A DNA stretch of 64,000 bases, taken from the IMG/VR virus record IMGVR_UViG_3300033149_002311, positions 1 through 64,000 of that record. One strand, written 5' to 3'. Origin of the DNA: a virus. A model generated the notes under the pieces. The model was not told the origin of the DNA. It was given only the letters and a program-made list of their open reading frames with translations, and ran no database searches. The position numbers were made by a program, and so were the translations under genes. This document shows, one piece after another, positions 1 to 64,000 of this stretch (within the stretch, counting starts at the first letter, position 1; every line of letters starts with the position of its first letter).

Positions 1-51
1 TGATTACATTTGTACTAATTATGGTATGCTGCAAAACGTTAAGGTGCTGAA

Positions 52-507
52 ATGAGAAACTTTATCGTAATCTGGGATAACGGCGTAGATAACACTGCCT
101 TTGGCCCATGGACAACGGAAGAAGCTGCCTACCGGTTCATCCTTAATAAGGCTACCGAGACATGGGACCAACTATTTGATGAACCCGCGAACCTTGATAA
201 CGAAGATCGCTTCTTTGAGAACCTTGAGCGCCGATCTGGAAACAAATTTACAATCGTACCGGTAATTCCGCCATGTGAACAACCCGAAGCTGAGGACGCA
301 TTTGAATTAAATATCATATCGATATCAAAATTTTGCATACAGAAACAACTTGAATTCGGTTGGTACATAAGTAATGGTGGAGGAACATACCTACGTAAAG
401 ATGGTACAACCGGAGGTACCACAGTGGATAAAAGTGGCACCTATGCTTATTGGCGTGTAAAACAAGAAGCTAAAGACTTCTTAAAGGAATGGGAGAAAAC
501 AACATGA
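52..507 (+). CDS. Hypothetical phage protein, 151 aa
   Basis: Not recognised. The product is soluble and acidic with no membrane segment. The C-terminal third is rich in Gly and Thr (around residues 107-125) and ends in a Lys/Glu-rich helix. It starts the left-hand run of small + strand genes, and its stop overlaps the next start as ATGA, which suggests translational coupling. A purine-rich AAGG lies upstream of the ATG. The opposite strand is open over part of it but shows no ribosome site, so I take this frame as the real one. Confidence 0.75.
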   Translation: MRNFIVIWDNGVDNTAFGPWTTEEAAYRFILNKATETWDQLFDEPANLDNEDRFFENLERRSGNKFTIVPVIPPCEQPEAEDAFELNIISISKFCIQKQLEFGWYISNGGGTYLRKDGTTGGTTVDKSGTYAYWRVKQEAKDFLKEWEKTT

Positions 508-680
508 TCTTAACACGCGCACAAAGGGAAGCGGTTTATCACAAATATCAACAGAGCCCCGACGGGTCAAACACTTACAAACAATTCCGAAAACGTGTGC
601 TATATGGCCCTGATTACATTATGTTGCATTGGTGTGGTATGTGGCTTGGGATTGAAAAAGATGGTTATACGCATTCATAA
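504..680 (+). CDS. Small hypothetical protein, 58 aa
   Basis: A small basic protein that is not recognised. I chose the ATG that overlaps the previous stop (ATGA) because GGGAG sits just upstream; an in-frame ATG 15 nt earlier has no such site. The middle is aromatic and rich in Trp, Met and Tyr. It is followed after 11 nt by the next gene, which has its own GGGGAG ribosome site, so the three genes look like one operon. Confidence 0.65.
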   Translation: MILTRAQREAVYHKYQQSPDGSNTYKQFRKRVLYGPDYIMLHWCGMWLGIEKDGYTHS

Positions 681-691
681 GGGGAGCAAAA

Positions 692-1156
692 ATGAAACAA
701 ACTGAACTGAGATTAACACCAGAAGAAGTGCAAAGTGGCTACAATCGCCAACAATCAGCAGAAGGTTTAATACTTCAACTACCAGATAGTCATAATAGTC
801 GCAACTCGTGGCTACTAAACTTTGGTAAAAAGGTTAAGGCTAGAGAACTTAGAGCGATACACCACTTACGCTTTAACCCGGTTTATGATGCCATCTGTGA
901 TGAACCACCGAAGGAGAGGAGTATGAAGAAAGTTAAAAATATGTACAAGATCCACGGCCTAACGACCGCCAACGGTGAACATAAAGGTCACAACACTAAC
1001 AAATTTTACGAAACGTATGAAGATGCGCTGGTAATGGCGAAAAAATGCGTCAAACAAAGAGGTAACAGTGTTGTGATTTACAAAGCAATTAACATAGTAG
1101 AATTACGTGATCAACCGATTATGGTCACACCCGTCGTCGAAGATGATTTGACCTAA
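692..1156 (+). CDS. Hypothetical protein, 154 aa
   Basis: Not recognised. The N-terminal half is polar. The C-terminal half (from about residue 78) is a compact domain with alternating strands and a helix, containing a YETYEDALVMAKKC helix and a following VVIYKA strand; this could be a small alpha/beta fold. A GGGGAGC ribosome site precedes the ATG. It ends just before a strong promoter, so it is the last gene of the first transcription unit. Confidence 0.75.
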   Translation: MKQTELRLTPEEVQSGYNRQQSAEGLILQLPDSHNSRNSWLLNFGKKVKARELRAIHHLRFNPVYDAICDEPPKERSMKKVKNMYKIHGLTTANGEHKGHNTNKFYETYEDALVMAKKCVKQRGNSVVIYKAINIVELRDQPIMVTPVVEDDLT

Positions 1157-1161
1157 GAGCC

Positions 1162-1190
1162 TTGACCCCCGACCCTCGCTATGATATAAT
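1162..1190 (+). promoter_or_regulatory. Sigma70-like promoter
   Basis: TTGACC (-35), a 17 nt spacer and TATAAT (-10), with an extended TG one base before the -10. It has the layout shared by the other promoters in the window and drives the gene starting at 1243. Confidence 0.85.
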
Positions 1191-1242
1191 GGGGGTGCAG
1201 TCAAGAGATAACTTTTTAAACCAGAGACAAGAGGATAAACTT

Positions 1243-1704
1243 ATGAAATCAGGAACCGAAATTGTAGTTGATGGCAAGATTGCCGAATTTGTTTCAAAGA
1301 ATGGCGGTTGGGTCACAATCATCGATCACGCCGGTACAACACGCAAAGTTCGCAGTAGCAAAGTATCGCCGGTCACGACGAAAGTTGTAAAAGTTGAATC
1401 CAATGAAGATGAAGATGATCGTGTTCGCCTCTACCCCAAGATGGAGAATTACGTCAAGGGTCTGGGATCAACACCCAGCGGGCGCAGCACAATTGACATC
1501 GACGATGACGTTGCTGAGCAGCTTCGGGGCATGAATTTCGAGACCGCAGCCAAGGCTGTTGCCAAAGAAATGGTCGCCCTCGGTGAAAAAACCACAGCCG
1601 GTGAACTGATGGCGAAATATGAACACCTCAATCCGGGCATGCAACGCATGAACCTTGGTAACAAGCTCCGAGGTGCAATCAAACGCGCTGAAGAAGCAGG
1701 TTAA
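1243..1704 (+). CDS. Small basic/acidic protein with C-terminal MNL-repeat domain, 153 aa
   Basis: Function unknown. The N-terminal 50 residues look like a small beta-barrel (KOW/SH3-like pattern of valines and glycines). An acidic linker follows (about residues 50-58), then a helical C-terminus. That C-terminus has the motif YEHLNPGMQRMNLGNKLR, which closely resembles the end of the protein at 28982-29395 (YAHLGAGLQSMNLRNRMR), so the two share a domain. The start at ATG 1243 follows AAGAGG and the promoter at 1162-1190; an upstream TTG lies inside that promoter. A GC-rich hairpin follows. Codons are more GC-rich than in the neighbours. Confidence 0.8.
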   Translation: MKSGTEIVVDGKIAEFVSKNGGWVTIIDHAGTTRKVRSSKVSPVTTKVVKVESNEDEDDRVRLYPKMENYVKGLGSTPSGRSTIDIDDDVAEQLRGMNFETAAKAVAKEMVALGEKTTAGELMAKYEHLNPGMQRMNLGNKLRGAIKRAEEAG

Positions 1705-1713
1705 GTAATAACA

Positions 1714-1735
1714 GGGGCCGGGTAACTCCGGCCCC
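1714..1735 (+). terminator. GC-rich hairpin after gene, terminator-like
   Basis: A perfect 8 bp stem, GGGGCCGG / CCGGCCCC, with a 6 nt loop. No T-run follows, so intrinsic termination is uncertain. The same stem recurs at 52867-52886 after another gene, which suggests a conserved phage 3' end or processing element. Confidence 0.55.
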
Positions 1736-1755
1736 AAACTTGTAGGGGAAAGTAA

Positions 1756-2160
1756 ATGGAAAGACCTCAATCAAACCGACACTTATTAGGCCCATGTTCT
1801 GATGGTATTTGCAAATTAGGTATTTATGCTAACAATGGGACCAGTAATTTGTTTCATGGCTGCAAGCCTAAACATAATCATCATATCACAAACCGAATTA
1901 AACCGGCCCGTGTTTGGCTTGATGAAGAAGGTTATATTTGTGCGGAGGTTGGTAAGAAGAATGAAATGCCAACCAGCGGTCAATTTGTAGCCATGTGGGA
2001 ATTTGATAACCAAATCTGGTCACGTACCCTCAAATGGGTTGATGATGTTTTAATGTTTCTAGACATCAAAACTAACGAATTTGTTGAAGATTCTTCATGG
2101 CCTAAATTTGACCCCGAAGATAATGTTAATCCTATTTACCATGTGATTGATCATGAATAA
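1756..2160 (+). CDS. Hypothetical protein, 134 aa
   Basis: Not recognised. The N-terminus holds four Cys/His-type residues (CSDGICKLGIY, then HGCKPKH) that could bind zinc. The C-terminal half is acidic and aromatic. A GGGGAAAG ribosome site precedes the ATG. The stop overlaps the next ATG, so the pair is probably co-translated. Confidence 0.75.
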   Translation: MERPQSNRHLLGPCSDGICKLGIYANNGTSNLFHGCKPKHNHHITNRIKPARVWLDEEGYICAEVGKKNEMPTSGQFVAMWEFDNQIWSRTLKWVDDVLMFLDIKTNEFVEDSSWPKFDPEDNVNPIYHVIDHE

Positions 2161-2428
2161 AATTCACTTTGCAGTCGAAGGGCGTAATGGTTATTGGGCC
2201 ATCGACGAATACCAGAACCCAAATGGCGACAAATATAGTGGCTGTATTCGGCATGTCGAATCCTTTGAAATACAAAAACAAGCTAATTCAGTTTGTAGCT
2301 ATTTGAATTATCTAGCTGACCAGATAAACAAAGCTAACAGATTCCTAAATCATGCAGAAAAAGGGATGCCACAGGATTGGTTGCTTGTTAGCGACATCAA
2401 ACAATTCTTAACCAGATATAGGGGATAA
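2153..2428 (+). CDS. Hypothetical protein, 91 aa
   Basis: Not recognised; small and soluble with a Tyr/Trp-rich N-terminus and a helical C-terminus. The ATG at 2153 overlaps the previous stop by 8 nt and is preferred to a TTG two codons earlier. It shares a C-terminal pattern (a D-W-L motif followed by an I-x-x-F-L helix) with the next gene product, so the two may be distant relatives. Confidence 0.7.
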   Translation: MNKIHFAVEGRNGYWAIDEYQNPNGDKYSGCIRHVESFEIQKQANSVCSYLNYLADQINKANRFLNHAEKGMPQDWLLVSDIKQFLTRYRG

Positions 2429-2432
2429 ACAA

Positions 2433-2693
2433 ATGCCAATAATCAAATGTATGGCCGATGATTGCCGGTGGAATAAAGATAATATTTGTGGTGCAGCAAT
2501 TGCCGAACTTATCTTCCGTGGGGGTGAGAATCCTGAATGCATATCCTTTGATAGCACACAACCGATGCCAAACGAAGCTATTACCCTTCTACAAGAGGCA
2601 CAAGCCACTTTACCAGATCAATGGCTTGCTAAACCTGAAGCAATTAAGGATTTAGTTAACAGAATTGATATCTTCCTGTCTAACCATAAATAG
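2433..2693 (+). CDS. Cys-rich small protein, DUF1540-like N-terminus, 86 aa
   Basis: The first 20 residues have a C-x4-C-x-W-N-x4-C pattern that resembles the DUF1540 metal-binding motif. The rest is a helical acidic tail. It starts 4 nt after the preceding gene. Function unknown; zinc binding is inferred from cysteines only. Confidence 0.7.
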   Translation: MPIIKCMADDCRWNKDNICGAAIAELIFRGGENPECISFDSTQPMPNEAITLLQEAQATLPDQWLAKPEAIKDLVNRIDIFLSNHK

Positions 2694-2703
2694 AGGTTTG
2701 CCA

Positions 2704-2925
2704 ATGGCCCCCGGATTTAATCCTTTACCAGTATTTATCCTATTTTTTATAATTATCACACTTTATATGGTCCCGTCAATAATAGCTTATGTATTAAAGC
2801 ATAAACATCGCAGCAATATATCGATAATTAACCTCATGCTTGGATGGACAATAATCGGGTGGTTTGCCTGTTTAATATATACCCTAGCATGCCTCTGGAA
2901 GGCTGATCTGTGCGACGAGATTTAG
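2704..2925 (+). CDS. imm: Superinfection immunity protein (Imm family), 73 aa
   Basis: A small membrane protein with two hydrophobic segments (about residues 8-28 and 44-66). The signature is NLMLGWTIIGWFACLIYTLA, typical of the superinfection-immunity family whose founding member is T4 Imm. That family blocks entry of DNA from related phages at the inner membrane. The motif also occurs in unrelated bacterial proteins of this family, so the exclusion role is inferred from the phage setting. I chose the ATG at 2704 after AGAGG because it gives the usual family length; an upstream ATG would overlap the previous gene. Confidence 0.85.
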   Translation: MAPGFNPLPVFILFFIIITLYMVPSIIAYVLKHKHRSNISIINLMLGWTIIGWFACLIYTLACLWKADLCDEI

Positions 2926-2962
2926 TAAAGAGGAGCCCCTCCCCGGCCCTCAGGTGGGTGGG

Positions 2963-3030
2963 ATAGCTATATATGTGCCGGGGTATATCGCCGAGTGGCA
3001 AGGAGATACATCCCCGTGCGACGGAGACAT
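2963..3030 (+). repeat. Dispersed 68 nt repeat, copy A
   Basis: Aligns without gaps to 56056-56123 with 54 of 68 positions identical. The core TCCCCGTGCGACGGAGA is exact and contains a CCGT-GCG-ACGG hairpin. Both copies lie in gaps between genes. Function unknown. Confidence 0.75.
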
Positions 3031-3231
3031 ACCGGTGATATCGATCGATAGGGTGGGTGGTGACCAGAAATACACTAAGCAAATGATAAGACCCCCATAC
3101 CTGTTACTAAATCTCGCATGCGTGAGCATTATACGCTACGCGCACCAGAGGCTGTCCGTAGTCACAAACTCCCTTAGAATCCAAGACATTTTCGAGACCT
3201 TAGCCATTTTGAATATCTGTTCCATGAAGTG

Positions 3232-3247
3232 TGTTTCACGTGAATCA
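3232..3247. promoter_or_regulatory. parS-like palindrome
   Basis: TGTTTCACGTGAATCA matches the bacterial ParB-binding parS consensus TGTTTCACGTGAAACA at 15 of 16 positions. No ParA or ParB gene is visible in this window. It could be a host-ParB site, or a site for a phage protein encoded elsewhere. Confidence 0.55.
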
Positions 3248-3510
3248 TTTGATATTAGATTGGATCTAAAATTTTCGGTTTAAATTAACATCTCAAAATT
3301 GCTTCGGGATTATTTTTAAAAATGGGTACAGCAGGGTCAATATCCGGGAATATACCCTGTCTGTCCATAATTATTTTGCGGACTGACTACCGTTTCCGGC
3401 TCTTAAAAAAAGAGATGACCCCCATTGGTTATTTTTAGGTCATATGGTCACCCTCGAACCCACTACGGACATATTCCTTGTCGTCCTCCGATTCTCAGGT
3501 AAAGATGGGA

Positions 3511-3539
3511 TTGACCTTACTGGCCGGACATGATATACT
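3511..3539 (+). promoter_or_regulatory. Sigma70-like promoter before the primase gene
   Basis: TTGACC, a 17 nt spacer, then TATACT with an extended TGA before it. It lies about 80 nt upstream of the primase start. The leader between them contains two TGTTTCACG half-sites, which could allow control of this transcript. Confidence 0.85.
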
Positions 3540-3569
3540 GCCTCGGCATACTCTCTGAGGTATCCGGAG

Positions 3570-3591
3570 TGTTTCACGAGTATGTTTCACG
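3570..3591 (+). promoter_or_regulatory. Tandem TGTTTCACG half-sites
   Basis: Two direct copies of TGTTTCACG, 13 nt apart (3570-3578 and 3583-3591), lie in the leader of the primase transcript. They match the left arm of the parS-like palindrome at 3232, and suggest binding by the same protein as a transcription control site. Confidence 0.4.
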
Positions 3592-3619
3592 GGATTAATG
3601 ACATAGAGAAGAGGGCTTT

Positions 3620-5137
3620 ATGAAATATTTTATGGATCTTTTTGTTGCCAATACTGAAGTATTTGGGCAGTGGAATCCGAGTAATAAAGAGATGTTCGCG
3701 GTGAAGTCTAAACACCACGAAGAGCAGTTTAAGAATCATTTTAATGGGATCATGGGATTAGGTTTAGCACCTGTTATGAGTAACAATCATTGTTATTTCG
3801 GGGCTATTGATATTGACGCGCATGGTGATTTACCGGATATTGATATTATTGCTTTAGAGGCAAAGATCAGGGTCGCTGAATTACCGCTTGTGGCTTGCCA
3901 AAGTAAGTCTGGGGGCGCTCATTGTTACGTCTTTTTCGAGGAGCCTGTGCCAGCAGTTATGGTCCAGTTTTTATTGAGAACGTGGTGCAGACTTTTAGAT
4001 TATCCGGAGACCACGGAGATTTTTCCGGTACAAACAGTACTTGAGGAAGGTCAACAAGCTGGGTGGATAAATTTACCATACTTTAACAAAAATCAGCGGG
4101 TTGCAGCTAATGAAGGAAAATTACTTTCATATGAAGAATTTATCGAACTAGCACAGGCTAGAAGAATTAACCCAGATAATATTAGCGATGAAATGCTAAA
4201 ATCGTTTAAAGGAATCCCACCATGCCTACAATCGATGCTAACAAATGGTGTGGAGTCGGGTTATCGCAACCACGCCCTTTACAATTTTACAGTTTATCTA
4301 AAGCGGGCCTATCCCGGCCAGCATCGAGCAAAAGCTCGTAACATCAATGAACTTATTTTCGAACAACCACTATCAAGGCGGGAGGCTGAACGTACAATAG
4401 CATCGGCTTCCAAGCGGGATTATCTTTATAAATGCAAGGAAGAGCCCTGTAAAAGTTTATGTAATCCGGAGGAATGTATTGCTAGAGAATTTGGTATTGA
4501 TCCCGATGAAGATTTTAACAATGGGGAAGAACACCATTTTTCGAATCTCCGGAAGTATATTACTGACGAAACGCATGAATTTGTTGTCTGGGAACTTCAA
4601 TATGACGAACGAACAATAAAAATAAATAATGATGTCTTATCTGATTTCATGATGTTAAGGAAGGAAATCCTAAAACAGTTAGATGTAATGCTCCCCCCCA
4701 TGAAGGTAATGGAATGGACCAATATTCTAAATGATTTATTACAAACTCATACTAAGGAATTTGTGCCAGAAACGGCAACCATGGCTGGGCTGGTAAGAAC
4801 TCGGATGACGGAATTTATTCAAAAGGCCGATCTAGATAGTGATGGGACAAATAAAGATGACCGGGCATTGATTAATAGAGGTGTGCCGGTAGTTCAAGAA
4901 ATGGACGGGGTTCGTTCAGTGTGTTTCCGGGCACAAGACTTTGTTAGTTACCTAAAGAAAACTAGGGGTGAGGATATTAGGGGGTCGAATCTCTATCTTG
5001 CTTTAAGGGCAGCTGGTTTAAAGTCAAGGAGAATTCGTCTTGATGAAACTGGAGCTAAGACTAGTATATGGTATTTACCTATTGATGAGATGGTCCCAAT
5101 GGAATTGGGTGAGGATAATTTTCAATCAGAATATTAG
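3620..5137 (+). CDS. DNA primase, archaeo-eukaryotic type (TOTE-like), 505 aa
   Basis: Synthesises primers for phage DNA replication. The catalytic AEP core is in the first 170 residues: metal-binding AIDIDAHG (about 62-69), the S-x-H type motif KSGGAHCYVFF (about 96-106) and the downstream WINLPYFN. A primase C-terminal-like segment follows (CLQSMLTNGVESGYRNHALY, about 203-222), then a Cys cluster (YKCKEEPCKSLCNPEEC) that probably binds zinc. The sequence resembles the primases of TOTE conflict systems and of many large phages. No helicase motif is present, so the helicase must be a separate protein. Its last codons (DNFQSEY) recur at the end of the small ORF at 5337-5534. Confidence 0.85.
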   Translation: MKYFMDLFVANTEVFGQWNPSNKEMFAVKSKHHEEQFKNHFNGIMGLGLAPVMSNNHCYFGAIDIDAHGDLPDIDIIALEAKIRVAELPLVACQSKSGGAHCYVFFEEPVPAVMVQFLLRTWCRLLDYPETTEIFPVQTVLEEGQQAGWINLPYFNKNQRVAANEGKLLSYEEFIELAQARRINPDNISDEMLKSFKGIPPCLQSMLTNGVESGYRNHALYNFTVYLKRAYPGQHRAKARNINELIFEQPLSRREAERTIASASKRDYLYKCKEEPCKSLCNPEECIAREFGIDPDEDFNNGEEHHFSNLRKYITDETHEFVVWELQYDERTIKINNDVLSDFMMLRKEILKQLDVMLPPMKVMEWTNILNDLLQTHTKEFVPETATMAGLVRTRMTEFIQKADLDSDGTNKDDRALINRGVPVVQEMDGVRSVCFRAQDFVSYLKKTRGEDIRGSNLYLALRAAGLKSRRIRLDETGAKTSIWYLPIDEMVPMELGEDNFQSEY

Positions 5138-5139
5138 AA
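5114..5139 (+). repeat. 26 nt direct repeat, copy 1
   Basis: The 26 nt ending the primase gene and its stop codon are repeated exactly at 5511-5536. This is probably the scar of a short duplication or recombination event. Confidence 0.8.
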
Positions 5140-5189
5140 AAAATACATCCGTAGGATATATTTTGCTTTGAACCTACAGGGAGAAAAGT

Positions 5190-5270
5190 ATGGCGGGACC
5201 AGATATAATAAGCAAACCAGAAATAATCATTATTGATGATGAAACTATTATCATCCGGAAAAGGGAATAA
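5190..5270 (+). CDS. Possible small peptide, 26 aa
   Basis: ATG preceded by GGGAGAAAAG. The peptide is Ile- and Asp-rich (PEIIIIDDETIII). A second tiny ORF of 13 codons follows at 5274-5315. There is no homology I can recognise, and coding status rests on the ribosome site and spacing only. Confidence 0.35.
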   Translation: MAGPDIISKPEIIIIDDETIIIRKRE

Positions 5271-5336
5271 GATATGGCTGGTAATTATGATCAGGGGCGA
5301 TATACCAAAAGATAATGTACAAGAAAGGATGAGCAA

Positions 5337-5534
5337 ATGAAAGAGTTATCAACAGACCGCAATGTGTTCGCTGATCATAACAATTACAGGCGCAAATATT
5401 TAAACTCGGGCGTGATGCGGAGAAAGATTTATTTTATAATTAAAATGAACAAATTTAGGGTCCCATCACCCAGTGAAATGGAAGACATACCCCAAACAAG
5501 GAACAGCAATGATAATTTTCAATCAGAATATTAG
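5337..5534 (+). CDS. Small hypothetical protein ending like the primase, 65 aa
   Basis: A basic N-terminal part is followed by the same last residues as the primase (DNFQSEY), encoded by the exact 26 nt repeat. AAGGATGAGC precedes the ATG. It may be a remnant created by the duplication rather than a functional gene. Confidence 0.45.
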   Translation: MKELSTDRNVFADHNNYRRKYLNSGVMRRKIYFIIKMNKFRVPSPSEMEDIPQTRNSNDNFQSEY

Positions 5535-5742
5535 AAGAATGACTTGTGAGTTTTTAGGTAGACGGCTAAACTCAAATACTTTGATGTGGGAGTATTCAGA
5601 TGGTTCTGGTAGGTTGATTACTGAGGAAAAAAGAATACGGGTACTAGAGAGTATACATAGTCTGTCTGAGTTTAAGATTAGTGATAAAGTATATAAAGGT
5701 AATAACGGACTTAATGTTTTAGCAGAGCTACATATTAGCTAA
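5509..5742 (+). CDS. Hypothetical protein, 77 aa
   Basis: Not recognised. The start at 5509 is chosen because AAGGA sits 6 nt upstream; the alternative ATG at 5539 would remove ten residues encoded by the repeat. The protein is a mix of strands and helix with no membrane segment. Confidence 0.6.
   Translation: MIIFNQNIRRMTCEFLGRRLNSNTLMWEYSDGSGRLITEEKRIRVLESIHSLSEFKISDKVYKGNNGLNVLAELHIS
5511..5536 (+). repeat. 26 nt direct repeat, copy 2
   Basis: Exact copy of 5114-5139. It ends one small ORF and forms the 5' end of the gene starting at 5509. Confidence 0.8.
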
Positions 5743-5792
5743 GTATGAATATTGAAGAAGATGCGCCTATGAATTACCGAGGAGGTATACTC

Positions 5793-5996
5793 ATGTTCAA
5801 TATTTTCAAAAAGAAAACGACTGAAGAAAAAATAATTAAGCTTAAGTGTGAGATCGCAGCGATGGAAAAGGAGATAGAAGTTCTTTGGAAAATTGAAACT
5901 AAAGGCGGTTATTTATTTGGTAAGCGTGATGAAATCATTTCCGTGGAAAAGAAATTGGCTTACAAGAAAAAGAAAATAGAATTATTACAATGTTAA
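5793..5996 (+). CDS. Lys-rich coiled-coil protein, 67 aa
   Basis: Two charged helices (about residues 10-35 and 45-65) with heptad-like hydrophobics suggest a small helical hairpin or coiled coil. ATG 5793 follows a strong GAGGAGG site; the frame is open back to 5745. Its stop overlaps the next gene start. Function unknown. Confidence 0.65.
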   Translation: MFNIFKKKTTEEKIIKLKCEIAAMEKEIEVLWKIETKGGYLFGKRDEIISVEKKLAYKKKKIELLQC

Positions 5997-6202
5997 GTAA
6001 AAGTGGAAAGGTTGAATGGAGTTGCCCTGAATGTGGATCAATTAAGATACAAGGGCCATTTATAATACTTGGGCAGCAATCTGGAGGATGTGGCCACTGC
6101 AATACTTGGTGGCCTTGGCGCTCAAGAATTAAAAAAAGTGTAAAGAAATTGCACAATGAAATTAGAAAGAGAGTGTTTTGTAACAGTTTGAAGGAGAAAT
6201 AG
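5990..6202 (+). CDS. Zinc-ribbon protein, 70 aa
   Basis: Two cysteine pairs, CPEC (about residues 12-15) and CGHC (about 34-37), form a zinc ribbon, followed by a Lys/Arg-rich helix. Such small ribbon proteins are frequent in large phages and their roles are mostly unknown. The start overlaps the preceding stop by 7 nt. Confidence 0.7.
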   Translation: MLSKSGKVEWSCPECGSIKIQGPFIILGQQSGGCGHCNTWWPWRSRIKKSVKKLHNEIRKRVFCNSLKEK

Positions 6203-6204
6203 TT

Positions 6205-6537
6205 ATGGCGGTAATGAATCAAAATACGAGTTATGAGAATATTTGTTCTTGCGGCAAACATTTTAAAGGTGATGCATTCCCAGACACCGAATTGATTCCT
6301 GATGAAGCCGGGTCAATTACTGGAAAGGATGGAACTAAAGGTCGGATAGAATGGGTGCCAGCGACAGTTAAAGATGGGTGTAAGGATTGCATATCACGAC
6401 TAGAAAAAGAAGTTGAGGAAAAATACTACGTAGAATTAGATGCTTTGCCTCTCGAAGAAAGAGTACGAAGAATCGAAAAGTGGATAAGGAATTTCAAGCA
6501 TCAAGAACAATGGTATGTGCCGCCACCTAGATATTGA
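6205..6537 (+). CDS. Hypothetical protein with two CxC/CxxC pairs, 110 aa
   Basis: Cysteines at CSCGKHF and GCKDC could form one zinc site. The C-terminal half is a charged helix ending in a Trp/Pro tail. GAAGGAGAAATAG precedes the ATG. Not recognised. Confidence 0.7.
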   Translation: MAVMNQNTSYENICSCGKHFKGDAFPDTELIPDEAGSITGKDGTKGRIEWVPATVKDGCKDCISRLEKEVEEKYYVELDALPLEERVRRIEKWIRNFKHQEQWYVPPPRY

Positions 6538-6595
6538 GAAATAATATGAGTGCAGATACATTATGGAATTGGGATGTAAAGTGGGTAAATTTTAA

Positions 6596-6799
6596 ATGAA
6601 TGATGCAGGTTTAATATTTATAGGATTCCCATTTCTTGTGGTTTTTTTAAGTTCAATTATGTGGTTAAGCCATAAATTAGTTGGGATCTTACCCTTGAAT
6701 TATATTCAGCAAACCAAGTGGGAAGATAGAATATTTTGTTTATTATTCATTATTTTTTGGATCGGCTTCGCATTTTTAGCAAAACTAATAGAGGGTTGA
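6596..6799 (+). CDS. Small membrane protein, 67 aa
   Basis: Two transmembrane segments (about residues 4-30 and 45-65) joined by a short polar loop. A 17-codon ORF (6546-6599) overlaps its start and could act as a leader peptide. Function unknown; inner-membrane location is inferred from hydrophobicity. Confidence 0.65.
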   Translation: MNDAGLIFIGFPFLVVFLSSIMWLSHKLVGILPLNYIQQTKWEDRIFCLLFIIFWIGFAFLAKLIEG

Positions 6800-6803
6800 T
6801 AAG

Positions 6804-7061
6804 ATGCCACAAATCGGGATGGAAGTAAATGAGAGTGTATGTTGTGATGATTGGCAAACAGGGATAGATGAGATAAATAGTTTTATTACATTGCAATCTA
6901 TACGATCAAGCCAACCAAATATCTACACCGGAAGGCCATTTTCATACTGCCCGTGGTGTGGGATTAGGAAAGCACCGCCAATGGTGGTGGATAAACATAA
7001 AATTATTGAACGCTGGGAATGTAATGGTTGTTATAGGGGGGTGGTAAGTATCCTTGTATAG
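6804..7061 (+). CDS. Zinc-binding protein, N-terminal part, probably frameshifted, 85 aa
   Basis: Cys motifs VCCDDW, YCPWCG and CNGC look like a treble-clef or ribbon. The frame stops shortly after a run of six G (7035-7040). The -1 frame continues without a stop to 7180 with protein-like composition. The original protein was probably about 125 aa; an indel or -1 slippage at the G-run would join the pieces. Confidence 0.6.
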   Translation: MPQIGMEVNESVCCDDWQTGIDEINSFITLQSIRSSQPNIYTGRPFSYCPWCGIRKAPPMVVDKHKIIERWECNGCYRGVVSILV

Positions 7062-7180
7062 TAGAAATACACGCTGATAATTCGCAAATTCTTGAACACT
7101 TAAAAGATGCTGATCGATTCGTACGAAAAATATGTGTCTGTGATAACAGCATAACAACTGATTGGGTACGTGTTGTTTGA
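7040..7180 (+). pseudogene. C-terminal remainder of the preceding zinc-binding gene
   Basis: The frame reads ...YPCIVEIHADNSQILEHL... to a TGA at 7178-7180. It has no start codon and no ribosome site. Its position directly after the G-run in the upstream gene supports one interrupted coding sequence. Confidence 0.45.
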
Positions 7181-7190
7181 CTATCAGCGG

Positions 7191-7219
7191 TTGACTATCA
7201 TATCAGTGTGTGGTATGAT
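7191..7219 (+). promoter_or_regulatory. Sigma70-like promoter
   Basis: TTGACT, 17 nt spacer, TATGAT. It is followed by a leader with GAGGGAGG before the ATG at 7246. Confidence 0.8.
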
Positions 7220-7245
7220 AGGGTATAGAAAAGAGGGAGGGACAG

Positions 7246-7464
7246 ATGAAATTATCCAGTGGTTTTGATTCACCAAAAGAATTAATAGGTTATTGTTCTA
7301 TTCATTGTGAGACACCGAGAGCACTGTTTAATGGCAGACAAATTAATGATATGATCATGCTTGCGGGATATCCAGATGACTTCCCAAGAGAGGTTGACCC
7401 CAACCTATGGATTTCTGCAAAGCAGCCGATGCAAGATTTGTGCGACTTAGCACTAAAAAGATGA
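7246..7464 (+). CDS. Hypothetical protein, 72 aa
   Basis: First gene after the promoter at 7191-7219, with a strong GAGGGAGGGACAG leader. A small soluble protein with two conserved-looking Cys/His pairs (YCSIHCE) near residue 20. Function unknown. Confidence 0.7.
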   Translation: MKLSSGFDSPKELIGYCSIHCETPRALFNGRQINDMIMLAGYPDDFPREVDPNLWISAKQPMQDLCDLALKR

Positions 7465-7604
7465 AGGGTAAAATGAAAGCCGTATTAACGGTATACCACT
7501 TTATGTACCCCCAACATTTCTATTATTTGATGGGTAAAGGCATGGGTGTACGCTGGACTCCTTCGTGGTTTATTTTAAGTCCAGTTTTACGTAAAAATTG
7601 GGGA

Positions 7605-7982
7605 ATGCTTATTTTATTATTTTGCTTAGCCGGTTGCAGCGATAAAGTTATACTTAGCTATGAATATACGGACGTCACCCCGATGGGTATTAAATATCGT
7701 GTAGATGCCGGGGCTGCTTCATTAGACGCCGATCGGTTGGATTATTACTTCGCGTCTGTGATGAATTGTGTTGGTCGATCATATGATCCAAATAATTTAT
7801 TAGTTATTTCCACAGTCAGGAATATTGATCCAGAACTAAGGGAACGTGATGTGGTTGTTATCAATGCAATTAATGCACGGGCCTTAACATATGCCATGTT
7901 GACGTATGAATTTGTATATGTAATAACAGGTAATGAATCCCTACGCTGTAGTGAAGTACCATTTGGTTATGCGAGGTATTAA
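7605..7982 (+). CDS. Predicted lipoprotein, 125 aa
   Basis: Begins MLILLFCLAGCSDK: a short hydrophobic h-region ending in a lipobox (LAGC), so the mature protein should be lipidated at Cys11 and tethered to a membrane. The mature part is a soluble alpha/beta domain with one further Cys pair. The frame is open upstream to ATGs at 7461 and 7473, but that would put about 45 residues before the signal peptide; the exact start is uncertain. Possible roles include surface exclusion, but nothing in the sequence shows one. Confidence 0.6.
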   Translation: MLILLFCLAGCSDKVILSYEYTDVTPMGIKYRVDAGAASLDADRLDYYFASVMNCVGRSYDPNNLLVISTVRNIDPELRERDVVVINAINARALTYAMLTYEFVYVITGNESLRCSEVPFGYARY

Positions 7983-7983
7983 C

Positions 7984-8106
7984 ATGAAAAGAGATGATCC
8001 AAGATTAGCAGATTATCTGGAGATCATGGAAGCGGAAGCACATCATGATCACGAAATTATTGAAGATGAGAATGGTTACAGTCGGATTTATCCTTATAAC
8101 GCCTGA
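7984..8106 (+). CDS. Small acidic protein, 40 aa
   Basis: Asp-, Glu- and His-rich (MEAEAHHDHEIIEDENG). It starts 1 nt after the upstream stop, and its stop lies inside the first attC-like site. It is either the last phage gene before the cassette array or the first cassette gene. Confidence 0.55.
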   Translation: MKRDDPRLADYLEIMEAEAHHDHEIIEDENGYSRIYPYNA

Positions 8107-8168
8107 ATTAACGCGCTGGCGTAGCCAGTCGCAGCGAGGAACGAGCAATGTTTAATGATTTGTTATGT
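8094..8168 (+). other. attC site 1
   Basis: TTATAAC box at 8094-8100 and GTTATGT box at 8162-8168. It shares ATAACG-CTGAA-T-AA at the 5' end and GATTTGTTA at the 3' end with attC 2, and a CTGGC-GTA-GCCAG hairpin. Confidence 0.7.
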
Positions 8169-8420
8169 GTAAGGCACAATATACATCTTGTATGTATAGG
8201 TGGCTGTAGTGCACATAGAGATAATTGGTATTGCCCTGAGTGTGACAAAGAGAACGATTGTTTTAGGCACAACACGGAATATAAAAAGACCGAGTTTGAA
8301 CATGAGATAAATTGCAAAAAGGGTTTGTGGGGCGTAACCGCACCAACTAAAAAAGAAGCTGAGCGAGAAGCAAGGCATTATTTTCGGCAATATTTTAGTG
8401 ATGGTGAATACAACACATAA
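8148..8420 (+). CDS. Cassette gene: Cys-rich protein, 90 aa
   Basis: Zinc-ribbon-like cysteines (CIGGCSAHRDNWYCPECDKEND) and a C-terminal amphipathic helix rich in Glu, Ala and Arg. The only ATG lies inside the preceding attC site, upstream of the predicted recombination point, so its start would depend on the neighbouring cassette. The stop overlaps attC 2. Function unknown. Confidence 0.6.
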   Translation: MFNDLLCVRHNIHLVCIGGCSAHRDNWYCPECDKENDCFRHNTEYKKTEFEHEINCKKGLWGVTAPTKKEAEREARHYFRQYFSDGEYNT

Positions 8421-8472
8421 CGGCTGAACTCAACCGCGAGCGCAGCGAGTCGCTTGGAGTGATTTGTTAGGT
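8415..8472 (+). other. attC site 2
   Basis: 58 bp from ACATAAC to GTTAGGT, with internal inverted repeats ACTC...GAGT and GCGA...TCGC. Overlaps the stop of the preceding gene. Confidence 0.8.
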
Positions 8473-8484
8473 ACGGAGGAGACA

Positions 8485-8784
8485 ATGAAAGAAGAAGAAT
8501 TAAGAGAGTGTGCTGTATGTGCTAATTGCGAAAAGAAAATAGGGCATACAGGTATGCCAATATTTCATAGAGTGAGCGTGCAAACATACGGCCTTGATGG
8601 CCACGCTATGCAACGACAAACAGGGATGGAAATGATAATGGGTGGCCATGTTGGTTTGGCTCAAGTTATGGGTGCAAACGAAGATTTAGCAACTGAGATT
8701 GGCGAGAAAGAAGAATTTACATTATGCGCTGATTGTTGGGTGAAAGAATTACCAATAGCTTCACTGGTTGAGTCTAGTACCTAA
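8485..8784 (+). CDS. Cassette gene: Cys-containing protein, 99 aa
   Basis: CAVCANC near the N-terminus and CADC near the C-terminus could bracket one zinc site, with a Gly/Met-rich middle. ATG 8485 follows GGAGGAG directly after attC 2. The TAA stop is part of the ACCTAAC box of attC 3, the usual compact cassette arrangement. Confidence 0.7.
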   Translation: MKEEELRECAVCANCEKKIGHTGMPIFHRVSVQTYGLDGHAMQRQTGMEMIMGGHVGLAQVMGANEDLATEIGEKEEFTLCADCWVKELPIASLVESST

Positions 8785-8852
8785 CGATTAGCTATGCGGC
8801 TGGCGTAAGCCAGTCCGAGCGAGGAACGAACGGCATAAGCGGCTTGTTATAA
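8779..8852 (+). other. attC site 3
   Basis: ACCTAAC to GTTATAA, 74 bp, with a long imperfect palindrome (GCTATGC...GGCATAAGC) and the inner CTGGCGTAAGCCAG hairpin. Its left half is almost identical to partial site 12. Confidence 0.8.
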
Positions 8853-8871
8853 ATCAAACACAGGTGAAGGT

Positions 8872-9057
8872 ATGTCAAAAAATGTGAAATGCAAATGTGG
8901 TATTGAATCGATTTACGTTACTAGCACAGATAAAACTAAGGACGGGAAATATTACTGTATTAGAAAACCGCCAATATCAACTGAGCATGTTGGGCATTTG
9001 ATAACAACAGCTCCGGCAACCGCCTTTGTTGATGAACCGCATAGATGTGCGGATTGA
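8872..9057 (+). CDS. Cassette gene: small protein, 61 aa
   Basis: Begins MSKNVKCKCG, with a Cys pair near the start and one Cys near the end. It has a GGTGAAGGT ribosome site. Stops immediately before attC 4. Not recognised. Confidence 0.65.
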   Translation: MSKNVKCKCGIESIYVTSTDKTKDGKYYCIRKPPISTEHVGHLITTAPATAFVDEPHRCAD

Positions 9058-9058
9058 T

Positions 9059-9116
9059 TTATAACGACCGCGATAAGCTGTGAGCGTAGCGAATCAGCTT
9101 CATTAGCTTGTTATGT
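9059..9116 (+). other. attC site 4
   Basis: 58 bp from TTATAAC to GTTATGT with inner AAGCTG...CAGCTT arms. Confidence 0.8.
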
Positions 9117-9126
9117 GTGGTAATTA

Positions 9127-9261
9127 ATGCAAATGAACGATAAAAATATAGGTGTTTTTGATTGTTGCAAATGCTTAAAGAGGTTTGAAATGGTAGCGGG
9201 ACCGCATGTCAAATGCCCGTTTTGTGAGCACGTTTATATCAAATGGATAAATAAATTATGA
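9127..9261 (+). CDS. Cassette gene: mini zinc-ribbon protein, 44 aa
   Basis: Two pairs, CCKC and CPFC, separated by 14 residues, form a minimal zinc ribbon. It is the first of two overlapping genes in this cassette; its stop overlaps the next ATG as ATGA. Confidence 0.6.
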   Translation: MQMNDKNIGVFDCCKCLKRFEMVAGPHVKCPFCEHVYIKWINKL

Positions 9262-9422
9262 AGAATTACATAAAAACAATTTTAGAGCGCATTGTTAACT
9301 ACCGCACGGGTCCAGTAGCCTGGTGGGGATTCTGGAATCCTTTAAGTGGTATAGCTGGAGGATTATTTGGCGGGACGTTGATATGGATTGCTATTTACTT
9401 ATACTTAGCTTTTTACACATAA
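9258..9422 (+). CDS. Cassette gene: small membrane protein, 54 aa
   Basis: One or two hydrophobic segments (about residues 20-52, with a GIAGGLFGGTLIWIAIYLYL stretch). The stop coincides with a TAAC box. Probably an inner-membrane peptide; function unknown. Confidence 0.6.
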   Translation: MKNYIKTILERIVNYRTGPVAWWGFWNPLSGIAGGLFGGTLIWIAIYLYLAFYT

Positions 9423-9462
9423 CGTTAAAGCTGTGCTGCCTGCGGATTGAAACCACTGGAGA
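9417..9462 (+). other. Partial attC site 5
   Basis: ACATAAC at 9417-9423 overlaps the preceding stop, but no GTTRRRY partner is found before the next gene. Probably a site truncated by deletion that fused two cassettes. Confidence 0.5.
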
Positions 9463-9467
9463 ATATT

Positions 9468-9779
9468 ATGGTAGACGAAGCCACTGAACAAGAATCAAAC
9501 GCCGAGGTAGCAGGTCAGAACCAGCGTGTTGTTATGCGCCTTATTACCGAGACAGATCAACTCGAAGTCGGTAGAAAATATTGGGTAAAGGAAAAACACT
9601 TTGAGACAAGCATTGATAATATTAGGGTTTGTGAAGATCACCCCGAAGGTGGTAAGTATTTTGGACCGGGTAATACATGGGCTTCCGAAAGTAATCCACA
9701 GGCATTTAGGCGTTGGCATATCTACGGGCCAATTCCTGAGCTAACAAAGCCTGACTGGGACGAAATACTGGGCACATAA
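9468..9779 (+). CDS. Cassette gene with a homologue at 15438-16118, 103 aa
   Basis: After a 25-residue polar leader it contains a domain (LEVGRKYWV ... GGKYFGPGNTWA ... RRWHIYGPIP) that matches residues of the phage protein at 15438-16118 (LEVGHLYWI ... GNKYFGNKVWA ... ERWDIVGPIP) in the same order and spacing. ATG 9468 follows GGAGA. Function unknown. The shared domain shows that cassette and phage gene pools overlap. Confidence 0.75.
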   Translation: MVDEATEQESNAEVAGQNQRVVMRLITETDQLEVGRKYWVKEKHFETSIDNIRVCEDHPEGGKYFGPGNTWASESNPQAFRRWHIYGPIPELTKPDWDEILGT

Positions 9780-9843
9780 CATATTGAAATAAGCGGCACG
9801 AGCCGCAACGCGGCGATGGTCGCGCTTGATTGATTGGTTATGT
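9774..9843 (+). other. attC site 6
   Basis: 70 bp from ACATAAC to GTTATGT. The inner part, with AAGCGGCACGAGCCGC, is nearly identical to attC 8. Confidence 0.85.
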
Positions 9844-9862
9844 TGCGACTATGGAGGAAGCA

Positions 9863-10144
9863 ATGGAAACAAAAACAGTGTTAGTTTTTACTGCCTGCAA
9901 ATGTTTGAAATGCGGGACAGTGAACGCATACCACCGTTGCGGGTGTTCGTGTTGGCCAAGCATCGGATTATTGCCACCCGATATAGAAAATTATCGAATG
10001 CAATATGGTTTTTTTATGGAAGGCAAAAAAATGCCTGACAACTTTATTTCATTCGATGAGGTTAAGGAACTTCTTACTAATGATAGGCAGGTATGGGGGC
10101 CGGATGGATTGCCTATTACATTGGCGGATTTTGATGACGCCTAA
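9863..10144 (+). CDS. Cassette gene: Cys-rich protein, 93 aa
   Basis: CKCLKCG and HRCGCSC near the N-terminus suggest a zinc ribbon. The C-terminal half is acidic and helical. ATG 9863 follows GGAGGAAG; upstream in-frame ATGs lie in or against attC 6. The stop is part of a CTAAC box. Confidence 0.65.
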   Translation: METKTVLVFTACKCLKCGTVNAYHRCGCSCWPSIGLLPPDIENYRMQYGFFMEGKKMPDNFISFDEVKELLTNDRQVWGPDGLPITLADFDDA

Positions 10145-10159
10145 CGATTAATTGAGGGG
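10139..10159 (+). other. Partial attC site 7
   Basis: GCCTAAC followed by GATTAATTGAGGGG and the next ribosome site; no palindrome and no right-hand box. Similar sequence (TTAACGATTAATTGGGGG) ends partial site 12, so the same deletion type may have occurred twice. Confidence 0.45.
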
Positions 10160-10165
10160 CGCACG

Positions 10166-10435
10166 ATGGGCGAAAAACAAACTTTATGTACACGCGCAAA
10201 TATGAAACCGTGGGAAAAAATTGTTGAAACTGACGCAGAAAGTGCGTCCCCTCCAATGGCTGGTTATGCCTGGACAGGGTTGCCAATGGCCACATGCCCG
10301 CATTGTAATGTGGAATCACAGATTGATGATTACTACGAATTAAGTGCTGGGAGTACCTTCACATGCCCCGCATGCGAAAAGGAAATAGAAATTCTAGAGA
10401 GGCACGAAGTAGTAGAAATTAAAGTGAAGGCATAA
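10166..10435 (+). CDS. Cassette gene: zinc-ribbon protein, 89 aa
   Basis: CPHC (about residues 44-47) and CPAC (about 68-71) form a classical zinc ribbon, followed by a charged C-terminal strand/helix. GAGGGG precedes the ATG. Its stop overlaps attC 8. Confidence 0.7.
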   Translation: MGEKQTLCTRANMKPWEKIVETDAESASPPMAGYAWTGLPMATCPHCNVESQIDDYYELSAGSTFTCPACEKEIEILERHEVVEIKVKA

Positions 10436-10499
10436 CGGATGAAAATAAGCGGCACGAGCCGCATCGCGGCGAGGGTCGCGCTTGATTGATTGGTTAGGT
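10430..10499 (+). other. attC site 8
   Basis: 70 bp from GCATAAC to GTTAGGT, nearly identical in its centre to attC 6. Confidence 0.85.
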
Positions 10500-10520
10500 G
10501 CCTGCTTGGAGATAATTGTA

Positions 10521-10691
10521 ATGATAATAACATCGACTGAATTTGATAAAGCCATTGAAAAAGAATTAGACCGACTGACAAAAGAGAGCATAAATGCTTA
10601 CACGGAAACCGAAGAATTTTATGAGCGGCTTGAATTAGAAACACGAAAAGAACTTGCGGCCATAAATTCATTTTTCCTCTGGCGCTGGTGA
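10521..10691 (+). CDS. Cassette gene, N-terminal part, helical protein, 56 aa
   Basis: A charged helical protein whose end (SFFLWRW) looks out of frame. Just before it lies a TTTTT run (10671-10675), and the +1 frame continues open to 10875. Together the pieces would make a protein of about 118 aa, which would fit one gene between attC 8 and attC 9. Confidence 0.5.
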   Translation: MIITSTEFDKAIEKELDRLTKESINAYTETEEFYERLELETRKELAAINSFFLWRW

Positions 10692-10728
10692 CGACAAACC
10701 TCTGCAATTATATGTCCATTCACCCACG

Positions 10729-10875
10729 ATGGATGACGGGTGCAGAATTAACATCGAAACAATACTCGAAGATGATATAAATGAAATCAAAGAAGATGAT
10801 AACGAGCAACTTCGTTACATATTAAATCGACTCGAACTTATGGTTCAGAAGCTCAAAGCTCAAATAGGCACCTAA
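10729..10875 (+). CDS. Cassette gene, C-terminal part, acidic helical, 48 aa
   Basis: Acidic helix (ETILEDDINEIKEDDNEQL) ending in a coiled-coil-like segment. The ATG at 10729 has no ribosome site and the frame is open upstream to 10666, which supports its being the continuation of the ORF at 10521. The stop lies in the ACCTAAC box of attC 9. Confidence 0.45.
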   Translation: MDDGCRINIETILEDDINEIKEDDNEQLRYILNRLELMVQKLKAQIGT

Positions 10876-10934
10876 CGATTAAGTTAAAGGGTTGCGCCGC
10901 TTTTGCGCAATCCATTTTGAACGCCTTGTTATGT
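10870..10934 (+). other. attC site 9
   Basis: 65 bp from ACCTAAC to GTTATGT with inner TTGCGC...GCGCAA arms. Confidence 0.8.
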
Positions 10935-10958
10935 GCAAGGCAAACGCTGGGGATAGAA

Positions 10959-11204
10959 ATGAGTAAGATAGAAAAAGGCGTAATGATAATGAAAGACGGC
11001 AAGGCATGGGGTGAAACTTATGCAGACGGTCACAGCACTTCATACGGATGGATGGATGCAGAGTCAGCCCCAATTCATGACCCGAAATTTTGCAAGAAGG
11101 TTACAGATGTTACTTATGCGGGAAGTTATCTTATTCCTGAACTTAAAAAAGGAAAGTTAGTAGAAGTTGAGCGCGTGACAACCGTTAAAATTATTGGCAC
11201 ATAA
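10959..11204 (+). CDS. Cassette gene: hypothetical protein, 81 aa
   Basis: Mostly beta, with a conserved-looking GWMDAESAPIHDP segment and a C-terminal ELKKGKLVEVERVTTVKI strand pair. Start chosen at ATG 10959, downstream of attC 9. Not recognised. Confidence 0.65.
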   Translation: MSKIEKGVMIMKDGKAWGETYADGHSTSYGWMDAESAPIHDPKFCKKVTDVTYAGSYLIPELKKGKLVEVERVTTVKIIGT

Positions 11205-11257
11205 CGAAAAAGCTAACCCGCTGGCGTAGCCAGTCGGAATTGAGCGCCTGGTTATAT
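11199..11257 (+). other. attC site 10
   Basis: 59 bp from ACATAAC to GTTATAT with a CTGGCGTAGCCAG hairpin shared with attC 1. Confidence 0.8.
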
Positions 11258-11268
11258 TGCGAGGCAGT

Positions 11269-11484
11269 ATGGAAATAGAAAAACTTGAACTTCCCAAACC
11301 CGAACGAAGGTGGCGTGAACAGCGTTGTGCGAGGATCACGCAATCTACTGGCACGGCCCACTTTGAGGGGAAGAAAAATCAATGCGGGCGCATGGCGCGA
11401 TTTAAACTTGAGGGCATCCCCTTTTGCACGCAACATGCTGGCGAAATGGCGCTGAAACACTTGATTAGTGAGAAAGCAATATAA
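11269..11484 (+). CDS. Cassette gene with homologue at 20814-21059, 71 aa
   Basis: The second half carries a metal-binding-like pattern, C-G-R-M-A-R-F followed by F-C-T-Q-H-A-G, that matches C-Q-N-Y-A-R-Y and F-C-R-K-H-A-G at equal spacing in the phage protein at 20814-21059. Two Cys and one His probably bind zinc. GAGG precedes the ATG. The stop overlaps attC 11. Confidence 0.7.
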   Translation: MEIEKLELPKPERRWREQRCARITQSTGTAHFEGKKNQCGRMARFKLEGIPFCTQHAGEMALKHLISEKAI

Positions 11485-11536
11485 CGACCAAGCTCACCCG
11501 AGAGCGTAGCGAATCGGGTGCAGTGATTGGTTATAT
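11479..11536 (+). other. attC site 11
   Basis: 58 bp from ATATAAC to GTTATAT, with inner CACCCGA...TCGGGTG arms and the GAGCGTAGCGA centre also seen in attC 4. Confidence 0.85.
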
Positions 11537-11549
11537 TTTGGAGATAATT

Positions 11550-11753
11550 ATGGGATTTGATAGTGTTGACGAAGAAAAATTACAGCGTGATCTTGTGATG
11601 ATTAGGGCTGCGTTAACTATACAGGCGTTACAAATGCGTAATGAGATTTTTGCTGGAGGCGTAATGGATAAAGATACTTTTGACCAGGAATACTTGAACG
11701 GTATTGGTGAATACGAGCGCGAACTTGCCGAAAGAGAAGGTATAGAAATATAA
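11550..11753 (+). CDS. Cassette gene: acidic helical protein, 67 aa
   Basis: All-helical with a Met/Gln-rich first helix and a Glu-rich end. GGAGATAATT precedes the ATG. Stop overlaps the last attC-like box. Not recognised. Confidence 0.65.
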   Translation: MGFDSVDEEKLQRDLVMIRAALTIQALQMRNEIFAGGVMDKDTFDQEYLNGIGEYERELAEREGIEI

Positions 11754-11810
11754 CGATTAGCTATGCGGCTGGCGTAAGCCAGTCCGTGCGAAGCACGTAC
11801 TTTAACGATT
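11748..11810 (+). other. Partial attC site 12, right end of the array
   Basis: ATATAAC and the left two thirds of the attC 3 palindrome (GGCTGGCGTAAGCCAGTCCG) are present. The right-hand GTTRRRY box is missing; instead TTAACGATTAATTGGGGG leads into the next gene. Confidence 0.6.
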
Positions 11811-11823
11811 AATTGGGGGACAT

Positions 11824-12072
11824 ATGATGAGTGAAGAAATGGTAGACATTGAACTAAATCTAGGTAAAGTGTGTGCTGATGAAATTAGTAAGATGACTAA
11901 AACGAAGTTAATTAATCGCCTAGTTGTGTCTGTATTACGCGGTAGGGTTCAAGATGAAACGGTAACTGATCTTGAAAGAGAAGTTGAAAATTTACAAGAA
12001 CGATTAAATAAGGCAAGGGATAATATCAAACAAGCCGAGGCCATGGTGATTGCTGCCATGGAACGATGGTGA
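11824..12072 (+). CDS. Coiled-coil protein, 82 aa
   Basis: The C-terminal half is a clear coiled coil (DLEREVENLQERLNKARDNI). TTGGGGGA precedes the double ATG. Its stop overlaps the start of the primase-like gene by 7 nt, which links it to the phage operon rather than to the cassette array. Confidence 0.7.
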   Translation: MMSEEMVDIELNLGKVCADEISKMTKTKLINRLVVSVLRGRVQDETVTDLEREVENLQERLNKARDNIKQAEAMVIAAMERW

Positions 12073-12755
12073 ATTATAAAATTATCCTAGATGAGCAGAA
12101 ATTATTGAATTTTATTGCTTGGTTACCTAATCTTGTAGAGGGTGAGTGTTATTATGTAAGCCTGTTTGCTCGAAAGAAGTATCATGTGAGCGCACAAAAT
12201 GATAAGTGTAATTGCAAGCGGTTTACGGCTACAGATAAAGGGTGGTTAATAAAGAAGATCAGGCAATTAGAAATACCAATAGGCCGATATTTCAATAAAA
12301 ATGGTACGCCGGTTCACAACGATGCATTGGCACTGTATATTTCCATCAACCCTCGAAGTTTTGCTGGTGCGCAGAAACGTCTTTTAATTCGTCTAGCAGA
12401 GGTGATAACTAGAGGTAATATAAATTTAAATCCAGCTTCCATGGCTTTAAGCGATATCCAACGATCTAAGAGCCGGACAGTTTTTGTAGATTTCGATTTC
12501 GATGATGTTCAATTTAATGATTTACCGGTATTAAAATACATTATCAATAGGGAAGCCTTTGATGTATTAAATACTAGGGGTGGTTTTCATTTATTAGTCA
12601 GACCAGATAAAGTCACTGAAGAGTTTAAAAATAATTGGTATAAAAATTTAACAGCTATCCCACAATGTGACGTAAGTGGCGATAACATGATCCCTATCGC
12701 TGGTTGCACACAAGGGGGTTATACGCCGTGGTTAGATTCGACTACTGGGGATTGA
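12066..12755 (+). CDS. Primase-like (AEP-fold) protein, 229 aa
   Basis: Motifs FVDFDFDD (about residues 140-147) and NTRGGFHLLVRP (about 169-180) resemble the DxD and S/T-x-x-H elements of archaeo-eukaryotic primases, and IPIAGCTQGG near the end resembles their third region. The protein is much smaller than the primase at 3620-5137 and lacks its Cys cluster. It may be a primase-polymerase or a nucleotide-binding relative; the assignment is by motif only. It ends just before a promoter. Confidence 0.55.
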   Translation: MVNYKIILDEQKLLNFIAWLPNLVEGECYYVSLFARKKYHVSAQNDKCNCKRFTATDKGWLIKKIRQLEIPIGRYFNKNGTPVHNDALALYISINPRSFAGAQKRLLIRLAEVITRGNINLNPASMALSDIQRSKSRTVFVDFDFDDVQFNDLPVLKYIINREAFDVLNTRGGFHLLVRPDKVTEEFKNNWYKNLTAIPQCDVSGDNMIPIAGCTQGGYTPWLDSTTGD

Positions 12756-12780
12756 CTGATATGCTGATATATGATATAAT
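12752..12780 (+). promoter_or_regulatory. Sigma70-like promoter before the rtcB operon
   Basis: TTGACT, 17 nt spacer, TATAAT with extended TGA. It overlaps the stop of the upstream gene. Confidence 0.88.
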
Positions 12781-12802
12781 GGGCATATAGAGGAGAGAGT
12801 AC

Positions 12803-12976
12803 ATGATAAAACGCTATATCATAATGACAGTATTTTCAGTCGCAATCCCAGCATGGATTGGTTTTATAATGGATGGTGATTGGCGGTCTGATCACGCTAT
12901 CGGACTGATGATTGGTTGCCTAATATGCACATGGGTGATACAACCTATAACAGATTTATTTAGGGGATCATGGTGA
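12803..12976 (+). CDS. Small membrane protein, 57 aa
   Basis: Two hydrophobic segments (about residues 6-23 and 33-47). AGGAGAGAG precedes the ATG. It overlaps the rtcB start by 7 nt, so it is the first gene of that operon. Function unknown. Confidence 0.65.
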   Translation: MIKRYIIMTVFSVAIPAWIGFIMDGDWRSDHAIGLMIGCLICTWVIQPITDLFRGSW

Positions 12977-14184
12977 AAATCTATGCAGAAGTCCTTGAAG
13001 AAACCGCTTTAGAACAGTTCAATCTGGCTATGGAACAACCATTTGTTCTCAATGGCGCTCTTATGCCTGATGCTCACACAGGTTATTCATTACCGATAGG
13101 TGCCGTAATAGCTACAGATAACATGATTTTACCTTCATGGGTTGGGTATGATATAGGGTGTGGTATGTGTGCCTTAAAGTTAGAAGGTATTGATATTAAT
13201 GGCATAAATGTTCATTTAAAAGAAATCTTCGATGAGATTTACCGGAGGATTCCTGTTGGATTCAATGTTAACGAGACTGAAACTGAATATAGCTCTGCTG
13301 GCCTTACTAATGCTGGGATGGTAATAGCTCAAAGAAAAAAGTATAAACAGGCTTTGGGTTCTTTGGGTGGAGGTAATCATTTTATTGAAATTGGTTATGA
13401 TGAAAATGATGAAATCTGGGTTGTAATTCACTCTGGTAGTCGGGGAGTTGGGCATGGTATCGCTACCCACTACATGACTGTAGCTTCCAGCGACCCTATA
13501 ACTCTTGAAGAAGAATTTGACGCCACACACAAAGACTTACTAAAACATAATCCAGGCCAGTACGAGAGCCATAAGGCCAGATATGTTGAGAGAAAAATGG
13601 GAAAGTTACGCCCAAAAGAAGGACATTATGGATTTAAAGCCGATTCTCAGGAAGGTAGAGATTATATTCAAGACCTTAATTGGGCGCTTGATTATGCCTT
13701 AATGAACCGTAGAACCATGATGGAACGTGTGATTGACTCGATTACTTGTTGTCTTAATTTATCTTGCTATGAGCTAGATTTTACTGTATTGATAAATCGA
13801 AATCACAATCATGCTGTTTACGATACTATGAAAGACTGGTGGGTTCATCGAAAAGGGGCTACACATGCTGAACTAGGTATGATGGGTGTTATCCCCGGAA
13901 ATATGCGGGATGGTAGTTTCATCGTAAGAGGTAAAGGAAATCCCGAATCATTGAATTCAAGCTCCCATGGTGCCGGACGGGTTTTAGGGAGAAAGGAAGC
14001 TAAAAGGGTCTTGAAGTTTGAGGACTTTCAAGACGTGATGGGCGGCGTGACTGCCTTGGTGACAGAAAAGACTCTAGATGAATCGCCGATGGCTTATAAG
14101 GATATTTTTGAGGTAATGAGACTACAGGAAGACTTGGTAGAAACCATCCATCACATCAGGCCAATCATAAACATTAAGGGTTAA
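12970..14184 (+). CDS. rtcB: RtcB-type RNA-splicing/repair ligase, 404 aa
   Basis: Joins RNA 2',3'-cyclic phosphate or 3'-phosphate ends to 5'-OH ends using GTP and Mn2+. Family motifs in order: PDAHTGYSLPIGAV (about residues 33-46), DIGCGMCAL with the metal-binding Cys (about 60-68), GSLGGGNHFIEI (about 131-142), HSGSRGVGHG (about 155-164) and SSSHGAGRVLGRKEA (about 328-342). Length equals cellular RtcB. The window also holds Ro and structured RNAs at 39.8-42.2 kb; in some bacteria rsr (Ro) and rtcB are neighbours, so a shared RNA-repair role is plausible. It could also repair tRNAs cut by host anticodon nucleases. Confidence 0.93.
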   Translation: MVKIYAEVLEETALEQFNLAMEQPFVLNGALMPDAHTGYSLPIGAVIATDNMILPSWVGYDIGCGMCALKLEGIDINGINVHLKEIFDEIYRRIPVGFNVNETETEYSSAGLTNAGMVIAQRKKYKQALGSLGGGNHFIEIGYDENDEIWVVIHSGSRGVGHGIATHYMTVASSDPITLEEEFDATHKDLLKHNPGQYESHKARYVERKMGKLRPKEGHYGFKADSQEGRDYIQDLNWALDYALMNRRTMMERVIDSITCCLNLSCYELDFTVLINRNHNHAVYDTMKDWWVHRKGATHAELGMMGVIPGNMRDGSFIVRGKGNPESLNSSSHGAGRVLGRKEAKRVLKFEDFQDVMGGVTALVTEKTLDESPMAYKDIFEVMRLQEDLVETIHHIRPIINIKG

Positions 14185-14199
14185 ATAGAGGAAAGAGCA

Positions 14200-14508
14200 A
14201 TGGAAGTTAGATATTGTGAATTTACTGGTGATAGCAAAAAAGCGTGGGACGAAGTTCCTAGGAGAGTTTGTGAATACGCCGGGTTTTCGCATTGCATACT
14301 ACATGATACATCGATAAAAATAAGTGCTGATGGTTGGCGAGTATGTTGTGATAAATGTGAAACCCCAAAACAGGTAAAATTATCTTGCCCTGAATGTGAT
14401 GGCGGTATGTTCATATATGACGGGATTCATCATGAAGTACAGTGGGGCGGCAAGTGTAATAAGTGTGGATTTACATCAATGTTTGATAAAAAGCCACCAA
14501 TATCATGA
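14200..14508 (+). CDS. Zinc-ribbon protein, 102 aa
   Basis: Three Cys pairs, CCDKC (about residues 48-52), CPEC (about 63-66) and CNKC (about 87-90), suggest two small zinc sites. AGAGGAAAGAGC precedes the ATG. Follows rtcB by 15 nt and overlaps the next gene by 4 nt. Confidence 0.7.
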   Translation: MEVRYCEFTGDSKKAWDEVPRRVCEYAGFSHCILHDTSIKISADGWRVCCDKCETPKQVKLSCPECDGGMFIYDGIHHEVQWGGKCNKCGFTSMFDKKPPIS

Positions 14509-14810
14509 GAAAAAAACGATCTAGAAAGGATTATGGTGGCGGCAGTGGGAAAAGTCACTTCGACAGTAGAATTTTCAGTGTGGTTATCTGGAGGCTGACA
14601 CATGGTATAAGAACCACTATCACATGGGGGGATTTTGGGGAGATTCATTTCGATGGAAAACATCCTGATTTAAATTCTGATAAAGCGTGTGTGGAACAAC
14701 TTACAGGTACTGAAATTTTAAGATTAATAGTTGATCGAGAGAAAGAAGCTTTTAGAAAGGGTGAAAATAGTAGGATAAATGAATTTAAGTCATTTTTAAG
14801 GATACGTTAA
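14505..14810 (+). CDS. Hypothetical protein, 101 aa
   Basis: Basic N-terminus (RKKRSRKDYGGGSGKSHFD) and a mixed alpha/beta remainder. The ATGA overlap with the upstream gene and the TAATG link to the next gene place it in the middle of an operon. Not recognised. Confidence 0.7.
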   Translation: MRKKRSRKDYGGGSGKSHFDSRIFSVVIWRLTHGIRTTITWGDFGEIHFDGKHPDLNSDKACVEQLTGTEILRLIVDREKEAFRKGENSRINEFKSFLRIR

Positions 14811-14968
14811 TGTATAAATATTTAACCATCATTTTAATATACTTGTTAATTGCCGGATGTTCAGTAGAACCAACTGATAAGCAGTATACTAATGCACGAA
14901 CATGGTGTGACAATTTTGGGGGATTGAAAACGTTAAGTTTTAGTAATATCAGTGGATTACGCGTATGA
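14810..14968 (+). CDS. Small lipoprotein, 52 aa
   Basis: Signal MYKYLTIILIYLLIAGC with lipobox LIAGC; a mature peptide of about 36 residues follows. Lipidation and membrane anchoring are inferred from the lipobox. Phage lipoproteins of this size often act in exclusion or lysis, but the location far from the lysis genes gives no support for either. Confidence 0.6.
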   Translation: MYKYLTIILIYLLIAGCSVEPTDKQYTNARTWCDNFGGLKTLSFSNISGLRV

Positions 14969-15018
14969 TGTATGGATAGTAAACTAATTATCGACGACAC
15001 CAGCAACTAGGATATATT

Positions 15019-15441
15019 ATGAAAAACTTATTAAGATTTGGTTCCGACCCAGCATTACATACAATCTGTGAGAATATACCCACTGATTATGATGTGGATA
15101 GCCTGCTTGATACCATGTGGGAAACTATGTATGGTCAGAAAGGCATCGGGTTAGCGGCCCCGCAAATAGGGCAGACTAAACGGGCCATAGTGATGCACGT
15201 TAAGGGTCTTAAGCTAGAATTAATCAATCCTATAATAACTAAGATGTATGGGGGTAAAACTACATCTAAGGAAGGATGCCTATCATTTCCCGGTAAACAG
15301 GTAAGCATGCTCCGCTATAAGCAGGTAGTAATAGAAGGTTATGACAGGAACTGGAAACCCATAAAAAGAAAACTTAAGGGCTTGGCCGCCATGTGCGCTC
15401 AACATGAAGTCGATCATCTCAACGGGGTTACTATAGCATGA
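15019..15441 (+). CDS. def: Peptide deformylase, 140 aa
   Basis: Removes the formyl group from nascent proteins. All three family motifs are present: GLAAPQIGQ (about residues 43-51), EGCLSFPG with the metal-binding Cys (about 84-91) and QHEVDH with the HExxH-type zinc site (about 127-132). It is shorter than bacterial Def (about 170 aa), lacking the C-terminal helix extension, as is usual for phage deformylases. The stop overlaps the next start (ATGA). Marine phages often carry this gene. Confidence 0.93.
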   Translation: MKNLLRFGSDPALHTICENIPTDYDVDSLLDTMWETMYGQKGIGLAAPQIGQTKRAIVMHVKGLKLELINPIITKMYGGKTTSKEGCLSFPGKQVSMLRYKQVVIEGYDRNWKPIKRKLKGLAAMCAQHEVDHLNGVTIA

Positions 15442-16118
15442 ATATTTGGAAAAGCTTTTTTATTGCCCGAAAGAATAGGGCGGCTTTAGAAGAAATGGAA
15501 TACAACCGGATACTAACCGAGTTGGAAGAATTCTGTGCAATCGGTGAGCGCTTTCAATATCTAGGCATAACAATGTTATGCGTTGATTACGGGGTGGGTG
15601 ACCCTGACTTGGGGTGGAGACAAGGCATATTAGCTCAATATATTGATGGCAACGGGTTCTTTAAGATAAATTTTTTCCATTATGATCACCTGCCGATCCT
15701 AATCAAGGAAAACAATATAGGTAAAAGTCATTGGAAGGAGTCAGATGGCCAACCTCTAATCACGAACGAAAGTGAATTAGAGGTTGGCCATCTTTATTGG
15801 ATAAGGTGTAGGAACTTATCAACCCCTCCCTCTGTAGCTAGGTGTGATCAAGAAGAGGGTAATAAATATTTCGGTAATAAAGTGTGGGCCACTGAAGCAT
15901 TTGAAAGATGGGATATCGTAGGCCCAATCCCACAACCATCAGAATTCGATACATACCGCATCTGGAGTTTTGAACATGATGCATGGTGGAAGCCAGCCGG
16001 TTACGGTTATACACCAAATAAAGACGAGGCGGGTGTCTATAACTACCGCCAAGCTAAGAACATTTGCGATAACGCTAATTATGGTGGTAATACTTTTGAA
16101 GAAATGAGGAAAGTATAA
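15438..16118 (+). CDS. Hypothetical protein with the domain found in a cassette gene, 226 aa
   Basis: Residues about 110-170 (LEVGHLYWI ... GNKYFGNKVWA ... ERWDIVGPIP) match the cassette product at 9468-9779. The segment after that is Trp/Tyr-rich and ends with a conserved-looking helix. The middle contains an inverted repeat in the DNA (AGATGGCCAACCTCTAAT and its complement, 15742-15795) that could form a hairpin in the mRNA. Function unknown. Confidence 0.75.
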   Translation: MNIWKSFFIARKNRAALEEMEYNRILTELEEFCAIGERFQYLGITMLCVDYGVGDPDLGWRQGILAQYIDGNGFFKINFFHYDHLPILIKENNIGKSHWKESDGQPLITNESELEVGHLYWIRCRNLSTPPSVARCDQEEGNKYFGNKVWATEAFERWDIVGPIPQPSEFDTYRIWSFEHDAWWKPAGYGYTPNKDEAGVYNYRQAKNICDNANYGGNTFEEMRKV

Positions 16119-16297
16119 TGATGACTAATACAGAAAAGAAAATATTCGCAGCAGTAACGGTCTTTACGATAGTTGTTATCATACTAGTTGGTCAAATTTC
16201 AAATAAAATTGAGGGAGCTGGTGGCTTGCATGGTATCGCAGTATCGGTTGGGAAAGAGGCTAAAAGCATATTAAAGGAAATCAATGGTCCAGATTAA
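16118..16297 (+). CDS. Small single-pass membrane protein, 59 aa
   Basis: One transmembrane helix (about residues 9-27, IFAAVTVFTIVVIILVGQI) near the N-terminus and a soluble tail. TAATGATG links it to the previous gene. Function unknown. Confidence 0.6.
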   Translation: MMTNTEKKIFAAVTVFTIVVIILVGQISNKIEGAGGLHGIAVSVGKEAKSILKEINGPD

Positions 16298-16463
16298 ATT
16301 ATATGCCTGTAAAAAGTGTGGTTTCGAGAAGCGAATCGAGACTAATCACTATGGTGAATGTTACAGCCTTGGTCAATACAATTATTGCCCTAAGTGTAAA
16401 CGCGGCCCCGCTTGGAACAGTATGCATCCAACAACGTGGGTTTATAAGAGAAAAGTACAATGA
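16284..16463 (+). CDS. Zinc-finger protein, 59 aa
   Basis: CKKC (about residues 9-12) and CPKC (about 35-38) form a zinc ribbon; the rest is basic and aromatic. It overlaps both neighbours by short distances, typical of this operon. A longer frame over the same bases lacks the Cys pairs and a start site. Confidence 0.65.
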   Translation: MVQIKLYACKKCGFEKRIETNHYGECYSLGQYNYCPKCKRGPAWNSMHPTTWVYKRKVQ

Positions 16464-16798
16464 TCGATGCACCGGAAGATGGAACTAGGTATAGGACCCC
16501 TGATGGTCATACTGGAAAACTTAGCATAACTAGGCGTGAGCGAAAGTTGTGGAGCGATGGTAAATTAAAGACGGTCAGGGTGGTAGGTACTGATGGGTTA
16601 GTTAGAGTGTTTGATATCGAAGCATTAATTGAAGAGCCACCTCCACCAATTGAAGTTAACTTTAAAAGCGAGTTGCTTGATGCATTATCTACTTTATGTG
16701 CATGTAAGCGGTACAAAGAGAGAAATGGAAAAACACAGGATTACATTGCAGCAAGGGATAGGGCTTGGAAACGAGCATTTGAGCTAACAGGATTATGA
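16460..16798 (+). CDS. Hypothetical protein, 112 aa
   Basis: Beta-rich first half, a Pro-rich hinge (EEPPPPIEV) and a helical C-terminus. ATGA overlaps on both sides. Not recognised. Confidence 0.7.
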   Translation: MIDAPEDGTRYRTPDGHTGKLSITRRERKLWSDGKLKTVRVVGTDGLVRVFDIEALIEEPPPPIEVNFKSELLDALSTLCACKRYKERNGKTQDYIAARDRAWKRAFELTGL

Positions 16799-17133
16799 CC
16801 CTATCTTGTAGTTGTGATTTCGAGCCAGATGATAGTTATGATTGGTTTTGGGTGGGTCATAGTGATTTTATATCACTGGAAAGTAAAAGACGGAAACGGT
16901 GTTGCAGTTGTGAGAGTCCAATTGATGTCGGTTCTGATATAATAAAATTTTATAGGTTCAGGACTGCAAGAAATGACATCGAAGAACGTATATATGGTGA
17001 ATTTGTGCCTCTGGCCAGTCATTTCATGTGCGAGGGGTGTGCTGGATTGTATCTTGCCTTGGAAGAGTTGGGTTATGATTGTCTAGATATTAGTAAACCG
17101 ATGAGAGAATATATAGAGGAGTACAATAACTAA
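16795..17133 (+). CDS. Conserved phage zinc-binding protein, 112 aa
   Basis: Motifs SCSC, KRCCSCESPIDVG and CEGCAGLYLALEELGY resemble a zinc-binding family common in phages of Gram-negative bacteria, where RRRKRCCSC and a C-terminal LeeLGY helix are constant. The family has no known function. It overlaps both neighbours by a few bases. Confidence 0.75.
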   Translation: MTLSCSCDFEPDDSYDWFWVGHSDFISLESKRRKRCCSCESPIDVGSDIIKFYRFRTARNDIEERIYGEFVPLASHFMCEGCAGLYLALEELGYDCLDISKPMREYIEEYNN

Positions 17134-17411
17134 TGGGTGCACAAATTAGATTATCCGTACAAGTGATGGATCGCCCAAGCTGCCATGATATATATATGGC
17201 TATCACGTTAGAAAGATCATTGGTAGAGGAAGCGTTTACACCAATAGATTTACCGGATAGAACTGCTGACGGGTTTGAAAGAGCAATTTGCACACCGACA
17301 CATAAGATTTTAAAAGTTAATATGAAGCGTGAAGAAGTGGCTAAGATGTTAACTGATAAAATCATTGGGATAATGGAAAGTAATGACACAATTATGGGGT
17401 ATAAAAAATGA
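17133..17411 (+). CDS. Hypothetical protein, 92 aa
   Basis: Mixed alpha/beta and soluble, with the stop overlapping the next ATG. Not recognised. Confidence 0.68.
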   Translation: MGAQIRLSVQVMDRPSCHDIYMAITLERSLVEEAFTPIDLPDRTADGFERAICTPTHKILKVNMKREEVAKMLTDKIIGIMESNDTIMGYKK

Positions 17412-17824
17412 ATAATTTAATTAGAGTGGTGGTAAAAAATCCAGAACTGGACCTAATAACGGTATTTCTTGAAGATTTTGAACCCGGTAAAGGGAAGATA
17501 ACTATTGTATGTTTTGGTAAGGCGTGGACTGCTTATTGGGGTGGTATGAGCGGTGAAACAGTAGCTGAATTTTTCTGCAGTTGTGATACAAGTTATCTAT
17601 CTGGTTGTTTAAGCAATATCAGTAGCGAAGTTATTGATTACAGGGAAATTTCAGAGATTGTTGATGATGAGGTTGATCAGAACACGCTCATGCTATATAC
17701 CACTGAATTAGAGACTGCTTATGGGGGTGACTGGTGGCTAAACTTACCTCAGACACCAAACCCGGCATACACCTATCTTTGTAAAATCATCGAAGCAGTA
17801 CAGGAAGGTTTAAAAAGTGAATAA
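17408..17824 (+). CDS. Conserved phage protein, 138 aa
   Basis: Contains GKAWTAYWGGMSGETVAEFF, a pattern I recognise as typical of a phage family of unknown function with a beta-rich N-terminal half and a helical end. In the same operon as the zinc-binding protein at 16795. Confidence 0.72.
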   Translation: MNNLIRVVVKNPELDLITVFLEDFEPGKGKITIVCFGKAWTAYWGGMSGETVAEFFCSCDTSYLSGCLSNISSEVIDYREISEIVDDEVDQNTLMLYTTELETAYGGDWWLNLPQTPNPAYTYLCKIIEAVQEGLKSE

Positions 17825-18035
17825 AATACAATTACTTGATATGCTCACTGAACAAGCTAAGCAATTTCGCAAAGATGTGGGCCATTACGAAAGAAATGCC
17901 CACATGTATTCAATCAATGAGGCACCATCGCAAGAAGCCATAGATGCGGTACTGGTTGGTTTCATTAATCATATCGGGATGGAGCAGGGAGTCGATTACG
18001 CGCTATATACGACCGATTTGACCACTGGTGATTGA
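17817..18035 (+). CDS. Hypothetical protein, 72 aa
   Basis: Helical, last gene of the operon; its end overlaps a promoter. The final residues (TDLTTGD) resemble the end of the protein at 12066-12755 (DSTTGD), because both genes end in the same promoter-proximal DNA. Confidence 0.65.
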   Translation: MNKIQLLDMLTEQAKQFRKDVGHYERNAHMYSINEAPSQEAIDAVLVGFINHIGMEQGVDYALYTTDLTTGD

Positions 18036-18060
18036 CTGTGTATGTGACCTATGATATACT
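18032..18060 (+). promoter_or_regulatory. Sigma70-like promoter
   Basis: TTGACT, 17 nt spacer, TATACT with extended TGA, then AGAGGAGAG before the ATG at 18083. Confidence 0.88.
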
Positions 18061-18082
18061 ATAGATATAGAGGAGAGCGCAT

Positions 18083-18301
18083 ATGATACAGCATTCAGTA
18101 GGGGATAGAGTTTCACGTGAAATTGACATCTACGACCCTAAAAAAGGATTAAAATTAGGGGAAGTTATCAAACATTATTCACGACCACGGGAAAAATATG
18201 GTGATTGGTGGTTAGGTCCATATCCCAATTTATATGATGTTAAGTGGGATGATGGGAGTATTGGAAAAGCTTTTTTGCCACATGGAATCAACCCTGCATG
18301 A
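18083..18301 (+). CDS. Hypothetical protein, 72 aa
   Basis: First gene after the promoter. Small beta-rich protein. Codons 10-13 contain the palindrome TTTCACGTGAAA, the centre of a parS-like site. Function unknown. Confidence 0.68.
   Translation: MIQHSVGDRVSREIDIYDPKKGLKLGEVIKHYSRPREKYGDWWLGPYPNLYDVKWDDGSIGKAFLPHGINPA
18109..18124. promoter_or_regulatory. Second parS-like palindrome
   Basis: TTTCACGTGAAA is perfectly palindromic (18111-18122); the 16 nt window matches the parS consensus at 13 positions. It lies about 50 bp after a promoter, inside the first gene. Confidence 0.4.
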
Positions 18302-18513
18302 GCAAGTTATATCCAATTGAGACCGCACCTAAGGATGGTAGATTCATTCTACTGGCCGGGGATAGCGGTTATACAACAACTCCATTGCGATTCCAAGTAT
18401 GCAGGTATTATCCTGAATATCGGCCATTATCCCCGTGGGTGAATCATGCTAATGACAGTTTCGAAGATGGCGGTGGTCCACCTACACATTGGATGGAGTT
18501 ACCTCAATCATGA
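18298..18513 (+). CDS. TAPKDG-motif phage protein, 71 aa
   Basis: Begins with the IETAPKDGRFILL pattern found in a common family of short phage and prophage proteins (DUF551-like). The product at 19483-19647 carries the same motif, so there are two copies. Function unknown. Confidence 0.7.
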   Translation: MSKLYPIETAPKDGRFILLAGDSGYTTTPLRFQVCRYYPEYRPLSPWVNHANDSFEDGGGPPTHWMELPQS

Positions 18514-18857
18514 AAATATCAGCCGCCCATAAAATTGCTTTGATGATGGCATTAACAAGTTCAACCTATGGATTAATACCACCCACGCCAAAGAAAAAAG
18601 AAAAGAATCTCGGTAAAATGGCTGCAGCTGAAGAAAAGCGCAAGCGTAAGGCGGCTAAGAGGTTGGGGTTGTTAGGTAAAATGAAGCATGCCACCTATGT
18701 CGGCAATGACCCTCGATTAAAAAATAAAGAAGCATTAATTCGGGATAATGTGGAATTAGGCGCGGGCCATGTGCTGGTGCAATTTGATGCACGGCATCTA
18801 AAAGAAGCATTCAATTGGCACCCGTTTTTAAAATCAGAATTCAGGAATATTGAATAA
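18510..18857 (+). CDS. Hypothetical protein, 115 aa
   Basis: Very basic central stretch (about residues 30-55, Lys-rich) followed by a mixed domain. ATGA overlap with the upstream gene. The basic part may bind nucleic acid; this is inference from charge only. Confidence 0.65.
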   Translation: MKISAAHKIALMMALTSSTYGLIPPTPKKKEKNLGKMAAAEEKRKRKAAKRLGLLGKMKHATYVGNDPRLKNKEALIRDNVELGAGHVLVQFDARHLKEAFNWHPFLKSEFRNIE

Positions 18858-19059
18858 TGAAACAGGGAAAGTATGAAAGAAAGCTTTATTAAAGCGCATT
18901 AAAAATGCATGGGGTGATCGATTATTACATGCAAGAGGACAGGGTGATTGTAATTTATCTACCTTAGATTATGGAACATTAATCCATGAATATGTACATG
19001 CGAAGAAAGTACTAAATCATTTTATTCGTACATCTGTTGGATATAAATATGAATTATAA
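18857..19059 (+). pseudogene. Frameshifted small gene with HExxH motif
   Basis: An ATG at 18857 opens a short frame that stops at 18892. The -1 frame is open from there to 19059 and reads like a protein (RGQGDCNLSTLDYGTLIHE, then YVHAKK). HEYVH fits a zinc-metalloprotease HExxH motif. An AAAGAAAG stretch lies at the junction. Probably one gene of about 65 codons broken by an indel. Confidence 0.4.
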
Positions 19060-19240
19060 AATTCCGGATAATGAAGTAGAAAATCTATTATCAGTGTATT
19101 GGCAATTGCTAGGGGAAGTTGAGGGAAAAACTGACCCTAAAAAAGATATATTAAATGCTCGACTTGTAGAGGGTGCGCATGATGTACTTAACCGAGCCGG
19201 GATTACCGATAGTCGCCCGAGGTGGAAAAATAATGGCTAA
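19049..19240 (+). CDS. Hypothetical protein, 63 aa
   Basis: Small helical protein. The start at ATG 19049 overlaps the end of the broken gene before it, and the stop overlaps the next ATG. Not recognised. Confidence 0.6.
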   Translation: MNYKIPDNEVENLLSVYWQLLGEVEGKTDPKKDILNARLVEGAHDVLNRAGITDSRPRWKNNG

Positions 19241-19547
19241 GTTTGCGATAGGTGAAATTGCAATTATAATTAACTCCATCAATGCGGAGTTTATCGGGAT
19301 AGAATGTGAAGTTATATCGAATTTATTTAAAGCTTTCCCAGATAGACCAGCGGGGTATGTGATAAATATACCGGGGTTTAATCCATCAGATTATTATAAC
19401 AAAAAAAGATTTTTCGTAGAAGAGTATGCTATTAGAAAAAGATTTGAAGCGGGTAAATGGGAAGATTGTATTTGGAGACCAAATGAATTCAATAAAAACA
19501 GCCCCGAAAGACGGAACGTGGATAGTGTTACATCGCGAAAAATATAA
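19233..19547 (+). CDS. Hypothetical protein, 104 aa
   Basis: Begins MAKFAIGEIAIIIN, a beta-rich start typical of small phage barrels with a following Tyr/Phe-rich middle. ATG 19233 follows GAGGTGG. Not recognised. Confidence 0.65.
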   Translation: MAKFAIGEIAIIINSINAEFIGIECEVISNLFKAFPDRPAGYVINIPGFNPSDYYNKKRFFVEEYAIRKRFEAGKWEDCIWRPNEFNKNSPERRNVDSVTSRKI

Positions 19548-19647
19548 TATAATTATTGCACGTTGGGAAAATGAGCAGTGGAAAACAGCCAACGGTAAAC
19601 CCGTTGAGACACCAACTAATCAGGTGATAGGGTGGGAAAAGTTATGA
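19483..19647 (+). CDS. TAPKDG-motif phage protein, second copy, 54 aa
   Basis: MNSIKTAPKDGTWIVLH followed by IIIARWENEQWKTANG, the complete short form of the family also seen at 18298. ATG 19483 follows GGAGACC. Overlaps both neighbours. Confidence 0.65.
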   Translation: MNSIKTAPKDGTWIVLHREKYNIIIARWENEQWKTANGKPVETPTNQVIGWEKL

Positions 19648-20096
19648 AAAATGATAAAGTAAAACAGGCATTAAGTGCGCTGAATAATTGGTTTGGTAAG
19701 TCTGATGAATTAAAGGTCGTAATCAATTTACTTGAAGAAGCCCTAACCCCCGAGCCACGCTTTTATAAGAATCAGCCAGTGTTGGTAAGATGTAATGAAG
19801 GGAATGATTGGGTACAAGCAATTCTACGGAGAATTGACCATGACGGGTATCTTACTCACGCTGGTATTGGTTATCAACAATGCAAACCAGACCCCGATGC
19901 AGAAAGCATTATCAATTGGGTGGAATACACTGATGAGCAGCCAGGTATTATCTTATGTCCAGAAAACTGCCAGATTATTTCTATGGCTAAGACAGGCAGA
20001 ACAACTTTATTTGCATCAGGTGTGGATTTTAGGGCTAGGTTATCTGCAAATGTGGCCCGTTATACCATCATCCCATTACCAGAGTTCTTATCATGA
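19644..20096 (+). CDS. Hypothetical protein, 150 aa
   Basis: Short N-terminal helix, then a beta-rich domain (KNQPVLVRCNEGNDWVQAIL) with a conserved Cys pair. Not recognised. The stop overlaps the next ATG. Confidence 0.7.
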   Translation: MKNDKVKQALSALNNWFGKSDELKVVINLLEEALTPEPRFYKNQPVLVRCNEGNDWVQAILRRIDHDGYLTHAGIGYQQCKPDPDAESIINWVEYTDEQPGIILCPENCQIISMAKTGRTTLFASGVDFRARLSANVARYTIIPLPEFLS

Positions 20097-20314
20097 GTGT
20101 TATAGAACATACAACTGAGGCCATACAGGAGTTAGCTATTAAATTTGAGTTGGCCGGTCAGGGGGAATTATTTAAATTATTAGATAGTGCTGCATTTCAG
20201 ATGCGAATGATGCGTGGTCAACTAGAAGAGGCCCTACCTGATCTCGAAGCGGGTATGTTTAGTAATCCAAATATTGAATTAATTGAAGCCATAAAAGGTA
20301 CTCTCAATGATTAA
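20093..20314 (+). CDS. Helical protein, 73 aa
   Basis: All-helical, acidic. Overlaps both neighbours (ATGA). Not recognised. Confidence 0.65.
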   Translation: MSVIEHTTEAIQELAIKFELAGQGELFKLLDSAAFQMRMMRGQLEEALPDLEAGMFSNPNIELIEAIKGTLND

Positions 20315-20459
20315 ACTACTTCAATATAAAACAAAAGATGGTAATAATTTAACACTAGAAAATTCCCCAATAATTCTAGGCATTGAAATGTTGTTGATTT
20401 CATGCACTGAAGAAGAAAAGAAAGAAATCAGAGATAAATTAATTGTTGAGACAGCATAG
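20307..20459 (+). CDS. Small hypothetical protein, 50 aa
   Basis: Begins 8 nt before the upstream stop. N-terminal strand pair and a C-terminal charged helix. Its stop overlaps the GTG of the next gene. Not recognised. Confidence 0.55.
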   Translation: MIKLLQYKTKDGNNLTLENSPIILGIEMLLISCTEEEKKEIRDKLIVETA

Positions 20460-20824
20460 TGGGCTGGATGATAGGGTATGATAGTAACTGGGGCAGGGAT
20501 GTCGGATATGGCGTCCCGGCCACGTGTGACCATCCCGACTGTACGGAGACCATCGATAGGGGCTTACCCTATGTGTGTGGTGGTCAGCCCCACGGAGGGG
20601 ACGAGGGATGTGGTCTCCATTTCTGTGGAAAGCACATGTACAATACTGGCCCCGACGGTGAGCAACAATGTGAAAGATGTGGTGAGGGTATAAAACCCTT
20701 CGAACCAAAGCCGGATGTACAGGAATGGATCAATTGGAAGTTAACTGATAATAGCTGGGAACAGTGGCGACAAGAAAACCCGGCTGATGTATTAATTTTA
20801 AGGGGAAGAACGAATGAAAATTAA
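20459..20824 (+). CDS. Cys/His-rich protein, 121 aa
   Basis: Eight Cys and several His (CDHPDC, YVCGG, GCGLHFCGKHM, CERCG) fit two interleaved zinc sites, as in treble-clef or B-box-like fingers. GTG at 20459 or ATG at 20468 may be the start. The DNA is more GC-rich than its neighbours, which hints at a separate origin. Confidence 0.65.
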   Translation: MGWMIGYDSNWGRDVGYGVPATCDHPDCTETIDRGLPYVCGGQPHGGDEGCGLHFCGKHMYNTGPDGEQQCERCGEGIKPFEPKPDVQEWINWKLTDNSWEQWRQENPADVLILRGRTNEN

Positions 20825-21059
20825 AAAGTTATATGATACCCCCCATGAACTTACTAAATCAATACCAAAATGCGAAGCATTATTGTCGTCACAAACACTT
20901 AGGTTTTGGAGAGGTAGGAGCAGGTCTCAAAATAAAGAGGGAAGTAACATTTGCCAAAATTATGCTAGATATCAGATCGGTGATAAGTATTTTTGCAGAA
21001 AACATGCTGGATTGTACTTACTAGATAAATCTATAGAAGAACAAAATAATGAGCGGTAA
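20814..21059 (+). CDS. Cys/His protein related to a cassette gene, 81 aa
   Basis: The C-terminal part C-Q-N-Y-A-R-Y ... Y-F-C-R-K-H-A-G matches the cassette product at 11269-11484. The Cys-Cys-His pattern probably binds zinc. Function unknown. Confidence 0.68.
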   Translation: MKIKKLYDTPHELTKSIPKCEALLSSQTLRFWRGRSRSQNKEGSNICQNYARYQIGDKYFCRKHAGLYLLDKSIEEQNNER

Positions 21060-21192
21060 TTGTAAACGTGTGAGAGCATTGGACACTGTAGTTGTGGGCG
21101 CGAAGCAGAAACGTGGTTTCAAGTTAGTTGGGTGCAAAAAGTGTGGGTTACCAGCTGCGGCATATAAATTAATCGATACACGACTGGAATAG
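21049..21192 (+). CDS. Small basic zinc-finger-like protein, 47 aa
   Basis: Contains CKKCG and a further Cys at residue 5. ATG overlaps the previous stop. Probably a minimal zinc knuckle; not recognised. Confidence 0.5.
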   Translation: MSGNCKRVRALDTVVVGAKQKRGFKLVGCKKCGLPAAAYKLIDTRLE

Positions 21193-21193
21193 G

Positions 21194-21505
21194 ATGATGA
21201 CTGATAAAACATGTTTAACCGATGGTAGTGAAATTACACCTGACCATAAAGAACTTAAAGAAAATGGTCAGCAAAAAGGTTATGTAGTTATCTGCCCAGA
21301 AGATCGCGCTAAGGGTTTTATTCGACCATTACGTAAAAGTTATATTCACAAAAAGTGCGGTGGTGTTACCACAATAGCCTTATCAATAGCTGAAACTTAT
21401 GCTCGCAATCCGAAATTCTATAGTGGTACATTCTGTACAACGTGCAATAATCATTTCCCATTGGATCAGTTTATTTGGGAGGATGGTGAGGCTGTAGGAT
21501 CATGA
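21194..21505 (+). CDS. Zinc-binding protein, 103 aa
   Basis: CGG near the middle and FCTTCNNHFP near the end, together with CPED and CLTD, suggest a zinc-ribbon. Not recognised. The stop overlaps the next ATG. Confidence 0.65.
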   Translation: MMTDKTCLTDGSEITPDHKELKENGQQKGYVVICPEDRAKGFIRPLRKSYIHKKCGGVTTIALSIAETYARNPKFYSGTFCTTCNNHFPLDQFIWEDGEAVGS

Positions 21506-21705
21506 GTAATTTACCAGCCCCAGTACAGAATAATATGAGATGTATAGTACATAATTGTGAGAACCATGCCCATGAAGGGGCTGGCGTTGTACCGGTTATG
21601 GATGGCACACCTCATTTTATTTGCGGCCCGTGTTACACGTTCTTAATAACCAGTACCGGAATACATAGTCAATTATATAGGAACTCAAATAATGGACAAC
21701 AATGA
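21502..21705 (+). CDS. Cys/His-rich small protein, 67 aa
   Basis: MRCIVHNCENHAHEG and FICGPCY resemble a C2H2-type metal site. ATGA overlap upstream. Not recognised. Confidence 0.62.
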   Translation: MSNLPAPVQNNMRCIVHNCENHAHEGAGVVPVMDGTPHFICGPCYTFLITSTGIHSQLYRNSNNGQQ

Positions 21706-22018
21706 ATTAGATCGACGGGTTGTCGAAGCATTGGAATTAAATTCCTTCTTTATGATGGATGGTTCGATCCATGTTTACATGAAACCTGGAAGTGAGATAA
21801 TATTCAGTCCATCTACTGATAGTAAACAAGCAATAGATTTGCAAGAAAAATATGAAATCAATATCATTTTTATTACCAAAGATAGAATAAGGGCATCGAT
21901 ACCAGTGCTTCGCCCAACAAGTGACGGCCTTAGTAAATGGCGTGATTATATCTATTCAGAGGGATCAAATGTAAGGGAAGCTATTTGCAAAGTTATTGTA
22001 GAGAGGTATAATGAATAA
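21692..22018 (+). CDS. Hypothetical protein, 108 aa
   Basis: Mixed alpha/beta, soluble. Overlaps both neighbours. Not recognised. Confidence 0.68.
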   Translation: MDNNELDRRVVEALELNSFFMMDGSIHVYMKPGSEIIFSPSTDSKQAIDLQEKYEINIIFITKDRIRASIPVLRPTSDGLSKWRDYIYSEGSNVREAICKVIVERYNE

Positions 22019-22205
22019 AACACTTAATAATGAGGCTTGGCTTAGGGCTAATGAGGCCGAGATAAAAGAGGTGTTACCGGACACATGGACACATATTGCT
22101 AATTTAAGTATGATCCAAATTGGATTTAAATTAAAATTATTAGGTATTGATTGGCGTTCAGAAGAAGAATTTGGAAGTATAATGGCACGGGAACGTGGGG
22201 CATGA
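22011..22205 (+). CDS. Small helical protein, 64 aa
   Basis: Helical with a Trp-rich pattern; the stop overlaps the next ATG. Not recognised. Confidence 0.62.
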   Translation: MNKTLNNEAWLRANEAEIKEVLPDTWTHIANLSMIQIGFKLKLLGIDWRSEEEFGSIMARERGA

Positions 22206-23086
22206 ATTTTTCAACGGCAGCAATAAATGATTTTGCCAAAAAAGCCCGTAGGCATGATGGACAGTTCGCCATATATCAAACATTAATATTACTTCTAACT
22301 GAAGGGATAAAATTTAAAATAAATGACGTGGTGAAATTACAAAATTCTTCTCCACCCATAGAGAAGGAAATTATCAATGATTTACGTTTACCCTATCCTA
22401 TTACTATCATGGAGTATACGGCACCCACGGAAGAAGGCCCCCTCATGCACATTATCAATATTGGGGTAGATTCCAATTCTGGTAATCTTGATAGCGATGA
22501 GTTACATAAATTGTTCATGGCAACGGAGGTGGAAGATGGTTTTTCGGTGGTGTCCCTAACTTCGTCGGATGGTAATTGTTGGACATACCCACCAATAATG
22601 TTAAGTGCAGCTTATGATCAGGGTGGGCGCGGTCAATTGCGAGTGATCGCTAATGTATTCAGTGAAGATTTCATTCAAATGGGAATGAAACATTTAGGAT
22701 TGGGCCGGGACGAGACAATTTTACACTGTGGGGAAAAGATTCAACCTGAAATAAGTACGATGTATTGTTTAATGATGATGCTTTCATGCTCGAACATACA
22801 AGAAAATGTATTGTCTCTGTCACCGGTAAAATTAGCCAGAAATAAGAAAATTGAATCGAAGCGCAAAAAGGCCCCCTATTTTGAATACCGTGAGTTAGTA
22901 TTGAAGTTAAATCAAAAGAAACAACGGAGTCTCGATTCTGTTAGAAAGCATAAATCCCCTAAGCAACATACAAGGCGGGGTCATATCAGGCGTCTACAAA
23001 GTGGGGTAAATATATGGATTCATTCGTTTATAGTTGGTGATGCCATTAATGGTGTGATCCAAAAAGACTATAAGGTAATTCTATGA
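22202..23086 (+). CDS. Hypothetical protein with RRGHIRR C-terminal motif, 294 aa
   Basis: The N-terminal two thirds is alpha/beta without known motifs. The C-terminal 45 residues have RRGHIRRLQSG followed by IWIHSFIVGD and a final KDYKV, a tail I have seen on several phage proteins of unknown function. ATG 22202 overlaps the upstream stop and is preferred over an earlier ATG inside the previous gene. Confidence 0.7.
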   Translation: MNFSTAAINDFAKKARRHDGQFAIYQTLILLLTEGIKFKINDVVKLQNSSPPIEKEIINDLRLPYPITIMEYTAPTEEGPLMHIINIGVDSNSGNLDSDELHKLFMATEVEDGFSVVSLTSSDGNCWTYPPIMLSAAYDQGGRGQLRVIANVFSEDFIQMGMKHLGLGRDETILHCGEKIQPEISTMYCLMMMLSCSNIQENVLSLSPVKLARNKKIESKRKKAPYFEYRELVLKLNQKKQRSLDSVRKHKSPKQHTRRGHIRRLQSGVNIWIHSFIVGDAINGVIQKDYKVIL

Positions 23087-23400
23087 AAGACCATGAAATA
23101 GCTGAATTTGTGAATAGGCTTACTGCTATAGCTAAAGAGCATGGCAATAAGCAGTGTGTCCGTGAGTTAATATCTCAGGAAGTGGTTAAGTCAATAAAGA
23201 AATCCAAGACCGAGATAATGTGGGCTATCAATGGTGTTCACGGTTTGTATATTGGTACTTATCAAACTCGTAGGGATGCTATCAATGATCACGTCCGCGC
23301 CTTATTGGGTGATAAATGCCCAACTATATCACATGGTTGGGCGGCTCGCAAGAAAAATGGTGATGAAGCCGTTAAAGTTGAAATAAAGATAATAAAATGA
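23083..23400 (+). CDS. Hypothetical protein, 105 aa
   Basis: N-terminal helix, then a strand-helix unit (WAINGVHGLYIGTYQTRRDA). ATGA overlaps on both sides. Not recognised. Confidence 0.68.
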   Translation: MKDHEIAEFVNRLTAIAKEHGNKQCVRELISQEVVKSIKKSKTEIMWAINGVHGLYIGTYQTRRDAINDHVRALLGDKCPTISHGWAARKKNGDEAVKVEIKIIK

Positions 23401-23831
23401 CCCCAGTTAAACAAACAATTTCACATGACCCAGCCAATGGCTATTATGGTAATTGCGCCCAAGCATCATACGCTTCTCTTTTTGACCTACCCCTATCACA
23501 AGTACCGCATTTTGCTGAGGGTGCAGATAATACTAAAGAAGGTGGGGTAATATATGAGCGTAATTTATTAAATTGGTTAAGCACGATGGGATATAGTGCT
23601 GTAAGTTTCCAAGTAATACCTGAATATAGGGATTTATGGGTAGATTATATTATCAAAAGAACGGAATACCACCTAATCTCGGGTATGAGTCCAAGATTTC
23701 CAGATACTGGGCACCTTGTGGTTGGTAGAAATGGTGAAATAATACATGACCCACACCCATCAAATGATGGTTTATTACCACCAACTGATGATAACCCTTG
23801 GTATTTTGAGTTAATTGTGAAGAGGCTTTAA
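23397..23831 (+). CDS. Papain-like fold protein, putative cysteine peptidase, 144 aa
   Basis: A Cys-His-Asp order fits a papain/C39-like fold: GNCAQASYASLF (Cys about residue 20), TGHLVVG (His about 105) and HDPHPS (Asp about 117). Short members of this kind are common phage cargo with unknown substrates. Peptidase activity is inferred only from the residue order. Confidence 0.6.
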   Translation: MTPVKQTISHDPANGYYGNCAQASYASLFDLPLSQVPHFAEGADNTKEGGVIYERNLLNWLSTMGYSAVSFQVIPEYRDLWVDYIIKRTEYHLISGMSPRFPDTGHLVVGRNGEIIHDPHPSNDGLLPPTDDNPWYFELIVKRL

Positions 23832-23832
23832 T

Positions 23833-24000
23833 ATGAGCGAATATAGACTAAAAATTATTAAACCAGAACTAGATTCAGTTATAACAGGGATTCCTTATTG
23901 TGAGAATGGCTTAATAAAAGGGGTGATAGTTCTACAAGAAAAAATAAAATTACCCCGTACCAATAAAATAGTGTGGGAAGACAGACCAATAATATTATAG
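23833..24000 (+). CDS. Small hypothetical protein, 55 aa
   Basis: Beta-rich; last gene before a promoter. Not recognised. Confidence 0.55.
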   Translation: MSEYRLKIIKPELDSVITGIPYCENGLIKGVIVLQEKIKLPRTNKIVWEDRPIIL

Positions 24001-24009
24001 GTATGATTA

Positions 24010-24038
24010 TTGTCAGTGATCCCCACATGTGATATACT
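24010..24038 (+). promoter_or_regulatory. Sigma70-like promoter
   Basis: TTGTCA, 17 nt spacer, TATACT with extended TGTGA; GGGAGAGAG precedes the ATG at 24063. Confidence 0.85.
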
Positions 24039-24062
24039 ATATATAGAGACTGGGAGAGAGAC

Positions 24063-24752
24063 ATGATACTTGATAAAATACGTAAAATTTTAGCCCGTGC
24101 TGATATCGATCGAAATGATAATGAGCATGAGCGGGAAATAGCACTCCGTCAAGCTAATGCATTATTGGCTAAACACGGCCTTTCAATGGCTGATGTTAAC
24201 GAAAGTAGTGATGAACTTGGTAAGGTGGGTCGTTCATCAGTTAGTGCCGGTCGTAATGTATGGATTGCAGGTGTTTACGATAAGGTGGCCGAGTTAAACC
24301 ATTGCCGGGTTATTCGTTCCACTACCAGCCATGGTCGTCAAGAAATTTGGATTATCGGTCGAAATTTACATGTAAATGTTGTAAAATTAATGGCCGAATA
24401 TCTCATAAAATCAATCAGACGGGAAGCGAAGATAAACAGGTACAACATAGTACAATTCGGCAGTGGTGCGTGGTCTGGTATTAGTCAGCAAGTTAAGCGT
24501 ATCCTTGCTGAAAATGCAAAAGGTAACATCGGTGGTGAAATAGTTGAGCCGGGTAAAGCCATGATTCTAGTTAATCAACATAAACAGTATATATCTGAAG
24601 CTAATAGCGCCATCACTAAATTTTTTGGTGGGTTCACGGAGGGTAAAAATTACCGTTCACGTGCCAGCAGTGATTATGATGCCGGGAAAGCTTATGGATC
24701 ATCTGTGAATCTTAATAAATCAATCAATAGTAATAAACAGAGATTAAATTAA
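24063..24752 (+). CDS. DUF2786 domain protein, 229 aa
   Basis: The first 45 residues are a DUF2786 domain (KIRKILARA ... EREIALRQANALLAKHGLSM). A longer C-terminal domain with a conserved-looking HCRVIRSTTS region and a Lys/Arg-rich middle follows. The family is frequent in phages and mobile elements with no known function. First gene of the operon that includes the HD hydrolase. Confidence 0.8.
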   Translation: MILDKIRKILARADIDRNDNEHEREIALRQANALLAKHGLSMADVNESSDELGKVGRSSVSAGRNVWIAGVYDKVAELNHCRVIRSTTSHGRQEIWIIGRNLHVNVVKLMAEYLIKSIRREAKINRYNIVQFGSGAWSGISQQVKRILAENAKGNIGGEIVEPGKAMILVNQHKQYISEANSAITKFFGGFTEGKNYRSRASSDYDAGKAYGSSVNLNKSINSNKQRLN

Positions 24753-25297
24753 TGATTAATCACGGGATAAAAAGTGCTAAGGCTCAAGGTCTTATCAATT
24801 ATGCTTGCCAGTATGCTGAAGAAGCGCACGGTGATCAAAAACGTAAGTATACGGGTGAACCTTATATCGTTCACCCAGTGGCCGTGGCTCAAATCGTATC
24901 TACCGTTACTGATGGTTGTGAATTAATAAGTGCTGCATTTTTACATGATGTTATTGAAGATACAGATAGAACTTATGATGACATTAAGAATGCCGGTTTT
25001 GGTGCGGGCATCGCTAATCTTGTATTGGAATTAACGGATATATCGAGGCCAGAAGACGGTAATCGCGCAACGCGTAAAGCTATTGACCGTATGCATTTGG
25101 CATCAGTATCATCACATGCCCAGACCATTAAATTAGCCGACTTAATTCACAACACGGAAAGCATATGTGAGTATGATCCAGGGTTTGCCAGAATTTACAT
25201 GCATGAAAAATTGCAATTATTGGGGATATTGACCCGTGGTGATGAAATGCTGTATAAGCAAGCATTGAATTTAGTTGAGGATTTCCATAGAATATGA
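24752..25297 (+). CDS. HD-domain (p)ppGpp hydrolase-like protein (MESH1/SpoT-type), 181 aa
   Basis: Sequence order matches the hydrolase domain of RelA/SpoT homologues: GDQKRKYTGEPYIVHPVAVA (about residues 28-47), AFLHDVIEDTD with the HD metal ligands (about 67-77) and KLADLIHNT (about 126-134). There is no synthetase domain and no TGS/ACT region, so it is a stand-alone hydrolase. It could lower host alarmone during infection; a nucleotide-sugar or other nucleotide substrate cannot be excluded. Starts 1 nt before the upstream stop. Confidence 0.85.
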   Translation: MINHGIKSAKAQGLINYACQYAEEAHGDQKRKYTGEPYIVHPVAVAQIVSTVTDGCELISAAFLHDVIEDTDRTYDDIKNAGFGAGIANLVLELTDISRPEDGNRATRKAIDRMHLASVSSHAQTIKLADLIHNTESICEYDPGFARIYMHEKLQLLGILTRGDEMLYKQALNLVEDFHRI

Positions 25298-25455
25298 TTA
25301 ATGCATTTATCAATGCATTTAAAGTATTCCATAGGGTTGTGCTTTCATGCACAGCAGTGGAAGAAACGCGGACACCCGTAAATATCCGCGTAATTATAGA
25401 AAAATACAAATGGCCAATACTGCCTTGGGGGTCCTTGCCTCCCCCTGACACTTAG
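25294..25455 (+). CDS. Small protein, 53 aa
   Basis: ATG overlaps the previous stop. Hydrophobic N-terminal helix and a Pro-rich end. Not recognised. Confidence 0.5.
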   Translation: MINAFINAFKVFHRVVLSCTAVEETRTPVNIRVIIEKYKWPILPWGSLPPPDT

Positions 25456-25509
25456 CTAGGGTAACGGGAACGGGGAAAAATTAAGAGAGAATTAGAGGGA
25501 AGTGTAATA

Positions 25510-25728
25510 ATGGAAATTGATAAAGTTTATAGAATCGATCATTCCCGTAAGGGTATTTTTATACTAAAAATCACCAGTCAGGATGACACATGGACTACTG
25601 GTGTGATTGTTGAAGGTAAGACCACCACCCTCAACCCAGCTAATTCATGCGGGGAAGGTGAAAAGGTGACTCTGCGTACTGCATTCATTCGGTCTGCCAA
25701 AGAAATAGGGCTTAAAGATCATGGCTAG
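25510..25728 (+). CDS. Hypothetical protein, 72 aa
   Basis: Beta-rich small protein after a 55 nt gap with AGAGGGAAG. Overlaps the next start. Not recognised. Confidence 0.65.
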   Translation: MEIDKVYRIDHSRKGIFILKITSQDDTWTTGVIVEGKTTTLNPANSCGEGEKVTLRTAFIRSAKEIGLKDHG

Positions 25729-26347
25729 TGTTAATGGACTGTCCGCTGGTTATGTGCCAGAGACCCCACCAGAACCGCCCAAGAAAAAGCGGAAACGTAA
25801 AAAGGCATTAGGGGGGCATACCTGCGAGGCTTGTGGTGAGGACTACACAGCCAAGGTATCTGTATTTTATACCCCTGATGAGCATGGTACTTATTGTCTG
25901 GGCTGTATGGCTTTCTTTGGGATGGGACAATGGGGAGCGGGTTGCACCAATGTTGATCCCAAGACCACAATCAAGAAGTTGGCTGAGATCAAGGAGGCCC
26001 AGTGGGCGATCATGTTGGCCAGTCGAAGGTTCGGCGGGGCCGTGTACAACACAATTGAATTGGGCTTTGGTGATGTGTTTAAGGTTACTAGAGTGGGGGG
26101 TAAATCGGGAGGTCCGAAGTGTACTTTGAAAGAAGCACATTCCCGCTTTAGCATTGATGTGGCTGTAGGGGAAGAGCGAGTTACCCTGTACCCACATGAA
26201 GTAGCAGCGATGCCCTTTTTGGATATACTGCAATTGAAAAATGGGGGGCTGTACGAAGAGAGTTTTGTGACCCCGGAAGACCAGGGGTATTTTAACCCCA
26301 CTAAAAAAGGAAAGGCTGAGATTATCGATACCTTTGGAGATAGATAA
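25721..26347 (+). CDS. Zinc-finger protein with basic N-terminus, 208 aa
   Basis: A Pro/Lys-rich leader (about residues 13-29) precedes CEACG and CLGC (about residues 36-62), a zinc ribbon. The rest is a globular domain that includes KVTRVGGKSGGPKCTLKEA; a similar GGKSGGPKSLSIEA stretch occurs in the protein at 37853-38158, so they may share a small domain. The DNA is richer in GC than neighbouring genes. Function unknown. Confidence 0.7.
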   Translation: MASVNGLSAGYVPETPPEPPKKKRKRKKALGGHTCEACGEDYTAKVSVFYTPDEHGTYCLGCMAFFGMGQWGAGCTNVDPKTTIKKLAEIKEAQWAIMLASRRFGGAVYNTIELGFGDVFKVTRVGGKSGGPKCTLKEAHSRFSIDVAVGEERVTLYPHEVAAMPFLDILQLKNGGLYEESFVTPEDQGYFNPTKKGKAEIIDTFGDR

Positions 26348-26682
26348 TGAATAAGCATAAGGACTGTAAAAGAGGTTTCATCCAACTCTCAAGAGCTTGG
26401 TACGCAGATGCGTGTTTAAAGGGTATTGATGATATAACGATCGGTTTCTACCACCCGGAAGGTGGGACAACTGGGGAATTTTCGATTAAATGGGAAAAAC
26501 TAGGTGGTAAGGTGGTACCTAAACTCACTGCATTCGATGATGCTTGGGATGCTTTATTAAATTTTAAGGACTTACTGGAATTGATGGCTACTGTTGATAG
26601 TCAAAACATCACACCGAACGAATTCTGTATATTGTTAAGGTCTCTTGGCATTGAAGATAGAACGAAGGAAATAAGAAATTGA
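26347..26682 (+). CDS. Hypothetical protein, 111 aa
   Basis: Contains a beta-rich GFYHPEGGTTGEFSIKWEKL segment and a C-terminal helix. TAATG link with the upstream gene. Not recognised. Confidence 0.7.
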   Translation: MNKHKDCKRGFIQLSRAWYADACLKGIDDITIGFYHPEGGTTGEFSIKWEKLGGKVVPKLTAFDDAWDALLNFKDLLELMATVDSQNITPNEFCILLRSLGIEDRTKEIRN

Positions 26683-26759
26683 AAGGTATAATTATCACTA
26701 TATTACTAACAGCGTTTATTATTTGGTTATTCGAATCAGATATAGCATATATGGGGTGA
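26679..26759 (+). CDS. Membrane micropeptide, 26 aa
   Basis: TTG start overlapping the upstream stop; residues 3-17 form one transmembrane helix. Coding status rests on position and hydrophobicity only. Confidence 0.35.
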   Translation: MKGIIITILLTAFIIWLFESDIAYMG

Positions 26760-26762
26760 TCA

Positions 26763-26981
26763 ATGGACGTTAATGAAATATTGATAGCGCGAAAACAACT
26801 GAATAAGGATATATGGGTATTGCTTAATGATTTTGAAAAAACAACTGGCATGGAAGTTAGTTGTGTGGATTTAACAAAGCATAAAGTTAAATTTGGGAGA
26901 GAAATTGTTGGGGGCGTGGGCGTGGAATTACAGTTATCTATTTATTTAAACCCAATACCTGATGACTCATTTAATAGGTAG
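26763..26981 (+). CDS. Hypothetical protein, 72 aa
   Basis: Acidic helical start and beta-rich end (VGVELQLSIYLNP). Last gene before a promoter. Not recognised. Confidence 0.65.
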   Translation: MDVNEILIARKQLNKDIWVLLNDFEKTTGMEVSCVDLTKHKVKFGREIVGGVGVELQLSIYLNPIPDDSFNR

Positions 26982-26984
26982 TGG

Positions 26985-27013
26985 TTATCAGCAGCCCATG
27001 TCCGTGGTATACT
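26985..27013 (+). promoter_or_regulatory. Sigma70-like promoter
   Basis: TTATCA, 17 nt spacer, TATACT; AGAGGAG precedes the ATG at 27030. Confidence 0.75.
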
Positions 27014-27029
27014 ATATAGAGGAGCGTAT

Positions 27030-27230
27030 ATGACTGATATCACAGATATCGATATTGGTAAATCCAACGAGCGTCTTGCTGCAGTTGAAGCTATGAGGCG
27101 TGATTATAATGCAATTGTTGAACAAGTTAAGATAGTAGCTAAGATTAGAAAGGCCAGTTTTGATGCCCACATCGAAGAGGGGTTTACGCCGGGACAGGCA
27201 TTAAGATTATGTCAATCAATGACAATATAA
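27030..27230 (+). CDS. Helical protein, 66 aa
   Basis: Helical, with a C-terminal EEGFTPGQALRLCQSM segment typical of small phage proteins that end in an amphipathic helix. Not recognised. Confidence 0.65.
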   Translation: MTDITDIDIGKSNERLAAVEAMRRDYNAIVEQVKIVAKIRKASFDAHIEEGFTPGQALRLCQSMTI

Positions 27231-27240
27231 GGGGAGTGAA

Positions 27241-27570
27241 ATGAATACAGAAAATATGATTAATGTAACACACCTAGACACACGTAAGTTGATTAAAAGT
27301 GTATATGAGATAAGTGTACCTGTAGGTATGGGGTTTCTTCAGGCAGTTGGTGGTAGTCTAAGTGACGAGGATACCGACGCGATCATCGCAGATGGTGGTA
27401 CAAGATTTTTTAATGGTCAGCGTTGTATCGTGTCGATGGATTATATCTATGGTCGTCAATGTAAATTTGGAATTTTTGAAGATGAACAAGGTGAACGTTG
27501 GATTAGAAATGAATGGTATGACCATACACCCACTCAACTTGAAAAATTACTGGAAATGGCGGCATCATGA
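27241..27570 (+). CDS. Hypothetical protein, 109 aa
   Basis: Globular alpha/beta protein with a central VSMDYIYGRQCKFGIF strand pair and an RNEWYDHTP turn. GGGGAGTG precedes the ATG. The stop overlaps the next ATG. Confidence 0.7.
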   Translation: MNTENMINVTHLDTRKLIKSVYEISVPVGMGFLQAVGGSLSDEDTDAIIADGGTRFFNGQRCIVSMDYIYGRQCKFGIFEDEQGERWIRNEWYDHTPTQLEKLLEMAAS

Positions 27571-27896
27571 ACGCTAATATCGAGAAGATGCGAGAACTGG
27601 CCGAAGAAGATTTATCCAATCTGTCAAAAATAACCACGATTGAAGAATTAGGCGATTATATGAATTCATTAACTGATGATTTTATGTTAGTTATGAATGA
27701 AATTACCAACGGTGGGAAGATTAGCATCAGAATAATCGGCATGATATCTGATATCATGATACAATATAAATTCTTCTTTGAGGCATATTCTGAAAACAAA
27801 TCAGTGATCGAAATGGTCAGTGTGATAATGGCCAATAGACGTAAATTTCTAGAAGACGTATTCAAGGTGATGGAGGAGGATGCCAATGGGGTGTAA
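27567..27896 (+). CDS. Helical protein, 109 aa
   Basis: All-helical and acidic, with several Met/Ile-rich helices. Not recognised. Confidence 0.68.
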   Translation: MNANIEKMRELAEEDLSNLSKITTIEELGDYMNSLTDDFMLVMNEITNGGKISIRIIGMISDIMIQYKFFFEAYSENKSVIEMVSVIMANRRKFLEDVFKVMEEDANGV

Positions 27897-27990
27897 TATG
27901 GAAAGCGTTATTCGGATAGATTATCAAATAAAAGAGTTGTAAGAGAAGAGGCAATTAATTATCGAGAAGGTTATTGATAAGTATTGCCCA

Positions 27991-28305
27991 GTGAAAATAG
28001 GTGACGTAGTTATAGTTAATGGTTATTCGTATGGAGGTAAAAGGATGGATATTGAGGTAGCAGCGGCTAAAACAAAGAGCCTTATTTATTCAAGGAGAGG
28101 GTCAGAAGCATTTGAAGTCTTTGAAAATTTCCCGCGCAAAAAATCCGCCCTCCTTCATGTGATGATATTACTGGATGCAGTTGAATCTGGGCAAAAGGTA
28201 GTGGGGGAAAAAGCTAACCGTTGGCTCGGGTGGTCGCAATGTGCTGCATATAATTCTGGTGTAGTTACTTTAGATGAAATGAAGCAAATTAATAATGAGG
28301 CATAG
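27991..28305 (+). CDS. Hypothetical protein, downstream part of a gene with an in-frame TAA, 104 aa
   Basis: The visible frame can start at GTG 27991. It is open further upstream, reading EKRQLIIEKVIDKYCPV, back to a TAA at 27940-27942, before which an ATG at 27898 opens the same frame (MESVIRIDYQIKEL). The helix followed by YCPVKIGDVV has the look of one continuous protein of 135 residues with a stop at codon 15. Function unknown. Confidence 0.6.
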   Translation: MKIGDVVIVNGYSYGGKRMDIEVAAAKTKSLIYSRRGSEAFEVFENFPRKKSALLHVMILLDAVESGQKVVGEKANRWLGWSQCAAYNSGVVTLDEMKQINNEA

Positions 28306-28306
28306 T

Positions 28307-28501
28307 ATGTATATAACATATGATTGTTATTTTGAATTCAATGGAACAAAGACAGTTGTAAAGTCTAATAGGGGGATCAGTACCTTTAAAGACGGATTTT
28401 GGGTTACTGATTTACTTCAATTGTCGCAGAAATCATTAGATAATATATATTGGATACCACCCTCCAGAATATTACACATTACAAAAGTAAATGAACATTA
28501 A
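28307..28501 (+). CDS. Small beta-rich protein, 64 aa
   Basis: ATG 28307 is one base after the upstream stop, preceded by GAGG; an earlier ATG overlaps that gene. Not recognised. Confidence 0.6.
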   Translation: MYITYDCYFEFNGTKTVVKSNRGISTFKDGFWVTDLLQLSQKSLDNIYWIPPSRILHITKVNEH

Positions 28502-28730
28502 AATCGAATTACTTGATAGGGATGGTAACGTTCTTGCTACAACGGAAACGCCTAGTAATCATAAGCCCGTTGGGATGTATATTAATGGGGCTGCTAAAAT
28601 TTATCGCGCTCGATATACACTCGAAGGTTGCGTATCATATGGGTTAATAGAGCCTGAAACATTGGCCCGTGGTTATATAACCATTCACCCAGGACCAAAG
28701 GGATTTTTAGAATTCAATGAATCGCGATGA
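28491..28730 (+). CDS. Hypothetical protein, 79 aa
   Basis: Beta-rich and soluble. Overlaps both neighbours by about 12 nt. Not recognised. Confidence 0.65.
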   Translation: MNIKIELLDRDGNVLATTETPSNHKPVGMYINGAAKIYRARYTLEGCVSYGLIEPETLARGYITIHPGPKGFLEFNESR

Positions 28731-29004
28731 ATTAATGAAATTATCCGCGGATAAGGCCCTTAAGGAGTTAGATTGGGATAGTATAGAATATTTATTTAAA
28801 CCAAGAAACATGGGTGCTCTGTTGTTGCGCCTTGATTTCGAAGGGTTTAAAAATAAAGTGTATGAGGCATTCGTTGATGATTCACCGACTGCCATGCCAC
28901 ACCGATTTAGAGGGCAATATTGGCCAGCATGGCATTCAGCGATCGAAGTAGAAGAATTCTACAGGGTAATTAAAGCTAAGCATGATGAATTATTGGGTCA
29001 TTGA
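28717..29004 (+). CDS. Hypothetical protein, 95 aa
   Basis: Mostly helical, Trp-rich end. Overlaps the next gene by 23 nt. Not recognised. Confidence 0.68.
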   Translation: MNRDELMKLSADKALKELDWDSIEYLFKPRNMGALLLRLDFEGFKNKVYEAFVDDSPTAMPHRFRGQYWPAWHSAIEVEEFYRVIKAKHDELLGH

Positions 29005-29395
29005 TAAACGCGATTTGAGCATTACCGGTCCGGTTAAATCCGTAGATCATGTTTCGAATATGGATTTTCACTTGGTAGTAATCACGAATTGGTATGATGT
29101 AAAAGCACAATTTACACCCACCCAAAAAGAAGATTTATTTGAAAAACTAAAAAATTCACGTAAATATCCCATGTGCATCGACCAAGCGATATTTTGGGCT
29201 CTACCGGGGAACAAGAAACCGAAAGCGATAAGGAGAGCCCCCACGACGACCGACAGTGCCACACTGGACGAGGTATATCGGCAGGCAGCGGGAGTCCTAG
29301 GAGAGCCAGAGAAGGCTCTCCGGGATAGATATGCACACCTAGGTGCTGGTCTACAGTCCATGAACCTCAGGAATAGGATGAGAAAGTATGATTAA
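28982..29395 (+). CDS. Protein with the C-terminal MNL-repeat domain, 137 aa
   Basis: The N-terminal 70 residues are a beta-rich unknown domain in AT-rich DNA. The C-terminal 55 residues, encoded by strikingly GC-rich DNA (about 29215-29385), end with YAHLGAGLQSMNLRNRMR, matching the end of the protein at 1243-1704. The change in base composition at the domain border suggests a recombined chimera. Confidence 0.7.
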   Translation: MMNYWVIDKRDLSITGPVKSVDHVSNMDFHLVVITNWYDVKAQFTPTQKEDLFEKLKNSRKYPMCIDQAIFWALPGNKKPKAIRRAPTTTDSATLDEVYRQAAGVLGEPEKALRDRYAHLGAGLQSMNLRNRMRKYD

Positions 29396-29807
29396 TGATT
29401 GGATTAATGGTGGTATCGAACTGGTTGGTGCATATTTCACGTGGATGAATGCTTGGGTATTATATAAAGATCGGGAAATAAAAGGTATATACTGGCCCGC
29501 TATGGCTTTTTTTGCATTTTGGGGCTTATGGAATCTTTATTATTACCCCAGCTTAGATCAGTGGGTGAGTTTCGCAGCAGGAATCGTATTAGTAGCAGGT
29601 AATTTAACTTGGGTAGTGATGGCTATTAATATTAAATATGGAATGTATGATTATATTTGGTGGCATTGGATTATAAAGGGTAATTTTTGGCATAAAAGGA
29701 TGAATTCCGCTTATTGGTACAATAGAACTAAAAATATAGATTCAGCGATAAGTTTATGTCAACAAAATCGTGATCGATATGAAAGATGTGAGGTTAAATA
29801 CGGCTGA
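29388..29807 (+). CDS. Membrane protein, 139 aa
   Basis: Three probable transmembrane segments (about residues 8-26, 35-53 and 60-80), rich in Trp and Tyr, followed by a soluble C-terminal part. Resembles phage proteins of the small-transporter-like (PnuC/SemiSWEET-sized) kind, but no specific motif is visible. Inner-membrane location inferred. Confidence 0.65.
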   Translation: MINDWINGGIELVGAYFTWMNAWVLYKDREIKGIYWPAMAFFAFWGLWNLYYYPSLDQWVSFAAGIVLVAGNLTWVVMAINIKYGMYDYIWWHWIIKGNFWHKRMNSAYWYNRTKNIDSAISLCQQNRDRYERCEVKYG

Positions 29808-29961
29808 TATAACAATGGAAGATATGATCAAGCAGATTGCTAAAGGTAATAATATCGATCTAGATGTGGAAGCTATTAATACTATTAGGCGGTTGCGAAA
29901 TGAAGGTGATACCCATGCTGCTAATGTTATTGAAAGATTGCTTATGGAGTTAAAGAAATGA
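29779..29961 (+). CDS. Helical protein, 60 aa
   Basis: Helix-turn-helix-like small protein (NNIDLDVEAINTIRRLRNEG). Overlaps the membrane-protein gene and the next start. Not recognised. Confidence 0.55.
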   Translation: MKDVRLNTADITMEDMIKQIAKGNNIDLDVEAINTIRRLRNEGDTHAANVIERLLMELKK

Positions 29962-30350
29962 TTTCAGCCTTAATGTGCCTAGCACTTAATATTTATTTTG
30001 AAGCGGCAGTTGAATCAATCCCCGGTAAATGGGCAGTCGGTCAAGTAGTTATTAATAGAGTTGAAAGTAGACGATACCCCGATACTATTTGTAAAGTTAT
30101 TAAACAATACAAACAGTTTTCGTGGTATTGGGATGGTAAGTCAGATAAACCAGATAAAAAATCAAAAGCTTGGAAGGATTCGTATAAAGTGGCTGAGATA
30201 TTGATATATAACCGGTATAATGACATCCACGATTTTTCTGAAGGGGCTAGTCATTATTATAACCCAAATATAGCTAGCCCTAATTGGCAAAATTCAGGAA
30301 AATTGACAACTGTTATAGGTAATCACGTTTTTAGAAGATTAAAATTATAA
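29958..30350 (+). CDS. SleB/CwlJ-type cell wall hydrolase, 130 aa
   Basis: Matches the Hydrolase_2 (SleB) family: CLALNIYFEA with the catalytic Glu (about residues 7-16), AVGQVVINRVESRRYPDTICKVI (in parts about 26-50), FSWYWDG and GASHYYNP...SPNW. These enzymes cleave peptidoglycan. There is no signal peptide, so export would need a holin, or the enzyme may be structural. The amidase in the tail/lysis block is a second candidate endolysin. Confidence 0.88.
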   Translation: MISALMCLALNIYFEAAVESIPGKWAVGQVVINRVESRRYPDTICKVIKQYKQFSWYWDGKSDKPDKKSKAWKDSYKVAEILIYNRYNDIHDFSEGASHYYNPNIASPNWQNSGKLTTVIGNHVFRRLKL

Positions 30351-30359
30351 TCACACCCA

Positions 30360-30388
30360 TTGTCAGCGACATGTGGATGTGGTATACT
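30360..30388 (+). promoter_or_regulatory. Sigma70-like promoter
   Basis: TTGTCA, 17 nt spacer, TATACT; TAGGAGAGAG lies before the ATG at 30410. Confidence 0.85.
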
Positions 30389-30409
30389 AGCTTATAGGAG
30401 AGAGTGAGT

Positions 30410-30829
30410 ATGGGAACTAATTATTACGTAGAAGCAGAAATTGGTGATGCATGCCCGGTGTGCAAACACCGTAAAGAAATTGAGAAAGAATTACATATTG
30501 GTAAGTCATCCAGGGGGTGGTGTTTCGCCCTGCACTCGATTCCCGAACTAGGTTTAACCAACTGGCATAATTGGCAAGTTTTTCTTAAAGATAAATCCAT
30601 TAAAAATGAATATAGAGAACAAATAACTCTCGATGAACTTTCAGATATCGTACTTAACAGAAGCCGCACTCCGTGTTGGGATCACCCACCACTTGCATAC
30701 ACTAGTTGGGAAAAATTCCATGAGTTAAATCATTCCATGGAAGGGCCGAATGGTATGATCCGTAGTGCGAGGAATGATGGCCACGGTGGTGATGAGCCTT
30801 GGGACTTATATGAGAATGAGTTTTGCTAA
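30410..30829 (+). CDS. Conserved phage protein (MGTNYY family), 139 aa
   Basis: Starts MGTNYYVEAEIGDACPVC and continues LHIGKSSRGWCFALH, a recurrent phage family of unknown function with one Cys pair near the start. I chose ATG 30410 because the family begins with this Met; a GTG two codons earlier is possible. The stop overlaps the next ATG. Confidence 0.8.
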   Translation: MGTNYYVEAEIGDACPVCKHRKEIEKELHIGKSSRGWCFALHSIPELGLTNWHNWQVFLKDKSIKNEYREQITLDELSDIVLNRSRTPCWDHPPLAYTSWEKFHELNHSMEGPNGMIRSARNDGHGGDEPWDLYENEFC

Positions 30830-31215
30830 TGAACAGACGCACCTTTTTAAAGTTGGTTGCTGGAGCTATCATTACTCCTTATGTCGTGCAAGCGAACATA
30901 CCGGAATATAAATCGGGGCCAGATGGTTATCTGAAAGTCTATATTAAAACTAGTGATGGTGAGTTTGTTTACGAAGCCCCTTATACAATGGAAATTAAAG
31001 AGAATGTAATAAAATTATTATCTATTGAAGATTTGGTTATACACCCCAAAAAAGAAATCTATGTTAGAAGCATATCGGTGTCCATCCCTGATGATTTCAA
31101 GCCATACACTCATAGGAAAAAATTATTACTATGGGACGGATTTACACCAGTATCGGCAGATAGTAGTCTAACTATAGAGTGGGAAACTAATGGTATCATG
31201 GAGATCGCAATATAG
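30829..31215 (+). CDS. Tat-signal protein, 128 aa
   Basis: Begins MNRRTFLKLVAGAIITPYVVQA: a twin-arginine motif (RRTFLK), hydrophobic core and AxA-like cleavage region (VQA, about residue 22). The mature part of about 106 residues is beta-rich and resembles sulfur-oxidation or thiosulfate-binding type beta-sandwich proteins in shape only. This predicts export of a folded protein to the periplasm by the host Tat system, unusual for phage genes. Function unknown. Confidence 0.7.
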   Translation: MNRRTFLKLVAGAIITPYVVQANIPEYKSGPDGYLKVYIKTSDGEFVYEAPYTMEIKENVIKLLSIEDLVIHPKKEIYVRSISVSIPDDFKPYTHRKKLLLWDGFTPVSADSSLTIEWETNGIMEIAI

Positions 31216-31424
31216 TGGCTAGTAAAGTCATAGATAAGATGGATGCTAATTTGGCAGAATTGATGTCTTGGGTCCCAGATGAATTACATCAAGCATTAAA
31301 GCAGGCATACGTGCTGGGGGCAAGAGAAGTTTATAAAAGCACAATAAATATGCAGACCCTTTATGAAGAGTATGATAATATGCTGAAAGGTAAATATCTG
31401 TGGGATAAGAAAGATTCGACGTAG
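31215..31424 (+). CDS. Helical protein, 69 aa
   Basis: GTG start overlapping the upstream stop. Contains DELHQALKQAYVLGAREVY. Not recognised. Confidence 0.62.
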   Translation: MASKVIDKMDANLAELMSWVPDELHQALKQAYVLGAREVYKSTINMQTLYEEYDNMLKGKYLWDKKDST

Positions 31425-31429
31425 AGTGG

Positions 31430-31458
31430 TTGTATAGTACATATGACTGTGATATACT
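31430..31458 (+). promoter_or_regulatory. Sigma70-like promoter
   Basis: TTGTAT, 17 nt spacer, TATACT with extended TGTGA; AGAGGAGAG precedes the ATG at 31481. Confidence 0.82.
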
Positions 31459-31480
31459 ATATATAGAGGAGAGATTAATC

Positions 31481-31642
31481 ATGAAGAAAGAAGCAACGCA
31501 TTTTCGAAAAGGTAAGACGATCCGTGGTCCTGAAGGTGATAAAACGTACCGATACCACAATGAAGCTAAACGTGCATCACGCGCCATCCAAAAGAGTGGT
31601 GGGATTTTACGTAATGTAGAGAAGTTCCCTAATGTCGGTTAA
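31481..31642 (+). CDS. Small basic protein, 53 aa
   Basis: Lys/Arg-rich (about one third), with KAGKTIRG-like N-terminus and AKRASRAIQK helix; probably nucleic-acid binding by charge. First gene of its operon. Not recognised. Confidence 0.65.
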   Translation: MKKEATHFRKGKTIRGPEGDKTYRYHNEAKRASRAIQKSGGILRNVEKFPNVG

Positions 31643-31886
31643 TATTATAAAATCGAATGGTGATCATGAAGCCAAAAAGTTTATCAACGTACCGACACTA
31701 CAGGAATTACAGGAATTAATCGGGGGTTATATTAAAATAATTTGTTTAGGTGGCAATAGACAAATGATTGTTGATGAAGATGGTTTACTTAAGGGTAAAC
31801 TAGCCAATCAGGAAGCATCTGCACTAGCAAAGCGTTTAATTGTCGGGGATATAGTTATTCTCGAGGGAAGTCATAGAATATTATGA
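31632..31886 (+). CDS. DUF3846-like small protein, 84 aa
   Basis: The pattern LQELQELIGGYIKIICLGGNR, then DEDGLLKGKLANQEAS, resembles the DUF3846/plasmid-phage family. Function unknown. Overlaps both neighbours. Confidence 0.62.
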   Translation: MSVNIIKSNGDHEAKKFINVPTLQELQELIGGYIKIICLGGNRQMIVDEDGLLKGKLANQEASALAKRLIVGDIVILEGSHRIL

Positions 31887-32146
31887 ATCAGATGCAATTA
31901 CGAAGAGAGCGAGATGTAGTATTCATTGCATTAGAGAAAAAATCCCGGAATGGTGTAACCGTTAAAGATTTAATGGAAAGTAACTCTGAATTATTCAATA
32001 ACACCACCAACACCAGAGATTACATTAGAAATTTACGTAACAGGTGTGACTCGGTACAAGTAAGGATTCATCACAGTATAACGCATTATCATATAGCACC
32101 GAATTTATATGATATGTTTCATTTTAAACGGGAGAAAAGAGTATGA
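31883..32146 (+). CDS. Winged-helix-like small protein, 87 aa
   Basis: Helix pattern RDVVFIALEKKSRNGVTVKDLM followed by TRDYIRNLRNRCDSVQVR looks like a winged helix with a possible DNA-recognition helix. This may be a small regulator. The stop overlaps the next ATG. Confidence 0.55.
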   Translation: MNQMQLRRERDVVFIALEKKSRNGVTVKDLMESNSELFNNTTNTRDYIRNLRNRCDSVQVRIHHSITHYHIAPNLYDMFHFKREKRV

Positions 32147-32628
32147 ATTTGCACGATTTGGTATCAACACCACGTGGTAAAGGTAGAATAATAGCTTTAA
32201 GTGTCGATAAACGGGCTATCAGGGTCCGACATCCGGGTGCACGTGGTTATCGCGAATACCCAATGTCGGATGTAAGTGTGGTGCATAAAGCCAAGAAAAA
32301 AGACAAGTCTTGGAAGTTTAAGGTAATGAACAGTAGTGCCATTGATTGGGATTTGGTTATCGAAGACTTAAATCGTGACAATCCGATACAGTTGATCACA
32401 ATGAATGAACAGCGGTACGTGGCTGTGCACCATACTCTATTTATGAAAGCCGATGATATCGATATGACGTTGCCTGCAGGTTTGACATCCATTGAATTGA
32501 AGGGTGCTACTATTTTTATTACTCCCGGCCATTTCTCGGCATGGGTGGACTGGGCTAGAAAAGTGAAGTCTGCTAAATGGGTGAATCGCAACCCATGTAC
32601 TGTTGAAATTTCAATGCCAAGTATCTAA
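32143..32628 (+). CDS. Hypothetical protein, 161 aa
   Basis: The N-terminal 50 residues look like a small beta-barrel (LVSTPRGKGRIIAL ... RVRHPGARGYREYP). The rest is alpha/beta. Not recognised. Confidence 0.7.
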   Translation: MNLHDLVSTPRGKGRIIALSVDKRAIRVRHPGARGYREYPMSDVSVVHKAKKKDKSWKFKVMNSSAIDWDLVIEDLNRDNPIQLITMNEQRYVAVHHTLFMKADDIDMTLPAGLTSIELKGATIFITPGHFSAWVDWARKVKSAKWVNRNPCTVEISMPSI

Positions 32629-33218
32629 TGGAGATCGATAATTTCTTAAGTTTTATTGACAGGGGTGAAATCCCACCAAAACCACCGGGGTGCACCATGA
32701 TGGGGCGACAAGGGTTGGATATCGGTTTTGATGGTCGATCTGAATGCATAAAGCGTGGGATGTGGGCTATTGTTGAAAGACAGTGGGTGAGGAAGTTAGC
32801 CGAATGGATCGATGGCCGTAATTGTCTTGAAGTAATGGCTGGGGCCGGTTGGTTAGCAAAAGCCTTAGATGATGAAGGGGTGGGTATAATTGCTACTGAT
32901 GATTATTCGTGGGATGGGAATCAACATCCTGTGAATATGACTAGGGTGCACCCAGTACAGTGCACCCCGGCCATCGACGTGGTGGCATCCCCCGAGCCCG
33001 ACGTGCTCATCATCTCATGGCCCCCCTATGGCAGTAGCGATATTATCGACATATGCTCCCGATGGGGTCCTGATCGCCCGATAGTATATATCGGGGAAGA
33101 GGGCGGGTGTAATGCGCCCGAGGAATTTTTTGATAATTTTGAGATAACGGGTCCGGACATTCATCTACCGCAATGGTACGGTCTGCATGATCAAATTATG
33201 ATAGGGCATTATAAATGA
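32628..33218 (+). CDS. SAM-dependent methyltransferase-like protein, 196 aa
   Basis: A Rossmann SAM-binding motif LEVMAGAGWLAKAL (about residues 66-79), an acidic IIATDD at the next strand, and IISWPPYG (about 127-134), which sits where the catalytic NPPY/DPPY motif is found in amino-methyltransferases. Length fits a minimal phage methyltransferase, but the target (DNA base, RNA or small molecule) is not evident. The DNA around 32960-33110 is more GC-rich than neighbours. Confidence 0.7.
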   Translation: MEIDNFLSFIDRGEIPPKPPGCTMMGRQGLDIGFDGRSECIKRGMWAIVERQWVRKLAEWIDGRNCLEVMAGAGWLAKALDDEGVGIIATDDYSWDGNQHPVNMTRVHPVQCTPAIDVVASPEPDVLIISWPPYGSSDIIDICSRWGPDRPIVYIGEEGGCNAPEEFFDNFEITGPDIHLPQWYGLHDQIMIGHYK

Positions 33219-33373
33219 ATGATCAGGAATTTGACCGTATTATTGCTAAGGTTGATGAAAGTCTTAACGAAGAAAATCAAGCTAGATTCAGGGCCATGGA
33301 CCGAGAAGTGCAAAAAATAGTAGTGTGGGATATGTTAGACCATAAAATTATTGATTTTAATGTGGGGCATTGA
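33215..33373 (+). CDS. Small acidic helical protein, 52 aa
   Basis: ATGA overlap with the methyltransferase and 1 nt gap to the GHKL gene. Helical; not recognised. Confidence 0.6.
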   Translation: MNDQEFDRIIAKVDESLNEENQARFRAMDREVQKIVVWDMLDHKIIDFNVGH

Positions 33374-33374
33374 A

Positions 33375-34439
33375 ATGTTAAGTAAATCATATGAATTATC
33401 GCTGTCAAAGAACTACGTCAATCATTGGGGTATGGTGGAGGGTGTGCGTGAATTGTTGCAGAATGCCATTGATAGTGACTCACCGTTTGAGTGGGAACTT
33501 GATGATGGTAAGTTGTTATTACACTCCCGATTCAGTAAGTTAGAGCCAAGAACGTTATTACTCGGTTCATCATCTAAAACGGATGACCCTGATTCTATCG
33601 GTAATTTCGGTGAGGGTTATAAGATCGCTATGTTAGTATTAACCCGGTTGGGTTATGATATGAAGATATATAATGGTCGAAACACTTGGGTACCAGAATT
33701 CCGCTTTAATCGCAAGTATGAGTCTGATATGTTATATGTGGTTTCATCATCCGCCAGTGTTATTAATGAAGGCGTAACGTTTGAAGTATCGGGTCTGTCC
33801 GATTTTGATATAGACCAGATAAAAGATATGTGCCTACATCTGCAAGACGACATCGGTGAGATTAAACAGACCAATTATGGTAGGATTTTAATCAATAAAC
33901 CGGGGCGTTTATATGTTGGTGGTTTGTTCATCTGTAACACTGAATTAAAATATGGATATGACATCGATCCGAAGCATATCACACTGGAACGAGATCGCCA
34001 AACAGTTAGCAACTGGGATTTACAAAAACTTACCACTAAGATGTGGTTTGAAACCAGTGATATGGACTTAGTAGTAAGCCTGATTGAGGCCAATTTAGAT
34101 GATGTAGGTTATGCTGATTGGGGCACACCTGAAGTAATAAAGGATGCCTGTTATAGGCATTTTAGAGCCAAGTGTCCCGAGGAAGTTATAGCTAAGGATC
34201 AGGCAGAACTTGAAGCCTTAGTGGAAAGAGGTATGAAGGTATATGTATCCAGTGGTTATTATGGGAATATAGTTAAGAGTACCTCTGCATATCGGGCCGA
34301 TGTTAAGGGTTATAAGTTAAACATCAGCATCAATCAGGAAATGGAAGAATGGTTTAAAAAGAATAGACGATATATGCGGCGACATGCTATAGTGGCTTTT
34401 AAGAAATTATTGCTGGAGTCTAAGAAATGGAAACGATAG
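33375..34439 (+). CDS. GHKL-type ATPase, 354 aa
   Basis: The Bergerat ATP-binding fold is visible: N box VRELLQNAIDS (about residues 22-32) and the G box GNFGEGYKIAML (about 75-86), with an SKTDD segment between. No histidine-kinase dimerisation domain, MutL C-terminus or receiver is attached. It belongs with stand-alone phage GHKL ATPases, whose roles are little known. It is flanked by a methyltransferase and a SNF2 helicase. ATG 33375 chosen after AAAATTATTG with a 1 nt gap to the previous stop. Confidence 0.8.
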   Translation: MLSKSYELSLSKNYVNHWGMVEGVRELLQNAIDSDSPFEWELDDGKLLLHSRFSKLEPRTLLLGSSSKTDDPDSIGNFGEGYKIAMLVLTRLGYDMKIYNGRNTWVPEFRFNRKYESDMLYVVSSSASVINEGVTFEVSGLSDFDIDQIKDMCLHLQDDIGEIKQTNYGRILINKPGRLYVGGLFICNTELKYGYDIDPKHITLERDRQTVSNWDLQKLTTKMWFETSDMDLVVSLIEANLDDVGYADWGTPEVIKDACYRHFRAKCPEEVIAKDQAELEALVERGMKVYVSSGYYGNIVKSTSAYRADVKGYKLNISINQEMEEWFKKNRRYMRRHAIVAFKKLLLESKKWKR

Positions 34440-34831
34440 ATTTCAAAAAAGGCATGCCAGTTCGGCATATACCACCGCACGTTAATGGAGATGAAAATCA
34501 TTCAGATTGTGAGAATGGCATAGTTTCCTCGATAAATGATAAGTGGGTATTTGTAAAGTATGATAATTTGTGTTGTAATATGGTAACGGGGGATGAACCA
34601 TACACTGCGCAGGCTACTAGCCCTGAGAATTTGATAATAAGAAAAAAAGCAAGAATATTGAAGGATGATATTATCAGCAGATTCATGGCCGGGGAAATTG
34701 GTATTTTATTAAAGAATGATTTTGATAAATATGATTACTTTGTTCAGTTGCCACCTGTTATGTTAAATGGAGAAGAAATACATAGGTCTTATTATTTTTA
34801 TAAAGACGAGGTTGAATTAATTAATGAGTGA
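34427..34831 (+). CDS. Hypothetical protein, 134 aa
   Basis: Begins with a beta-rich segment (FKKGMPVRHIPPHVNGD ... GIVSSINDKWVFVKYD) that looks like a small SH3-type barrel. Between the ATPase and the helicase and overlapping both. Not recognised. Confidence 0.68.
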   Translation: METIDFKKGMPVRHIPPHVNGDENHSDCENGIVSSINDKWVFVKYDNLCCNMVTGDEPYTAQATSPENLIIRKKARILKDDIISRFMAGEIGILLKNDFDKYDYFVQLPPVMLNGEEIHRSYYFYKDEVELINE

Positions 34832-36506
34832 TGTAAAAATTGAGTATGATGATAAGAAAGGTAGGTTCATTATCTCAAGTCCACCGTGGGATGTAGAACG
34901 GGCGAGGTCAATACCTAATCGTCGTTGGAATAAGAAAAATCGAGTGTGGTATGCCCCTGCCCTGCGGGCAAATGCAAAGTATATTCTAGAAGTCTATAAA
35001 AGGGATGCCGATTTTTCACCCGAAGCATTGCTGGCCCTAGCAAATGCTGTGTTGCCAAAACAAATAGACAAAAAGAATGCCTTCCCATCATGGTATAATT
35101 ATAAAACTAAACCGTTTAATCATCAAAAAAAGGCAGTGGAAGCAATACACCCTGTGAATCATTCCGCGTTGTTCTGCGAACAAGGTACAGGGAAGTCAAA
35201 AATAGCTATTGATAGTTATACTGCACGGGCTATGCAAGGTAATATAAATGCAGTCTTAGTCGTTTGTCCGGTGTGTGTTCGGGATAATTGGATGAATGAA
35301 ATTGATGTACACTGTCCGATTGAGCACTCATCAATGGTGCTGGATACGAAGAAAATCAAAAAAGTCCAAGAATGGATGGTGGATGAGAAGGGATTTAAAT
35401 GGTTAATGGTAGGTGTTGAATCATTGGCGCAGGGTAGAGCATATGAATATGCGGAAAAATTTATGCTTATGCACACTGCAGGTATGCCTGTTGATGAGTC
35501 ATCGCGCATAAAGAATTTTAAGGCAACAAGGTCTGAACGGTGTGTGTCGTTAGGGTTAATGTCTAATTATCGAATGTTAATGACTGGAACTCCGATAACT
35601 CAAGGTATCCATGATTTATATATGCAGTTTGAATTTCTTGATTCACAAATTATTAGTATCGGTGATTATTATTCATTTAGAAATCGATATGTAATTATGG
35701 GTGGCTTTGAAGATCGGCAAATTGTCGGTTATCAAAACGTTGAAGAATTAATGGATTACGTTAAACCATTTACATTTTATGCTCAGAAAAAAGATGTTCT
35801 CGATTTACCAGAAAAGTTGTATACTAAACGTATAATAAAAATGTCATCCGTTCAGGCAAAAGCTTATAAAGAACTTAATGGAAAGGGCAAGGAAACAATT
35901 ATTAATGGCACATTAATTGAAATAGAGCACGTTCTAGAGAAAATGTTACGTTTGCAGCAGATCGTCGGCGGTTTTTACCCCACGGAGTTTGTTGATGTTA
36001 TTACCGGAAAGATCAAAGGTGATACTAAATCATTACCGGGTAAGAACCCCAAACTTGAAGAATTATTATTAGTAGCAGAAGAAATAGCGGGGTCAGCTGT
36101 AATTTGGGCCAGATATCGCCATGAGATAAAAATTATCGCAGACGCTCTACGGGAGAAGTATGGTGAGGATACCGTCGTTGAATACCATGGTGGGATTGAC
36201 TATGATCAGCGGGTTCAGAATGTAAAAGATTATGAATCAGGTAAGAAAAGGTGGTTTGTTGGTAATCAGAGTGCGGGTGGTATTGGTATTAATCTAGTAT
36301 ATGGTAATACTATGATTTATTATAGTAATACATTTTCACTTGAGGAACGTTTACAAAGTGAAGATAGATCACATCGCATTGGTCAAAAGAATGATGTATT
36401 ATATATCGATTTAATGATGGAAGATTCGATAGACTTCGATATAGTGGAGGCCATTAGATTGAAGTGTGATATGGCGGACTACGTTAAGAGTAAGTTAGCA
36501 TCATGA
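34824..36506 (+). CDS. SNF2-family DEAD/H-like helicase, 560 aa
   Basis: Two RecA-like domains: Walker A ALFCEQGTGKSK (about residues 114-125), a DESS motif in place of DEAH (DESSRIKN, about 223-230), TGTPIT (about 254-259) and, in the second domain, GGIGINLVYG and QSEDRSHRIGQ (about 509-520), typical of SNF2/Rad54-like translocases. An N-terminal HARP-like segment (WDVERARSIPNRRW...) precedes them, as in SMARCAL1-type proteins. Probably remodels branched DNA during phage replication or recombination. Confidence 0.92.
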   Translation: MSDVKIEYDDKKGRFIISSPPWDVERARSIPNRRWNKKNRVWYAPALRANAKYILEVYKRDADFSPEALLALANAVLPKQIDKKNAFPSWYNYKTKPFNHQKKAVEAIHPVNHSALFCEQGTGKSKIAIDSYTARAMQGNINAVLVVCPVCVRDNWMNEIDVHCPIEHSSMVLDTKKIKKVQEWMVDEKGFKWLMVGVESLAQGRAYEYAEKFMLMHTAGMPVDESSRIKNFKATRSERCVSLGLMSNYRMLMTGTPITQGIHDLYMQFEFLDSQIISIGDYYSFRNRYVIMGGFEDRQIVGYQNVEELMDYVKPFTFYAQKKDVLDLPEKLYTKRIIKMSSVQAKAYKELNGKGKETIINGTLIEIEHVLEKMLRLQQIVGGFYPTEFVDVITGKIKGDTKSLPGKNPKLEELLLVAEEIAGSAVIWARYRHEIKIIADALREKYGEDTVVEYHGGIDYDQRVQNVKDYESGKKRWFVGNQSAGGIGINLVYGNTMIYYSNTFSLEERLQSEDRSHRIGQKNDVLYIDLMMEDSIDFDIVEAIRLKCDMADYVKSKLAS

Positions 36507-36877
36507 TATGTGATTATTGCAAAAATAAGGTTAAATTAGTTAGGGGCGTCGCGGTATACCCATACCGGCCTGATTTATATAATAAAAAGTTTTATTTTTG
36601 TGAGCCATGTGATGCTTATGTTGGAACACACCCAAATGGCAAACCGTTAGGTAGGTTAGCTAACGCGGAACTGAGAAAATGGAAAAGTAAGGCGCATGCT
36701 GCGTTTGACCCCCTATGGGATAGGAAGATGATCAAGGATTCATGCTCTAAAACTAAAGCAAGAAAGGCCGGGTATAAGTGGTTAGCTAAAGAATTAGGTA
36801 TTAATTATAAGGATTGTCATATAGGTATGTTTGATATAGGTATGTGTAAAAAAGCGGTGGAGGTCTGTATTAAATAA
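36503..36877 (+). CDS. Zinc-finger protein, DUF3268 family, 124 aa
   Basis: CDYC, FCEPCDAYVGTHPNGKPLGRLANAELRKW and AHAAFDPLW match the DUF3268 zinc-finger family of phages and plasmids. The ATGA overlap suggests co-translation with the helicase. Function unknown; DNA binding is likely from the zinc ribbon. Confidence 0.85.
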   Translation: MICDYCKNKVKLVRGVAVYPYRPDLYNKKFYFCEPCDAYVGTHPNGKPLGRLANAELRKWKSKAHAAFDPLWDRKMIKDSCSKTKARKAGYKWLAKELGINYKDCHIGMFDIGMCKKAVEVCIK

Positions 36878-36882
36878 GGGGG

Positions 36883-36911
36883 TTGACAGCCCCATACCCA
36901 TATGCTATACT
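36883..36911 (+). promoter_or_regulatory. Sigma70-like promoter
   Basis: TTGACA, 17 nt spacer, TATACT with the TG four bases earlier; TAGGAGGTG precedes the ATG at 36933. Confidence 0.88.
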
Positions 36912-36932
36912 ATGGGTATAGGAGGTGATACC

Positions 36933-37106
36933 ATGAACGTAATACAACGGGTTAAGATCGAGGGGCATATTTTCAAGCAATTAAATTTCCCTATTTTCCC
37001 ACAGGGTTACGAATTACGGTGGACAGCTTGTGATAAGAAAGGTAAACCATTGCGTGATGGTAAATCTTATAAAAGTTTGGATGAGGTTGTTGAAAATGTG
37101 CATTGA
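36933..37106 (+). CDS. Small hypothetical protein, 57 aa
   Basis: Follows a near-consensus GGAGGTG site. Lys/Tyr-rich, beta. Overlaps the next ATG. Not recognised. Confidence 0.65.
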   Translation: MNVIQRVKIEGHIFKQLNFPIFPQGYELRWTACDKKGKPLRDGKSYKSLDEVVENVH

Positions 37107-37584
37107 TTGGAAGCAATTAGCACAATCTGCTGGTTATAAGTCTTTAAAAGCTACGTATATTAAAGCGGCGCAATCTGCTGGTAAGCGTAAAAATCCAATG
37201 AGAAAAAAAGATGAACTTCTTAAACATTTTAATTGGGTGATATGTCGGGTCAAGCATTATGCTTATTATACTGGTAAGTCTGCAGAAGAAATTCTCAATG
37301 ATTGGGAAGTAAAACGTACTTATTGCTGGTTAAATTACTACCAAGATTGTGCACAGCCTAAATTTCACTCAAATAGTAAAAAACAGATAGGTATTAAGGG
37401 ATTAAGAAAGCACTATAAAAAAGACAGTTGGTATAGAAATGATCCCGCAGCTAGGGCAGCGCGAGTATGTAGTGCTATCAGTGACATTCAAATGAGGCGC
37501 TCAACGAAGACTAAGTCCCGTTGGGGTAGTTTACGTAAAAAGTGCGCAGTGAAGCACCGAGAATATTTAAGTAATCATGGTTGA
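37096..37584 (+). CDS. Basic hypothetical protein, 162 aa
   Basis: High Lys/Arg content and Trp/Tyr; repeated AQSAGYKSLKA / AQSAGKRKN segments near the start look like a short internal duplication. Probably binds nucleic acid. ATG 37096 overlaps the previous stop. Not recognised. Confidence 0.65.
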   Translation: MCIDWKQLAQSAGYKSLKATYIKAAQSAGKRKNPMRKKDELLKHFNWVICRVKHYAYYTGKSAEEILNDWEVKRTYCWLNYYQDCAQPKFHSNSKKQIGIKGLRKHYKKDSWYRNDPAARAARVCSAISDIQMRRSTKTKSRWGSLRKKCAVKHREYLSNHG

Positions 37585-37610
37585 CACTGCACTCCATATC
37601 ATGGTACCAT
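37581..37610 (+). promoter_or_regulatory. Sigma70-like promoter for a structured leader RNA
   Basis: TTGACA and TACCAT with an 18 nt spacer, starting at the stop of the upstream gene. Confidence 0.65.
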
Positions 37611-37614
37611 ATAT

Positions 37615-37845
37615 ATACATCTGTAAGCCAGTTGCATGAAGGGAAAACGCGGTAAGAAGTAAGGAGTTAAGTCCTAAAACTTATTGCAAGTACCAGATTA
37701 GAAGGGGAGGTTGGGTTAAACTTAAATAACACTCAACTATCCTTCTTTGTGAAGACTCTATAAATCGTTTTTGTCAATACCTTTAGGGCTAACGTGTTTA
37801 CAGTTCAATTGGCAGGGTAGGCATTAACAATAATTAAACAAAGAG
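37615..37845 (+). ncRNA. Structured noncoding region, candidate RNA or long leader
   Basis: About 230 nt with no gene after a promoter. Contains TAAGT-CCTAAA-ACTTA (37668-37683), TTGCA...TGCAA (37632-37689) and a nested hairpin GAAGG...GTTG...GTTA-loop-TAAC...CAAC...CCTTC (37711-37745). Could be a phage small RNA or the 5' leader of the gene at 37853. No match to a riboswitch class that I recognise. Confidence 0.5.
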
Positions 37846-37852
37846 AAAAGAG

Positions 37853-38158
37853 ATGGCTAACACAACTGATTTAATGATTGCATGTTTTGATGAAGATAAT
37901 ATAATTTTAGGGATATCTAAAAAGACTGGGGTATTTTTTGAAAAAGTTTCTAATGGGGGAAAATCAGGTGGCCCGAAATCTCTTTCAATTGAGGCTTACG
38001 GGGCCTGCTACAGAAGTCTCGGTAAAGAACGGATAAATGAAGTAATTAAAGCTTTTAAAGAAGCTGATTTCCAATTTCCGGAAAATGCCGTATTAATTAT
38101 TGATGACGACAACGATGTATTTTCCGGCGTAGTACCATATTTGAATATCGACGATTGA
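37853..38158 (+). CDS. Hypothetical protein, 101 aa
   Basis: Contains GGKSGGPKSLSIEAYG, resembling a segment of the protein at 25721-26347, and an acidic end (LIIDDDNDVF). AGAGAAAAGAG precedes the ATG. Ends in the next promoter. Not recognised. Confidence 0.68.
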   Translation: MANTTDLMIACFDEDNIILGISKKTGVFFEKVSNGGKSGGPKSLSIEAYGACYRSLGKERINEVIKAFKEADFQFPENAVLIIDDDNDVFSGVVPYLNIDD

Positions 38159-38183
38159 CAGTATGATCCCTATGTGATATCAT
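38155..38183 (+). promoter_or_regulatory. Sigma70-like promoter
   Basis: TTGACA, 17 nt spacer, TATCAT with extended TGTGA; AGAGGTGA precedes the GTG at 38215. Confidence 0.85.
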
Positions 38184-38214
38184 AGAGGTCAGGTCAGAGA
38201 ATAGAGGTGATACA

Positions 38215-38529
38215 GTGTCAAAGGTTTTTATTACACAGGAAGGTAATCATAATTACACCGAGGCTCAGGAGTTTGGGGAAGTAATTTTTTTAACATCGAG
38301 CGAATTCAGCCCGATACCGACATCTCTGAAAAATAGTGATATTATTAAAGAAATTCGGAAAAACATGTCCGATTACATTCCTGGTATTGATTATATCATG
38401 CCTTCCGGTTCACCGATAGCAATTGGTGTTACATTTATGATTGCACGGGAAAAGGGAGCAACTGTTAACATTTTAAAGTGGGATAATCACTACAGACGTT
38501 ATAATAGCATTATTGTTAAAATAGACTAG
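38215..38529 (+). CDS. Conserved phage protein, 104 aa
   Basis: GTG start. Begins KVFITQEGNHNYTEAQEFGEVIFLT, a pattern shared by phage proteins that precede replication genes. Function unknown. Confidence 0.72.
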   Translation: MSKVFITQEGNHNYTEAQEFGEVIFLTSSEFSPIPTSLKNSDIIKEIRKNMSDYIPGIDYIMPSGSPIAIGVTFMIAREKGATVNILKWDNHYRRYNSIIVKID

Positions 38530-38542
38530 AGAGGAAGCAAAA

Positions 38543-38980
38543 ATGTCAGAAGAACTGGTGTACCCCGAATACAATAATCTGTCGGCTGCGAATTTAGCCC
38601 GACACATGAAAACCGTTCGAGCAGACTTAGATGATGCTGATGTAATTAAAAAGAAATTGCAGAAACGGTTTGATTTCTTACGTTTACAAGCAATCCCCAC
38701 CGCCATGGAAGATGAAGGTTTAAGTAACTTTAAACTAGATGGTATTGGTCGAATCGGTTTAACATCTGACATTTATGCTAGTATCGTTTCTGGTAAAAAA
38801 GTGGACGCCTATAAGTGGCTAAAAGATAATAAACATGGTGATCTGATTCAACCAACTGTTAATGCGTCGTCATTAAAAGCGGCTATCAAGCAGATTTTGA
38901 AGAAAGGTGAAGAGGTCTTGCCGGAGGAGTTATTCAAGATAACTCCGTTCTCCCGAGCAAGTATTACCAAAGCAAGTTAA
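38543..38980 (+). CDS. Conserved phage protein upstream of the ssDNA-binding candidate, 145 aa
   Basis: Helical N-terminal half (LSAANLARHMKTVRADLDDAD), then a small globular part with VNASSLKAAIKQILKKG and a basic PFSRASITKA end. GAGAGGAAGC precedes the ATG. The pair with the next gene is common in phages; its function is unknown. Confidence 0.75.
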   Translation: MSEELVYPEYNNLSAANLARHMKTVRADLDDADVIKKKLQKRFDFLRLQAIPTAMEDEGLSNFKLDGIGRIGLTSDIYASIVSGKKVDAYKWLKDNKHGDLIQPTVNASSLKAAIKQILKKGEEVLPEELFKITPFSRASITKAS

Positions 38981-39045
38981 CCCTATCAACCCGTTGCGTG
39001 GTGGGGCTGAAGTACGAAAATCGCAACAGAACAGAGGAAAGTTAA

Positions 39046-39795
39046 ATGACAACGGCGAAGAAAAAAGAAGTAGCAGTCACTGGCAATACATTGCCTTCTT
39101 ACATCAAGCAAAACGAGACCGCCCGTGGTTCCGAGAATGTGGGTTCCGAAGATTTGGTAATCCCGCGAATCGAAATCGTGCAGGCACTATCACCGGCTCG
39201 TAAGAAGAAGGACCCCGGTTACATCGAGGGTGCAGAAGAGGGCATGCTGTTCAATAGCCTGACTCGTGAGTTATATGGTACTGAACTTATGATTGTCCCG
39301 GTAATGTTCAAGAAAGAGTACCTAGTATGGAAAGATCGTGACCAAGGTGGTGGTTTCCGGGGTGCTTTCCCGAACAAGGCCGAGGCTGAAGCGCGGGCTG
39401 TGGAGGTTAAGACTGAAGAAAAAGCCGATGCTGAAGCAGTTGAAACTGCACAGCATTTCGTAATGATTGGCCATGCTGACGGTCGCATTGAAGAAGCAGT
39501 ATTGTCGATGTCGCGCACCAAGCTGAAAATCAGCCGTGCACTGAATAGCCTGATTCGCCTTAATGAGGGTGATCGATTCAGCCGGGTATACCGTCTGGGG
39601 GTTGTTGAAGAAACAAATTCCAAGAATCAGTCATTTTTTAACTATTCGATCTCCAATGTGGGCTTCCCAGTTGAGGCCGTTTACAACAAGGCTGAGGATA
39701 TGTATGAGTCCGTTGTGAGTGGGGATGTGAGCGTTGAAGCTGATCGTAGCTTCGAGGGTGAAGTTAAAACAGAAACGGAGGGTTCTGAGTACTAA
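39046..39795 (+). CDS. Candidate ssDNA-binding protein, 249 aa
   Basis: The sequence LPSYIKQ ... DLVIPRIEIVQALSP ... EGMLFNSLTRELYGTELMIVPV ... EYLVWKDRDQGGGFRGAFP matches a widely spread phage family often placed with replication genes and proposed as a single-stranded DNA-binding or replication accessory protein. It ends in a strongly acidic tail (about residues 228-249). DNA is more GC-rich than average here, consistent with high expression. A long perfect hairpin follows the gene. Confidence 0.68.
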   Translation: MTTAKKKEVAVTGNTLPSYIKQNETARGSENVGSEDLVIPRIEIVQALSPARKKKDPGYIEGAEEGMLFNSLTRELYGTELMIVPVMFKKEYLVWKDRDQGGGFRGAFPNKAEAEARAVEVKTEEKADAEAVETAQHFVMIGHADGRIEEAVLSMSRTKLKISRALNSLIRLNEGDRFSRVYRLGVVEETNSKNQSFFNYSISNVGFPVEAVYNKAEDMYESVVSGDVSVEADRSFEGEVKTETEGSEY

Positions 39796-39805
39796 AGAAA
39801 TTAGA

Positions 39806-39869
39806 CGGGCTAGTTGGTTGCAATCGGGTTGCCATTTCGAAGATAACCCGATTGCAACCAACTAGCCCG
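39806..39869 (+). terminator. 25 bp perfect hairpin after the ssDNA-binding candidate
   Basis: Arms 39806-39830 and 39845-39869 are exact complements with a 14 nt loop; CGTAATTTTT follows. It could terminate transcription or be an RNase III type processing site between the mRNA and the RNA genes downstream. Arms this long and perfect are unusual for an intrinsic terminator. Confidence 0.7.
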
Positions 39870-39879
39870 CGTAATTTTT

Positions 39880-39960
39880 GGTAACGACAATTTGAGCCAT
39901 TGAAATACAAGTGAGGCTTCGCGTACATACGCAAATAGAAGATTGTCGTTACCATTTTTT
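39880..39960 (+). ncRNA. Structured RNA A at the Ro locus
   Basis: The terminal stem GGTAACGACAAT / ATTGTCGTTACC (12 bp) encloses GAGCC...GGCTT and GCGT-ACAT-ACGC hairpins, a three-way junction. The 3' end is CCA followed by six T. Ends base-paired to each other and a T-run suggest a free small RNA. Shape resembles Y RNAs, but it lacks the YCGGA bulge of RNAs B-D. Confidence 0.55.
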
Positions 39961-40120
39961 GGCGTGGTAGCTCAGTTGGTAGAGCAGCTACACTCTTAAT
40001 CAATACTTGTCCCTTAAAATAACTTATTCGGTGTAGTTAGCCAGAGTCTAAAGGACCGGCGAATAAGAGTTTCCACTTTTAATGGGTTGGTCGGAAGTTC
40101 GAATCTTCCCCACGCCGCCA
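39961..40120 (+). tRNA. tRNA gene (Lys-like, TTT) interrupted by an insert of about 84 nt
   Basis: Acceptor GGCGTGG / CCACGCC, discriminator G and encoded CCA; D-arm GCTCAGTTGGTAGAGC; T-arm GGAAG-TTCGAAT-CTTCC. Total 160 nt against 76 for a normal tRNA. The anticodon loop CTTTTAA (40076-40082) with anticodon TTT lies in the 3' part; a similar CACTCTTAAT occurs before the insert, so the insert is flanked by a near-direct repeat. A good anticodon stem (GCCCA / TGGGT) forms if about nt 39989-40072 is removed. Anticodon and exact borders are uncertain. Confidence 0.75.
39989..40072 (+). other. Insert in tRNA 1, candidate mini-intron or ribozyme
   Basis: About 84 nt with three blocks shared with the insert of tRNA 2: TACTTGYCC (40004-40012), GTTAGC (40036-40041) and AAAGGRCCG (40050-40058). 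GTCC pairs with GGAC, and CTTATTCG (40023-40030) with CGAATAAG (40060-40067), in an interleaved order that makes a pseudoknot. CTACAC at 39988-39993 can also pair with GTGTAG at 40031-40036. Confidence 0.6.
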
Positions 40121-40134
40121 TTTTTAAAGAGTAT

Positions 40135-40202
40135 TGCGGGTCGGATGATTGAGCGTTATCACTTTGGATGCTAATCCGCTCAGTCGTTTAAATTAATCCG
40201 CA
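40135..40202 (+). ncRNA. Structured RNA B, Y-RNA-like
   Basis: Outer stem TGCGGGT / ATCCGCA, asymmetric internal loop with CGGAT on the 5' side, and a 9 bp inner stem GATTGAGCG / CGCTCAGTC with a 21 nt loop. The helix - asymmetric bulge - helix layout formed by the two ends is that of Y RNAs bound by Ro. It lies between the two tRNA genes. Confidence 0.5.
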
Positions 40203-40209
40203 TCTTTAT

Positions 40210-40366
40210 GCAGTGTGTAGCTCAGCGGTTAGAGCAAAAGTGTAAAAATTCGTTTTCAAATACTTGCCCACTCAGTTGCGATCAGTCGCATGGTTAGCAA
40301 CAAAGGGGCCGATAGATTACGATAATCGGGAACTTTAGGTCGCTGGTTCGAATCCAGTCACGCTGC
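40210..40366 (+). tRNA. tRNA gene interrupted by a related insert of about 83 nt
   Basis: Acceptor CAGTGTG / CACGCTG, extendable by a G-C pair; D-arm GCTCAGCGGTTAGAGC; anticodon stem AAAGT (40237-40241) / ACTTT (40332-40336); T-arm GCTGG-TTCGAAT-CCAGT. The 3' loop half TCGGGA suggests anticodon CGG (Pro), consistent with the C1-G72 pair, but the 5' loop half is not standard. CCA follows two bases after the stem (CACCA), so the 3' end is atypical. The spacing implies an 83 nt insert in the anticodon loop. Confidence 0.65.
40242..40324 (+). other. Insert in tRNA 2, candidate mini-intron or ribozyme
   Basis: Shares TACTTGCCC (40261-40269), GTTAGC (40293-40298) and AAAGGGGCCG (40302-40311) with the insert of tRNA 1; blocks 1 and 2 are 32 nt apart in both. 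GCCC pairs with GGGC across a TGCGA-TCAG-TCGCA hairpin; a GATTA-CGA-TAATC hairpin ends the insert. Confidence 0.6.
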
Positions 40367-40384
40367 CACCAATTTTTAGTTATA

Positions 40385-40478
40385 TGGACCGGAGTTTAAG
40401 ATCATCATGGACAGCGGCATTGGGGTTTCGTAGCTCCTTCTTTCTTCGGAAAGTAAATTCTTAAACAACACTAGTCCA
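40385..40478 (+). ncRNA. Structured RNA C, Y-RNA-like, directly upstream of ro
   Basis: Ends pair as TGGAC / GTCCA, then an asymmetric loop (CGGA on the 5' side, AACACTA on the 3' side), then GTTTAAGA / TCTTAAAC. Inside are a T-arm-like GGGGT-TTCGTA-GCTCC hairpin and a CTTTC-TTCG-GAAAG tetraloop hairpin. A bulged terminal stem plus tRNA-like arms is the architecture of bacterial Y RNAs. Position next to the Ro gene supports the call; it could instead be the 5' leader of that mRNA. Confidence 0.6.
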
Positions 40479-40501
40479 TTATTTTATTAAGGAGAAGAGA
40501 G

Positions 40502-42079
40502 ATGCAAAATATGCAAGATCATTATAGCACTAAAGAAACGCCCCAGTCTGAAAAGATTCCGGGCAGTAACCAAGTGCAAAATAACGCTGGTGGTTTCAGT
40601 TTTGCTATGAATTGTTGGGCACGATTAAATCAATTTTTAATTCTAGGTTCATCCGGTGGGACGTACTACGTTAATGAAAAGAAGTTAACTATTGATAATG
40701 CTGAGGCTGTTCGCGAATGTATCAAGGCCGACGGTGTTCGTACAGTTAATACTATCGTTGAAATCAGTGATGCTGGCCGTGCGCCCAAGAATGATCCTGC
40801 TCTTTTTGCTCTTGCTATGTGTACCAAGTTTGGTGATGTGGAAACACGCCGCACCGCTTATGCTGCATTGCCTAAGGTAGCTAGAATCGGAACACATCTG
40901 TTTAACTTCGTGGCTTATCGCGAGGCTTTTGGTGGTTGGGGCCGTGGAATGCGGAATGCCGTTGCCAAGTGGTATCAAGATAAGGACTTAGGTAAACTGG
41001 CCTATCAAATGATCAAGTACCAACAGCGTGATGGCTGGTCTCACCGGGATTTGTTGAGACTGTCCCATCCGAAGACCGATGATGCCAGTCGGAACGCCCT
41101 ATATGCTTATGCTGTAGGTAAGCAATCTGAGGCCGAATTACCAAGTATCGTTAAGGCGTTTGAAATTGCTAAGCACACGGAGACTGCTAAAGAAATGGTT
41201 TATTTGATCAGCGAGCACGGTTTAACTCGTGAAATGATTCCCACCCAGTTCTTATCGGACCCTCTGATATGGGAGGCATTGTTGGAAAAAATGCCACTGA
41301 TGGCTATGATCCGGAATCTGGGTAATTTATCAAAATGTGGGCTATTAAAGCCTATGTCACAGGCTGCTAATACTGTGGTCTCCCGGCTCATGGACGGTAC
41401 TGCCCTGCAGCGCTCACGGATACACCCTATATCAGTACTGGCGGCACTGACGACGTACGGGGGAGGGCAGGGAGTGCGTGGGAATGGTACATGGACACCA
41501 GTACCACAGGTGGTAGATGCACTGGATGACGCTTTCTATTTATCATTCGGCAACATCGAATGCACTGGGAAACGATTTCTGCTGGGTATCGATGTTTCAG
41601 GTTCAATGACCTTTAGTTCAAGTAGAATTGCGGGATTGGCTAATATTACAGCAAATGTAGCAGCGGCTGCAATGGCTATGGTAACTGCGCGATCCGAAAG
41701 CCAATATTATGCCATGGGTTTTTCGGATGAATTTCGTGATTTAGGTATTACGCCGCGAATGCGACTTGATCAGGTGATACGGAAAACACGATCACAATCC
41801 TTCGGACGAACCGATTGCGCATTGCCGATGTTATGGGCTGAGAAAAACAATATTAAAGTTAATACATTTGTAATCTACACTGATAGTGAAACATGGGCAG
41901 GCCGGATACACCCACCCCAAGCATTAGATTCATATCGTCAGAAAATGGGAATCGGCGCAAAGTTAGTTGTAGTAGGTATGACATCAAATGGATTTAGCAT
42001 CGCTGACCCCTCTGATGCTGGAATGTTGGATGTGGTCGGATTTGACACGGCAACACCCAACATAATCAGTAATTTTTAA
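40502..42079 (+). CDS. rsr: Ro60/Rsr ortholog (TROVE-vWA RNA-binding protein), 525 aa
   Basis: A TROVE module of HEAT-like helices (about residues 35-350; start RLNQFLILGSSGGTYYV, then FGGWGRGMRNAVAKWY and GWSHRDLLRLSHP) is followed by a von Willebrand A domain with an intact MIDAS: DVSGSM (about 363-368), FGRTDCALPM and YTDSETW. Ro proteins form a ring that holds misfolded RNA ends in the centre and Y RNA on the outside; bacterial Rsr works with Y RNA and exonucleases in RNA processing or stress. Flanking structured RNAs B, C and D are candidate partners. Full length, GGAGAAGAGAG ribosome site. Phage Ro genes are known but rare. Confidence 0.95.
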   Translation: MQNMQDHYSTKETPQSEKIPGSNQVQNNAGGFSFAMNCWARLNQFLILGSSGGTYYVNEKKLTIDNAEAVRECIKADGVRTVNTIVEISDAGRAPKNDPALFALAMCTKFGDVETRRTAYAALPKVARIGTHLFNFVAYREAFGGWGRGMRNAVAKWYQDKDLGKLAYQMIKYQQRDGWSHRDLLRLSHPKTDDASRNALYAYAVGKQSEAELPSIVKAFEIAKHTETAKEMVYLISEHGLTREMIPTQFLSDPLIWEALLEKMPLMAMIRNLGNLSKCGLLKPMSQAANTVVSRLMDGTALQRSRIHPISVLAALTTYGGGQGVRGNGTWTPVPQVVDALDDAFYLSFGNIECTGKRFLLGIDVSGSMTFSSSRIAGLANITANVAAAAMAMVTARSESQYYAMGFSDEFRDLGITPRMRLDQVIRKTRSQSFGRTDCALPMLWAEKNNIKVNTFVIYTDSETWAGRIHPPQALDSYRQKMGIGAKLVVVGMTSNGFSIADPSDAGMLDVVGFDTATPNIISNF

Positions 42080-42085
42080 GGCTTT

Positions 42086-42158
42086 GGTGCGGAATCGGAA
42101 CTAATCAACTTTGCGTACCCTATGTGCAGGGTTATTACAAAGGTTCCGCACCATTTTT
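42086..42158 (+). ncRNA. Structured RNA D / terminator directly downstream of ro
   Basis: Terminal stem GGTGCGGAA / TTCCGCACC (9 bp), then a 14 nt one-sided loop containing TCGGA, CTTTG / CAAAG and ACCCT-ATGTGC-AGGGT. ATTTTT follows. It acts at least as an intrinsic terminator of ro; the one-sided loop with YCGGA and the paired ends make it a further Y-RNA-like candidate. Confidence 0.55.
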
Positions 42159-42174
42159 CTACATAGAGAAGAGT

Positions 42175-42465
42175 ATGAATAACATTGTTGATATAAATAG
42201 TATCATTCTAGACCCTCGATTATCACGCGTTGGTATATTTGCAATACCAGTGAGTATGCTGCGATTAAAATTGGATGTTGTGATAGAATTGATGAGCGGT
42301 ATGGTGATATTAGAGGCTAAACCTGAAATTGATACTGGTTTAACTTGGTATACAGCTGTAGCCCCTCATTTATTCGATGAATTAACTGAAAATCATGCAA
42401 TCCCGATCTATGATATCGCAGAAAGATTGGATGGTTTATGGGAATTCCACAGGAGAATAACGTAA
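42175..42465 (+). CDS. Hypothetical protein, 96 aa
   Basis: Mixed alpha/beta, soluble. ATG 42175 follows AGAGAAGAG; upstream in-frame codons lie in the structured RNA. The stop overlaps the next start. Confidence 0.65.
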   Translation: MNNIVDINSIILDPRLSRVGIFAIPVSMLRLKLDVVIELMSGMVILEAKPEIDTGLTWYTAVAPHLFDELTENHAIPIYDIAERLDGLWEFHRRIT

Positions 42466-42716
42466 TGAAAGCAGCTAATTTAAAACAGAATATTAATGGT
42501 GGTGTATTTAGTGACTTAAAAAGTATTCTAAATACTTATAACCTTGAAAGTGTGGCAGAATTGGCTGGCTGTGCACATGGCACATTATATAATTGGATGA
42601 CTGGGAGGACCAAATCACCACGACTGTGTACAATTATTAAAGTGGCTAAGGCCGTGGGTTGCGAATTGAAATTAACCCAATTAAGTAGAACCCCGACCCT
42701 GAGGATAGTGAAATGA
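42465..42716 (+). CDS. Small helix-turn-helix protein, 83 aa
   Basis: VAELAGCAHGTLYNWMTGRTKSPRLCTIIKVAKAVG has the spacing of an XRE/Cro-type helix-turn-helix (about residues 28-63). Probably a phage transcription regulator. AGGAG precedes ATG 42465. Operator sites are not evident. Confidence 0.72.
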   Translation: MKAANLKQNINGGVFSDLKSILNTYNLESVAELAGCAHGTLYNWMTGRTKSPRLCTIIKVAKAVGCELKLTQLSRTPTLRIVK

Positions 42717-42970
42717 AAACGATCCATGAATACCCACTATCCCCTGGATTTAATTCCGTCATATTACCAGCTGGTGCAAAAATATTAACAGTGCATGAAC
42801 AACACGGCGGCATTAACGTGTGGGCTGAGATTGATACAGACAGGGAATTAACAAGTATAATTTTCAATGTCTATGGTACCGGGCATGAAATCAATGTTGA
42901 AAATTCAAAATATATCGGTACCATATTTATGGATAATGGTTACAAAGTGTGGCATGTCTACAAAGGTTAA
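42713..42970 (+). CDS. DUF7352-like phage protein, 85 aa
   Basis: The pattern ILPAGAKILTVHEQHGGINVWAEID ... GTGHEI ... YIGTIFMDNGYKVWHVY is a common small beta-rich phage family of unknown function. ATGA overlap upstream. Confidence 0.72.
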   Translation: MKTIHEYPLSPGFNSVILPAGAKILTVHEQHGGINVWAEIDTDRELTSIIFNVYGTGHEINVENSKYIGTIFMDNGYKVWHVYKG

Positions 42971-42986
42971 CAAAGGAGAAAGACAC

Positions 42987-43310
42987 ATGAACTGGGAAAA
43001 AGTAGAAGATAATATAACTAGCGGCCCAATGGGTCTTTTTAAATGGGTAGCAATACTTGCGGTATTGATGGGTATTTTATTTGGTGGAATTAGTTTTATT
43101 ATGAAACCGGCAAGCATGGCCATTGATCGTGTAGTGATGAAGCATAGCTTTCAATATCGTGAAGGGATGGAACAGCGAGGCGCAATTCTTGAGGCAAGCA
43201 TTATAGAGATTGATATTGCCTTGCAAAGTAATCCAGAAAATCGCCAAGATTTAATCAATCAAAAGCGTATTTTAACCGCTCAGTTACGAGCAATCACTAT
43301 AAATAAATAA
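42987..43310 (+). CDS. Membrane protein with coiled-coil tail, 107 aa
   Basis: One or two membrane helices (about residues 17-42), then a charged helical tail. AAAGGAGAAAG precedes the ATG. It forms a pair with the lipoprotein gene that follows. Function unknown. Confidence 0.65.
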   Translation: MNWEKVEDNITSGPMGLFKWVAILAVLMGILFGGISFIMKPASMAIDRVVMKHSFQYREGMEQRGAILEASIIEIDIALQSNPENRQDLINQKRILTAQLRAITINK

Positions 43311-43320
43311 AGGGGAAGTT

Positions 43321-43875
43321 ATGAAAAAGTTAATTATCTTTATGGCTATTATATTGGCTCTTGTTGGGTGTAATGCTAATGATTCTCAAAGCACGAAGAT
43401 TGCTCAATCTGTAGAGCGGCAACAGTCACAATATGCTACTGGGCAGCCAGTGCCAGCATATGACTGGAGTTTAGAGCGTGACTTGGTTATCCAGTTATAT
43501 AATATTCGCAATATGAAAGCACTAACACATTCTGTTTGGCGTAGCGATCGCGGCTTAGTCGAGGGCGATTGCGCAAGCATCGGGTTTGGCATCCCTTATG
43601 ACACCAGCTTAACAAATCCACTTGTTGCTACCGACGAAGATCAAAATGGATATAGCAACAACGCACTAACATCAATCGAACAGCCGGAGCCTAATGGCAT
43701 ATTTGCCAGTAAAAATACCTCAGCAACATGGGTAATGTGCGCCGGTGACACTGGAATGATTGAACCGGTTTATATCGAAACGAAGGTAACTGTTTATCCA
43801 TATTCGGTAAAAGTTGATTATGCTAATAACCGAGTCACTAAATCTGGAAAAGCCAGTGTTACTCTAAAAAGATAA
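43321..43875 (+). CDS. Lipoprotein, 184 aa
   Basis: Signal peptide MKKLIIFMAIILALVGC with lipobox LVGC. The mature part has a few Cys and a beta-rich C-terminus (VYIETKVTVYPYSVKVDY). GGGGAAG precedes the ATG. Possibly a surface-exclusion or envelope protein; not recognised. Confidence 0.75.
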   Translation: MKKLIIFMAIILALVGCNANDSQSTKIAQSVERQQSQYATGQPVPAYDWSLERDLVIQLYNIRNMKALTHSVWRSDRGLVEGDCASIGFGIPYDTSLTNPLVATDEDQNGYSNNALTSIEQPEPNGIFASKNTSATWVMCAGDTGMIEPVYIETKVTVYPYSVKVDYANNRVTKSGKASVTLKR

Positions 43876-43933
43876 TCCATATGAAAAAATTTATAAACGG
43901 AACTAGGAGTGATCGGCCCGTAGGAGGTGTAAT

Positions 43934-45349
43934 ATGAAAGCTTACGCCATCTACGGGCCACCGTGACCGGGTACCGGGAAAACTACTGAATTAATTAGAA
44001 TTCAGAGGGATATCATAAAACAGGGTCGAAACCCGAAGCATATAGCTTTTTTATCACATACCAAAACGGCTGCTGCAGAAATAGTTGGTAGAGCCCCAGA
44101 AGGTGAGAGGGCGGGTCATGCATCTACAATACATAGTATGGTATATAGATTATGTGGTATCAGCAATGGCCAAGTAATTGACATCGATAAATTAAAGGAA
44201 TTCAGTAAGTTGGTTCACGTTCCTATTGTAGGCCGAGGACCAGAGGTAGAAGAGGTTGAAATTGGTGACGAATTTTTAGCAATTTATGATCTTTCTAGGG
44301 CTAAAATCGAGAGTCCGGAAGTAACATATGCAAATTCCCATAGGCCGGGGTCATTCGCTTTATTTACTAAATTCCACACAGCATATGAGGAATGGAAAAA
44401 GACGTACGGATATGTCGATTTTACCGACATGCTTCAAAAGTATATAGATAAGCCGATCAATCACAATATTGCTATTTTCATAATTGATGAGGCTCAAGAC
44501 TTGTCACCCCTGCAATGGAAAGTTATCGATGAAATGGCCAAATGGGCCTATCATATTATTATTTCAGGTGATGATGACCAAGCGGTATTCTATTGGGGTG
44601 GTGCCGATCCACAAGGGATGGTTAAATTTGAAAAGAAATATAAGGCCAAGCGGAAAATACTGGCGCAATCATGGCGCATACCGTTAGTGGTCCATAATTT
44701 GGCAAATAAAATAATTAATCCCATTAAAAATCGTGTTGAAAAAGAATACAAACCACGTGATGAAGAGGGTAAATTATTTAGACATTCTACATTTATGACG
44801 GTTCCGTTGGAAGGTAACATTCTAATTTTATTTAGAAATCACTCCATTAGAAAGGATATGGAAGAAATCATTATCGACCACGCACTCCCATATAAAGTTA
44901 GATCAGGCATGCCGGGGTTGCTTCAAAATCGATATGCCAATGCTATACGAAAATGGAAAAAATTGATGGATGAAGGGTCATTAACTGATAAAGATGCCTC
45001 AGCAATAAGGAGGTGTGCCTACCCACACACTGCTCAATATTTAGCTGATAAAAATTTTACTAAATTATCAACGATGACATGGCAAAAAGCACTAAAGATA
45101 CCGCATTGGATGTTAGACTATTACAATAAGATTGATTTTGATATAGAGCCGAAAATTGAATTATCAAGTATACACGGTGCTAAGGGCCATGAATCAGACG
45201 TGGTGGTGGTGAATACAGGTATGACACAACGAACCGTGGAATCAGCAGTAAAAGACCCGGATTCTGAAGCTAGGGTCTGGTATGTAGCGGTGACTAGAGC
45301 TAAACACGAATTACATATTGTAGAAGGGGAGAGTGGGTATTTATTATGA
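43934..45349 (+). CDS. UvrD/Rep-like superfamily 1 helicase with an in-frame TGA
   Basis: The frame starts at ATG 43934 after TAGGAGGTG and reads MKAYAIYGPP-TGA-PGTGKTTELI: a Walker A motif interrupted by a TGA at 43964-43966. The frame is then open to 45349 with helicase motifs FLSHTKTAAAEI, DFTDMLQ, IIDEAQDLSPLQ, SGDDDQAVFYWGGA, LAQSWRIP, SSIHGAKGHESDVVV and VAVTRAKHEL. The first usable ATG after the TGA is at 44138, beyond Walker A. Removing the six bases CCGTGA restores GPPGTGKTT exactly. Either read through, or inactivated. Confidence 0.8.
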
Positions 45350-46239
45350 AACAATATCTTGAATTATGTAAAAAAACGATGGAAAATGGTATTAGAAAAA
45401 CTAATCGTACCGGTATTGACCACATTGGTTACACTGGTGATATGATGAAATTCGATCTATCTAAAGGATTCCCGGCGGTAACCACCAAGAAGCTGGCCTT
45501 CAAATCTGTAGTGGCCGAAATGCTGGGATTCTTGCGCGGGTACGATAATGCTGCTGACTTTCGAGCCCTTGGTTGCAAGGTATGGGATATGAATGCCAAC
45601 GAAAATCAGCAGTGGTTAAACAATGAAAACCGAAAAGGTGAGGACGATCTTGGCCGTATTTATGGCGTACAGGGCAGACGATATAAGAAAATTAATGTTT
45701 TCAAGGACACTAAAGTATTTCCATCGGGTGGCGTGACTACTGTCGAGACTCAGGAAATTGATCAGTTGCGTATGGTGTATGACGACCTACGGCAAGGTAT
45801 CGACAACCGTCGCGAAATTGTTACCCACTGGAATCCGGGAGAAATGGATATGATGGCCCTACCTCCTTGCCACATGTTCTACCAGTTCGGCATTCATGGT
45901 GACAAGCTTAACCTGTCCATGTATCAGCGTAGCTGTGATGTACCCCTTGGCATACCCTTCAACATTGCCGGTTATACGTGGCTGTTGAGCGTGATGGCGC
46001 GGATCACTGGACATGTTCCGGGTGAATTTACTCACTTCATGCACGACATTCACATCTATGAAAACCAGATGGATGATATGCATATTCAGATTGCGCGCGA
46101 GCCGTTCAGATTGCCACGGATGCATATGAACCCCAATATCAAGACGTTGGAGGATTTAGAGACGTGGACCACACCCGATGATTTTCGTTTATTGAATTAC
46201 CAGCATCATGAGCATATTAAGTATGCATTTGCAGTATAA
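45346..46239 (+). CDS. thyA: Thymidylate synthase ThyA, 297 aa
   Basis: Converts dUMP to dTMP with methylene-tetrahydrofolate. Motifs NRTG (folate/dUMP, about residues 20-23), LGRIYGVQGR, LPPCHMFYQF with the catalytic Cys (about 174), QRSCDVPLGIPFNIA (about 193-207) and HDIHIYENQ. Full length. ATGA overlap with the helicase. It belongs with the nucleotide-metabolism genes further right. Confidence 0.95.
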   Translation: MKQYLELCKKTMENGIRKTNRTGIDHIGYTGDMMKFDLSKGFPAVTTKKLAFKSVVAEMLGFLRGYDNAADFRALGCKVWDMNANENQQWLNNENRKGEDDLGRIYGVQGRRYKKINVFKDTKVFPSGGVTTVETQEIDQLRMVYDDLRQGIDNRREIVTHWNPGEMDMMALPPCHMFYQFGIHGDKLNLSMYQRSCDVPLGIPFNIAGYTWLLSVMARITGHVPGEFTHFMHDIHIYENQMDDMHIQIAREPFRLPRMHMNPNIKTLEDLETWTTPDDFRLLNYQHHEHIKYAFAV

Positions 46240-46503
46240 ATGGTGGAACAATCAAAACTAGAATCGAAAATTGAATCAAGTGTAAATATTGCGAGTGGAT
46301 TTTTAATTTCATTAGCAGTTTGGGCATTGATCATTAGACCTTTGATTAGGTATGGATATTTAACGATTGATGATAAAGTAATTATTGTTTCAATCTTTAC
46401 TGTCACGTCATGGTTGCGCTCATATTTTTGGAGAAGATTTTTTGCTAGAGGATTTCACAAAGTAATACATAAATTTTTAAAAAAGTGGGTGAGGTTAAAT
46501 TGA
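46240..46503 (+). CDS. Membrane protein, 87 aa
   Basis: Two transmembrane segments (about residues 16-37 and 44-62) and a basic end. Starts directly at the thyA stop. Function unknown. Confidence 0.65.
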   Translation: MVEQSKLESKIESSVNIASGFLISLAVWALIIRPLIRYGYLTIDDKVIIVSIFTVTSWLRSYFWRRFFARGFHKVIHKFLKKWVRLN

Positions 46504-46754
46504 TAACACTGATCATCACAATTTTGATAATTATTGCAATATTTTTTGCCCAACGATTAGACCCTTTTATAGCTGGCTTAATGGCCGTTGTACCAATAAA
46601 AATAATAGCTACTGCCTTATTTACCTCTAAGCATGGGGGAGAAGAACATTTAGTAATAGCTATAAAAGGGATGTTGATTGGTCAGTTTGTTTGGGGTTTT
46701 ATTTTACTTATAACATATATATATATAATTAATAATCTATTAGGAGGGAAATAA
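46500..46754 (+). CDS. Membrane protein, 84 aa
   Basis: Three hydrophobic segments make most of the protein (about residues 2-16, 22-42 and 52-80). TTG at 46500 after GAGG is the likely start; GTG 46485 is an alternative. Function unknown. Confidence 0.6.
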   Translation: MITLIITILIIIAIFFAQRLDPFIAGLMAVVPIKIIATALFTSKHGGEEHLVIAIKGMLIGQFVWGFILLITYIYIINNLLGGK

Positions 46755-46755
46755 A

Positions 46756-47022
46756 ATGGGATATGATAATACAAATTCTGGATCATTATTCAAGAATGAC
46801 AAGCGGGAAAAAGAAACACACCCAACACACACAGGCACTATCGATATTGAAGGTAAAGAATATTGGCTTTCTGCTTGGGTAATGGAAGTAAAAAACAAGG
46901 ATAGTAAAATATTCGGGCAGAAATTCTTTTCACTGAGGGTTAAGCCAAAAGAAGCTGGTGGCGGCACACCCAGTAGCCCAATAAATAATGATTTCGACCC
47001 ATCGGAAGATATACCATTTTAA
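46756..47022 (+). CDS. OB-like protein with SSB-type C-terminal tail, 88 aa
   Basis: A small beta domain (HTGTIDIEGKEYWLSAWVM ... KFFSLRVKPK) is followed by a Gly/Ser linker and the end FDPSEDIPF, which has the acidic DxxDIPF form of bacterial SSB tails that recruit replication proteins. This may be a short ssDNA-binding protein or an SSB mimic. TAGGAGGGAAATAAA precedes the ATG. Located among replication genes. Confidence 0.65.
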   Translation: MGYDNTNSGSLFKNDKREKETHPTHTGTIDIEGKEYWLSAWVMEVKNKDSKIFGQKFFSLRVKPKEAGGGTPSSPINNDFDPSEDIPF

Positions 47023-47048
47023 TATTTAGAATGTAAGGAGTTAGAGAA

Positions 47049-47386
47049 ATGGATATAGAAGATATCGCAAAAGTAGCTCATGAAGTTAATCGCGCTTATT
47101 GTATCTCAATCGGTGATAATAGTCAACAATCTTGGGAATGTTCACCGGAATGGCAGAAAAAAGTGCTATAAATGGTGTAGAATTTCATTTAAAGAACCCA
47201 GATGCCACACCAGAAGGTAGCCATAATAGTTGGCTGGAAGAAAAAATTAAGGATGGGTGGGTGCATGGTGAGGTAAAAGATCCCAATGCTAAAACACACC
47301 CGTGTATTAGGATATATGATAAACTACCCCAGGAACAACGGTCCAAGGATTATATATTTTCTTGCATAGTTAAGGAACTAAAATAA
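47049..47386 (+). CDS. RyR-domain protein split by a -1 frameshift
   Basis: The first frame (47049-47171) reads ...HEVNRAYCISIGDNSQQSWECSPEWQKK and stops. The -1 frame continues KSAINGVEFHLKNPDATPEG ... THPCIRIYDKLP to 47386. Together they give a complete RyR domain of the short phage type (usual order: H-E-NRAYC ... W ... PEWQ--SA--GV-F ... HPC-YD-LP-EQ--KD). The switch is at six A followed by G (AAAAAAG, ending at 47162). Slippage of -1 gives exactly the family spacing. Such proteins may bind ligands at nucleic-acid-linked sites; function unknown. Confidence 0.75.
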
Positions 47387-48069
47387 TGAATTTAAACGAA
47401 GATATTGTCATTATCGATACCGAGACTACTGGCGTTGACAGTGAAAAAGATAAAGTAATTGAAATCGCCGCTATTCGGGTATCATCCGACTGGGAAATTA
47501 TTGATACTTTTGAACAATTAATAAACCCCGAAATGGACATCCCACCAGAAGCAAGTGCGGTGCACCATTTAACTGCGCGTGATGTGGTCGGTAAGCCAAC
47601 GATGTCCGATGTATACCGAGACTTAGTGATATTCATCGGAAGCACTACTTTAGTAGCTCATAATGCTGAATTTGATTCAGGAATGTTACCTAAATTAGAT
47701 AATGATTGGTTGTGTACGTTGCGACTATCCCGACATTTATGGCCAGAGCAATCACATAAGATGCAATCACTCCGATATTGGTTAGGTTTAATTGATATTG
47801 ATCTAAAAGGTTTAGCACCGCATCGAGCGCTTGCTGACATCTTAGTTACCTTAGAAGTGTTTAAAATGATGGTTAAAAGTTGTGATGGTAAAACAGTTGG
47901 CGAAATGATCGAGTTTGCCAACAGTCCGATCGATGTTAAAATTATGCCATTTGGTAAACATCGCGGTGAGCCGTTAGTTGCTGTGCCACAGGGTTATAAA
48001 TCATGGGCTTTAAAGAATATTGGTGATATGGACCCCGATTTAAGGACATCAATAGAGAAATCAATGTAG
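47386..48069 (+). CDS. DnaQ-type 3'-5' exonuclease with C-terminal DUF3820 segment, 227 aa
   Basis: DEDDh exonuclease motifs: IIDTETTG (about residues 8-15), VAHNAEFD (about 89-96) and HRALAD (about 145-150). The final 50 residues (IMPFGKHRGEPLVAVPQGYKSW) match the DUF3820 'GKHkG' type segment found after such exonucleases. Acts in proofreading or DNA turnover. TAATG link upstream. Confidence 0.9.
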   Translation: MNLNEDIVIIDTETTGVDSEKDKVIEIAAIRVSSDWEIIDTFEQLINPEMDIPPEASAVHHLTARDVVGKPTMSDVYRDLVIFIGSTTLVAHNAEFDSGMLPKLDNDWLCTLRLSRHLWPEQSHKMQSLRYWLGLIDIDLKGLAPHRALADILVTLEVFKMMVKSCDGKTVGEMIEFANSPIDVKIMPFGKHRGEPLVAVPQGYKSWALKNIGDMDPDLRTSIEKSM

Positions 48070-48085
48070 AAACTTAAAGACTATA

Positions 48086-48114
48086 TTGACTAGATAGTGG
48101 GCATGTGATATAAT
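48086..48114 (+). promoter_or_regulatory. Sigma70-like promoter before the DNA polymerase gene
   Basis: TTGACT, 17 nt spacer, TATAAT with extended TGTGA. The ATG at 48124 is only about 10 nt downstream, so the mRNA would be leaderless or nearly so. Confidence 0.85.
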
Positions 48115-48123
48115 GGGGATACA

Positions 48124-49956
48124 ATGAATTTTCCTAATTTAAGTAATTATCCTTGTATCTCTCTGGACACAGAGACAACTGGATTAAAATTTTGGGTAGA
48201 TAAAGTGTTCGGTATATCAATATCAACACCTGATGGTAAAGATTATTATTGGGATATAAGACAGACACCGAAAGTTATACCGTGGTTAAATAATGAATTA
48301 AAAAGAGTAAAATTAATAATATTCGCTAATGCTAAATTTGATATGCACATGCTCCGGGAAATTGGGGTCCATGTGCCGGAAGATAAAGTTGATGATGTTA
48401 TAATCAGAGCAGCTTTAATTGATGAGCATTTATTGGCATATAATCTGGATTATCTCGGTAAAAAGTATCTTGGTGTGGGTAAAACCGAAGAAATATGGGA
48501 TGATCTAGCTAGGATGTTTGGTGGTAGGGCCACCCGGAACGTGCAAGCAGAAAATTTGCAACGAGCACCGGTAGAATTAGTAAGTAAATATGCCAAACAA
48601 GACACGCGTGTGACATTAGATCTATGGGTATACCAACAACCGATCATTGAAGAACAAGAATTAGTAAAAGTTCATAAATTAGAGTGTGATTTAATACCGG
48701 CACTCCTTGATATGGAATACCGAGGAGTTAGAATTAACGTTGATAAAGTTGAGCAGACAATCGATGAAGTTACTATATTGATTGATGACCAACAGAAAGA
48801 TTTAAACAAGACGGCTGGGTTTATGGTTAATCCCAACCCCAGTGGTAGCATTCACAAATTATTTGAACCAAAACAAGATAGTGAGGGCACTTGGATAGCT
48901 AATGATGGAACTAGGTTAGTAAAAACCGGAGCAGGGAAAGCGTCAATTAATGCCGACGCGTTGAGAGCAATGAAACACCCCGCCGCCTCTAAGATTTTAT
49001 CGTTACGTAAATTGCTTAAGACCCGAGACACATTCCTTAAGGGCCATATTTTAGGCCATCATCACAATGGCATCATTCATTGTAATTACAATCAGACAAA
49101 AAGCGATAATGACCTAGGAACAGGAACAGGCCGTTTAAGTGTAAATAGCCCAGCTCTCCAGCAAATTCATAAAAGAGACAAAGCAATTGCCAGTATTGTC
49201 CGGGCTCTGTTTTTGCCGGATGAAGGACAGCAATGGAATTGTCGCGATTGGTCACAGATGGATTTTCGGGTTGCCGGTCATTATGTTAACGCCGAAGCAT
49301 TGAATATAGCGTATGCTAATGATCCCGATGCCGATTTTCACCAAATGATTGCTGATATGACTGGTATACCCAGATCACCAGAGGGAGGTAATCCTCTAAA
49401 CGCCAAGCAAATAAACTTAGGATTACTATTTGGCATGGGCAGCGGTAAACTAGCTGCCGAGATGGGACTACCATATACCCTTGCATCATTTGAAAAAAAT
49501 GGTAAAAAGCACACCTATTTAAAGCCCGGACCCGAAGCCATGGAAATATTCGATAATTATCACGGTAAATTCCCGGAATTTAAGACTATGTTAGGTAAGG
49601 CATCTAGTATAGCAAAATCTCGCGGTTATGTAAAAACTATCATGGGCAGGCGTTTAAGATTTCCCGGTGGAAATTTTACACATAAAGCGGGAGGTGTTAT
49701 ATTTCAAGGATCAGCTGCAGATGCTTTAAAATTGAAAATAATTGAGATATATAATTTTTTAAAAGGAACTGAGGGTAGATTGCTGCTAAACGTGCATGAT
49801 GAGATGGACTGTAGTGTACCTAAAGATGATGTAAAATTAGATGCGGGGATTAAAGAGATAATGGAGACGTTTGATTCTAATTCCCTGATACACTTCAGGG
49901 TCCCGATTCGATCTGACAGCGGAATCGGTCCCGACTGGTGGCAAGCTAGCAAATGA
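48124..49956 (+). CDS. Family A DNA polymerase (DpoZ candidate), 610 aa
   Basis: N-terminal 3'-5' exonuclease: SLDTETTGL (about residues 13-21), FANAKFDMHML (about 65-75) and YAKQDTRVTLDLW. Polymerase domain: NQTKSDNDLGTGTGRLSV, motif A DWSQMDFRVAGHYV (about 374-387), motif B region KQINLGLLFGMGSGKLA (about 427-443), motif C LLNVHDEMDCSV (about 553-564). There is no 5'-nuclease domain, as in T7-type enzymes, and no thioredoxin-binding insert is evident. In Z-genome phages a family A polymerase of this size is encoded with purZ, as here. Confidence 0.93.
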   Translation: MNFPNLSNYPCISLDTETTGLKFWVDKVFGISISTPDGKDYYWDIRQTPKVIPWLNNELKRVKLIIFANAKFDMHMLREIGVHVPEDKVDDVIIRAALIDEHLLAYNLDYLGKKYLGVGKTEEIWDDLARMFGGRATRNVQAENLQRAPVELVSKYAKQDTRVTLDLWVYQQPIIEEQELVKVHKLECDLIPALLDMEYRGVRINVDKVEQTIDEVTILIDDQQKDLNKTAGFMVNPNPSGSIHKLFEPKQDSEGTWIANDGTRLVKTGAGKASINADALRAMKHPAASKILSLRKLLKTRDTFLKGHILGHHHNGIIHCNYNQTKSDNDLGTGTGRLSVNSPALQQIHKRDKAIASIVRALFLPDEGQQWNCRDWSQMDFRVAGHYVNAEALNIAYANDPDADFHQMIADMTGIPRSPEGGNPLNAKQINLGLLFGMGSGKLAAEMGLPYTLASFEKNGKKHTYLKPGPEAMEIFDNYHGKFPEFKTMLGKASSIAKSRGYVKTIMGRRLRFPGGNFTHKAGGVIFQGSAADALKLKIIEIYNFLKGTEGRLLLNVHDEMDCSVPKDDVKLDAGIKEIMETFDSNSLIHFRVPIRSDSGIGPDWWQASK

Positions 49957-50396
49957 CAACTCGATCAGAGGCTAAAGAGGCGGGATCAAAAAGATATCAT
50001 GGTTGTCCGTGCATCAGGTGTAATAAAACCGAAAAATATACATCTAACGGAGGGTGTATAATTTGTAAGGCGGCTAGAAGAATAAAATACCACAGCGAGA
50101 ACAAAGCGAAGGAAAAAATTCGTAGAAGAAAATATTATCAAGCCAATAAAAGAACTGAAATAGCTAACCGATCGGCATATGGTAGACGTAGAATTGAAAG
50201 ACAAGCCACACCACCATGGGCCAGTAAGAAGATTATGATAAAATTATATAGAGAGGGACATCTATCGGGTATGCATGTTGATCATATCATACCTTTAACT
50301 AATAATATGGTGTGTGGTTTACATTGGGAAGAAAACATGCAATTATTAACCCCGGAAGCGAATATAGCCAAGGGTAATAAATTTATAGAGGATTAG
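49953..50396 (+). CDS. HNH endonuclease, 147 aa
   Basis: HVDHIIPLTNN ... CGLHWEENMQLLTPEANIAKGNK is the HNH core (about residues 108-143). A Cys cluster near the start (CPCIRCNKTEK ... GGCIIC) is a second zinc site, and the middle is very basic. Probably a free-standing homing-type endonuclease next to the polymerase gene. ATGA overlap upstream. Confidence 0.88.
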   Translation: MTTRSEAKEAGSKRYHGCPCIRCNKTEKYTSNGGCIICKAARRIKYHSENKAKEKIRRRKYYQANKRTEIANRSAYGRRRIERQATPPWASKKIMIKLYREGHLSGMHVDHIIPLTNNMVCGLHWEENMQLLTPEANIAKGNKFIED

Positions 50397-50399
50397 TAA

Positions 50400-50642
50400 A
50401 TGAGTCATGAGGATTGGCTGAAAGATAAAGGTGAAATCTATTTGGATTATACTTTCGATGAGATTAAGCGAAAATGGAATGGTAGGATTATAGCATATAA
50501 AGGCCATGTTATATTATATGAAACTGAAGGACATAATGATGAAGAGTGTGTTAAAGATGCTCTAAAACTGATATTTGATGAAATCAACGAGGAATTAAGT
50601 GATGGCGGAGAAATTGAAAACCTGTCGTGTTTGCAAAGATGA
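50400..50642 (+). CDS. Hypothetical protein, 80 aa
   Basis: Acidic, alpha/beta (GRIIAYKGHVILYETEGHND). Overlaps the next gene. Not recognised. Confidence 0.62.
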   Translation: MSHEDWLKDKGEIYLDYTFDEIKRKWNGRIIAYKGHVILYETEGHNDEECVKDALKLIFDEINEELSDGGEIENLSCLQR

Positions 50643-50787
50643 TTTCGAGGTGAAAACTGGATTCTACCCATCCAGAGCTAAAAGGTATGATTGGATTTGC
50701 AAAGGCTGCTCCGGAATTAAACAAAAAGATTGGCGTAAAAATAAAAAGGGGGTTGGTGATGAAAGTGTGCCCGTTCTGCCAAAGTAA
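50602..50787 (+). CDS. Zinc-finger protein, 61 aa
   Basis: CRVCKDDFEVKTGFYP ... WICKGCSG is a zinc-finger type common in phage genes next to HNH or replication genes. ATG 50602 follows a GTG. Function unknown. Confidence 0.65.
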   Translation: MAEKLKTCRVCKDDFEVKTGFYPSRAKRYDWICKGCSGIKQKDWRKNKKGVGDESVPVLPK

Positions 50788-50965
50788 AGATTTAATAATG
50801 CTCAATGTTCCGTTCAGTGAGAAACGTTATGTTAAATGTAATAAATGCGGGGGTAGCGGCCCTATAGCACTTGATAAAGCAATGGCTGAGAAAAAGTGGG
50901 ATTACCGACCAATACCACAGAGAATAGAAATGGGTATACTTAAAGGGGAAAGTGACAATGGATAA
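50759..50965 (+). CDS. Lar-like restriction-alleviation family protein, 68 aa
   Basis: CPFCQSKDL ... VKCNKCGGSGPIALDKAMAEKKWDYRP matches the Lar zinc-ribbon family (CPFCG ... C--CG--GP--- ... A---W). Rac-prophage Lar eases type I restriction; most phage members are untested. GGGGG precedes the ATG. Overlaps the purZ start. Confidence 0.75.
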   Translation: MKVCPFCQSKDLIMLNVPFSEKRYVKCNKCGGSGPIALDKAMAEKKWDYRPIPQRIEMGILKGESDNG

Positions 50966-52001
50966 AAGAGTAACATTAATTTGCGATCTACAATTTGGGT
51001 CGACTGGTAAGGGCTTAATTGCAGGCTATATTGCTGAACGTGATGCACCTGACACCATCGTTACAGCGTGGGGAAGCAACTCAGGTCACACATATATTGA
51101 TGGTAATGGTCGAAAATTCGTGCACACTATGTTAGGTAATGGTATCGTATCTCCATGCTTAAACAAAGTTATGATCGGCCCCGGTTCGTTGATCAACCCA
51201 GACAACTTGATTAAAGAAATCGGTCAGTGTGAAGACGTAATTGCTGGTGCTGATATCATGATCCATCCGCATGCTGCAGTGATTACCGATAAACATGTCG
51301 ATATCGAAAATAACACAATGACCGGGATTGGTAGTACTAAAAAAGGCGTCGGGGCAGCATTAATTCAAAAGATACAACGAGACCCAAAGGATATGAATAC
51401 GGCGGTGAAAATGCTTGACAATTCACCCTTGGGTCAATTCGTGGTATCATCAGAGCAATATAATGCCGCATTAGATTCATCACACAACATCTTAATAGAG
51501 GGGGCACAAGGGTTTTCATTGGGAATTAATAGCGGTTTCTATCCTTATGTTACCAGTCGAGAATGTACCCCCGCTCAGATTGCTACAGATTCCGGTGTTC
51601 CCATCGGTTGGTTAACAAATATCATTGGTTGTATGCGTACTTTCCCGATCCGAGTTGCTAATCGATATGATGAAGACGGGAAACAAATCGGTTGGAGCGG
51701 GCCACATTATTCTGATCAAAAGGAAATTACATTTGAAAGTATCGGGGTAGAGCCTGAATTAACAACCGTTACGCAACTCCCACGGCGTGTATTCACTTTT
51801 TCAAAGAAACAGACCAAGGAAGCAATGCGAATGTGCCGCCCTACTGAAATATTCGTAAATTTCATGAACTACATAGACGATCCCGACAGTAGGGAAGAAC
51901 TAATTCGAGACATTAATGGCCAATGTAGAAAACAAGGTGGTAATGGCGTCGTATATCTAGGTTATGGGCCAACAGTTAACGATATAAGGGAGCAAAAATA
52001 A
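50958..52001 (+). CDS. purZ: PurZ-type synthetase (2-aminoadenylosuccinate synthetase), 347 aa
   Basis: Related to adenylosuccinate synthetase PurA: phosphate-binding loop LQFGSTGKG (about residues 11-19), GSNSGHT with the conserved His (about 39-45), IGSTKKGVGAA, IEGAQGFSLGINSGFYPYVTSRECTPAQ. Cellular PurA has GDEGKG with the catalytic Asp; here the Asp is Ser and the Glu is Thr. Loss of this Asp is the hallmark of phage PurZ, which uses dGMP and aspartate to make the precursor of 2-aminoadenine. At 347 residues it is shorter than bacterial PurA (about 430). Neighbours MazZ-, DatZ- and polymerase-type genes support the role. Confidence 0.92.
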   Translation: MDKRVTLICDLQFGSTGKGLIAGYIAERDAPDTIVTAWGSNSGHTYIDGNGRKFVHTMLGNGIVSPCLNKVMIGPGSLINPDNLIKEIGQCEDVIAGADIMIHPHAAVITDKHVDIENNTMTGIGSTKKGVGAALIQKIQRDPKDMNTAVKMLDNSPLGQFVVSSEQYNAALDSSHNILIEGAQGFSLGINSGFYPYVTSRECTPAQIATDSGVPIGWLTNIIGCMRTFPIRVANRYDEDGKQIGWSGPHYSDQKEITFESIGVEPELTTVTQLPRRVFTFSKKQTKEAMRMCRPTEIFVNFMNYIDDPDSREELIRDINGQCRKQGGNGVVYLGYGPTVNDIREQK

Positions 52002-52336
52002 TGGTAACTAAAAAGCAAGGATTAAAGTTTGATGAGGGCAAGCCCCGTTATGATTTAATTCCATATGACGCTATTGATGAAGTTACCCAAATCTTAACCA
52101 TGGGTTCTGAAAAGTATGGTGATCGTAATTGGGAGCTGGGTATTAATGCTGGCCGTTTATTCCGTGCCGGTGTGGGCCATTTAATTGCTTGGTGGCGTAA
52201 AAAGGGTCCTGATGAAGAAAGTAATAGATCACACTTGGCCCATGCCGCTTGTTGTGTTTTAATGTTGCTCGCCCAAGAATTACGTAAAATGGATAAATTT
52301 GATGATCGACCGGAAGGCGGTAAATATGGATCATAA
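52001..52336 (+). CDS. dATP/dGTP diphosphohydrolase-family protein (DUF5664), 111 aa
   Basis: The sequence KFDEGKPRYDLIPYDAIDEV ... MGSEKYGDRNWELG ... GHLIAWWRKKGPDEESNRSHLAHAACCVLMLL is the DUF5664 all-helical family related to MazG-type nucleotide pyrophosphatases. In Z-genome phages a MazG-like enzyme converts dGTP to dGMP (substrate for PurZ) and removes dATP. Starts directly at the purZ stop (TAATGG). Confidence 0.85.
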   Translation: MVTKKQGLKFDEGKPRYDLIPYDAIDEVTQILTMGSEKYGDRNWELGINAGRLFRAGVGHLIAWWRKKGPDEESNRSHLAHAACCVLMLLAQELRKMDKFDDRPEGGKYGS

Positions 52337-52664
52337 AATATTGGCGGAGGGTGATATTGGTATGTTACAGGAGCAAATTGCTTCTTGGGCCAATGAAATA
52401 TTCCCTGATCGAACGGTATTTAACGCAACGACAAAACTAATTCTAGAGGAGATACCTGAATGGTTACGAGACCAAAGTGATCCCCATGAATATGCTGATT
52501 TGGTAATCTTAATCTTAGATATAGCTTACCTTAAAGGCATTGATGTAAAAAAGGCGGTGTTAGAAAAGATGGAAATTAACCGCCAACGAAAGTGGGAAAG
52601 AAACCCGGAAACCGGATTTATGAACCACATTAAACCAAAGAAAGAGGAGCAAGAAAATGAGTGA
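52326..52664 (+). CDS. mazZ: dATP/dGTP pyrophosphohydrolase-family protein (DUF550, MazZ candidate), 112 aa
   Basis: WANEIFPDRTVFNATTKLILEEIPEW and DPHEYADLVILILDIAYLKGID show the E-x-x-E and E-x-x-D metal-binding pattern of the all-alpha NTP pyrophosphatase (MazG) fold, DUF550 subgroup. This is the better MazZ candidate of the two adjacent helical proteins; both may act in the pool shift. The basic/acidic tail (KPKKEEQENE) is extra. Confidence 0.85.
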   Translation: MDHKILAEGDIGMLQEQIASWANEIFPDRTVFNATTKLILEEIPEWLRDQSDPHEYADLVILILDIAYLKGIDVKKAVLEKMEINRQRKWERNPETGFMNHIKPKKEEQENE

Positions 52665-52860
52665 TAATAAGCAGAAAAAAGCAGATCTTCGATCTGTGAT
52701 TAAAGAAGCGAATGCAATAGTCAAAGAACTGAAGGCCGAAGCAACGGCCAAACGTAAAGTTGCAGCGGCTGCTAATAAGGAACTTAAGGTAGCTATGAAG
52801 GCCGTTGACAAGGCAGTGAAGACCAAAGAGAGTCTAGCTGGTCGTTTAGCAAAGTTGTAA
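52657..52860 (+). CDS. Ala/Lys-rich coiled-coil protein, 67 aa
   Basis: Almost entirely Ala, Lys, Glu and Val in a helical, histone-tail-like pattern (KRKVAAAANKELKVAMKAVDK). May bind DNA through charge. A GC-rich hairpin follows. Not recognised. Confidence 0.65.
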   Translation: MSDNKQKKADLRSVIKEANAIVKELKAEATAKRKVAAAANKELKVAMKAVDKAVKTKESLAGRLAKL

Positions 52861-52866
52861 AGTTGC

Positions 52867-52886
52867 GGGGCCGGGAGACCGGCCCC
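52867..52886 (+). terminator. GC-rich hairpin, terminator-like, same as at 1714
   Basis: GGGGCCGG-GAGA-CCGGCCCC, 8 bp perfect stem, followed by AATATTAAG without a T-run. Shares its arms with the hairpin at 1714-1735. Confidence 0.55.
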
Positions 52887-52906
52887 AATATTAAGGGGGG
52901 TTTGAA

Positions 52907-53137
52907 ATGGCTGGATCATTAAATCATATCGTAAACGACGATGGCACTTTCACCATGGATTTTATTGAGAATCTTGGTGACGCCCACGAAGCATTGGAAG
53001 AATGTTACCAGCTTATATACATATTAGCTGACGGGAATACTGAAAAGGTATCTAAAGCCTGTAATCTTATAGGAGTAGTCAATCCTTGGGAGATAGAATT
53101 TCCAGATGAACAACCAAAAGCACCAATGAAAATATGA
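52907..53137 (+). CDS. Hypothetical protein, 76 aa
   Basis: Acidic helical protein following AGGGGGG. The stop overlaps the next ATG. Not recognised. Confidence 0.65.
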   Translation: MAGSLNHIVNDDGTFTMDFIENLGDAHEALEECYQLIYILADGNTEKVSKACNLIGVVNPWEIEFPDEQPKAPMKI

Positions 53138-53631
53138 CACACACAGAGTTAACACTGAGAGCAGAGAAATGGTTAAAGAGCCAAGGATGTGGTATAGTGT
53201 TTCGTGATGAATTTAAGGCAAATACACATAATGGGGAGCAACCAGACGGAATTGGCTGGCGTGACGGGCTATCTATATTAATCGAATGTAAAACATCCCG
53301 TTCAGATTTTCTCGCAGACAAGAATAAAAAATTTAGGCGGAAGGCTGATACTGGGATGGGTGACTGGCGATTTTATATGTGCCCACCAGACGTTATTAAA
53401 ATTGATGATCTTCCCACTGGCTGGGGTCTGCTTTATATATTACCAAAGCAAATAAAAAAGATACATGGTGTCCCTAGTAATTGCCATTGGTGGAACAAAA
53501 AACCATTTGAAGGAAACAAAAGATGTGAAACACAGATGATGTACTCAGCACTAAGGAGAATAGTGGTTCGAGGCCACTTTGACTTGATTTATGAGAAACT
53601 TGGCCAGCGACCATGTGATGTGCCTGATTAG
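53134..53631 (+). CDS. PD-(D/E)XK nuclease-like protein, 165 aa
   Basis: PDGIGWRDGLSILIECKTSRSDFLADKNKKFR (about residues 33-64, cited in parts) holds the D...ExK core of the PD-(D/E)XK fold, with a supporting GWGLLYILPK strand further on. Phage members act as DNA repair or recombination nucleases; a role in degrading host DNA, which would lack 2-aminoadenine, is possible but not shown. Confidence 0.7.
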   Translation: MTHTELTLRAEKWLKSQGCGIVFRDEFKANTHNGEQPDGIGWRDGLSILIECKTSRSDFLADKNKKFRRKADTGMGDWRFYMCPPDVIKIDDLPTGWGLLYILPKQIKKIHGVPSNCHWWNKKPFEGNKRCETQMMYSALRRIVVRGHFDLIYEKLGQRPCDVPD

Positions 53632-53643
53632 GTATGGGGGTGT

Positions 53644-53886
53644 ATGATGGATGAAAGAATGGTTGAAGAAACACGCAGCGGGTCGCTAACAAAAGCAGGT
53701 AAGGAACATATTGACTCCAATGATTTGTTGTGTGCGGAATTACCAACCCCAGATTGGATGATAGTTTTTGATGATGCTGATATGAAACCAGAAGTATTCA
53801 CCGATCACTTTGCCGCCCAAAAACGATTTAAAGCGCTAGCTAATAATTGGAGCTGCCATCTATTTCAACGGGTTGAGAGTACATAA
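53644..53886 (+). CDS. Hypothetical protein, 80 aa
   Basis: Soluble, mixed; GTATGGGGGTG precedes the ATG. Not recognised. A 60 nt gap with no feature follows. Confidence 0.6.
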   Translation: MMDERMVEETRSGSLTKAGKEHIDSNDLLCAELPTPDWMIVFDDADMKPEVFTDHFAAQKRFKALANNWSCHLFQRVEST

Positions 53887-53949
53887 TAGTTTTAGATGAT
53901 GCTGATTTCTTATTATAAATAGAATTTGTGATATTAAGGGGAATAGAGA

Positions 53950-54192
53950 ATGTCTAGATCGATGAAATCACCTAGAGAGAAGTATATGAATGATCCCGAA
54001 TATCATCATTTGGTCCACACTCTTGAGGGTATGATTGAGTCTGCGCGATTTACACCATCTGAATTAAGGGAGGCTTGCGTGTTAGCAAGTATAAATTATG
54101 AAATGCGACATATCAGAGAGCATCACATTGAACCTAGGGTTGAGGATGCTTTACATACATTAGACAGATGGGCTGATGGGAGGGGGCGTTAA
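53950..54192 (+). CDS. Hypothetical protein, 80 aa
   Basis: Helical; similar small proteins with the FTPSELREACVLASINYEMR pattern occur in many phages. AGGGGAATAGAG precedes the ATG. TAATGG link to the DatZ-like gene. Confidence 0.68.
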   Translation: MSRSMKSPREKYMNDPEYHHLVHTLEGMIESARFTPSELREACVLASINYEMRHIREHHIEPRVEDALHTLDRWADGRGR

Positions 54193-54779
54193 TGGAAATC
54201 ACAATTAAAGATATTTTAAGAACCGGGCATGTTACCAGATGGCAAATTGTTCGCACCGCTCGACAACAAACACTGGCTGAGCACCTTTATCTAGTAACTA
54301 TGCTAAGTCTGGAAATAGCAGAATTAATTAATCTAGGTCCATTACCTGATAATGAGAAAATCAAATTAATGAACTGGTCATTGAACCATGACGTTCCAGA
54401 AGTAATTACCGGTGATGTTGCAACACCGATGAAGAAGATGATCAAAAGCAAATGTAATGAAGACCCATTTGATATCCTTGATCGCCAGATGTATGAGGTA
54501 TATGGTGATGCTAAAGATGCAATATCTGGAACCTATATCGAGGCTGTGGTTAAATTAGCAGATATCATGGATGGTATTGTATTTCTTAGCACTGAAGGTA
54601 TGGGTGACCATGCATCCTATGTCCGATCGTGCTTGGTGAATACTCTAGGTAGAAATATCCAAGTGGCCAAAGCTAAATGGCCGATCCATGATTGGTTAAG
54701 TATTTTAGATTTATTGGGAAATCTAGCTCAAAATAACAATGTCAGCCAAATCGAATTCGAGAATCTGCATCGTGGATGA
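54192..54779 (+). CDS. datZ: HD-domain dATP triphosphohydrolase (DatZ-like), 195 aa
   Basis: HD fold with ligands in the DatZ/YfbR order: TLAEHLYLV (His31), NHDVPEVITGD (His66, Asp67) and KLADIMD (Asp124). RWQIVRTARQQ before the first His is also typical. DatZ removes dATP so that only the 2-aminoadenine nucleotide is used. The related YfbR enzymes are 5'-nucleotidases, so the exact reaction depends on this assignment; location 2 kb from purZ and mazZ supports DatZ. Confidence 0.85.
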   Translation: MEITIKDILRTGHVTRWQIVRTARQQTLAEHLYLVTMLSLEIAELINLGPLPDNEKIKLMNWSLNHDVPEVITGDVATPMKKMIKSKCNEDPFDILDRQMYEVYGDAKDAISGTYIEAVVKLADIMDGIVFLSTEGMGDHASYVRSCLVNTLGRNIQVAKAKWPIHDWLSILDLLGNLAQNNNVSQIEFENLHRG

Positions 54780-55185
54780 GAGTACATTTTGGGATTACCT
54801 ACGGAAGGGGATGAAGGGGTACTGGCATGTTCAACGTCATGAGGATAAATTAACGCTGGGTATACCCGATGTGTCGTTTGGCATCGGTGGTGGTGGTGGT
54901 TGGATTGAATTGAAATATCTCCACGAATGGCCCAAAATGGTTAATACGGTAGTCAGTATTGATCATTACACTTCTGAGCAGAGGAGGTGGTTGCGTAACA
55001 GGGGTAGATACAACCAGAATTGTTGGTTATTTTTAAGAGTTGGTAAAGATGAATTCATGTTGTTTGATTGGCAGCAAGCCCAAATGGTTGGGCAGTTAAC
55101 CAAACGCGAATTAATTGTGCAGTGCGACCACATATGGTCTGGGAAAATTGATTTCCAAGCATTAGTAAAGATATTATCAAGTTGA
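54739..55185 (+). CDS. VRR-NUC/PD-(D/E)XK nuclease-like protein, 148 aa
   Basis: GIPDVSFGIGGGGGWIELKYL has the D...ExK catalytic pattern (about residues 42-62), with a following RWLRNRGRYNQNCWLFLRVG segment typical of small phage VRR-NUC-like or Holliday-junction-type nucleases. The gene overlaps datZ by 41 nt and its end overlaps the convergent gene by 9 nt. Confidence 0.7.
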   Translation: MSAKSNSRICIVDESTFWDYLRKGMKGYWHVQRHEDKLTLGIPDVSFGIGGGGGWIELKYLHEWPKMVNTVVSIDHYTSEQRRWLRNRGRYNQNCWLFLRVGKDEFMLFDWQQAQMVGQLTKRELIVQCDHIWSGKIDFQALVKILSS

Positions 55186-55722
55186 TATTATCTTCTGCCT
55201 AGTACCGAACCACCACAAGATAATAGTACTGGTTATATAAAGGATTACGAGGATAATTTGTTGAACCAGCGCTAAGGCCATATCTTTATCGATAACACCA
55301 TCCAAACCACCGACCAATTCCATTAATTGCGTGTAAATAAGAGTAGTTAATATGGTCATGTAAATGGTCATACTGGGTCTAATCATACCGCGAAAAAAAT
55401 CAACCATTATCATAAAAAATTTACCAACTGTACCAAGTTTGCTGGGGTCGGAATAGGTAGCTTTATCATTAGATTGGGACTGTGTGAAAGCTTGCATCTC
55501 TGATAGGTTTATTTTAACATCACCCTCAACCTTTGCTAATTCCATTTTAAGGTTAGCTTCTAATTCCATACTATCTTGTTTTAAACCTTCCATTTTTTCA
55601 TCATGATCGAAGATTAATTTTTGCTTTTTAATTTCACCAAACAAACTAATACCAGCTCCAAGCAATCCGGTGGTGCCACCTGAAATGATGGCTCCTAATG
55701 CATCACCTAAAAAATCAAACAT
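55177..55722 (-). CDS. Membrane protein with coiled coil, putative holin/spanin-region protein, 181 aa
   Basis: An N-terminal Gly-rich hydrophobic segment (ALGAIISGGTTGLLGAG), a charged coiled coil (about residues 35-80), then two membrane helices near the end (about residues 115-140 and 150-172). Adjacent to a small membrane protein and an amidase, so a lysis role is likely. ATG at 55722 follows AAAGGAAATAT; an upstream ATG lacks such a site. Confidence 0.68.
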   Translation of the reverse strand: MFDFLGDALGAIISGGTTGLLGAGISLFGEIKKQKLIFDHDEKMEGLKQDSMELEANLKMELAKVEGDVKINLSEMQAFTQSQSNDKATYSDPSKLGTVGKFFMIMVDFFRGMIRPSMTIYMTILTTLIYTQLMELVGGLDGVIDKDMALALVQQIILVILYITSTIILWWFGTRQKIIST

Positions 55723-55734
55723 ATCAATATTTCC

Positions 55735-55779
55735 TTTAAAAAGCACCACCCGGACGCGGGGAGGGTGTTCCGGGTGGTG
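55735..55779 (-). terminator. Intrinsic terminator or attenuator on the - strand
   Basis: Ten-base perfect arms CACCACCCGG / CCGGGTGGTG (55744-55753, 55770-55779) with a 16 nt loop. Read on the - strand it is followed by CTTTTTA. It lies between the small membrane gene and the 55177-55722 gene and could reduce expression of the latter. Confidence 0.75.
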
Positions 55780-55790
55780 AAGTCATACAA

Positions 55791-55979
55791 CTATTTACCG
55801 GCTTTAGCTACAGCATCTTTAACAAAAATCAATGCCAGCCCACCGAATATACTTTGTAACATAAGGTTAACATCTATGGTTCCAGTAATATATGCACTGA
55901 TAGAACCAACTATCGCCGTCATCCCTGTCCAATTACTTTTACTAGATAAGAAGGTGGATAGATTTTGATCAAACTTCAT
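55791..55979 (-). CDS. Small membrane protein, holin candidate, 62 aa
   Basis: Two short hydrophobic segments (about residues 18-34 and 41-58), charged ends and a lysis-gene context. Size fits class II holins. AGGAGATTGTT precedes the ATG on the - strand. Confidence 0.65.
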   Translation of the reverse strand: MKFDQNLSTFLSSKSNWTGMTAIVGSISAYITGTIDVNLMLQSIFGGLALIFVKDAVAKAGK

Positions 55980-56055
55980 AACAATCTCCTATATTAAGTT
56001 AAATTTGGCCCTGATATTAATTCGTCCCCTGCCCTCCTTCTTATTAACCTATGGA

Positions 56056-56123
56056 ATAGCTATATATGTACCTATATACATCTCAGAGTGGCGGGGATGT
56101 ACCTCCCCGTGCGACGGAGATAT
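56056..56123 (+). repeat. Dispersed 68 nt repeat, copy B
   Basis: Counterpart of 2963-3030 (54/68 identical, no gaps). It fills the gap between the amidase and holin-candidate genes. The conserved TCCCCGTGCGACGGAGA core can form a hairpin. Confidence 0.75.
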
Positions 56124-56124
56124 A

Positions 56125-56664
56125 TCAACCATGCATATCAAGGAGTGCCGCAGCGAGTGCCGTACACCCGACGTATCTACGCTCTTCAATCATATCCGCA
56201 TGGTGCACAAATTCTGGTTCCACAATAATTGCTGGGCAATGAGTAGCCCTTAAAAAATAATCTGGCCCTTTAGCAGGATTCATCTGGTACCAACCCTGTT
56301 TGACACCCCTAGATGGTGGCCAAATGTAGCGCATAGATTCCTGTATATATTCGGCAATAATCTCACCTTTGGAACTACCGGGACAATATAAAGTTTCGCT
56401 ACCCTCCCCGATGTGAGTGCCATGAGAGTTGATAGCGCTATTAAAATGAATCTCAACAGCAATATCACCATCATCCGGGTTATGATTATTTATAAAGGTA
56501 ACTTTACTAGTTAATGATATTGGCGGAACAGCTATGGATGCTTGACCAAGTAAATCAACAAGTAAATCCCGCCATTTCATAGCCTCCTTCCACTCAGTGA
56601 AATTATCAAAGCTTGCACCTTGTTTACGTTCATAATGTCCCGCACTTACAAAAATCATATTCAT
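56125..56664 (-). CDS. N-acetylmuramoyl-L-alanine amidase (Amidase_3), endolysin, 179 aa
   Basis: Zinc amidase pattern: SAGHYERKQGA (His about residue 9), AVEIHFNS (His about 73) and the catalytic Glu in IIVEPEFVHH (about 149). Cuts the bond between muramic acid and the stem peptide. No signal peptide, so release would need the nearby holin candidate. Confidence 0.88.
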   Translation of the reverse strand: MNMIFVSAGHYERKQGASFDNFTEWKEAMKWRDLLVDLLGQASIAVPPISLTSKVTFINNHNPDDGDIAVEIHFNSAINSHGTHIGEGSETLYCPGSSKGEIIAEYIQESMRYIWPPSRGVKQGWYQMNPAKGPDYFLRATHCPAIIVEPEFVHHADMIEERRYVGCTALAAALLDMHG

Positions 56665-57053
56665 ACCACCGTTGGTGCTGTTGTAGTTAATGATAGGCTA
56701 ACTGCAGGTATACTAACTGGATTGTCGACAATAGCAGTTGGAGCAGTTAAATTAATCGCTATATCAGCAGGTGGGATGTCTTCCATTTTGACCAAATTGC
56801 CATCACTAGCATATCTCCAGTTGGTACCATCACTATACGCGATGGGAGTATTAACATTATCGGATATTACTACCAATTGCCATTGATATAGGGCAGCATT
56901 AGGTAGGTTAGCCCATGAATATGTTGGTTTTGCTCTAATAATACCTAAAGTTACTTTTTTTGTTTCATCTGCTGAAATATCGACAATAGCAAACTCATCA
57001 TTGAAATCTGGTATTGCAACAGCTGGTAAATCTGATATTTTAATGGCGGTCAT
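56661..57053 (-). CDS. Tail-associated protein, 130 aa
   Basis: Starts MTAIKISDLPAV and holds a YSDGTNWRYASDG motif, both shared with the next - strand gene product, so the two are paralogues with a common N-terminal anchor (ISDL/ISNL) of the kind used to attach phage tail appendages. C-terminal Thr/Pro/Val-rich tail. Confidence 0.7.
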   Translation of the reverse strand: MTAIKISDLPAVAIPDFNDEFAIVDISADETKKVTLGIIRAKPTYSWANLPNAALYQWQLVVISDNVNTPIAYSDGTNWRYASDGNLVKMEDIPPADIAINLTAPTAIVDNPVSIPAVSLSLTTTAPTVV

Positions 57054-57385
57054 GATACTGCCGGTGCAGTTGTTAACATAACTAAATCTATTGTAGGGGG
57101 TCTTAAAGCGAGTATCGTACCATCTGACATGCGACGCCAGTCTATGCCATCACTATAAACAATAGATCGATTATCAGCACTAGGGCCGTTAATGTCATCA
57201 GTTACGATCGCTAGATGCCATTGGTAGGTAGCTTCATCACCTAGACCAGATATAGTTACAGCATCTAATGTTCGAATTTGATCAATCGTCATCTTCTTCG
57301 AAATACCACTTTGAGCGACTATAAATGCATCCGTAAGTGCAACTTCGGTAACCGCTGTTAAATTTGATATTTTTGTTGAAGCCAT
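57050..57385 (-). CDS. Tail-associated protein, paralogue, 111 aa
   Basis: MASTKISNLTAV ... SGISKKMTIDQIR ... YSDGIDWRRMSDG matches the neighbouring protein at 56661-57053. ATGA overlap between them. Likely tail fibre or appendage accessory protein. Confidence 0.7.
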   Translation of the reverse strand: MASTKISNLTAVTEVALTDAFIVAQSGISKKMTIDQIRTLDAVTISGLGDEATYQWHLAIVTDDINGPSADNRSIVYSDGIDWRRMSDGTILALRPPTIDLVMLTTAPAVS

Positions 57386-57396
57386 TATATATCCCC

Positions 57397-58350
57397 TTAT
57401 GCATCAACTATCAATAGATTCAATGCCCACCCAACAGCCCCAGAACCGCCATCACCAGCAACCCCCAAACCACTGCCACCACTGCTGCCAGTGACAGTGT
57501 TAGTACCAGCATCGGTAATGGATCGCCCAACTTTTATAATTGCACCACCAGCACCTCCCCCACCGCCACCACCACCACCACCACCCACAATACCGTTTGA
57601 GCCACCAGCCCCGCTGGCATTAATCACAGCGGCGGCATCGATAATAATACTAGGGGCTATGAGAATAATGGGTCCACCACCCTTACCACCCGCACCACCC
57701 GCACCACCGGATGAATCATCATAGATACTACCTCCATAACCGCCCCTACCACCCGCACCACCAGAAAGGATTGCTGGGAGGGTTTCTAAAGCCGATATTT
57801 TACCTCTGGTGGTGGTATTGGTGCCACCAGCGCCACCATTACCACCACTGAGACTTCCGGGGGCACCGAGAGTACCACCTATAGCATCATATACTCCAAA
57901 TTGCCCAGGGAAGCCCGAATTACCATCGTTATAGAAAGTGCCACCACCGCCGCCACCACCGCCGCCACCACCACCAATAGCTCCACCATTACTTAATTCG
58001 TAACTTTTATCAGTACCTCGACAATTTATATTACCATTGATGATGATAGAAGTAGAAGCTCTGATAATTACAGGGGCGTCAAACGCAACTGCTACACTGG
58101 CATCAATAGTAAATGTGGTACATTGATATAAACCACCTGCAACGCTGCCATTTACAGAATGAGTTATAGCGCCATCAGATTGATCACCAAAATTCATTAA
58201 CCACGGATTGAATCTATGCCAAATATTAGGGGCACCATCAGCAGCCTCTGCGGTAGCTATATGGTTATTACGCAACCACGTTATTAAAGTTGTGGTGATA
58301 GGACTTTCTGGATCAATATCAGAATCTGGAATAGCATTGAAATCGGTCAT
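57397..58350 (-). CDS. Glycine-rich tail protein, 317 aa
   Basis: A DQSDGAITHSVNGSV beta region precedes long Gly-rich runs (GGGGGGGGG, GGAGGRGGYGG), as in Gly-rich tail-tip adhesins and polyglycine-II sandwich proteins. Probably a receptor-contact protein. The opposite strand shows a Pro-rich frame only because of these codons. Confidence 0.75.
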   Translation of the reverse strand: MTDFNAIPDSDIDPESPITTTLITWLRNNHIATAEAADGAPNIWHRFNPWLMNFGDQSDGAITHSVNGSVAGGLYQCTTFTIDASVAVAFDAPVIIRASTSIIINGNINCRGTDKSYELSNGGAIGGGGGGGGGGGGTFYNDGNSGFPGQFGVYDAIGGTLGAPGSLSGGNGGAGGTNTTTRGKISALETLPAILSGGAGGRGGYGGSIYDDSSGGAGGAGGKGGGPIILIAPSIIIDAAAVINASGAGGSNGIVGGGGGGGGGGGAGGAIIKVGRSITDAGTNTVTGSSGGSGLGVAGDGGSGAVGWALNLLIVDA

Positions 58351-58359
58351 ATTTTTTCC

Positions 58360-60438
58360 TTACAAAATTTTATAGGCTTCATCACCATTAGCAAAATAGC
58401 CACTATCGGGGGCTATCCAAGCATATGCACTTTTTTGTTCATCACTGGCACCATTGATGATTATAGCATCCTCTAATAAAATAAAATCACCAATCTCAGT
58501 TAATAGAGCATCACCATCTTGTTTTAAAACGGTATCCCCTGAATAATCTGGAAGCGTATCAGGGCCGATATAGCCATACTTACCTGTGAAATTAAATTCT
58601 TGAGCTAGATATTCATATATGGTTCCAGATTCTATTTGTCTTTTTTCGATAACCAACATATCTAAACTAATATCAAGACCACTGGCATCCTGCATAAGTC
58701 TAGTAGTTAAAGTAATAAAATCCCCTGTCTCTACTTCATCCTTGGCATCCAAACGAAATTTAGCTAGTCTAGGTGTTTCTGACAATAGGGATAAGGTACG
58801 CCCAGCTATTTGTAAAACTAAACCAGCCCCCCCACTAGCATTTAACCACCTTGATTCTATCCTTCTACGTCTAGTTTCGTCATATTTATCAGCACTTTCT
58901 GTATCAGAATCCACCTGTATATATAAATTTCTGTAATTAACTATATCAGTATTAGTGTAATCCCTAATAGCATAATACATCCAAAATTGACTTACACGTA
59001 ATTTAGGTTCATGCCAAATCTTTATGGAGTTAGCTAAAATATTATCATTGTCATTAATGGAGATAGTAGTCGTTATAGGTGCGAAAGCTTTTAATTTAAT
59101 TTCTTGTTCGCTATCGGCCCACCACACATACATTAAGTTCTGTTGAACTAACTCTTTAACAAGTTTATTGATACCAGTCGGTTCTGATATTATAGCAGTT
59201 AAATTGTTTGAAGACAATAATGTATTTTTCTCAACAGCCCAATCAGTAGATGGTATATAAGATGATGGTATATCTGTATAATTCATATAGAGGTCTTCAA
59301 CTATATCAACAACATTAACGTTTTCATAAGCTAAACACAACTGAACTGAATCACCGGCATCATGACTGTCTAGAGCGGTGCCCCATGTTTGCCTAGTTAA
59401 TCCACTTAAAATATCATTAGTATTATCTGTGAAATATATTATCTCTGAATTTATTCTAACATAACCACTTTTACCATACTCAATAGAAAAATTATTACCG
59501 GGAACCAGATATATTGAAGTATCTGTACTTAAAAAATCAACATCTAAAGTTCCTTTCGATGGTGCGGGGGCAAACGATCTATCATCATCCGCTAATTTTA
59601 ATATATCTTTAGCAATTATAGATACTCTACCATTACTATCAGGACCAGTGATCTTTTCTATTATATATACCCTGGCATTAAAGTTTGTTATATCAAAAAG
59701 ACCATTAACTAAATAACCATCATAATAAGTTAATGTGCGGCCTTGATAATAAGTATTTCTGGTTACAAATTTACCCCAAAATGTTCCTCTTTCATAGGCA
59801 TTATAAGAACGATTTAATGCATATTTATCAACCCCACGATCATGGTGGGGAAAATCAATACAATTTATAGAAATAGATGCGCGATTACCCAACCCACCTG
59901 CAATATCGATTTTAGGTGGTGTAGCTGAAATCCTATCTAATGTAGGCACAGCGATACCGAGGCCAGCTTCATCCCAGATATCTGCTGGGAAATCAGCCGT
60001 GACGCCAGTTACCCATATCTCATTTTCAGTAGGACTTCCATTGTAATTAGCTACGTCCTGACAATTGGATCGCGTATTATAACAGGCATCCGGCCTGTTA
60101 ATAAGTACATAAGTACTAGTTACATCAGGCTGTATTACCCAATTATCCGCAACTGTAACTATTTTAGTACCATTGTCGTTCGCCGTAATTCTACCTTCTT
60201 GCCCAGCCCCTGTTCCACCAGAAATATAAACAACATAGCCAATTAGGGTATCATCACCAAAAGAGTCACTAGCAGATATCGTAATAGTGTTAACTCCACC
60301 AGCTTGAGCAGTCCCAGATGCTTCCCTACCTACGGCACATTCATCCCTGCCATATGTACGAGTACAGTAATCCAAAGATAGTTTTATGGCGGGGAATGGT
60401 GTGCGCCCTACCACGGATTTTTCTGAACTATAACTCAT
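58360..60438 (-). CDS. Large tail tip/hub protein, 692 aa
   Basis: Order and composition fit a siphovirus tail hub: an N-terminal DYCTRTYGRDEC / CYNTRSNCQDVANYNG cysteine-containing region, a beta-rich central part and a C-terminal RLAKFRLDAKDEVETGDFITL segment typical of baseplate hub/tip proteins. It follows the smaller tail protein gene with a 4 nt overlap. Not assignable to a named family by eye. Confidence 0.75.
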   Translation of the reverse strand: MSYSSEKSVVGRTPFPAIKLSLDYCTRTYGRDECAVGREASGTAQAGGVNTITISASDSFGDDTLIGYVVYISGGTGAGQEGRITANDNGTKIVTVADNWVIQPDVTSTYVLINRPDACYNTRSNCQDVANYNGSPTENEIWVTGVTADFPADIWDEAGLGIAVPTLDRISATPPKIDIAGGLGNRASISINCIDFPHHDRGVDKYALNRSYNAYERGTFWGKFVTRNTYYQGRTLTYYDGYLVNGLFDITNFNARVYIIEKITGPDSNGRVSIIAKDILKLADDDRSFAPAPSKGTLDVDFLSTDTSIYLVPGNNFSIEYGKSGYVRINSEIIYFTDNTNDILSGLTRQTWGTALDSHDAGDSVQLCLAYENVNVVDIVEDLYMNYTDIPSSYIPSTDWAVEKNTLLSSNNLTAIISEPTGINKLVKELVQQNLMYVWWADSEQEIKLKAFAPITTTISINDNDNILANSIKIWHEPKLRVSQFWMYYAIRDYTNTDIVNYRNLYIQVDSDTESADKYDETRRRRIESRWLNASGGAGLVLQIAGRTLSLLSETPRLAKFRLDAKDEVETGDFITLTTRLMQDASGLDISLDMLVIEKRQIESGTIYEYLAQEFNFTGKYGYIGPDTLPDYSGDTVLKQDGDALLTEIGDFILLEDAIIINGASDEQKSAYAWIAPDSGYFANGDEAYKIL

Positions 60439-61193
60439 GAACGAAGTCCCATTAATTGCATCCCTAAGGTCATCGTATTAGGTCTATCAAATTTGGGGGG
60501 CATCGGAAAGCCATCCATCCAACAAAACACAGCGTCATCATAATCAGGATTCCATGAATACCAAAATGGTTTTACTTCGGCATGATCTATGAACGTGCTC
60601 CAGTCATCACGAGCAAATGCTAATGTTTGAATTGTAAATGATAAACTAAATTTAACACCCTTCCTTATAATTGATCGACCTATAAATTGACCACCCTCTG
60701 AAGTTTGATTTATTATCTTATCCATCCGGGATTCTTTAGGTAACATAGCCCCTGAGCCTACGGCGCGATCCATTTCTAAGGATGCTCCAATTGATGCTAC
60801 CCCGATAGCACTAGCTGCACCTGTGGAAGTAATTTTAAGACGCCAATATCTGGCAGAAGTTAGAGTAAAAACATTAAAAATTGGACTGCTATCAACCGGT
60901 GTTACCAAATCACCTATATCAACAATACTAGCAGAAAAATTATCCGTGCTGTACTGACATTGAATGGTAGCAGCATTATCAAATAAAGTGTGGGCAGCTA
61001 TACCAAAAAAATCAGCCGGTCTAGCTGATCCATAGTCAACTGTTAAATAAACCACCCCCGCAGCATTTGCCTTCCAATAATCATAAGTATTCCAATCATA
61101 GGCATTTTCCTTGGGGAAACCGGTGGCCTCACTAGTGACTGTTACTGTCCCAGTGGTAAAGAAGTTTTCGTATCCGAATTTTGGTTTAGCCAC
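60435..61193 (-). CDS. Distal tail-type protein, 252 aa
   Basis: A jelly-roll-like domain (VYLTVDYGSARPADFFGIAAH ... YWRLKITS, discoidin-like) sits in the first half, followed by a Trp-rich end. Position between tail tube and hub fits a distal tail or hub adaptor. GTG at 61193 follows GGAAGG and a 1 nt gap to the previous stop; an ATG 14 codons earlier would overlap the tail-tube gene. Confidence 0.7.
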   Translation of the reverse strand: MAKPKFGYENFFTTGTVTVTSEATGFPKENAYDWNTYDYWKANAAGVVYLTVDYGSARPADFFGIAAHTLFDNAATIQCQYSTDNFSASIVDIGDLVTPVDSSPIFNVFTLTSARYWRLKITSTGAASAIGVASIGASLEMDRAVGSGAMLPKESRMDKIINQTSEGGQFIGRSIIRKGVKFSLSFTIQTLAFARDDWSTFIDHAEVKPFWYSWNPDYDDAVFCWMDGFPMPPKFDRPNTMTLGMQLMGLRS

Positions 61194-61194
61194 G

Positions 61195-62490
61195 TTAAGT
61201 TCCTTCCCAAATCTTACTAGATGAGCTGTTTGCATCAGCTATGATTAAGCAACCATCATTACCTTCCACTGCTGCTACTTGTGGGCCCAATGTACCTAAA
61301 TTTGACCACGTTATACCATCAACTGAAGTTTGATACATACCAAAGTCACCCGATGCTATCCACCCAGTACCATAATAGGCTATATTTCTATGGTGCTTAC
61401 CTGATACGGGTTTTTCGTTTTGGGCCTGTCTCTCAGTCCAAGTAACTCCATTAATGCTAGTAAGTATTTGACCAAGACTACCGACAGCAACCCATAAATT
61501 GTTCGCATAAAGCATACCAAACATGATACCTGAAATATTACGCCAACCTTGAGTCCATGAAACACCATTATCTGACGAATAAGCTTGCCAATTTGTTGTT
61601 AATGTCCAATTCCCAGCCCCGTCTGTAGCAACTGAAGCACCAGCAGTGCCCGTGCCCGTATTACCCCAAGTTAATCCATCATCGATAGATATCCTGGCAT
61701 TACCTATATATGGTGCAACCCACACACCATTACCATAAGTTATGTTTCGTATACGATTAACCGAGGTTACTGTATCTACAAGAGTCCAAGTGTTACCGAT
61801 ATCCGTAGATCGGAATATCCAGTTAGTTGTACCGTCGGTGCAAGTGGTTATCCATGTACCTGCTCCATTTGATTCCACAATATAAGTAATTTGATCAGCC
61901 GACATAATTTGTGGCAATGATACTGTTGGAACCCAAGTAGATCGATCAGTTGATTTCCACATTACTAATACCGCTGCGATCATCCATGTACCGGTTGAAA
62001 CGTCAAATGCTATGTCATATTGGGACGCTTCAGACGGTGTTGATGGAGTTCTGTCAGTAAATGTAAACACCGTTGGTATGGTACATGTTGTGAAACGTGT
62101 CATCACAAATGCACCAGAACCTTCTAACGACATCGACACAGTTTCTTCTGCAGTGTGTTCACCACCCCTAACAAAGGAAGTTATAGCAAAATTACCGGAA
62201 AGAATATCACCATTTTCAAATACTACTTGCATCGATAAGATATTCCTATTATAACAGGCATCCTCAATAAATTGCGCCGCTGCATCACCAGTGAATATTC
62301 CAGAACCAGATGCTGAAATCGATCTGGTGCCCAATCCATCAGGGTTAAGTTCTCTCCAATCATTAGAATCAAGATTTGTAATTTCTATTGTTTCATTATT
62401 GATAGTAATAGTTTTAGAGCGTAAGGCACCTATAGTCGTCATCGTACCACTGATATCAACTTGTAATAACAAATTTCTACCTTTTGCCAT
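61195..62490 (-). CDS. Major tail tube protein fused to a BNR-like beta-propeller, 431 aa
   Basis: Residues about 1-145 follow the TP901-1-type tail-tube pattern (MAKGRNLLLQVDISGTMTTIGALRSKTI, then NDWRELNPDGLGTRSISASGSGIF). From about residue 150 there are several Asp-box-like repeats (SSDNGVSW, SINGVTW, SVDGITW) that form a BNR/sialidase-like propeller. The tube would carry this domain outward on each ring, perhaps as a carbohydrate-binding decoration. Confidence 0.75.
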   Translation of the reverse strand: MAKGRNLLLQVDISGTMTTIGALRSKTITINNETIEITNLDSNDWRELNPDGLGTRSISASGSGIFTGDAAAQFIEDACYNRNILSMQVVFENGDILSGNFAITSFVRGGEHTAEETVSMSLEGSGAFVMTRFTTCTIPTVFTFTDRTPSTPSEASQYDIAFDVSTGTWMIAAVLVMWKSTDRSTWVPTVSLPQIMSADQITYIVESNGAGTWITTCTDGTTNWIFRSTDIGNTWTLVDTVTSVNRIRNITYGNGVWVAPYIGNARISIDDGLTWGNTGTGTAGASVATDGAGNWTLTTNWQAYSSDNGVSWTQGWRNISGIMFGMLYANNLWVAVGSLGQILTSINGVTWTERQAQNEKPVSGKHHRNIAYYGTGWIASGDFGMYQTSVDGITWSNLGTLGPQVAAVEGNDGCLIIADANSSSSKIWEGT

Positions 62491-64000
62491 TACGCAACAC
62501 CTATACTGGCTATAGTTGCGCCATCTGCTATTTCATCATTAATCTTATCGATTAAACGGCGAATGGCACTTTTACTAATTAAGTCATCATCATCACCTAA
62601 ATTAATCCTAAGATCAACCGCCCCCGCCCCGCCCGCACCCACAGTAGTGGGGGCAGCTATTGTTGGGGCGGTTGGCGCTGCAACAGAAGCACCACCACCA
62701 CCACCACCACCACCGCCCCCGCCGCCGCCTACTACCCTTAATTGTTGGGCACCCTGGAGTGCAGCACCCGCAGCTAAAGCTAAATTAACGGGATAAAACG
62801 GGGTAGCATGCAAAGCAAGCATTATAGCCTGCGCAGTAGATGCTATTATACCGGCACGTGCAAATAATTTTTGTTGAGCATTCATTTTCGCACCAGCTTT
62901 ACCTGACAATGATGCTAAGGCATTAAAAATGTTAGCTGCGGCACCCAATCCAGCAGTTAGCATAAATCGGCGGGTATTTTCACCCTCTTGTGTAATTCTA
63001 TTTTTATTTTTTTGGTATTCATCTTCCAGCAGTAATAATCTTTCTTTACCTTCCCCCTCTATCAATTCTTGTTCGGTGAAAGCGTCAGTAACTATTTGAA
63101 CACGCTGGTTATAATTTAATGCTAGTAAATCCAATTCACTCAATAATGATTCATCTAATGCTGCAAGTCGGCTGGCGACTGTTTCAGGATCGAGACCTCC
63201 TAAAGCTTCTTTGCGGGTAATACTAGTCAAGGCTTCTTGGTATTCCTCTTCTAATTCTATCATTTTAGCTTTAGCGGCTGTTATATTTATAATTTGAAGA
63301 GCAAGAGCATTAGTAATTATAGCAGTTTGCTCATTGTAACCGAGAGCTAACAACTGCTTTTCGTTCATCATAGATCTATCAAGTTCTGCAAGTCGACTGG
63401 TTGCCATTTCCTTAGTAGTATCACTTAAGGCAACCTTTTGATTTTCAAATGCCTGAATAGTTTCTATTAACCTATTTATGACTTCTTTTTGTGGGCCACT
63501 TAGGGATAACAACGATGCCTTATACTGCAATATCTGAACATTGGTATTACCTAATGTAGCAATTTGTTTTTCTAAAGAAGCCTGAAATTTATCGTTCGCT
63601 TCTTTTATTTTATTCGCCGCAGCTACGTCTTCATCTACTTTTCTTTGCGCTTTTACTTTTTTAGGACCTTCCGCTGCTAGTTTTCTCAACTCTCTTCTAA
63701 GTTTGATTTCTTTTCTAAGAGCCTCCTCCATAGCTTTGGATTTTTTAAAATCATTACTGATACCAGTTCTAGTTAAAAAGTTTGCTTCTGTAAAGGCTTT
63801 CCTTTGTTCCGCCAGCTGAAAAGTCACCATCCTATGCTGACCGACCAATTCTTCGAGGCTGAGATCGGAATATGCTTTGGTACTACCGATTAGTGATTTT
63901 AAGCCTGCATTAATAGAATCAGATACGGATTTAAGGGATCCAAGGGCACCACTATTCTTTATCACTTGTTCAGTGAATTTACTCATTCTCTCATTCATTG
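62490..64000 (-). CDS. Tape measure protein, C-terminal part, cut by the window edge
   Basis: At least 502 residues are seen. Long helices with heptads, two related repeats (SRLAELDRSMMNEKQLLALGY and SRLAALDESLLSELDLLALNY, each cited by key residues), hydrophobic segments near residues 345-415, a 13-residue Gly run at about 426-438 and a final acidic part. It ends next to the tail-tube gene, as expected. The Met at 63998 is probably internal; the true start is outside. Confidence 0.85.
   Translation of the reverse strand, partial: MNERMSKFTEQVIKNSGALGSLKSVSDSINAGLKSLIGSTKAYSDLSLEELVGQHRMVTFQLAEQRKAFTEANFLTRTGISNDFKKSKAMEEALRKEIKLRRELRKLAAEGPKKVKAQRKVDEDVAAANKIKEANDKFQASLEKQIATLGNTNVQILQYKASLLSLSGPQKEVINRLIETIQAFENQKVALSDTTKEMATSRLAELDRSMMNEKQLLALGYNEQTAIITNALALQIINITAAKAKMIELEEEYQEALTSITRKEALGGLDPETVASRLAALDESLLSELDLLALNYNQRVQIVTDAFTEQELIEGEGKERLLLLEDEYQKNKNRITQEGENTRRFMLTAGLGAAANIFNALASLSGKAGAKMNAQQKLFARAGIIASTAQAIMLALHATPFYPVNLALAAGAALQGAQQLRVVGGGGGGGGGGGGGASVAAPTAPTIAAPTTVGAGGAGAVDLRINLGDDDDLISKSAIRRLIDKINDEIADGATIASIGVA

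What the first reader, a model, noticed from the sequence alone, without database searches (positions are those of the whole stretch)
8094..11810. Integron-type cassette array (attC sites, no integrase) inside a phage genome
Nine complete and three partial attC-like sites flank about ten tiny + strand genes over 3.7 kb. Boxes RYYYAAC and GTTRRRY-like occur in order, sites are 58-75 bp and form imperfect palindromes, and their centres fall into families. Stop codons overlap the left boxes as in compact cassettes. Such clusters lacking integrase are rare in phage genomes. The phage could acquire or shuffle cassettes through a host IntI.
Basis: partly seen in the sequence, partly recalled or inferred. 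Interest (0 to 1): 0.93.

Follow-up and report, generated by a model that had tools for sequence, protein, structure and literature searches.

The report
Integron cassette array in virulent phage
A virus that infects bacteria carries a row of about a dozen tiny, swappable genes separated by the recombination sites that bacterial integrons use, but no enzyme to move them, which suggests that it borrows its host's gene-shuffling machinery to collect small phage genes.

Summary
A covariance model trained only on bacterial attC sites was run on the whole 89,264-bp phage record, both strands. All 11 matches up to E = 5 lie on the + strand at 8094-11786, and nine have E of 4e-4 or better. With filters off I count 11 complete attC sites and one broken one; two of the "partial" sites are complete long sites (121 and 131 nt). 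Ten of 12 cassette genes end on the TAA inside the R'' box (RYYYAAC). The L-box stem covaries and keeps its extrahelical base. No tyrosine recombinase was found in the record. By definition this is a CALIN (cluster of attC sites lacking an integrase) in a virulent siphophage, a kind already published (Qi et al. 2023, PMC9892861). New here: the array is long, and the cassette genes that can be traced are phage genes. One shares a domain with a phage gene elsewhere in the same genome; another has homologues only in phages without attC. Other IMG/VR phages show the same pattern, with a phosphoesterase, the anti-CBASS protein Acb2 and an RtcB ligase as cassettes. Movement by a host integrase is inferred. 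No empty site, host or cassette exchange could be shown.

The parts
7984..8106 (+). leftmost ORF (40 aa); stop TGA falls inside the first attC; its own left cassette edge is unresolved (a GTTATGC box at 7966-7972 is a candidate)
   Evidence: sequence and ORF list; attC model scores 7921-7972 only 6.5 bits
8094..8168 (+). attC 1
   Evidence: R2 44.2 bits, E 1.6e-7
8148..8420 (+). cassette ORF 1 (90 aa, Cys-rich); the ATG and a likely ribosome-binding site lie inside attC 1; stop TAA in R'' of attC 2
   Evidence: ORF list; no Pfam/PHROG family
8415..8472 (+). attC 2
   Evidence: R2 35.2 bits, E 1.7e-5
8485..8784 (+). cassette ORF 2 (99 aa, two CxxC motifs)
   Evidence: ORF list; only sub-threshold zinc-ribbon matches
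8779..8852 (+). attC 3
   Evidence: R2 29.2 bits, E 3.9e-4
8872..9057 (+). cassette ORF 3 (61 aa)
   Evidence: ORF list
9059..9116 (+). attC 4
   Evidence: R2 13.5 bits, E 1.3 over 89 kb, 0.086 over 6 kb; in register with the other sites
9127..9422 (+). cassette 4 with two ORFs (9127-9261, 44 aa with two CxxC; 9258-9422, 54 aa hydrophobic)
   Evidence: ORF list
9417..9537 (+). attC 5, long (121 nt), with the upstream extension of ORF 5 inside
   Evidence: R2 13.8 bits, E 0.076 over 6 kb with filters off; R''/R' and L''/L' pair, pfold 0.86
9534..9779 (+). cassette ORF 5; likely native start is the ATG of the R' box GTTATGC; 43% identical over 72 aa to phage gene 15438-16118 of the same genome
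   Evidence: BLASTP E 3e-14
9774..9843 (+). attC 6
   Evidence: R2 39.4 bits, E 1.9e-6; 90% identical over 69 nt to attC 8
9863..10144 (+). cassette ORF 6 (93 aa, CxxC)
   Evidence: ORF list
10139..10269 (+). attC 7, long (131 nt)
   Evidence: R2 29.3 bits, E 3.5e-4
10166..10435 (+). cassette ORF 7 (89 aa; double zinc ribbon, the zinc-ribbon part starts at ATG 10286-10288, after attC 7)
   Evidence: PHROG_16376 E 6e-6, sub-threshold zinc-ribbon Pfam models
10430..10499 (+). attC 8
   Evidence: R2 38.4 bits, E 3.2e-6
10521..10875 (+). cassette 8: one gene apparently split by a frameshift at a T run near 10671 (ORFs 10521-10691 and 10729-10875)
   Evidence: reading frames in sequence
10870..10934 (+). 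attC 9
   Evidence: R2 47.1 bits, E 3.6e-8
10959..11204 (+). cassette ORF 9 (81 aa); homologues in phages without attC
   Evidence: Vibrio phage pVp-JHP1101 42%; IMG/VR contigs 50-53%, no attC there
11199..11257 (+). attC 10
   Evidence: R2 53.6 bits, E 1.2e-9
11269..11484 (+). cassette ORF 10 (71 aa)
   Evidence: ORF list
11479..11536 (+). attC 11
   Evidence: R2 29.4 bits, E 3.4e-4
11550..11753 (+). cassette ORF 11 (67 aa)
   Evidence: ORF list
11748..11838 (+). attC 12, broken: left half 92% identical to attC 3, then a second left half at 11803 like attC 7; no right half
   Evidence: repeat families D2 and D4; R2 12.2-15.3 bits
11824..12072 (+). first ORF right of the array (82 aa, coiled coil); may be phage backbone or a decayed cassette
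   Evidence: ORF list, weak coiled-coil matches

Best explanation
This is a CALIN: an array of promoterless integron gene cassettes, each a small gene followed by its own attC site, lodged in the rightward gene block of a virulent tailed phage that has no integrase. Cassettes most likely enter, leave or change place when a host integron integrase (IntI) acts in trans on the folded bottom strand of the attC sites while phage DNA is single-stranded. They are probably expressed as part of the phage's own rightward transcripts, some from start codons supplied by the attC next door. The array works as a swappable locus for small accessory phage genes. Shown: attC sequence and structure, orientation, compactness, absence of an integrase, and phage kinship of two cassette genes. 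Inferred: action of host IntI, expression, and the benefit to the phage.
For: A bacterial-attC covariance model finds sites only in this stretch, all on one strand. The fitted structure forms 81% standard pairs (30-41% when slid by 1-3 columns), with 25 double changes against 10.2 in shuffles; the L-box helix is 100% paired around the extrahelical base. Ten of 12 ORFs stop on the TAA of R''. No PF00589 or PF13495 in 89 kb. ORF 9 has homologues in attC-free phages. ORF 5 shares a domain with phage gene 15438-16118, and the homology starts at the cassette joint. The same pattern occurs in other phages: the G003/G004 array holds phosphoesterase and Acb2 cassettes, and L063 holds an RtcB cassette. 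Eleven of 17 chromosomes with the same attC core carry a full IntI. Published phage attC sites recombine with IntI1 (PMC9892861).
Against: No empty-site relative, no rearranged copy and no named host were found. G003 and G004 have identical site spacing, so no movement is seen there. The right end is broken and one cassette is frameshifted, signs of decay. No cassette protein or array DNA matched bacterial genomes or plasmids in limited searches.
Confidence: 0.72

Rival explanations
1. The array was captured once, as a block, from a bacterial chromosomal integron by illegitimate recombination and is now an inert passenger that decays; host IntI plays no continuing part.
For: Broken last site, a frameshifted cassette 8, identical arrays in G003 and G004, and no integrase.
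Against: Traceable cassette genes are phage genes, not host genes. Eleven of twelve sites are still intact. Sites are heterogeneous (mean column identity 31%), unlike a block from one sedentary array.
Confidence: 0.2
2. Cassettes are gained and shuffled inside phages by homologous recombination between similar attC sites (for example attC 6 and 8, attC 3 and 12), using phage recombination enzymes, not IntI.
For: Near-identical attC pairs within the array (90% over 69 nt, 92% over 50 nt).
Against: Most sites are too different from each other for homologous recombination. Structure is kept through double changes, which homology-based exchange would not require.
Confidence: 0.15
3. The sites are not attC but ordinary phage intergenic hairpins (terminators or processing sites) that look alike.
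For: A few of the hairpins are called terminator-like, but on the - strand. Folding energy is not unusual.
Against: Models built from bacterial attC sites find only these sites in 89 kb. R'' and R' boxes, spacers, L-box pairs and extrahelical base are all in register. Other phage groups hold the same kind of sites between small cassettes.
Confidence: 0.03
4. The contig is a chimera of a phage and a bacterial integron made during assembly.
For: Metagenomic record; array GC 43% against 40% for the rest.
Against: Cassette ORF 5 shares a domain with a gene of this same phage. Independent samples give phage contigs with arrays in unbroken phage context (G003 and G004).
Confidence: 0.03

Closest known systems
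CALINs of virulent phages TJE1, P12002L and PH101 (Qi et al. 2023, PMC9892861)
   Same: attC arrays without integrase in virulent phages; small cassettes, mostly one orientation; some sites shown there to recombine with IntI1
   Different: This array is longer (12 sites; TJE1 has 3), of proteobacterial attC type, and its traceable cassette genes are small phage genes rather than methyltransferases. Model R2 finds only one site in PH101 and none in TJE1, so the attC types differ.
Chromosomal (sedentary) integrons of Betaproteobacteria and Gammaproteobacteria
   Same: attC cores such as CTGGCGTAGCCAGTC, R boxes, spacers and cassette lay-out
   Different: No intI and no recognised attI; located in a phage genome; two cassette proteins not found in 369 sampled genomes of the class
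Cassette array of IMG/VR phage contigs G003/G004 (L048/L050)
   Same: Array without integrase inside a phage genome (portal, primase, helicase), eight site matches, phage-type cassette genes including an Acb2 homologue
   Different: Different phage lineage and different cassette genes; unpublished as far as searched

Membership tests
CALIN (cluster of attC sites lacking an integron integrase) | two or more attC sites close together | tested here: met
   Nine sites at E<=4e-4 and 12 in all within 3.8 kb
CALIN (cluster of attC sites lacking an integron integrase) | no integron integrase nearby | tested here: met
   No PF00589 or PF13495 match in the 89,264-bp record; the record may be incomplete
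attC site | R''/R' boxes RYYYAAC and GTTRRRY that pair | tested here: met
   AAC/GTT in all 11 complete sites; R helix 85.7% paired
attC site | L''/L' stem with extrahelical base and unpaired central spacer | tested here: met
   L helix 100% paired with covariation around an extra column; folds
attC site | bottom strand recombined by IntI | not testable with these tools
   Needs the attC x attI conjugation assay
complete integron | intI gene and attI site | tested here: not met
   No tyrosine recombinase in the record; attI was not tested, no model was available
virulent tailed phage | virion and replication genes, no lysogeny integrase | tested here: met
   Major head protein, tape measure, tail fibre, terminase, DNA polymerase, primase and helicases; no PF00589. 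Serine integrases were not searched for.

The most novel reading that the evidence does not exclude
Phages maintain a shared pool of small phage genes, including counter-defence and RNA-repair genes (Acb2, RtcB), in the form of integron cassettes, and use the integron integrases of their hosts to swap them between unrelated phages. Integrons would then serve phage accessory-gene exchange, not only bacterial adaptation.
Probability: 0.35. Interest if true: 0.88.

Novelty: new member of a known kind. Interest (0 to 1): 0.62.

Why it matters
Phage CALINs are published but few, and their cassettes were mostly unexplained. This phage and at least two other phage groups here hold cassettes whose traceable genes are phage genes, among them an anti-CBASS protein and an RNA ligase. 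If host integrases move them, integrons are a route by which phages trade counter-defence genes, and bacterial integrons would sample phage genes in turn. The sites are short, so the claim can be tested directly with an existing laboratory assay.

Tried and rejected
Folding energy as a test: shuffles with fixed R boxes fold about as well, so it was dropped as proof. A crude box-plus-stem scan was unspecific. An exact 16-base attC core in viral contigs gave 17 contigs, of which only L011 is an attC; most others read as chance or coding matches. Empty-site test: the left flank gene 7407-7982 has no relatives in phages or viral contigs; the right flank gene has only distant relatives without shared surroundings. 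Primase and RtcB relatives share no further synteny. Cassette proteins in 369 genomes of the class and in plasmids, array DNA in plasmids, one attC in phages and genomes: nothing useful. A decayed attC at 7921-7972 as the left edge is at chance level (6.5 bits) and was not claimed. A host could not be named.

Full report
What was checked. The window is bases 1-64,000 of an 89,264-bp viral record; I also took the remaining 25 kb. The finding claims attC sites between 8094 and 11810.

Are the sites real? I took 12 attC sites from bacterial chromosomes that share one core (aligned) and built model R1. I then gathered a wider set of 28 sites from those loci and from a V. anguillarum integron and built R2 with R-box pairs, L-box pairs and the extrahelical base written in. 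No sequence of this phage entered either model. Over the whole record, both strands, R1 gives nine matches at E<=1 and R2 eleven at E<=5, every one on the + strand between 8094 and 11818. Nine R2 matches have E<=4e-4. Turning filters off adds 9417-9537 and a fuller match to the broken 11748 site. In 11 viral loci used as background (177 kb) only three weak matches appear, two of them around the RtcB gene of L063 discussed below.

Structure. On the fitted alignment 81% of cells pair, against 30-41% when partners are slid, and 25 cells carry a change on both sides against 10.2 in shuffles; the four L-box pairs are 100% formed with the extra base kept (the alignment is fitted to the model, so it leans that way). 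Bottom strands reach the attC fold with probability 0.014-0.86; chromosomal controls give 0.016-0.93. Energies alone are not better than shuffles for most sites.

Anatomy. There are 11 complete sites, nine of 58-75 nt and two of 121 and 131 nt, and a twelfth that lost its right half. Ten of the 12 ORFs that run into a site end on the TAA of the R'' box; the other two end within a few bases of the box. In three cases (sites 1, 5, 7) the open frame of the next cassette begins inside the attC before it. For ORF 5 the homologous part begins at the ATG of the R' box GTTATGC, at the cassette joint. Cassette 8 looks like one gene split by a frameshift at a T run. All cassettes lie in the direction of the surrounding genes, and promoter-like matches in the region are no more frequent than in shuffles.

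Which element. There is no tyrosine recombinase match in the record, so no complete integron: it is a CALIN. The phage is a tailed siphovirus: head protein about 44% identical to Pseudomonas phages RSP and KPP23 and 42-43% to Roseobacter RDJL phages, with polymerase, primase, helicases, tape measure, tail fibre and terminase. Without such an integrase it is probably virulent.

What the cassettes carry. Most of the 15 small ORFs match no family; about half have CxxC-type pairs, and ORF 7 is a double zinc ribbon. Two can be traced, and both lead to phages. ORF 9 is 42-53% identical to proteins of a Vibrio jumbo phage and of three IMG/VR contigs; no attC was found in those contigs. ORF 5 is 43% identical over 72 aa to part of gene 15438-16118 of the same phage. 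Neither was found in 369 genomes sampled from the class, a weak negative.

Is it general? A pattern scan found more viral contigs with such sites. G003 and G004 (two samples, identical site spacing) are phages with portal, primase and helicase genes and an array of about eight sites whose cassettes include a calcineurin-like phosphoesterase (PHROG_547), an Acb2 homologue (PF24729, E 7e-18; solved p26 chains 8h2j and 8ixz, E about 1e-15) and a PHROG_17560 protein. In L063, a contig with portal and tail genes, the closest relative found of this phage's RtcB (70% identity) stands between two attC-like sites. In L064 a similar gene stands in a viral contig with no attC-like site beside it. None of these contigs has a tyrosine recombinase. 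Eleven of 17 chromosomes with the same attC core have a full integron integrase.

How it works. The most likely reading: host IntI recognises the folded bottom strands in trans and inserts or removes cassettes, and the phage reads them through from its own transcripts. The published assay in which five of six attC sites of virulent phages recombined with IntI1 (PMC9892861) makes this plausible. Not shown here: recombination, an empty site, variation between relatives, expression, or the host.

Novelty. CALINs in virulent phages are known from that paper (17 CALINs in 10,705 phage genomes), so this is a new member of a known kind. What goes beyond it is the length of the array, the phage kinship of traceable cassettes, and the Acb2 and RtcB cassettes in other phages. 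A search of the open literature found no paper linking integron cassettes with anti-CBASS genes; that search covers only open-licence papers. Recognition of Acb2 as anti-CBASS rests on the Pfam family name and on general knowledge.

Noticed in passing
window 40502-42079 and 40030-40480: A Ro60 (TROVE plus vWA) protein gene sits just downstream of tRNA-like RNAs: a tRNA match with a ~90-nt insert in the anticodon loop at 40211-40366 and a weak YrlA (Y RNA-like) match at 40060-40261 (E 0.25). With the RtcB gene at 12970-14184 this looks like a phage-borne Ro60-Y RNA-RtcB RNA-repair set.
   Followed up: partly
L063 2404-3809 (IMGVR_UViG_3300033148_002171): RtcB gene, 70% identical to the window's, flanked on both sides by attC-like sites in a phage contig, that is, RtcB as a gene cassette (R2 E 0.007 and 0.047 over 39 kb).
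   Followed up: partly
L048 8022-8246 (IMGVR_UViG_3300005956_000002; same array in L050): Acb2 (anti-CBASS) homologue in a gene cassette between attC sites 7658-7747 and 8278-8355 of a phage array.
   Followed up: partly
L048 5310-6934: The stop codon of a phage DNA helicase gene lies inside the first attC of that array, so either the array entered at the gene's end or the helicase is itself cassette-borne.
   Followed up: no
window 10521-10875: Cassette 8 reads as one gene split by a frameshift at a T run near 10671; sequencing error or pseudogene.
   Followed up: no
L003 14978-15922: Radical SAM/SPASM protein encoded among late-strand genes of this phage.
   Followed up: no
L076 (IMGVR_UViG_3300038335_000048): 21-kb 'viral' record with attC sites spread over its whole length and an SNF2/DUF3584 protein; may be a misclassified bacterial integron.
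   Followed up: no
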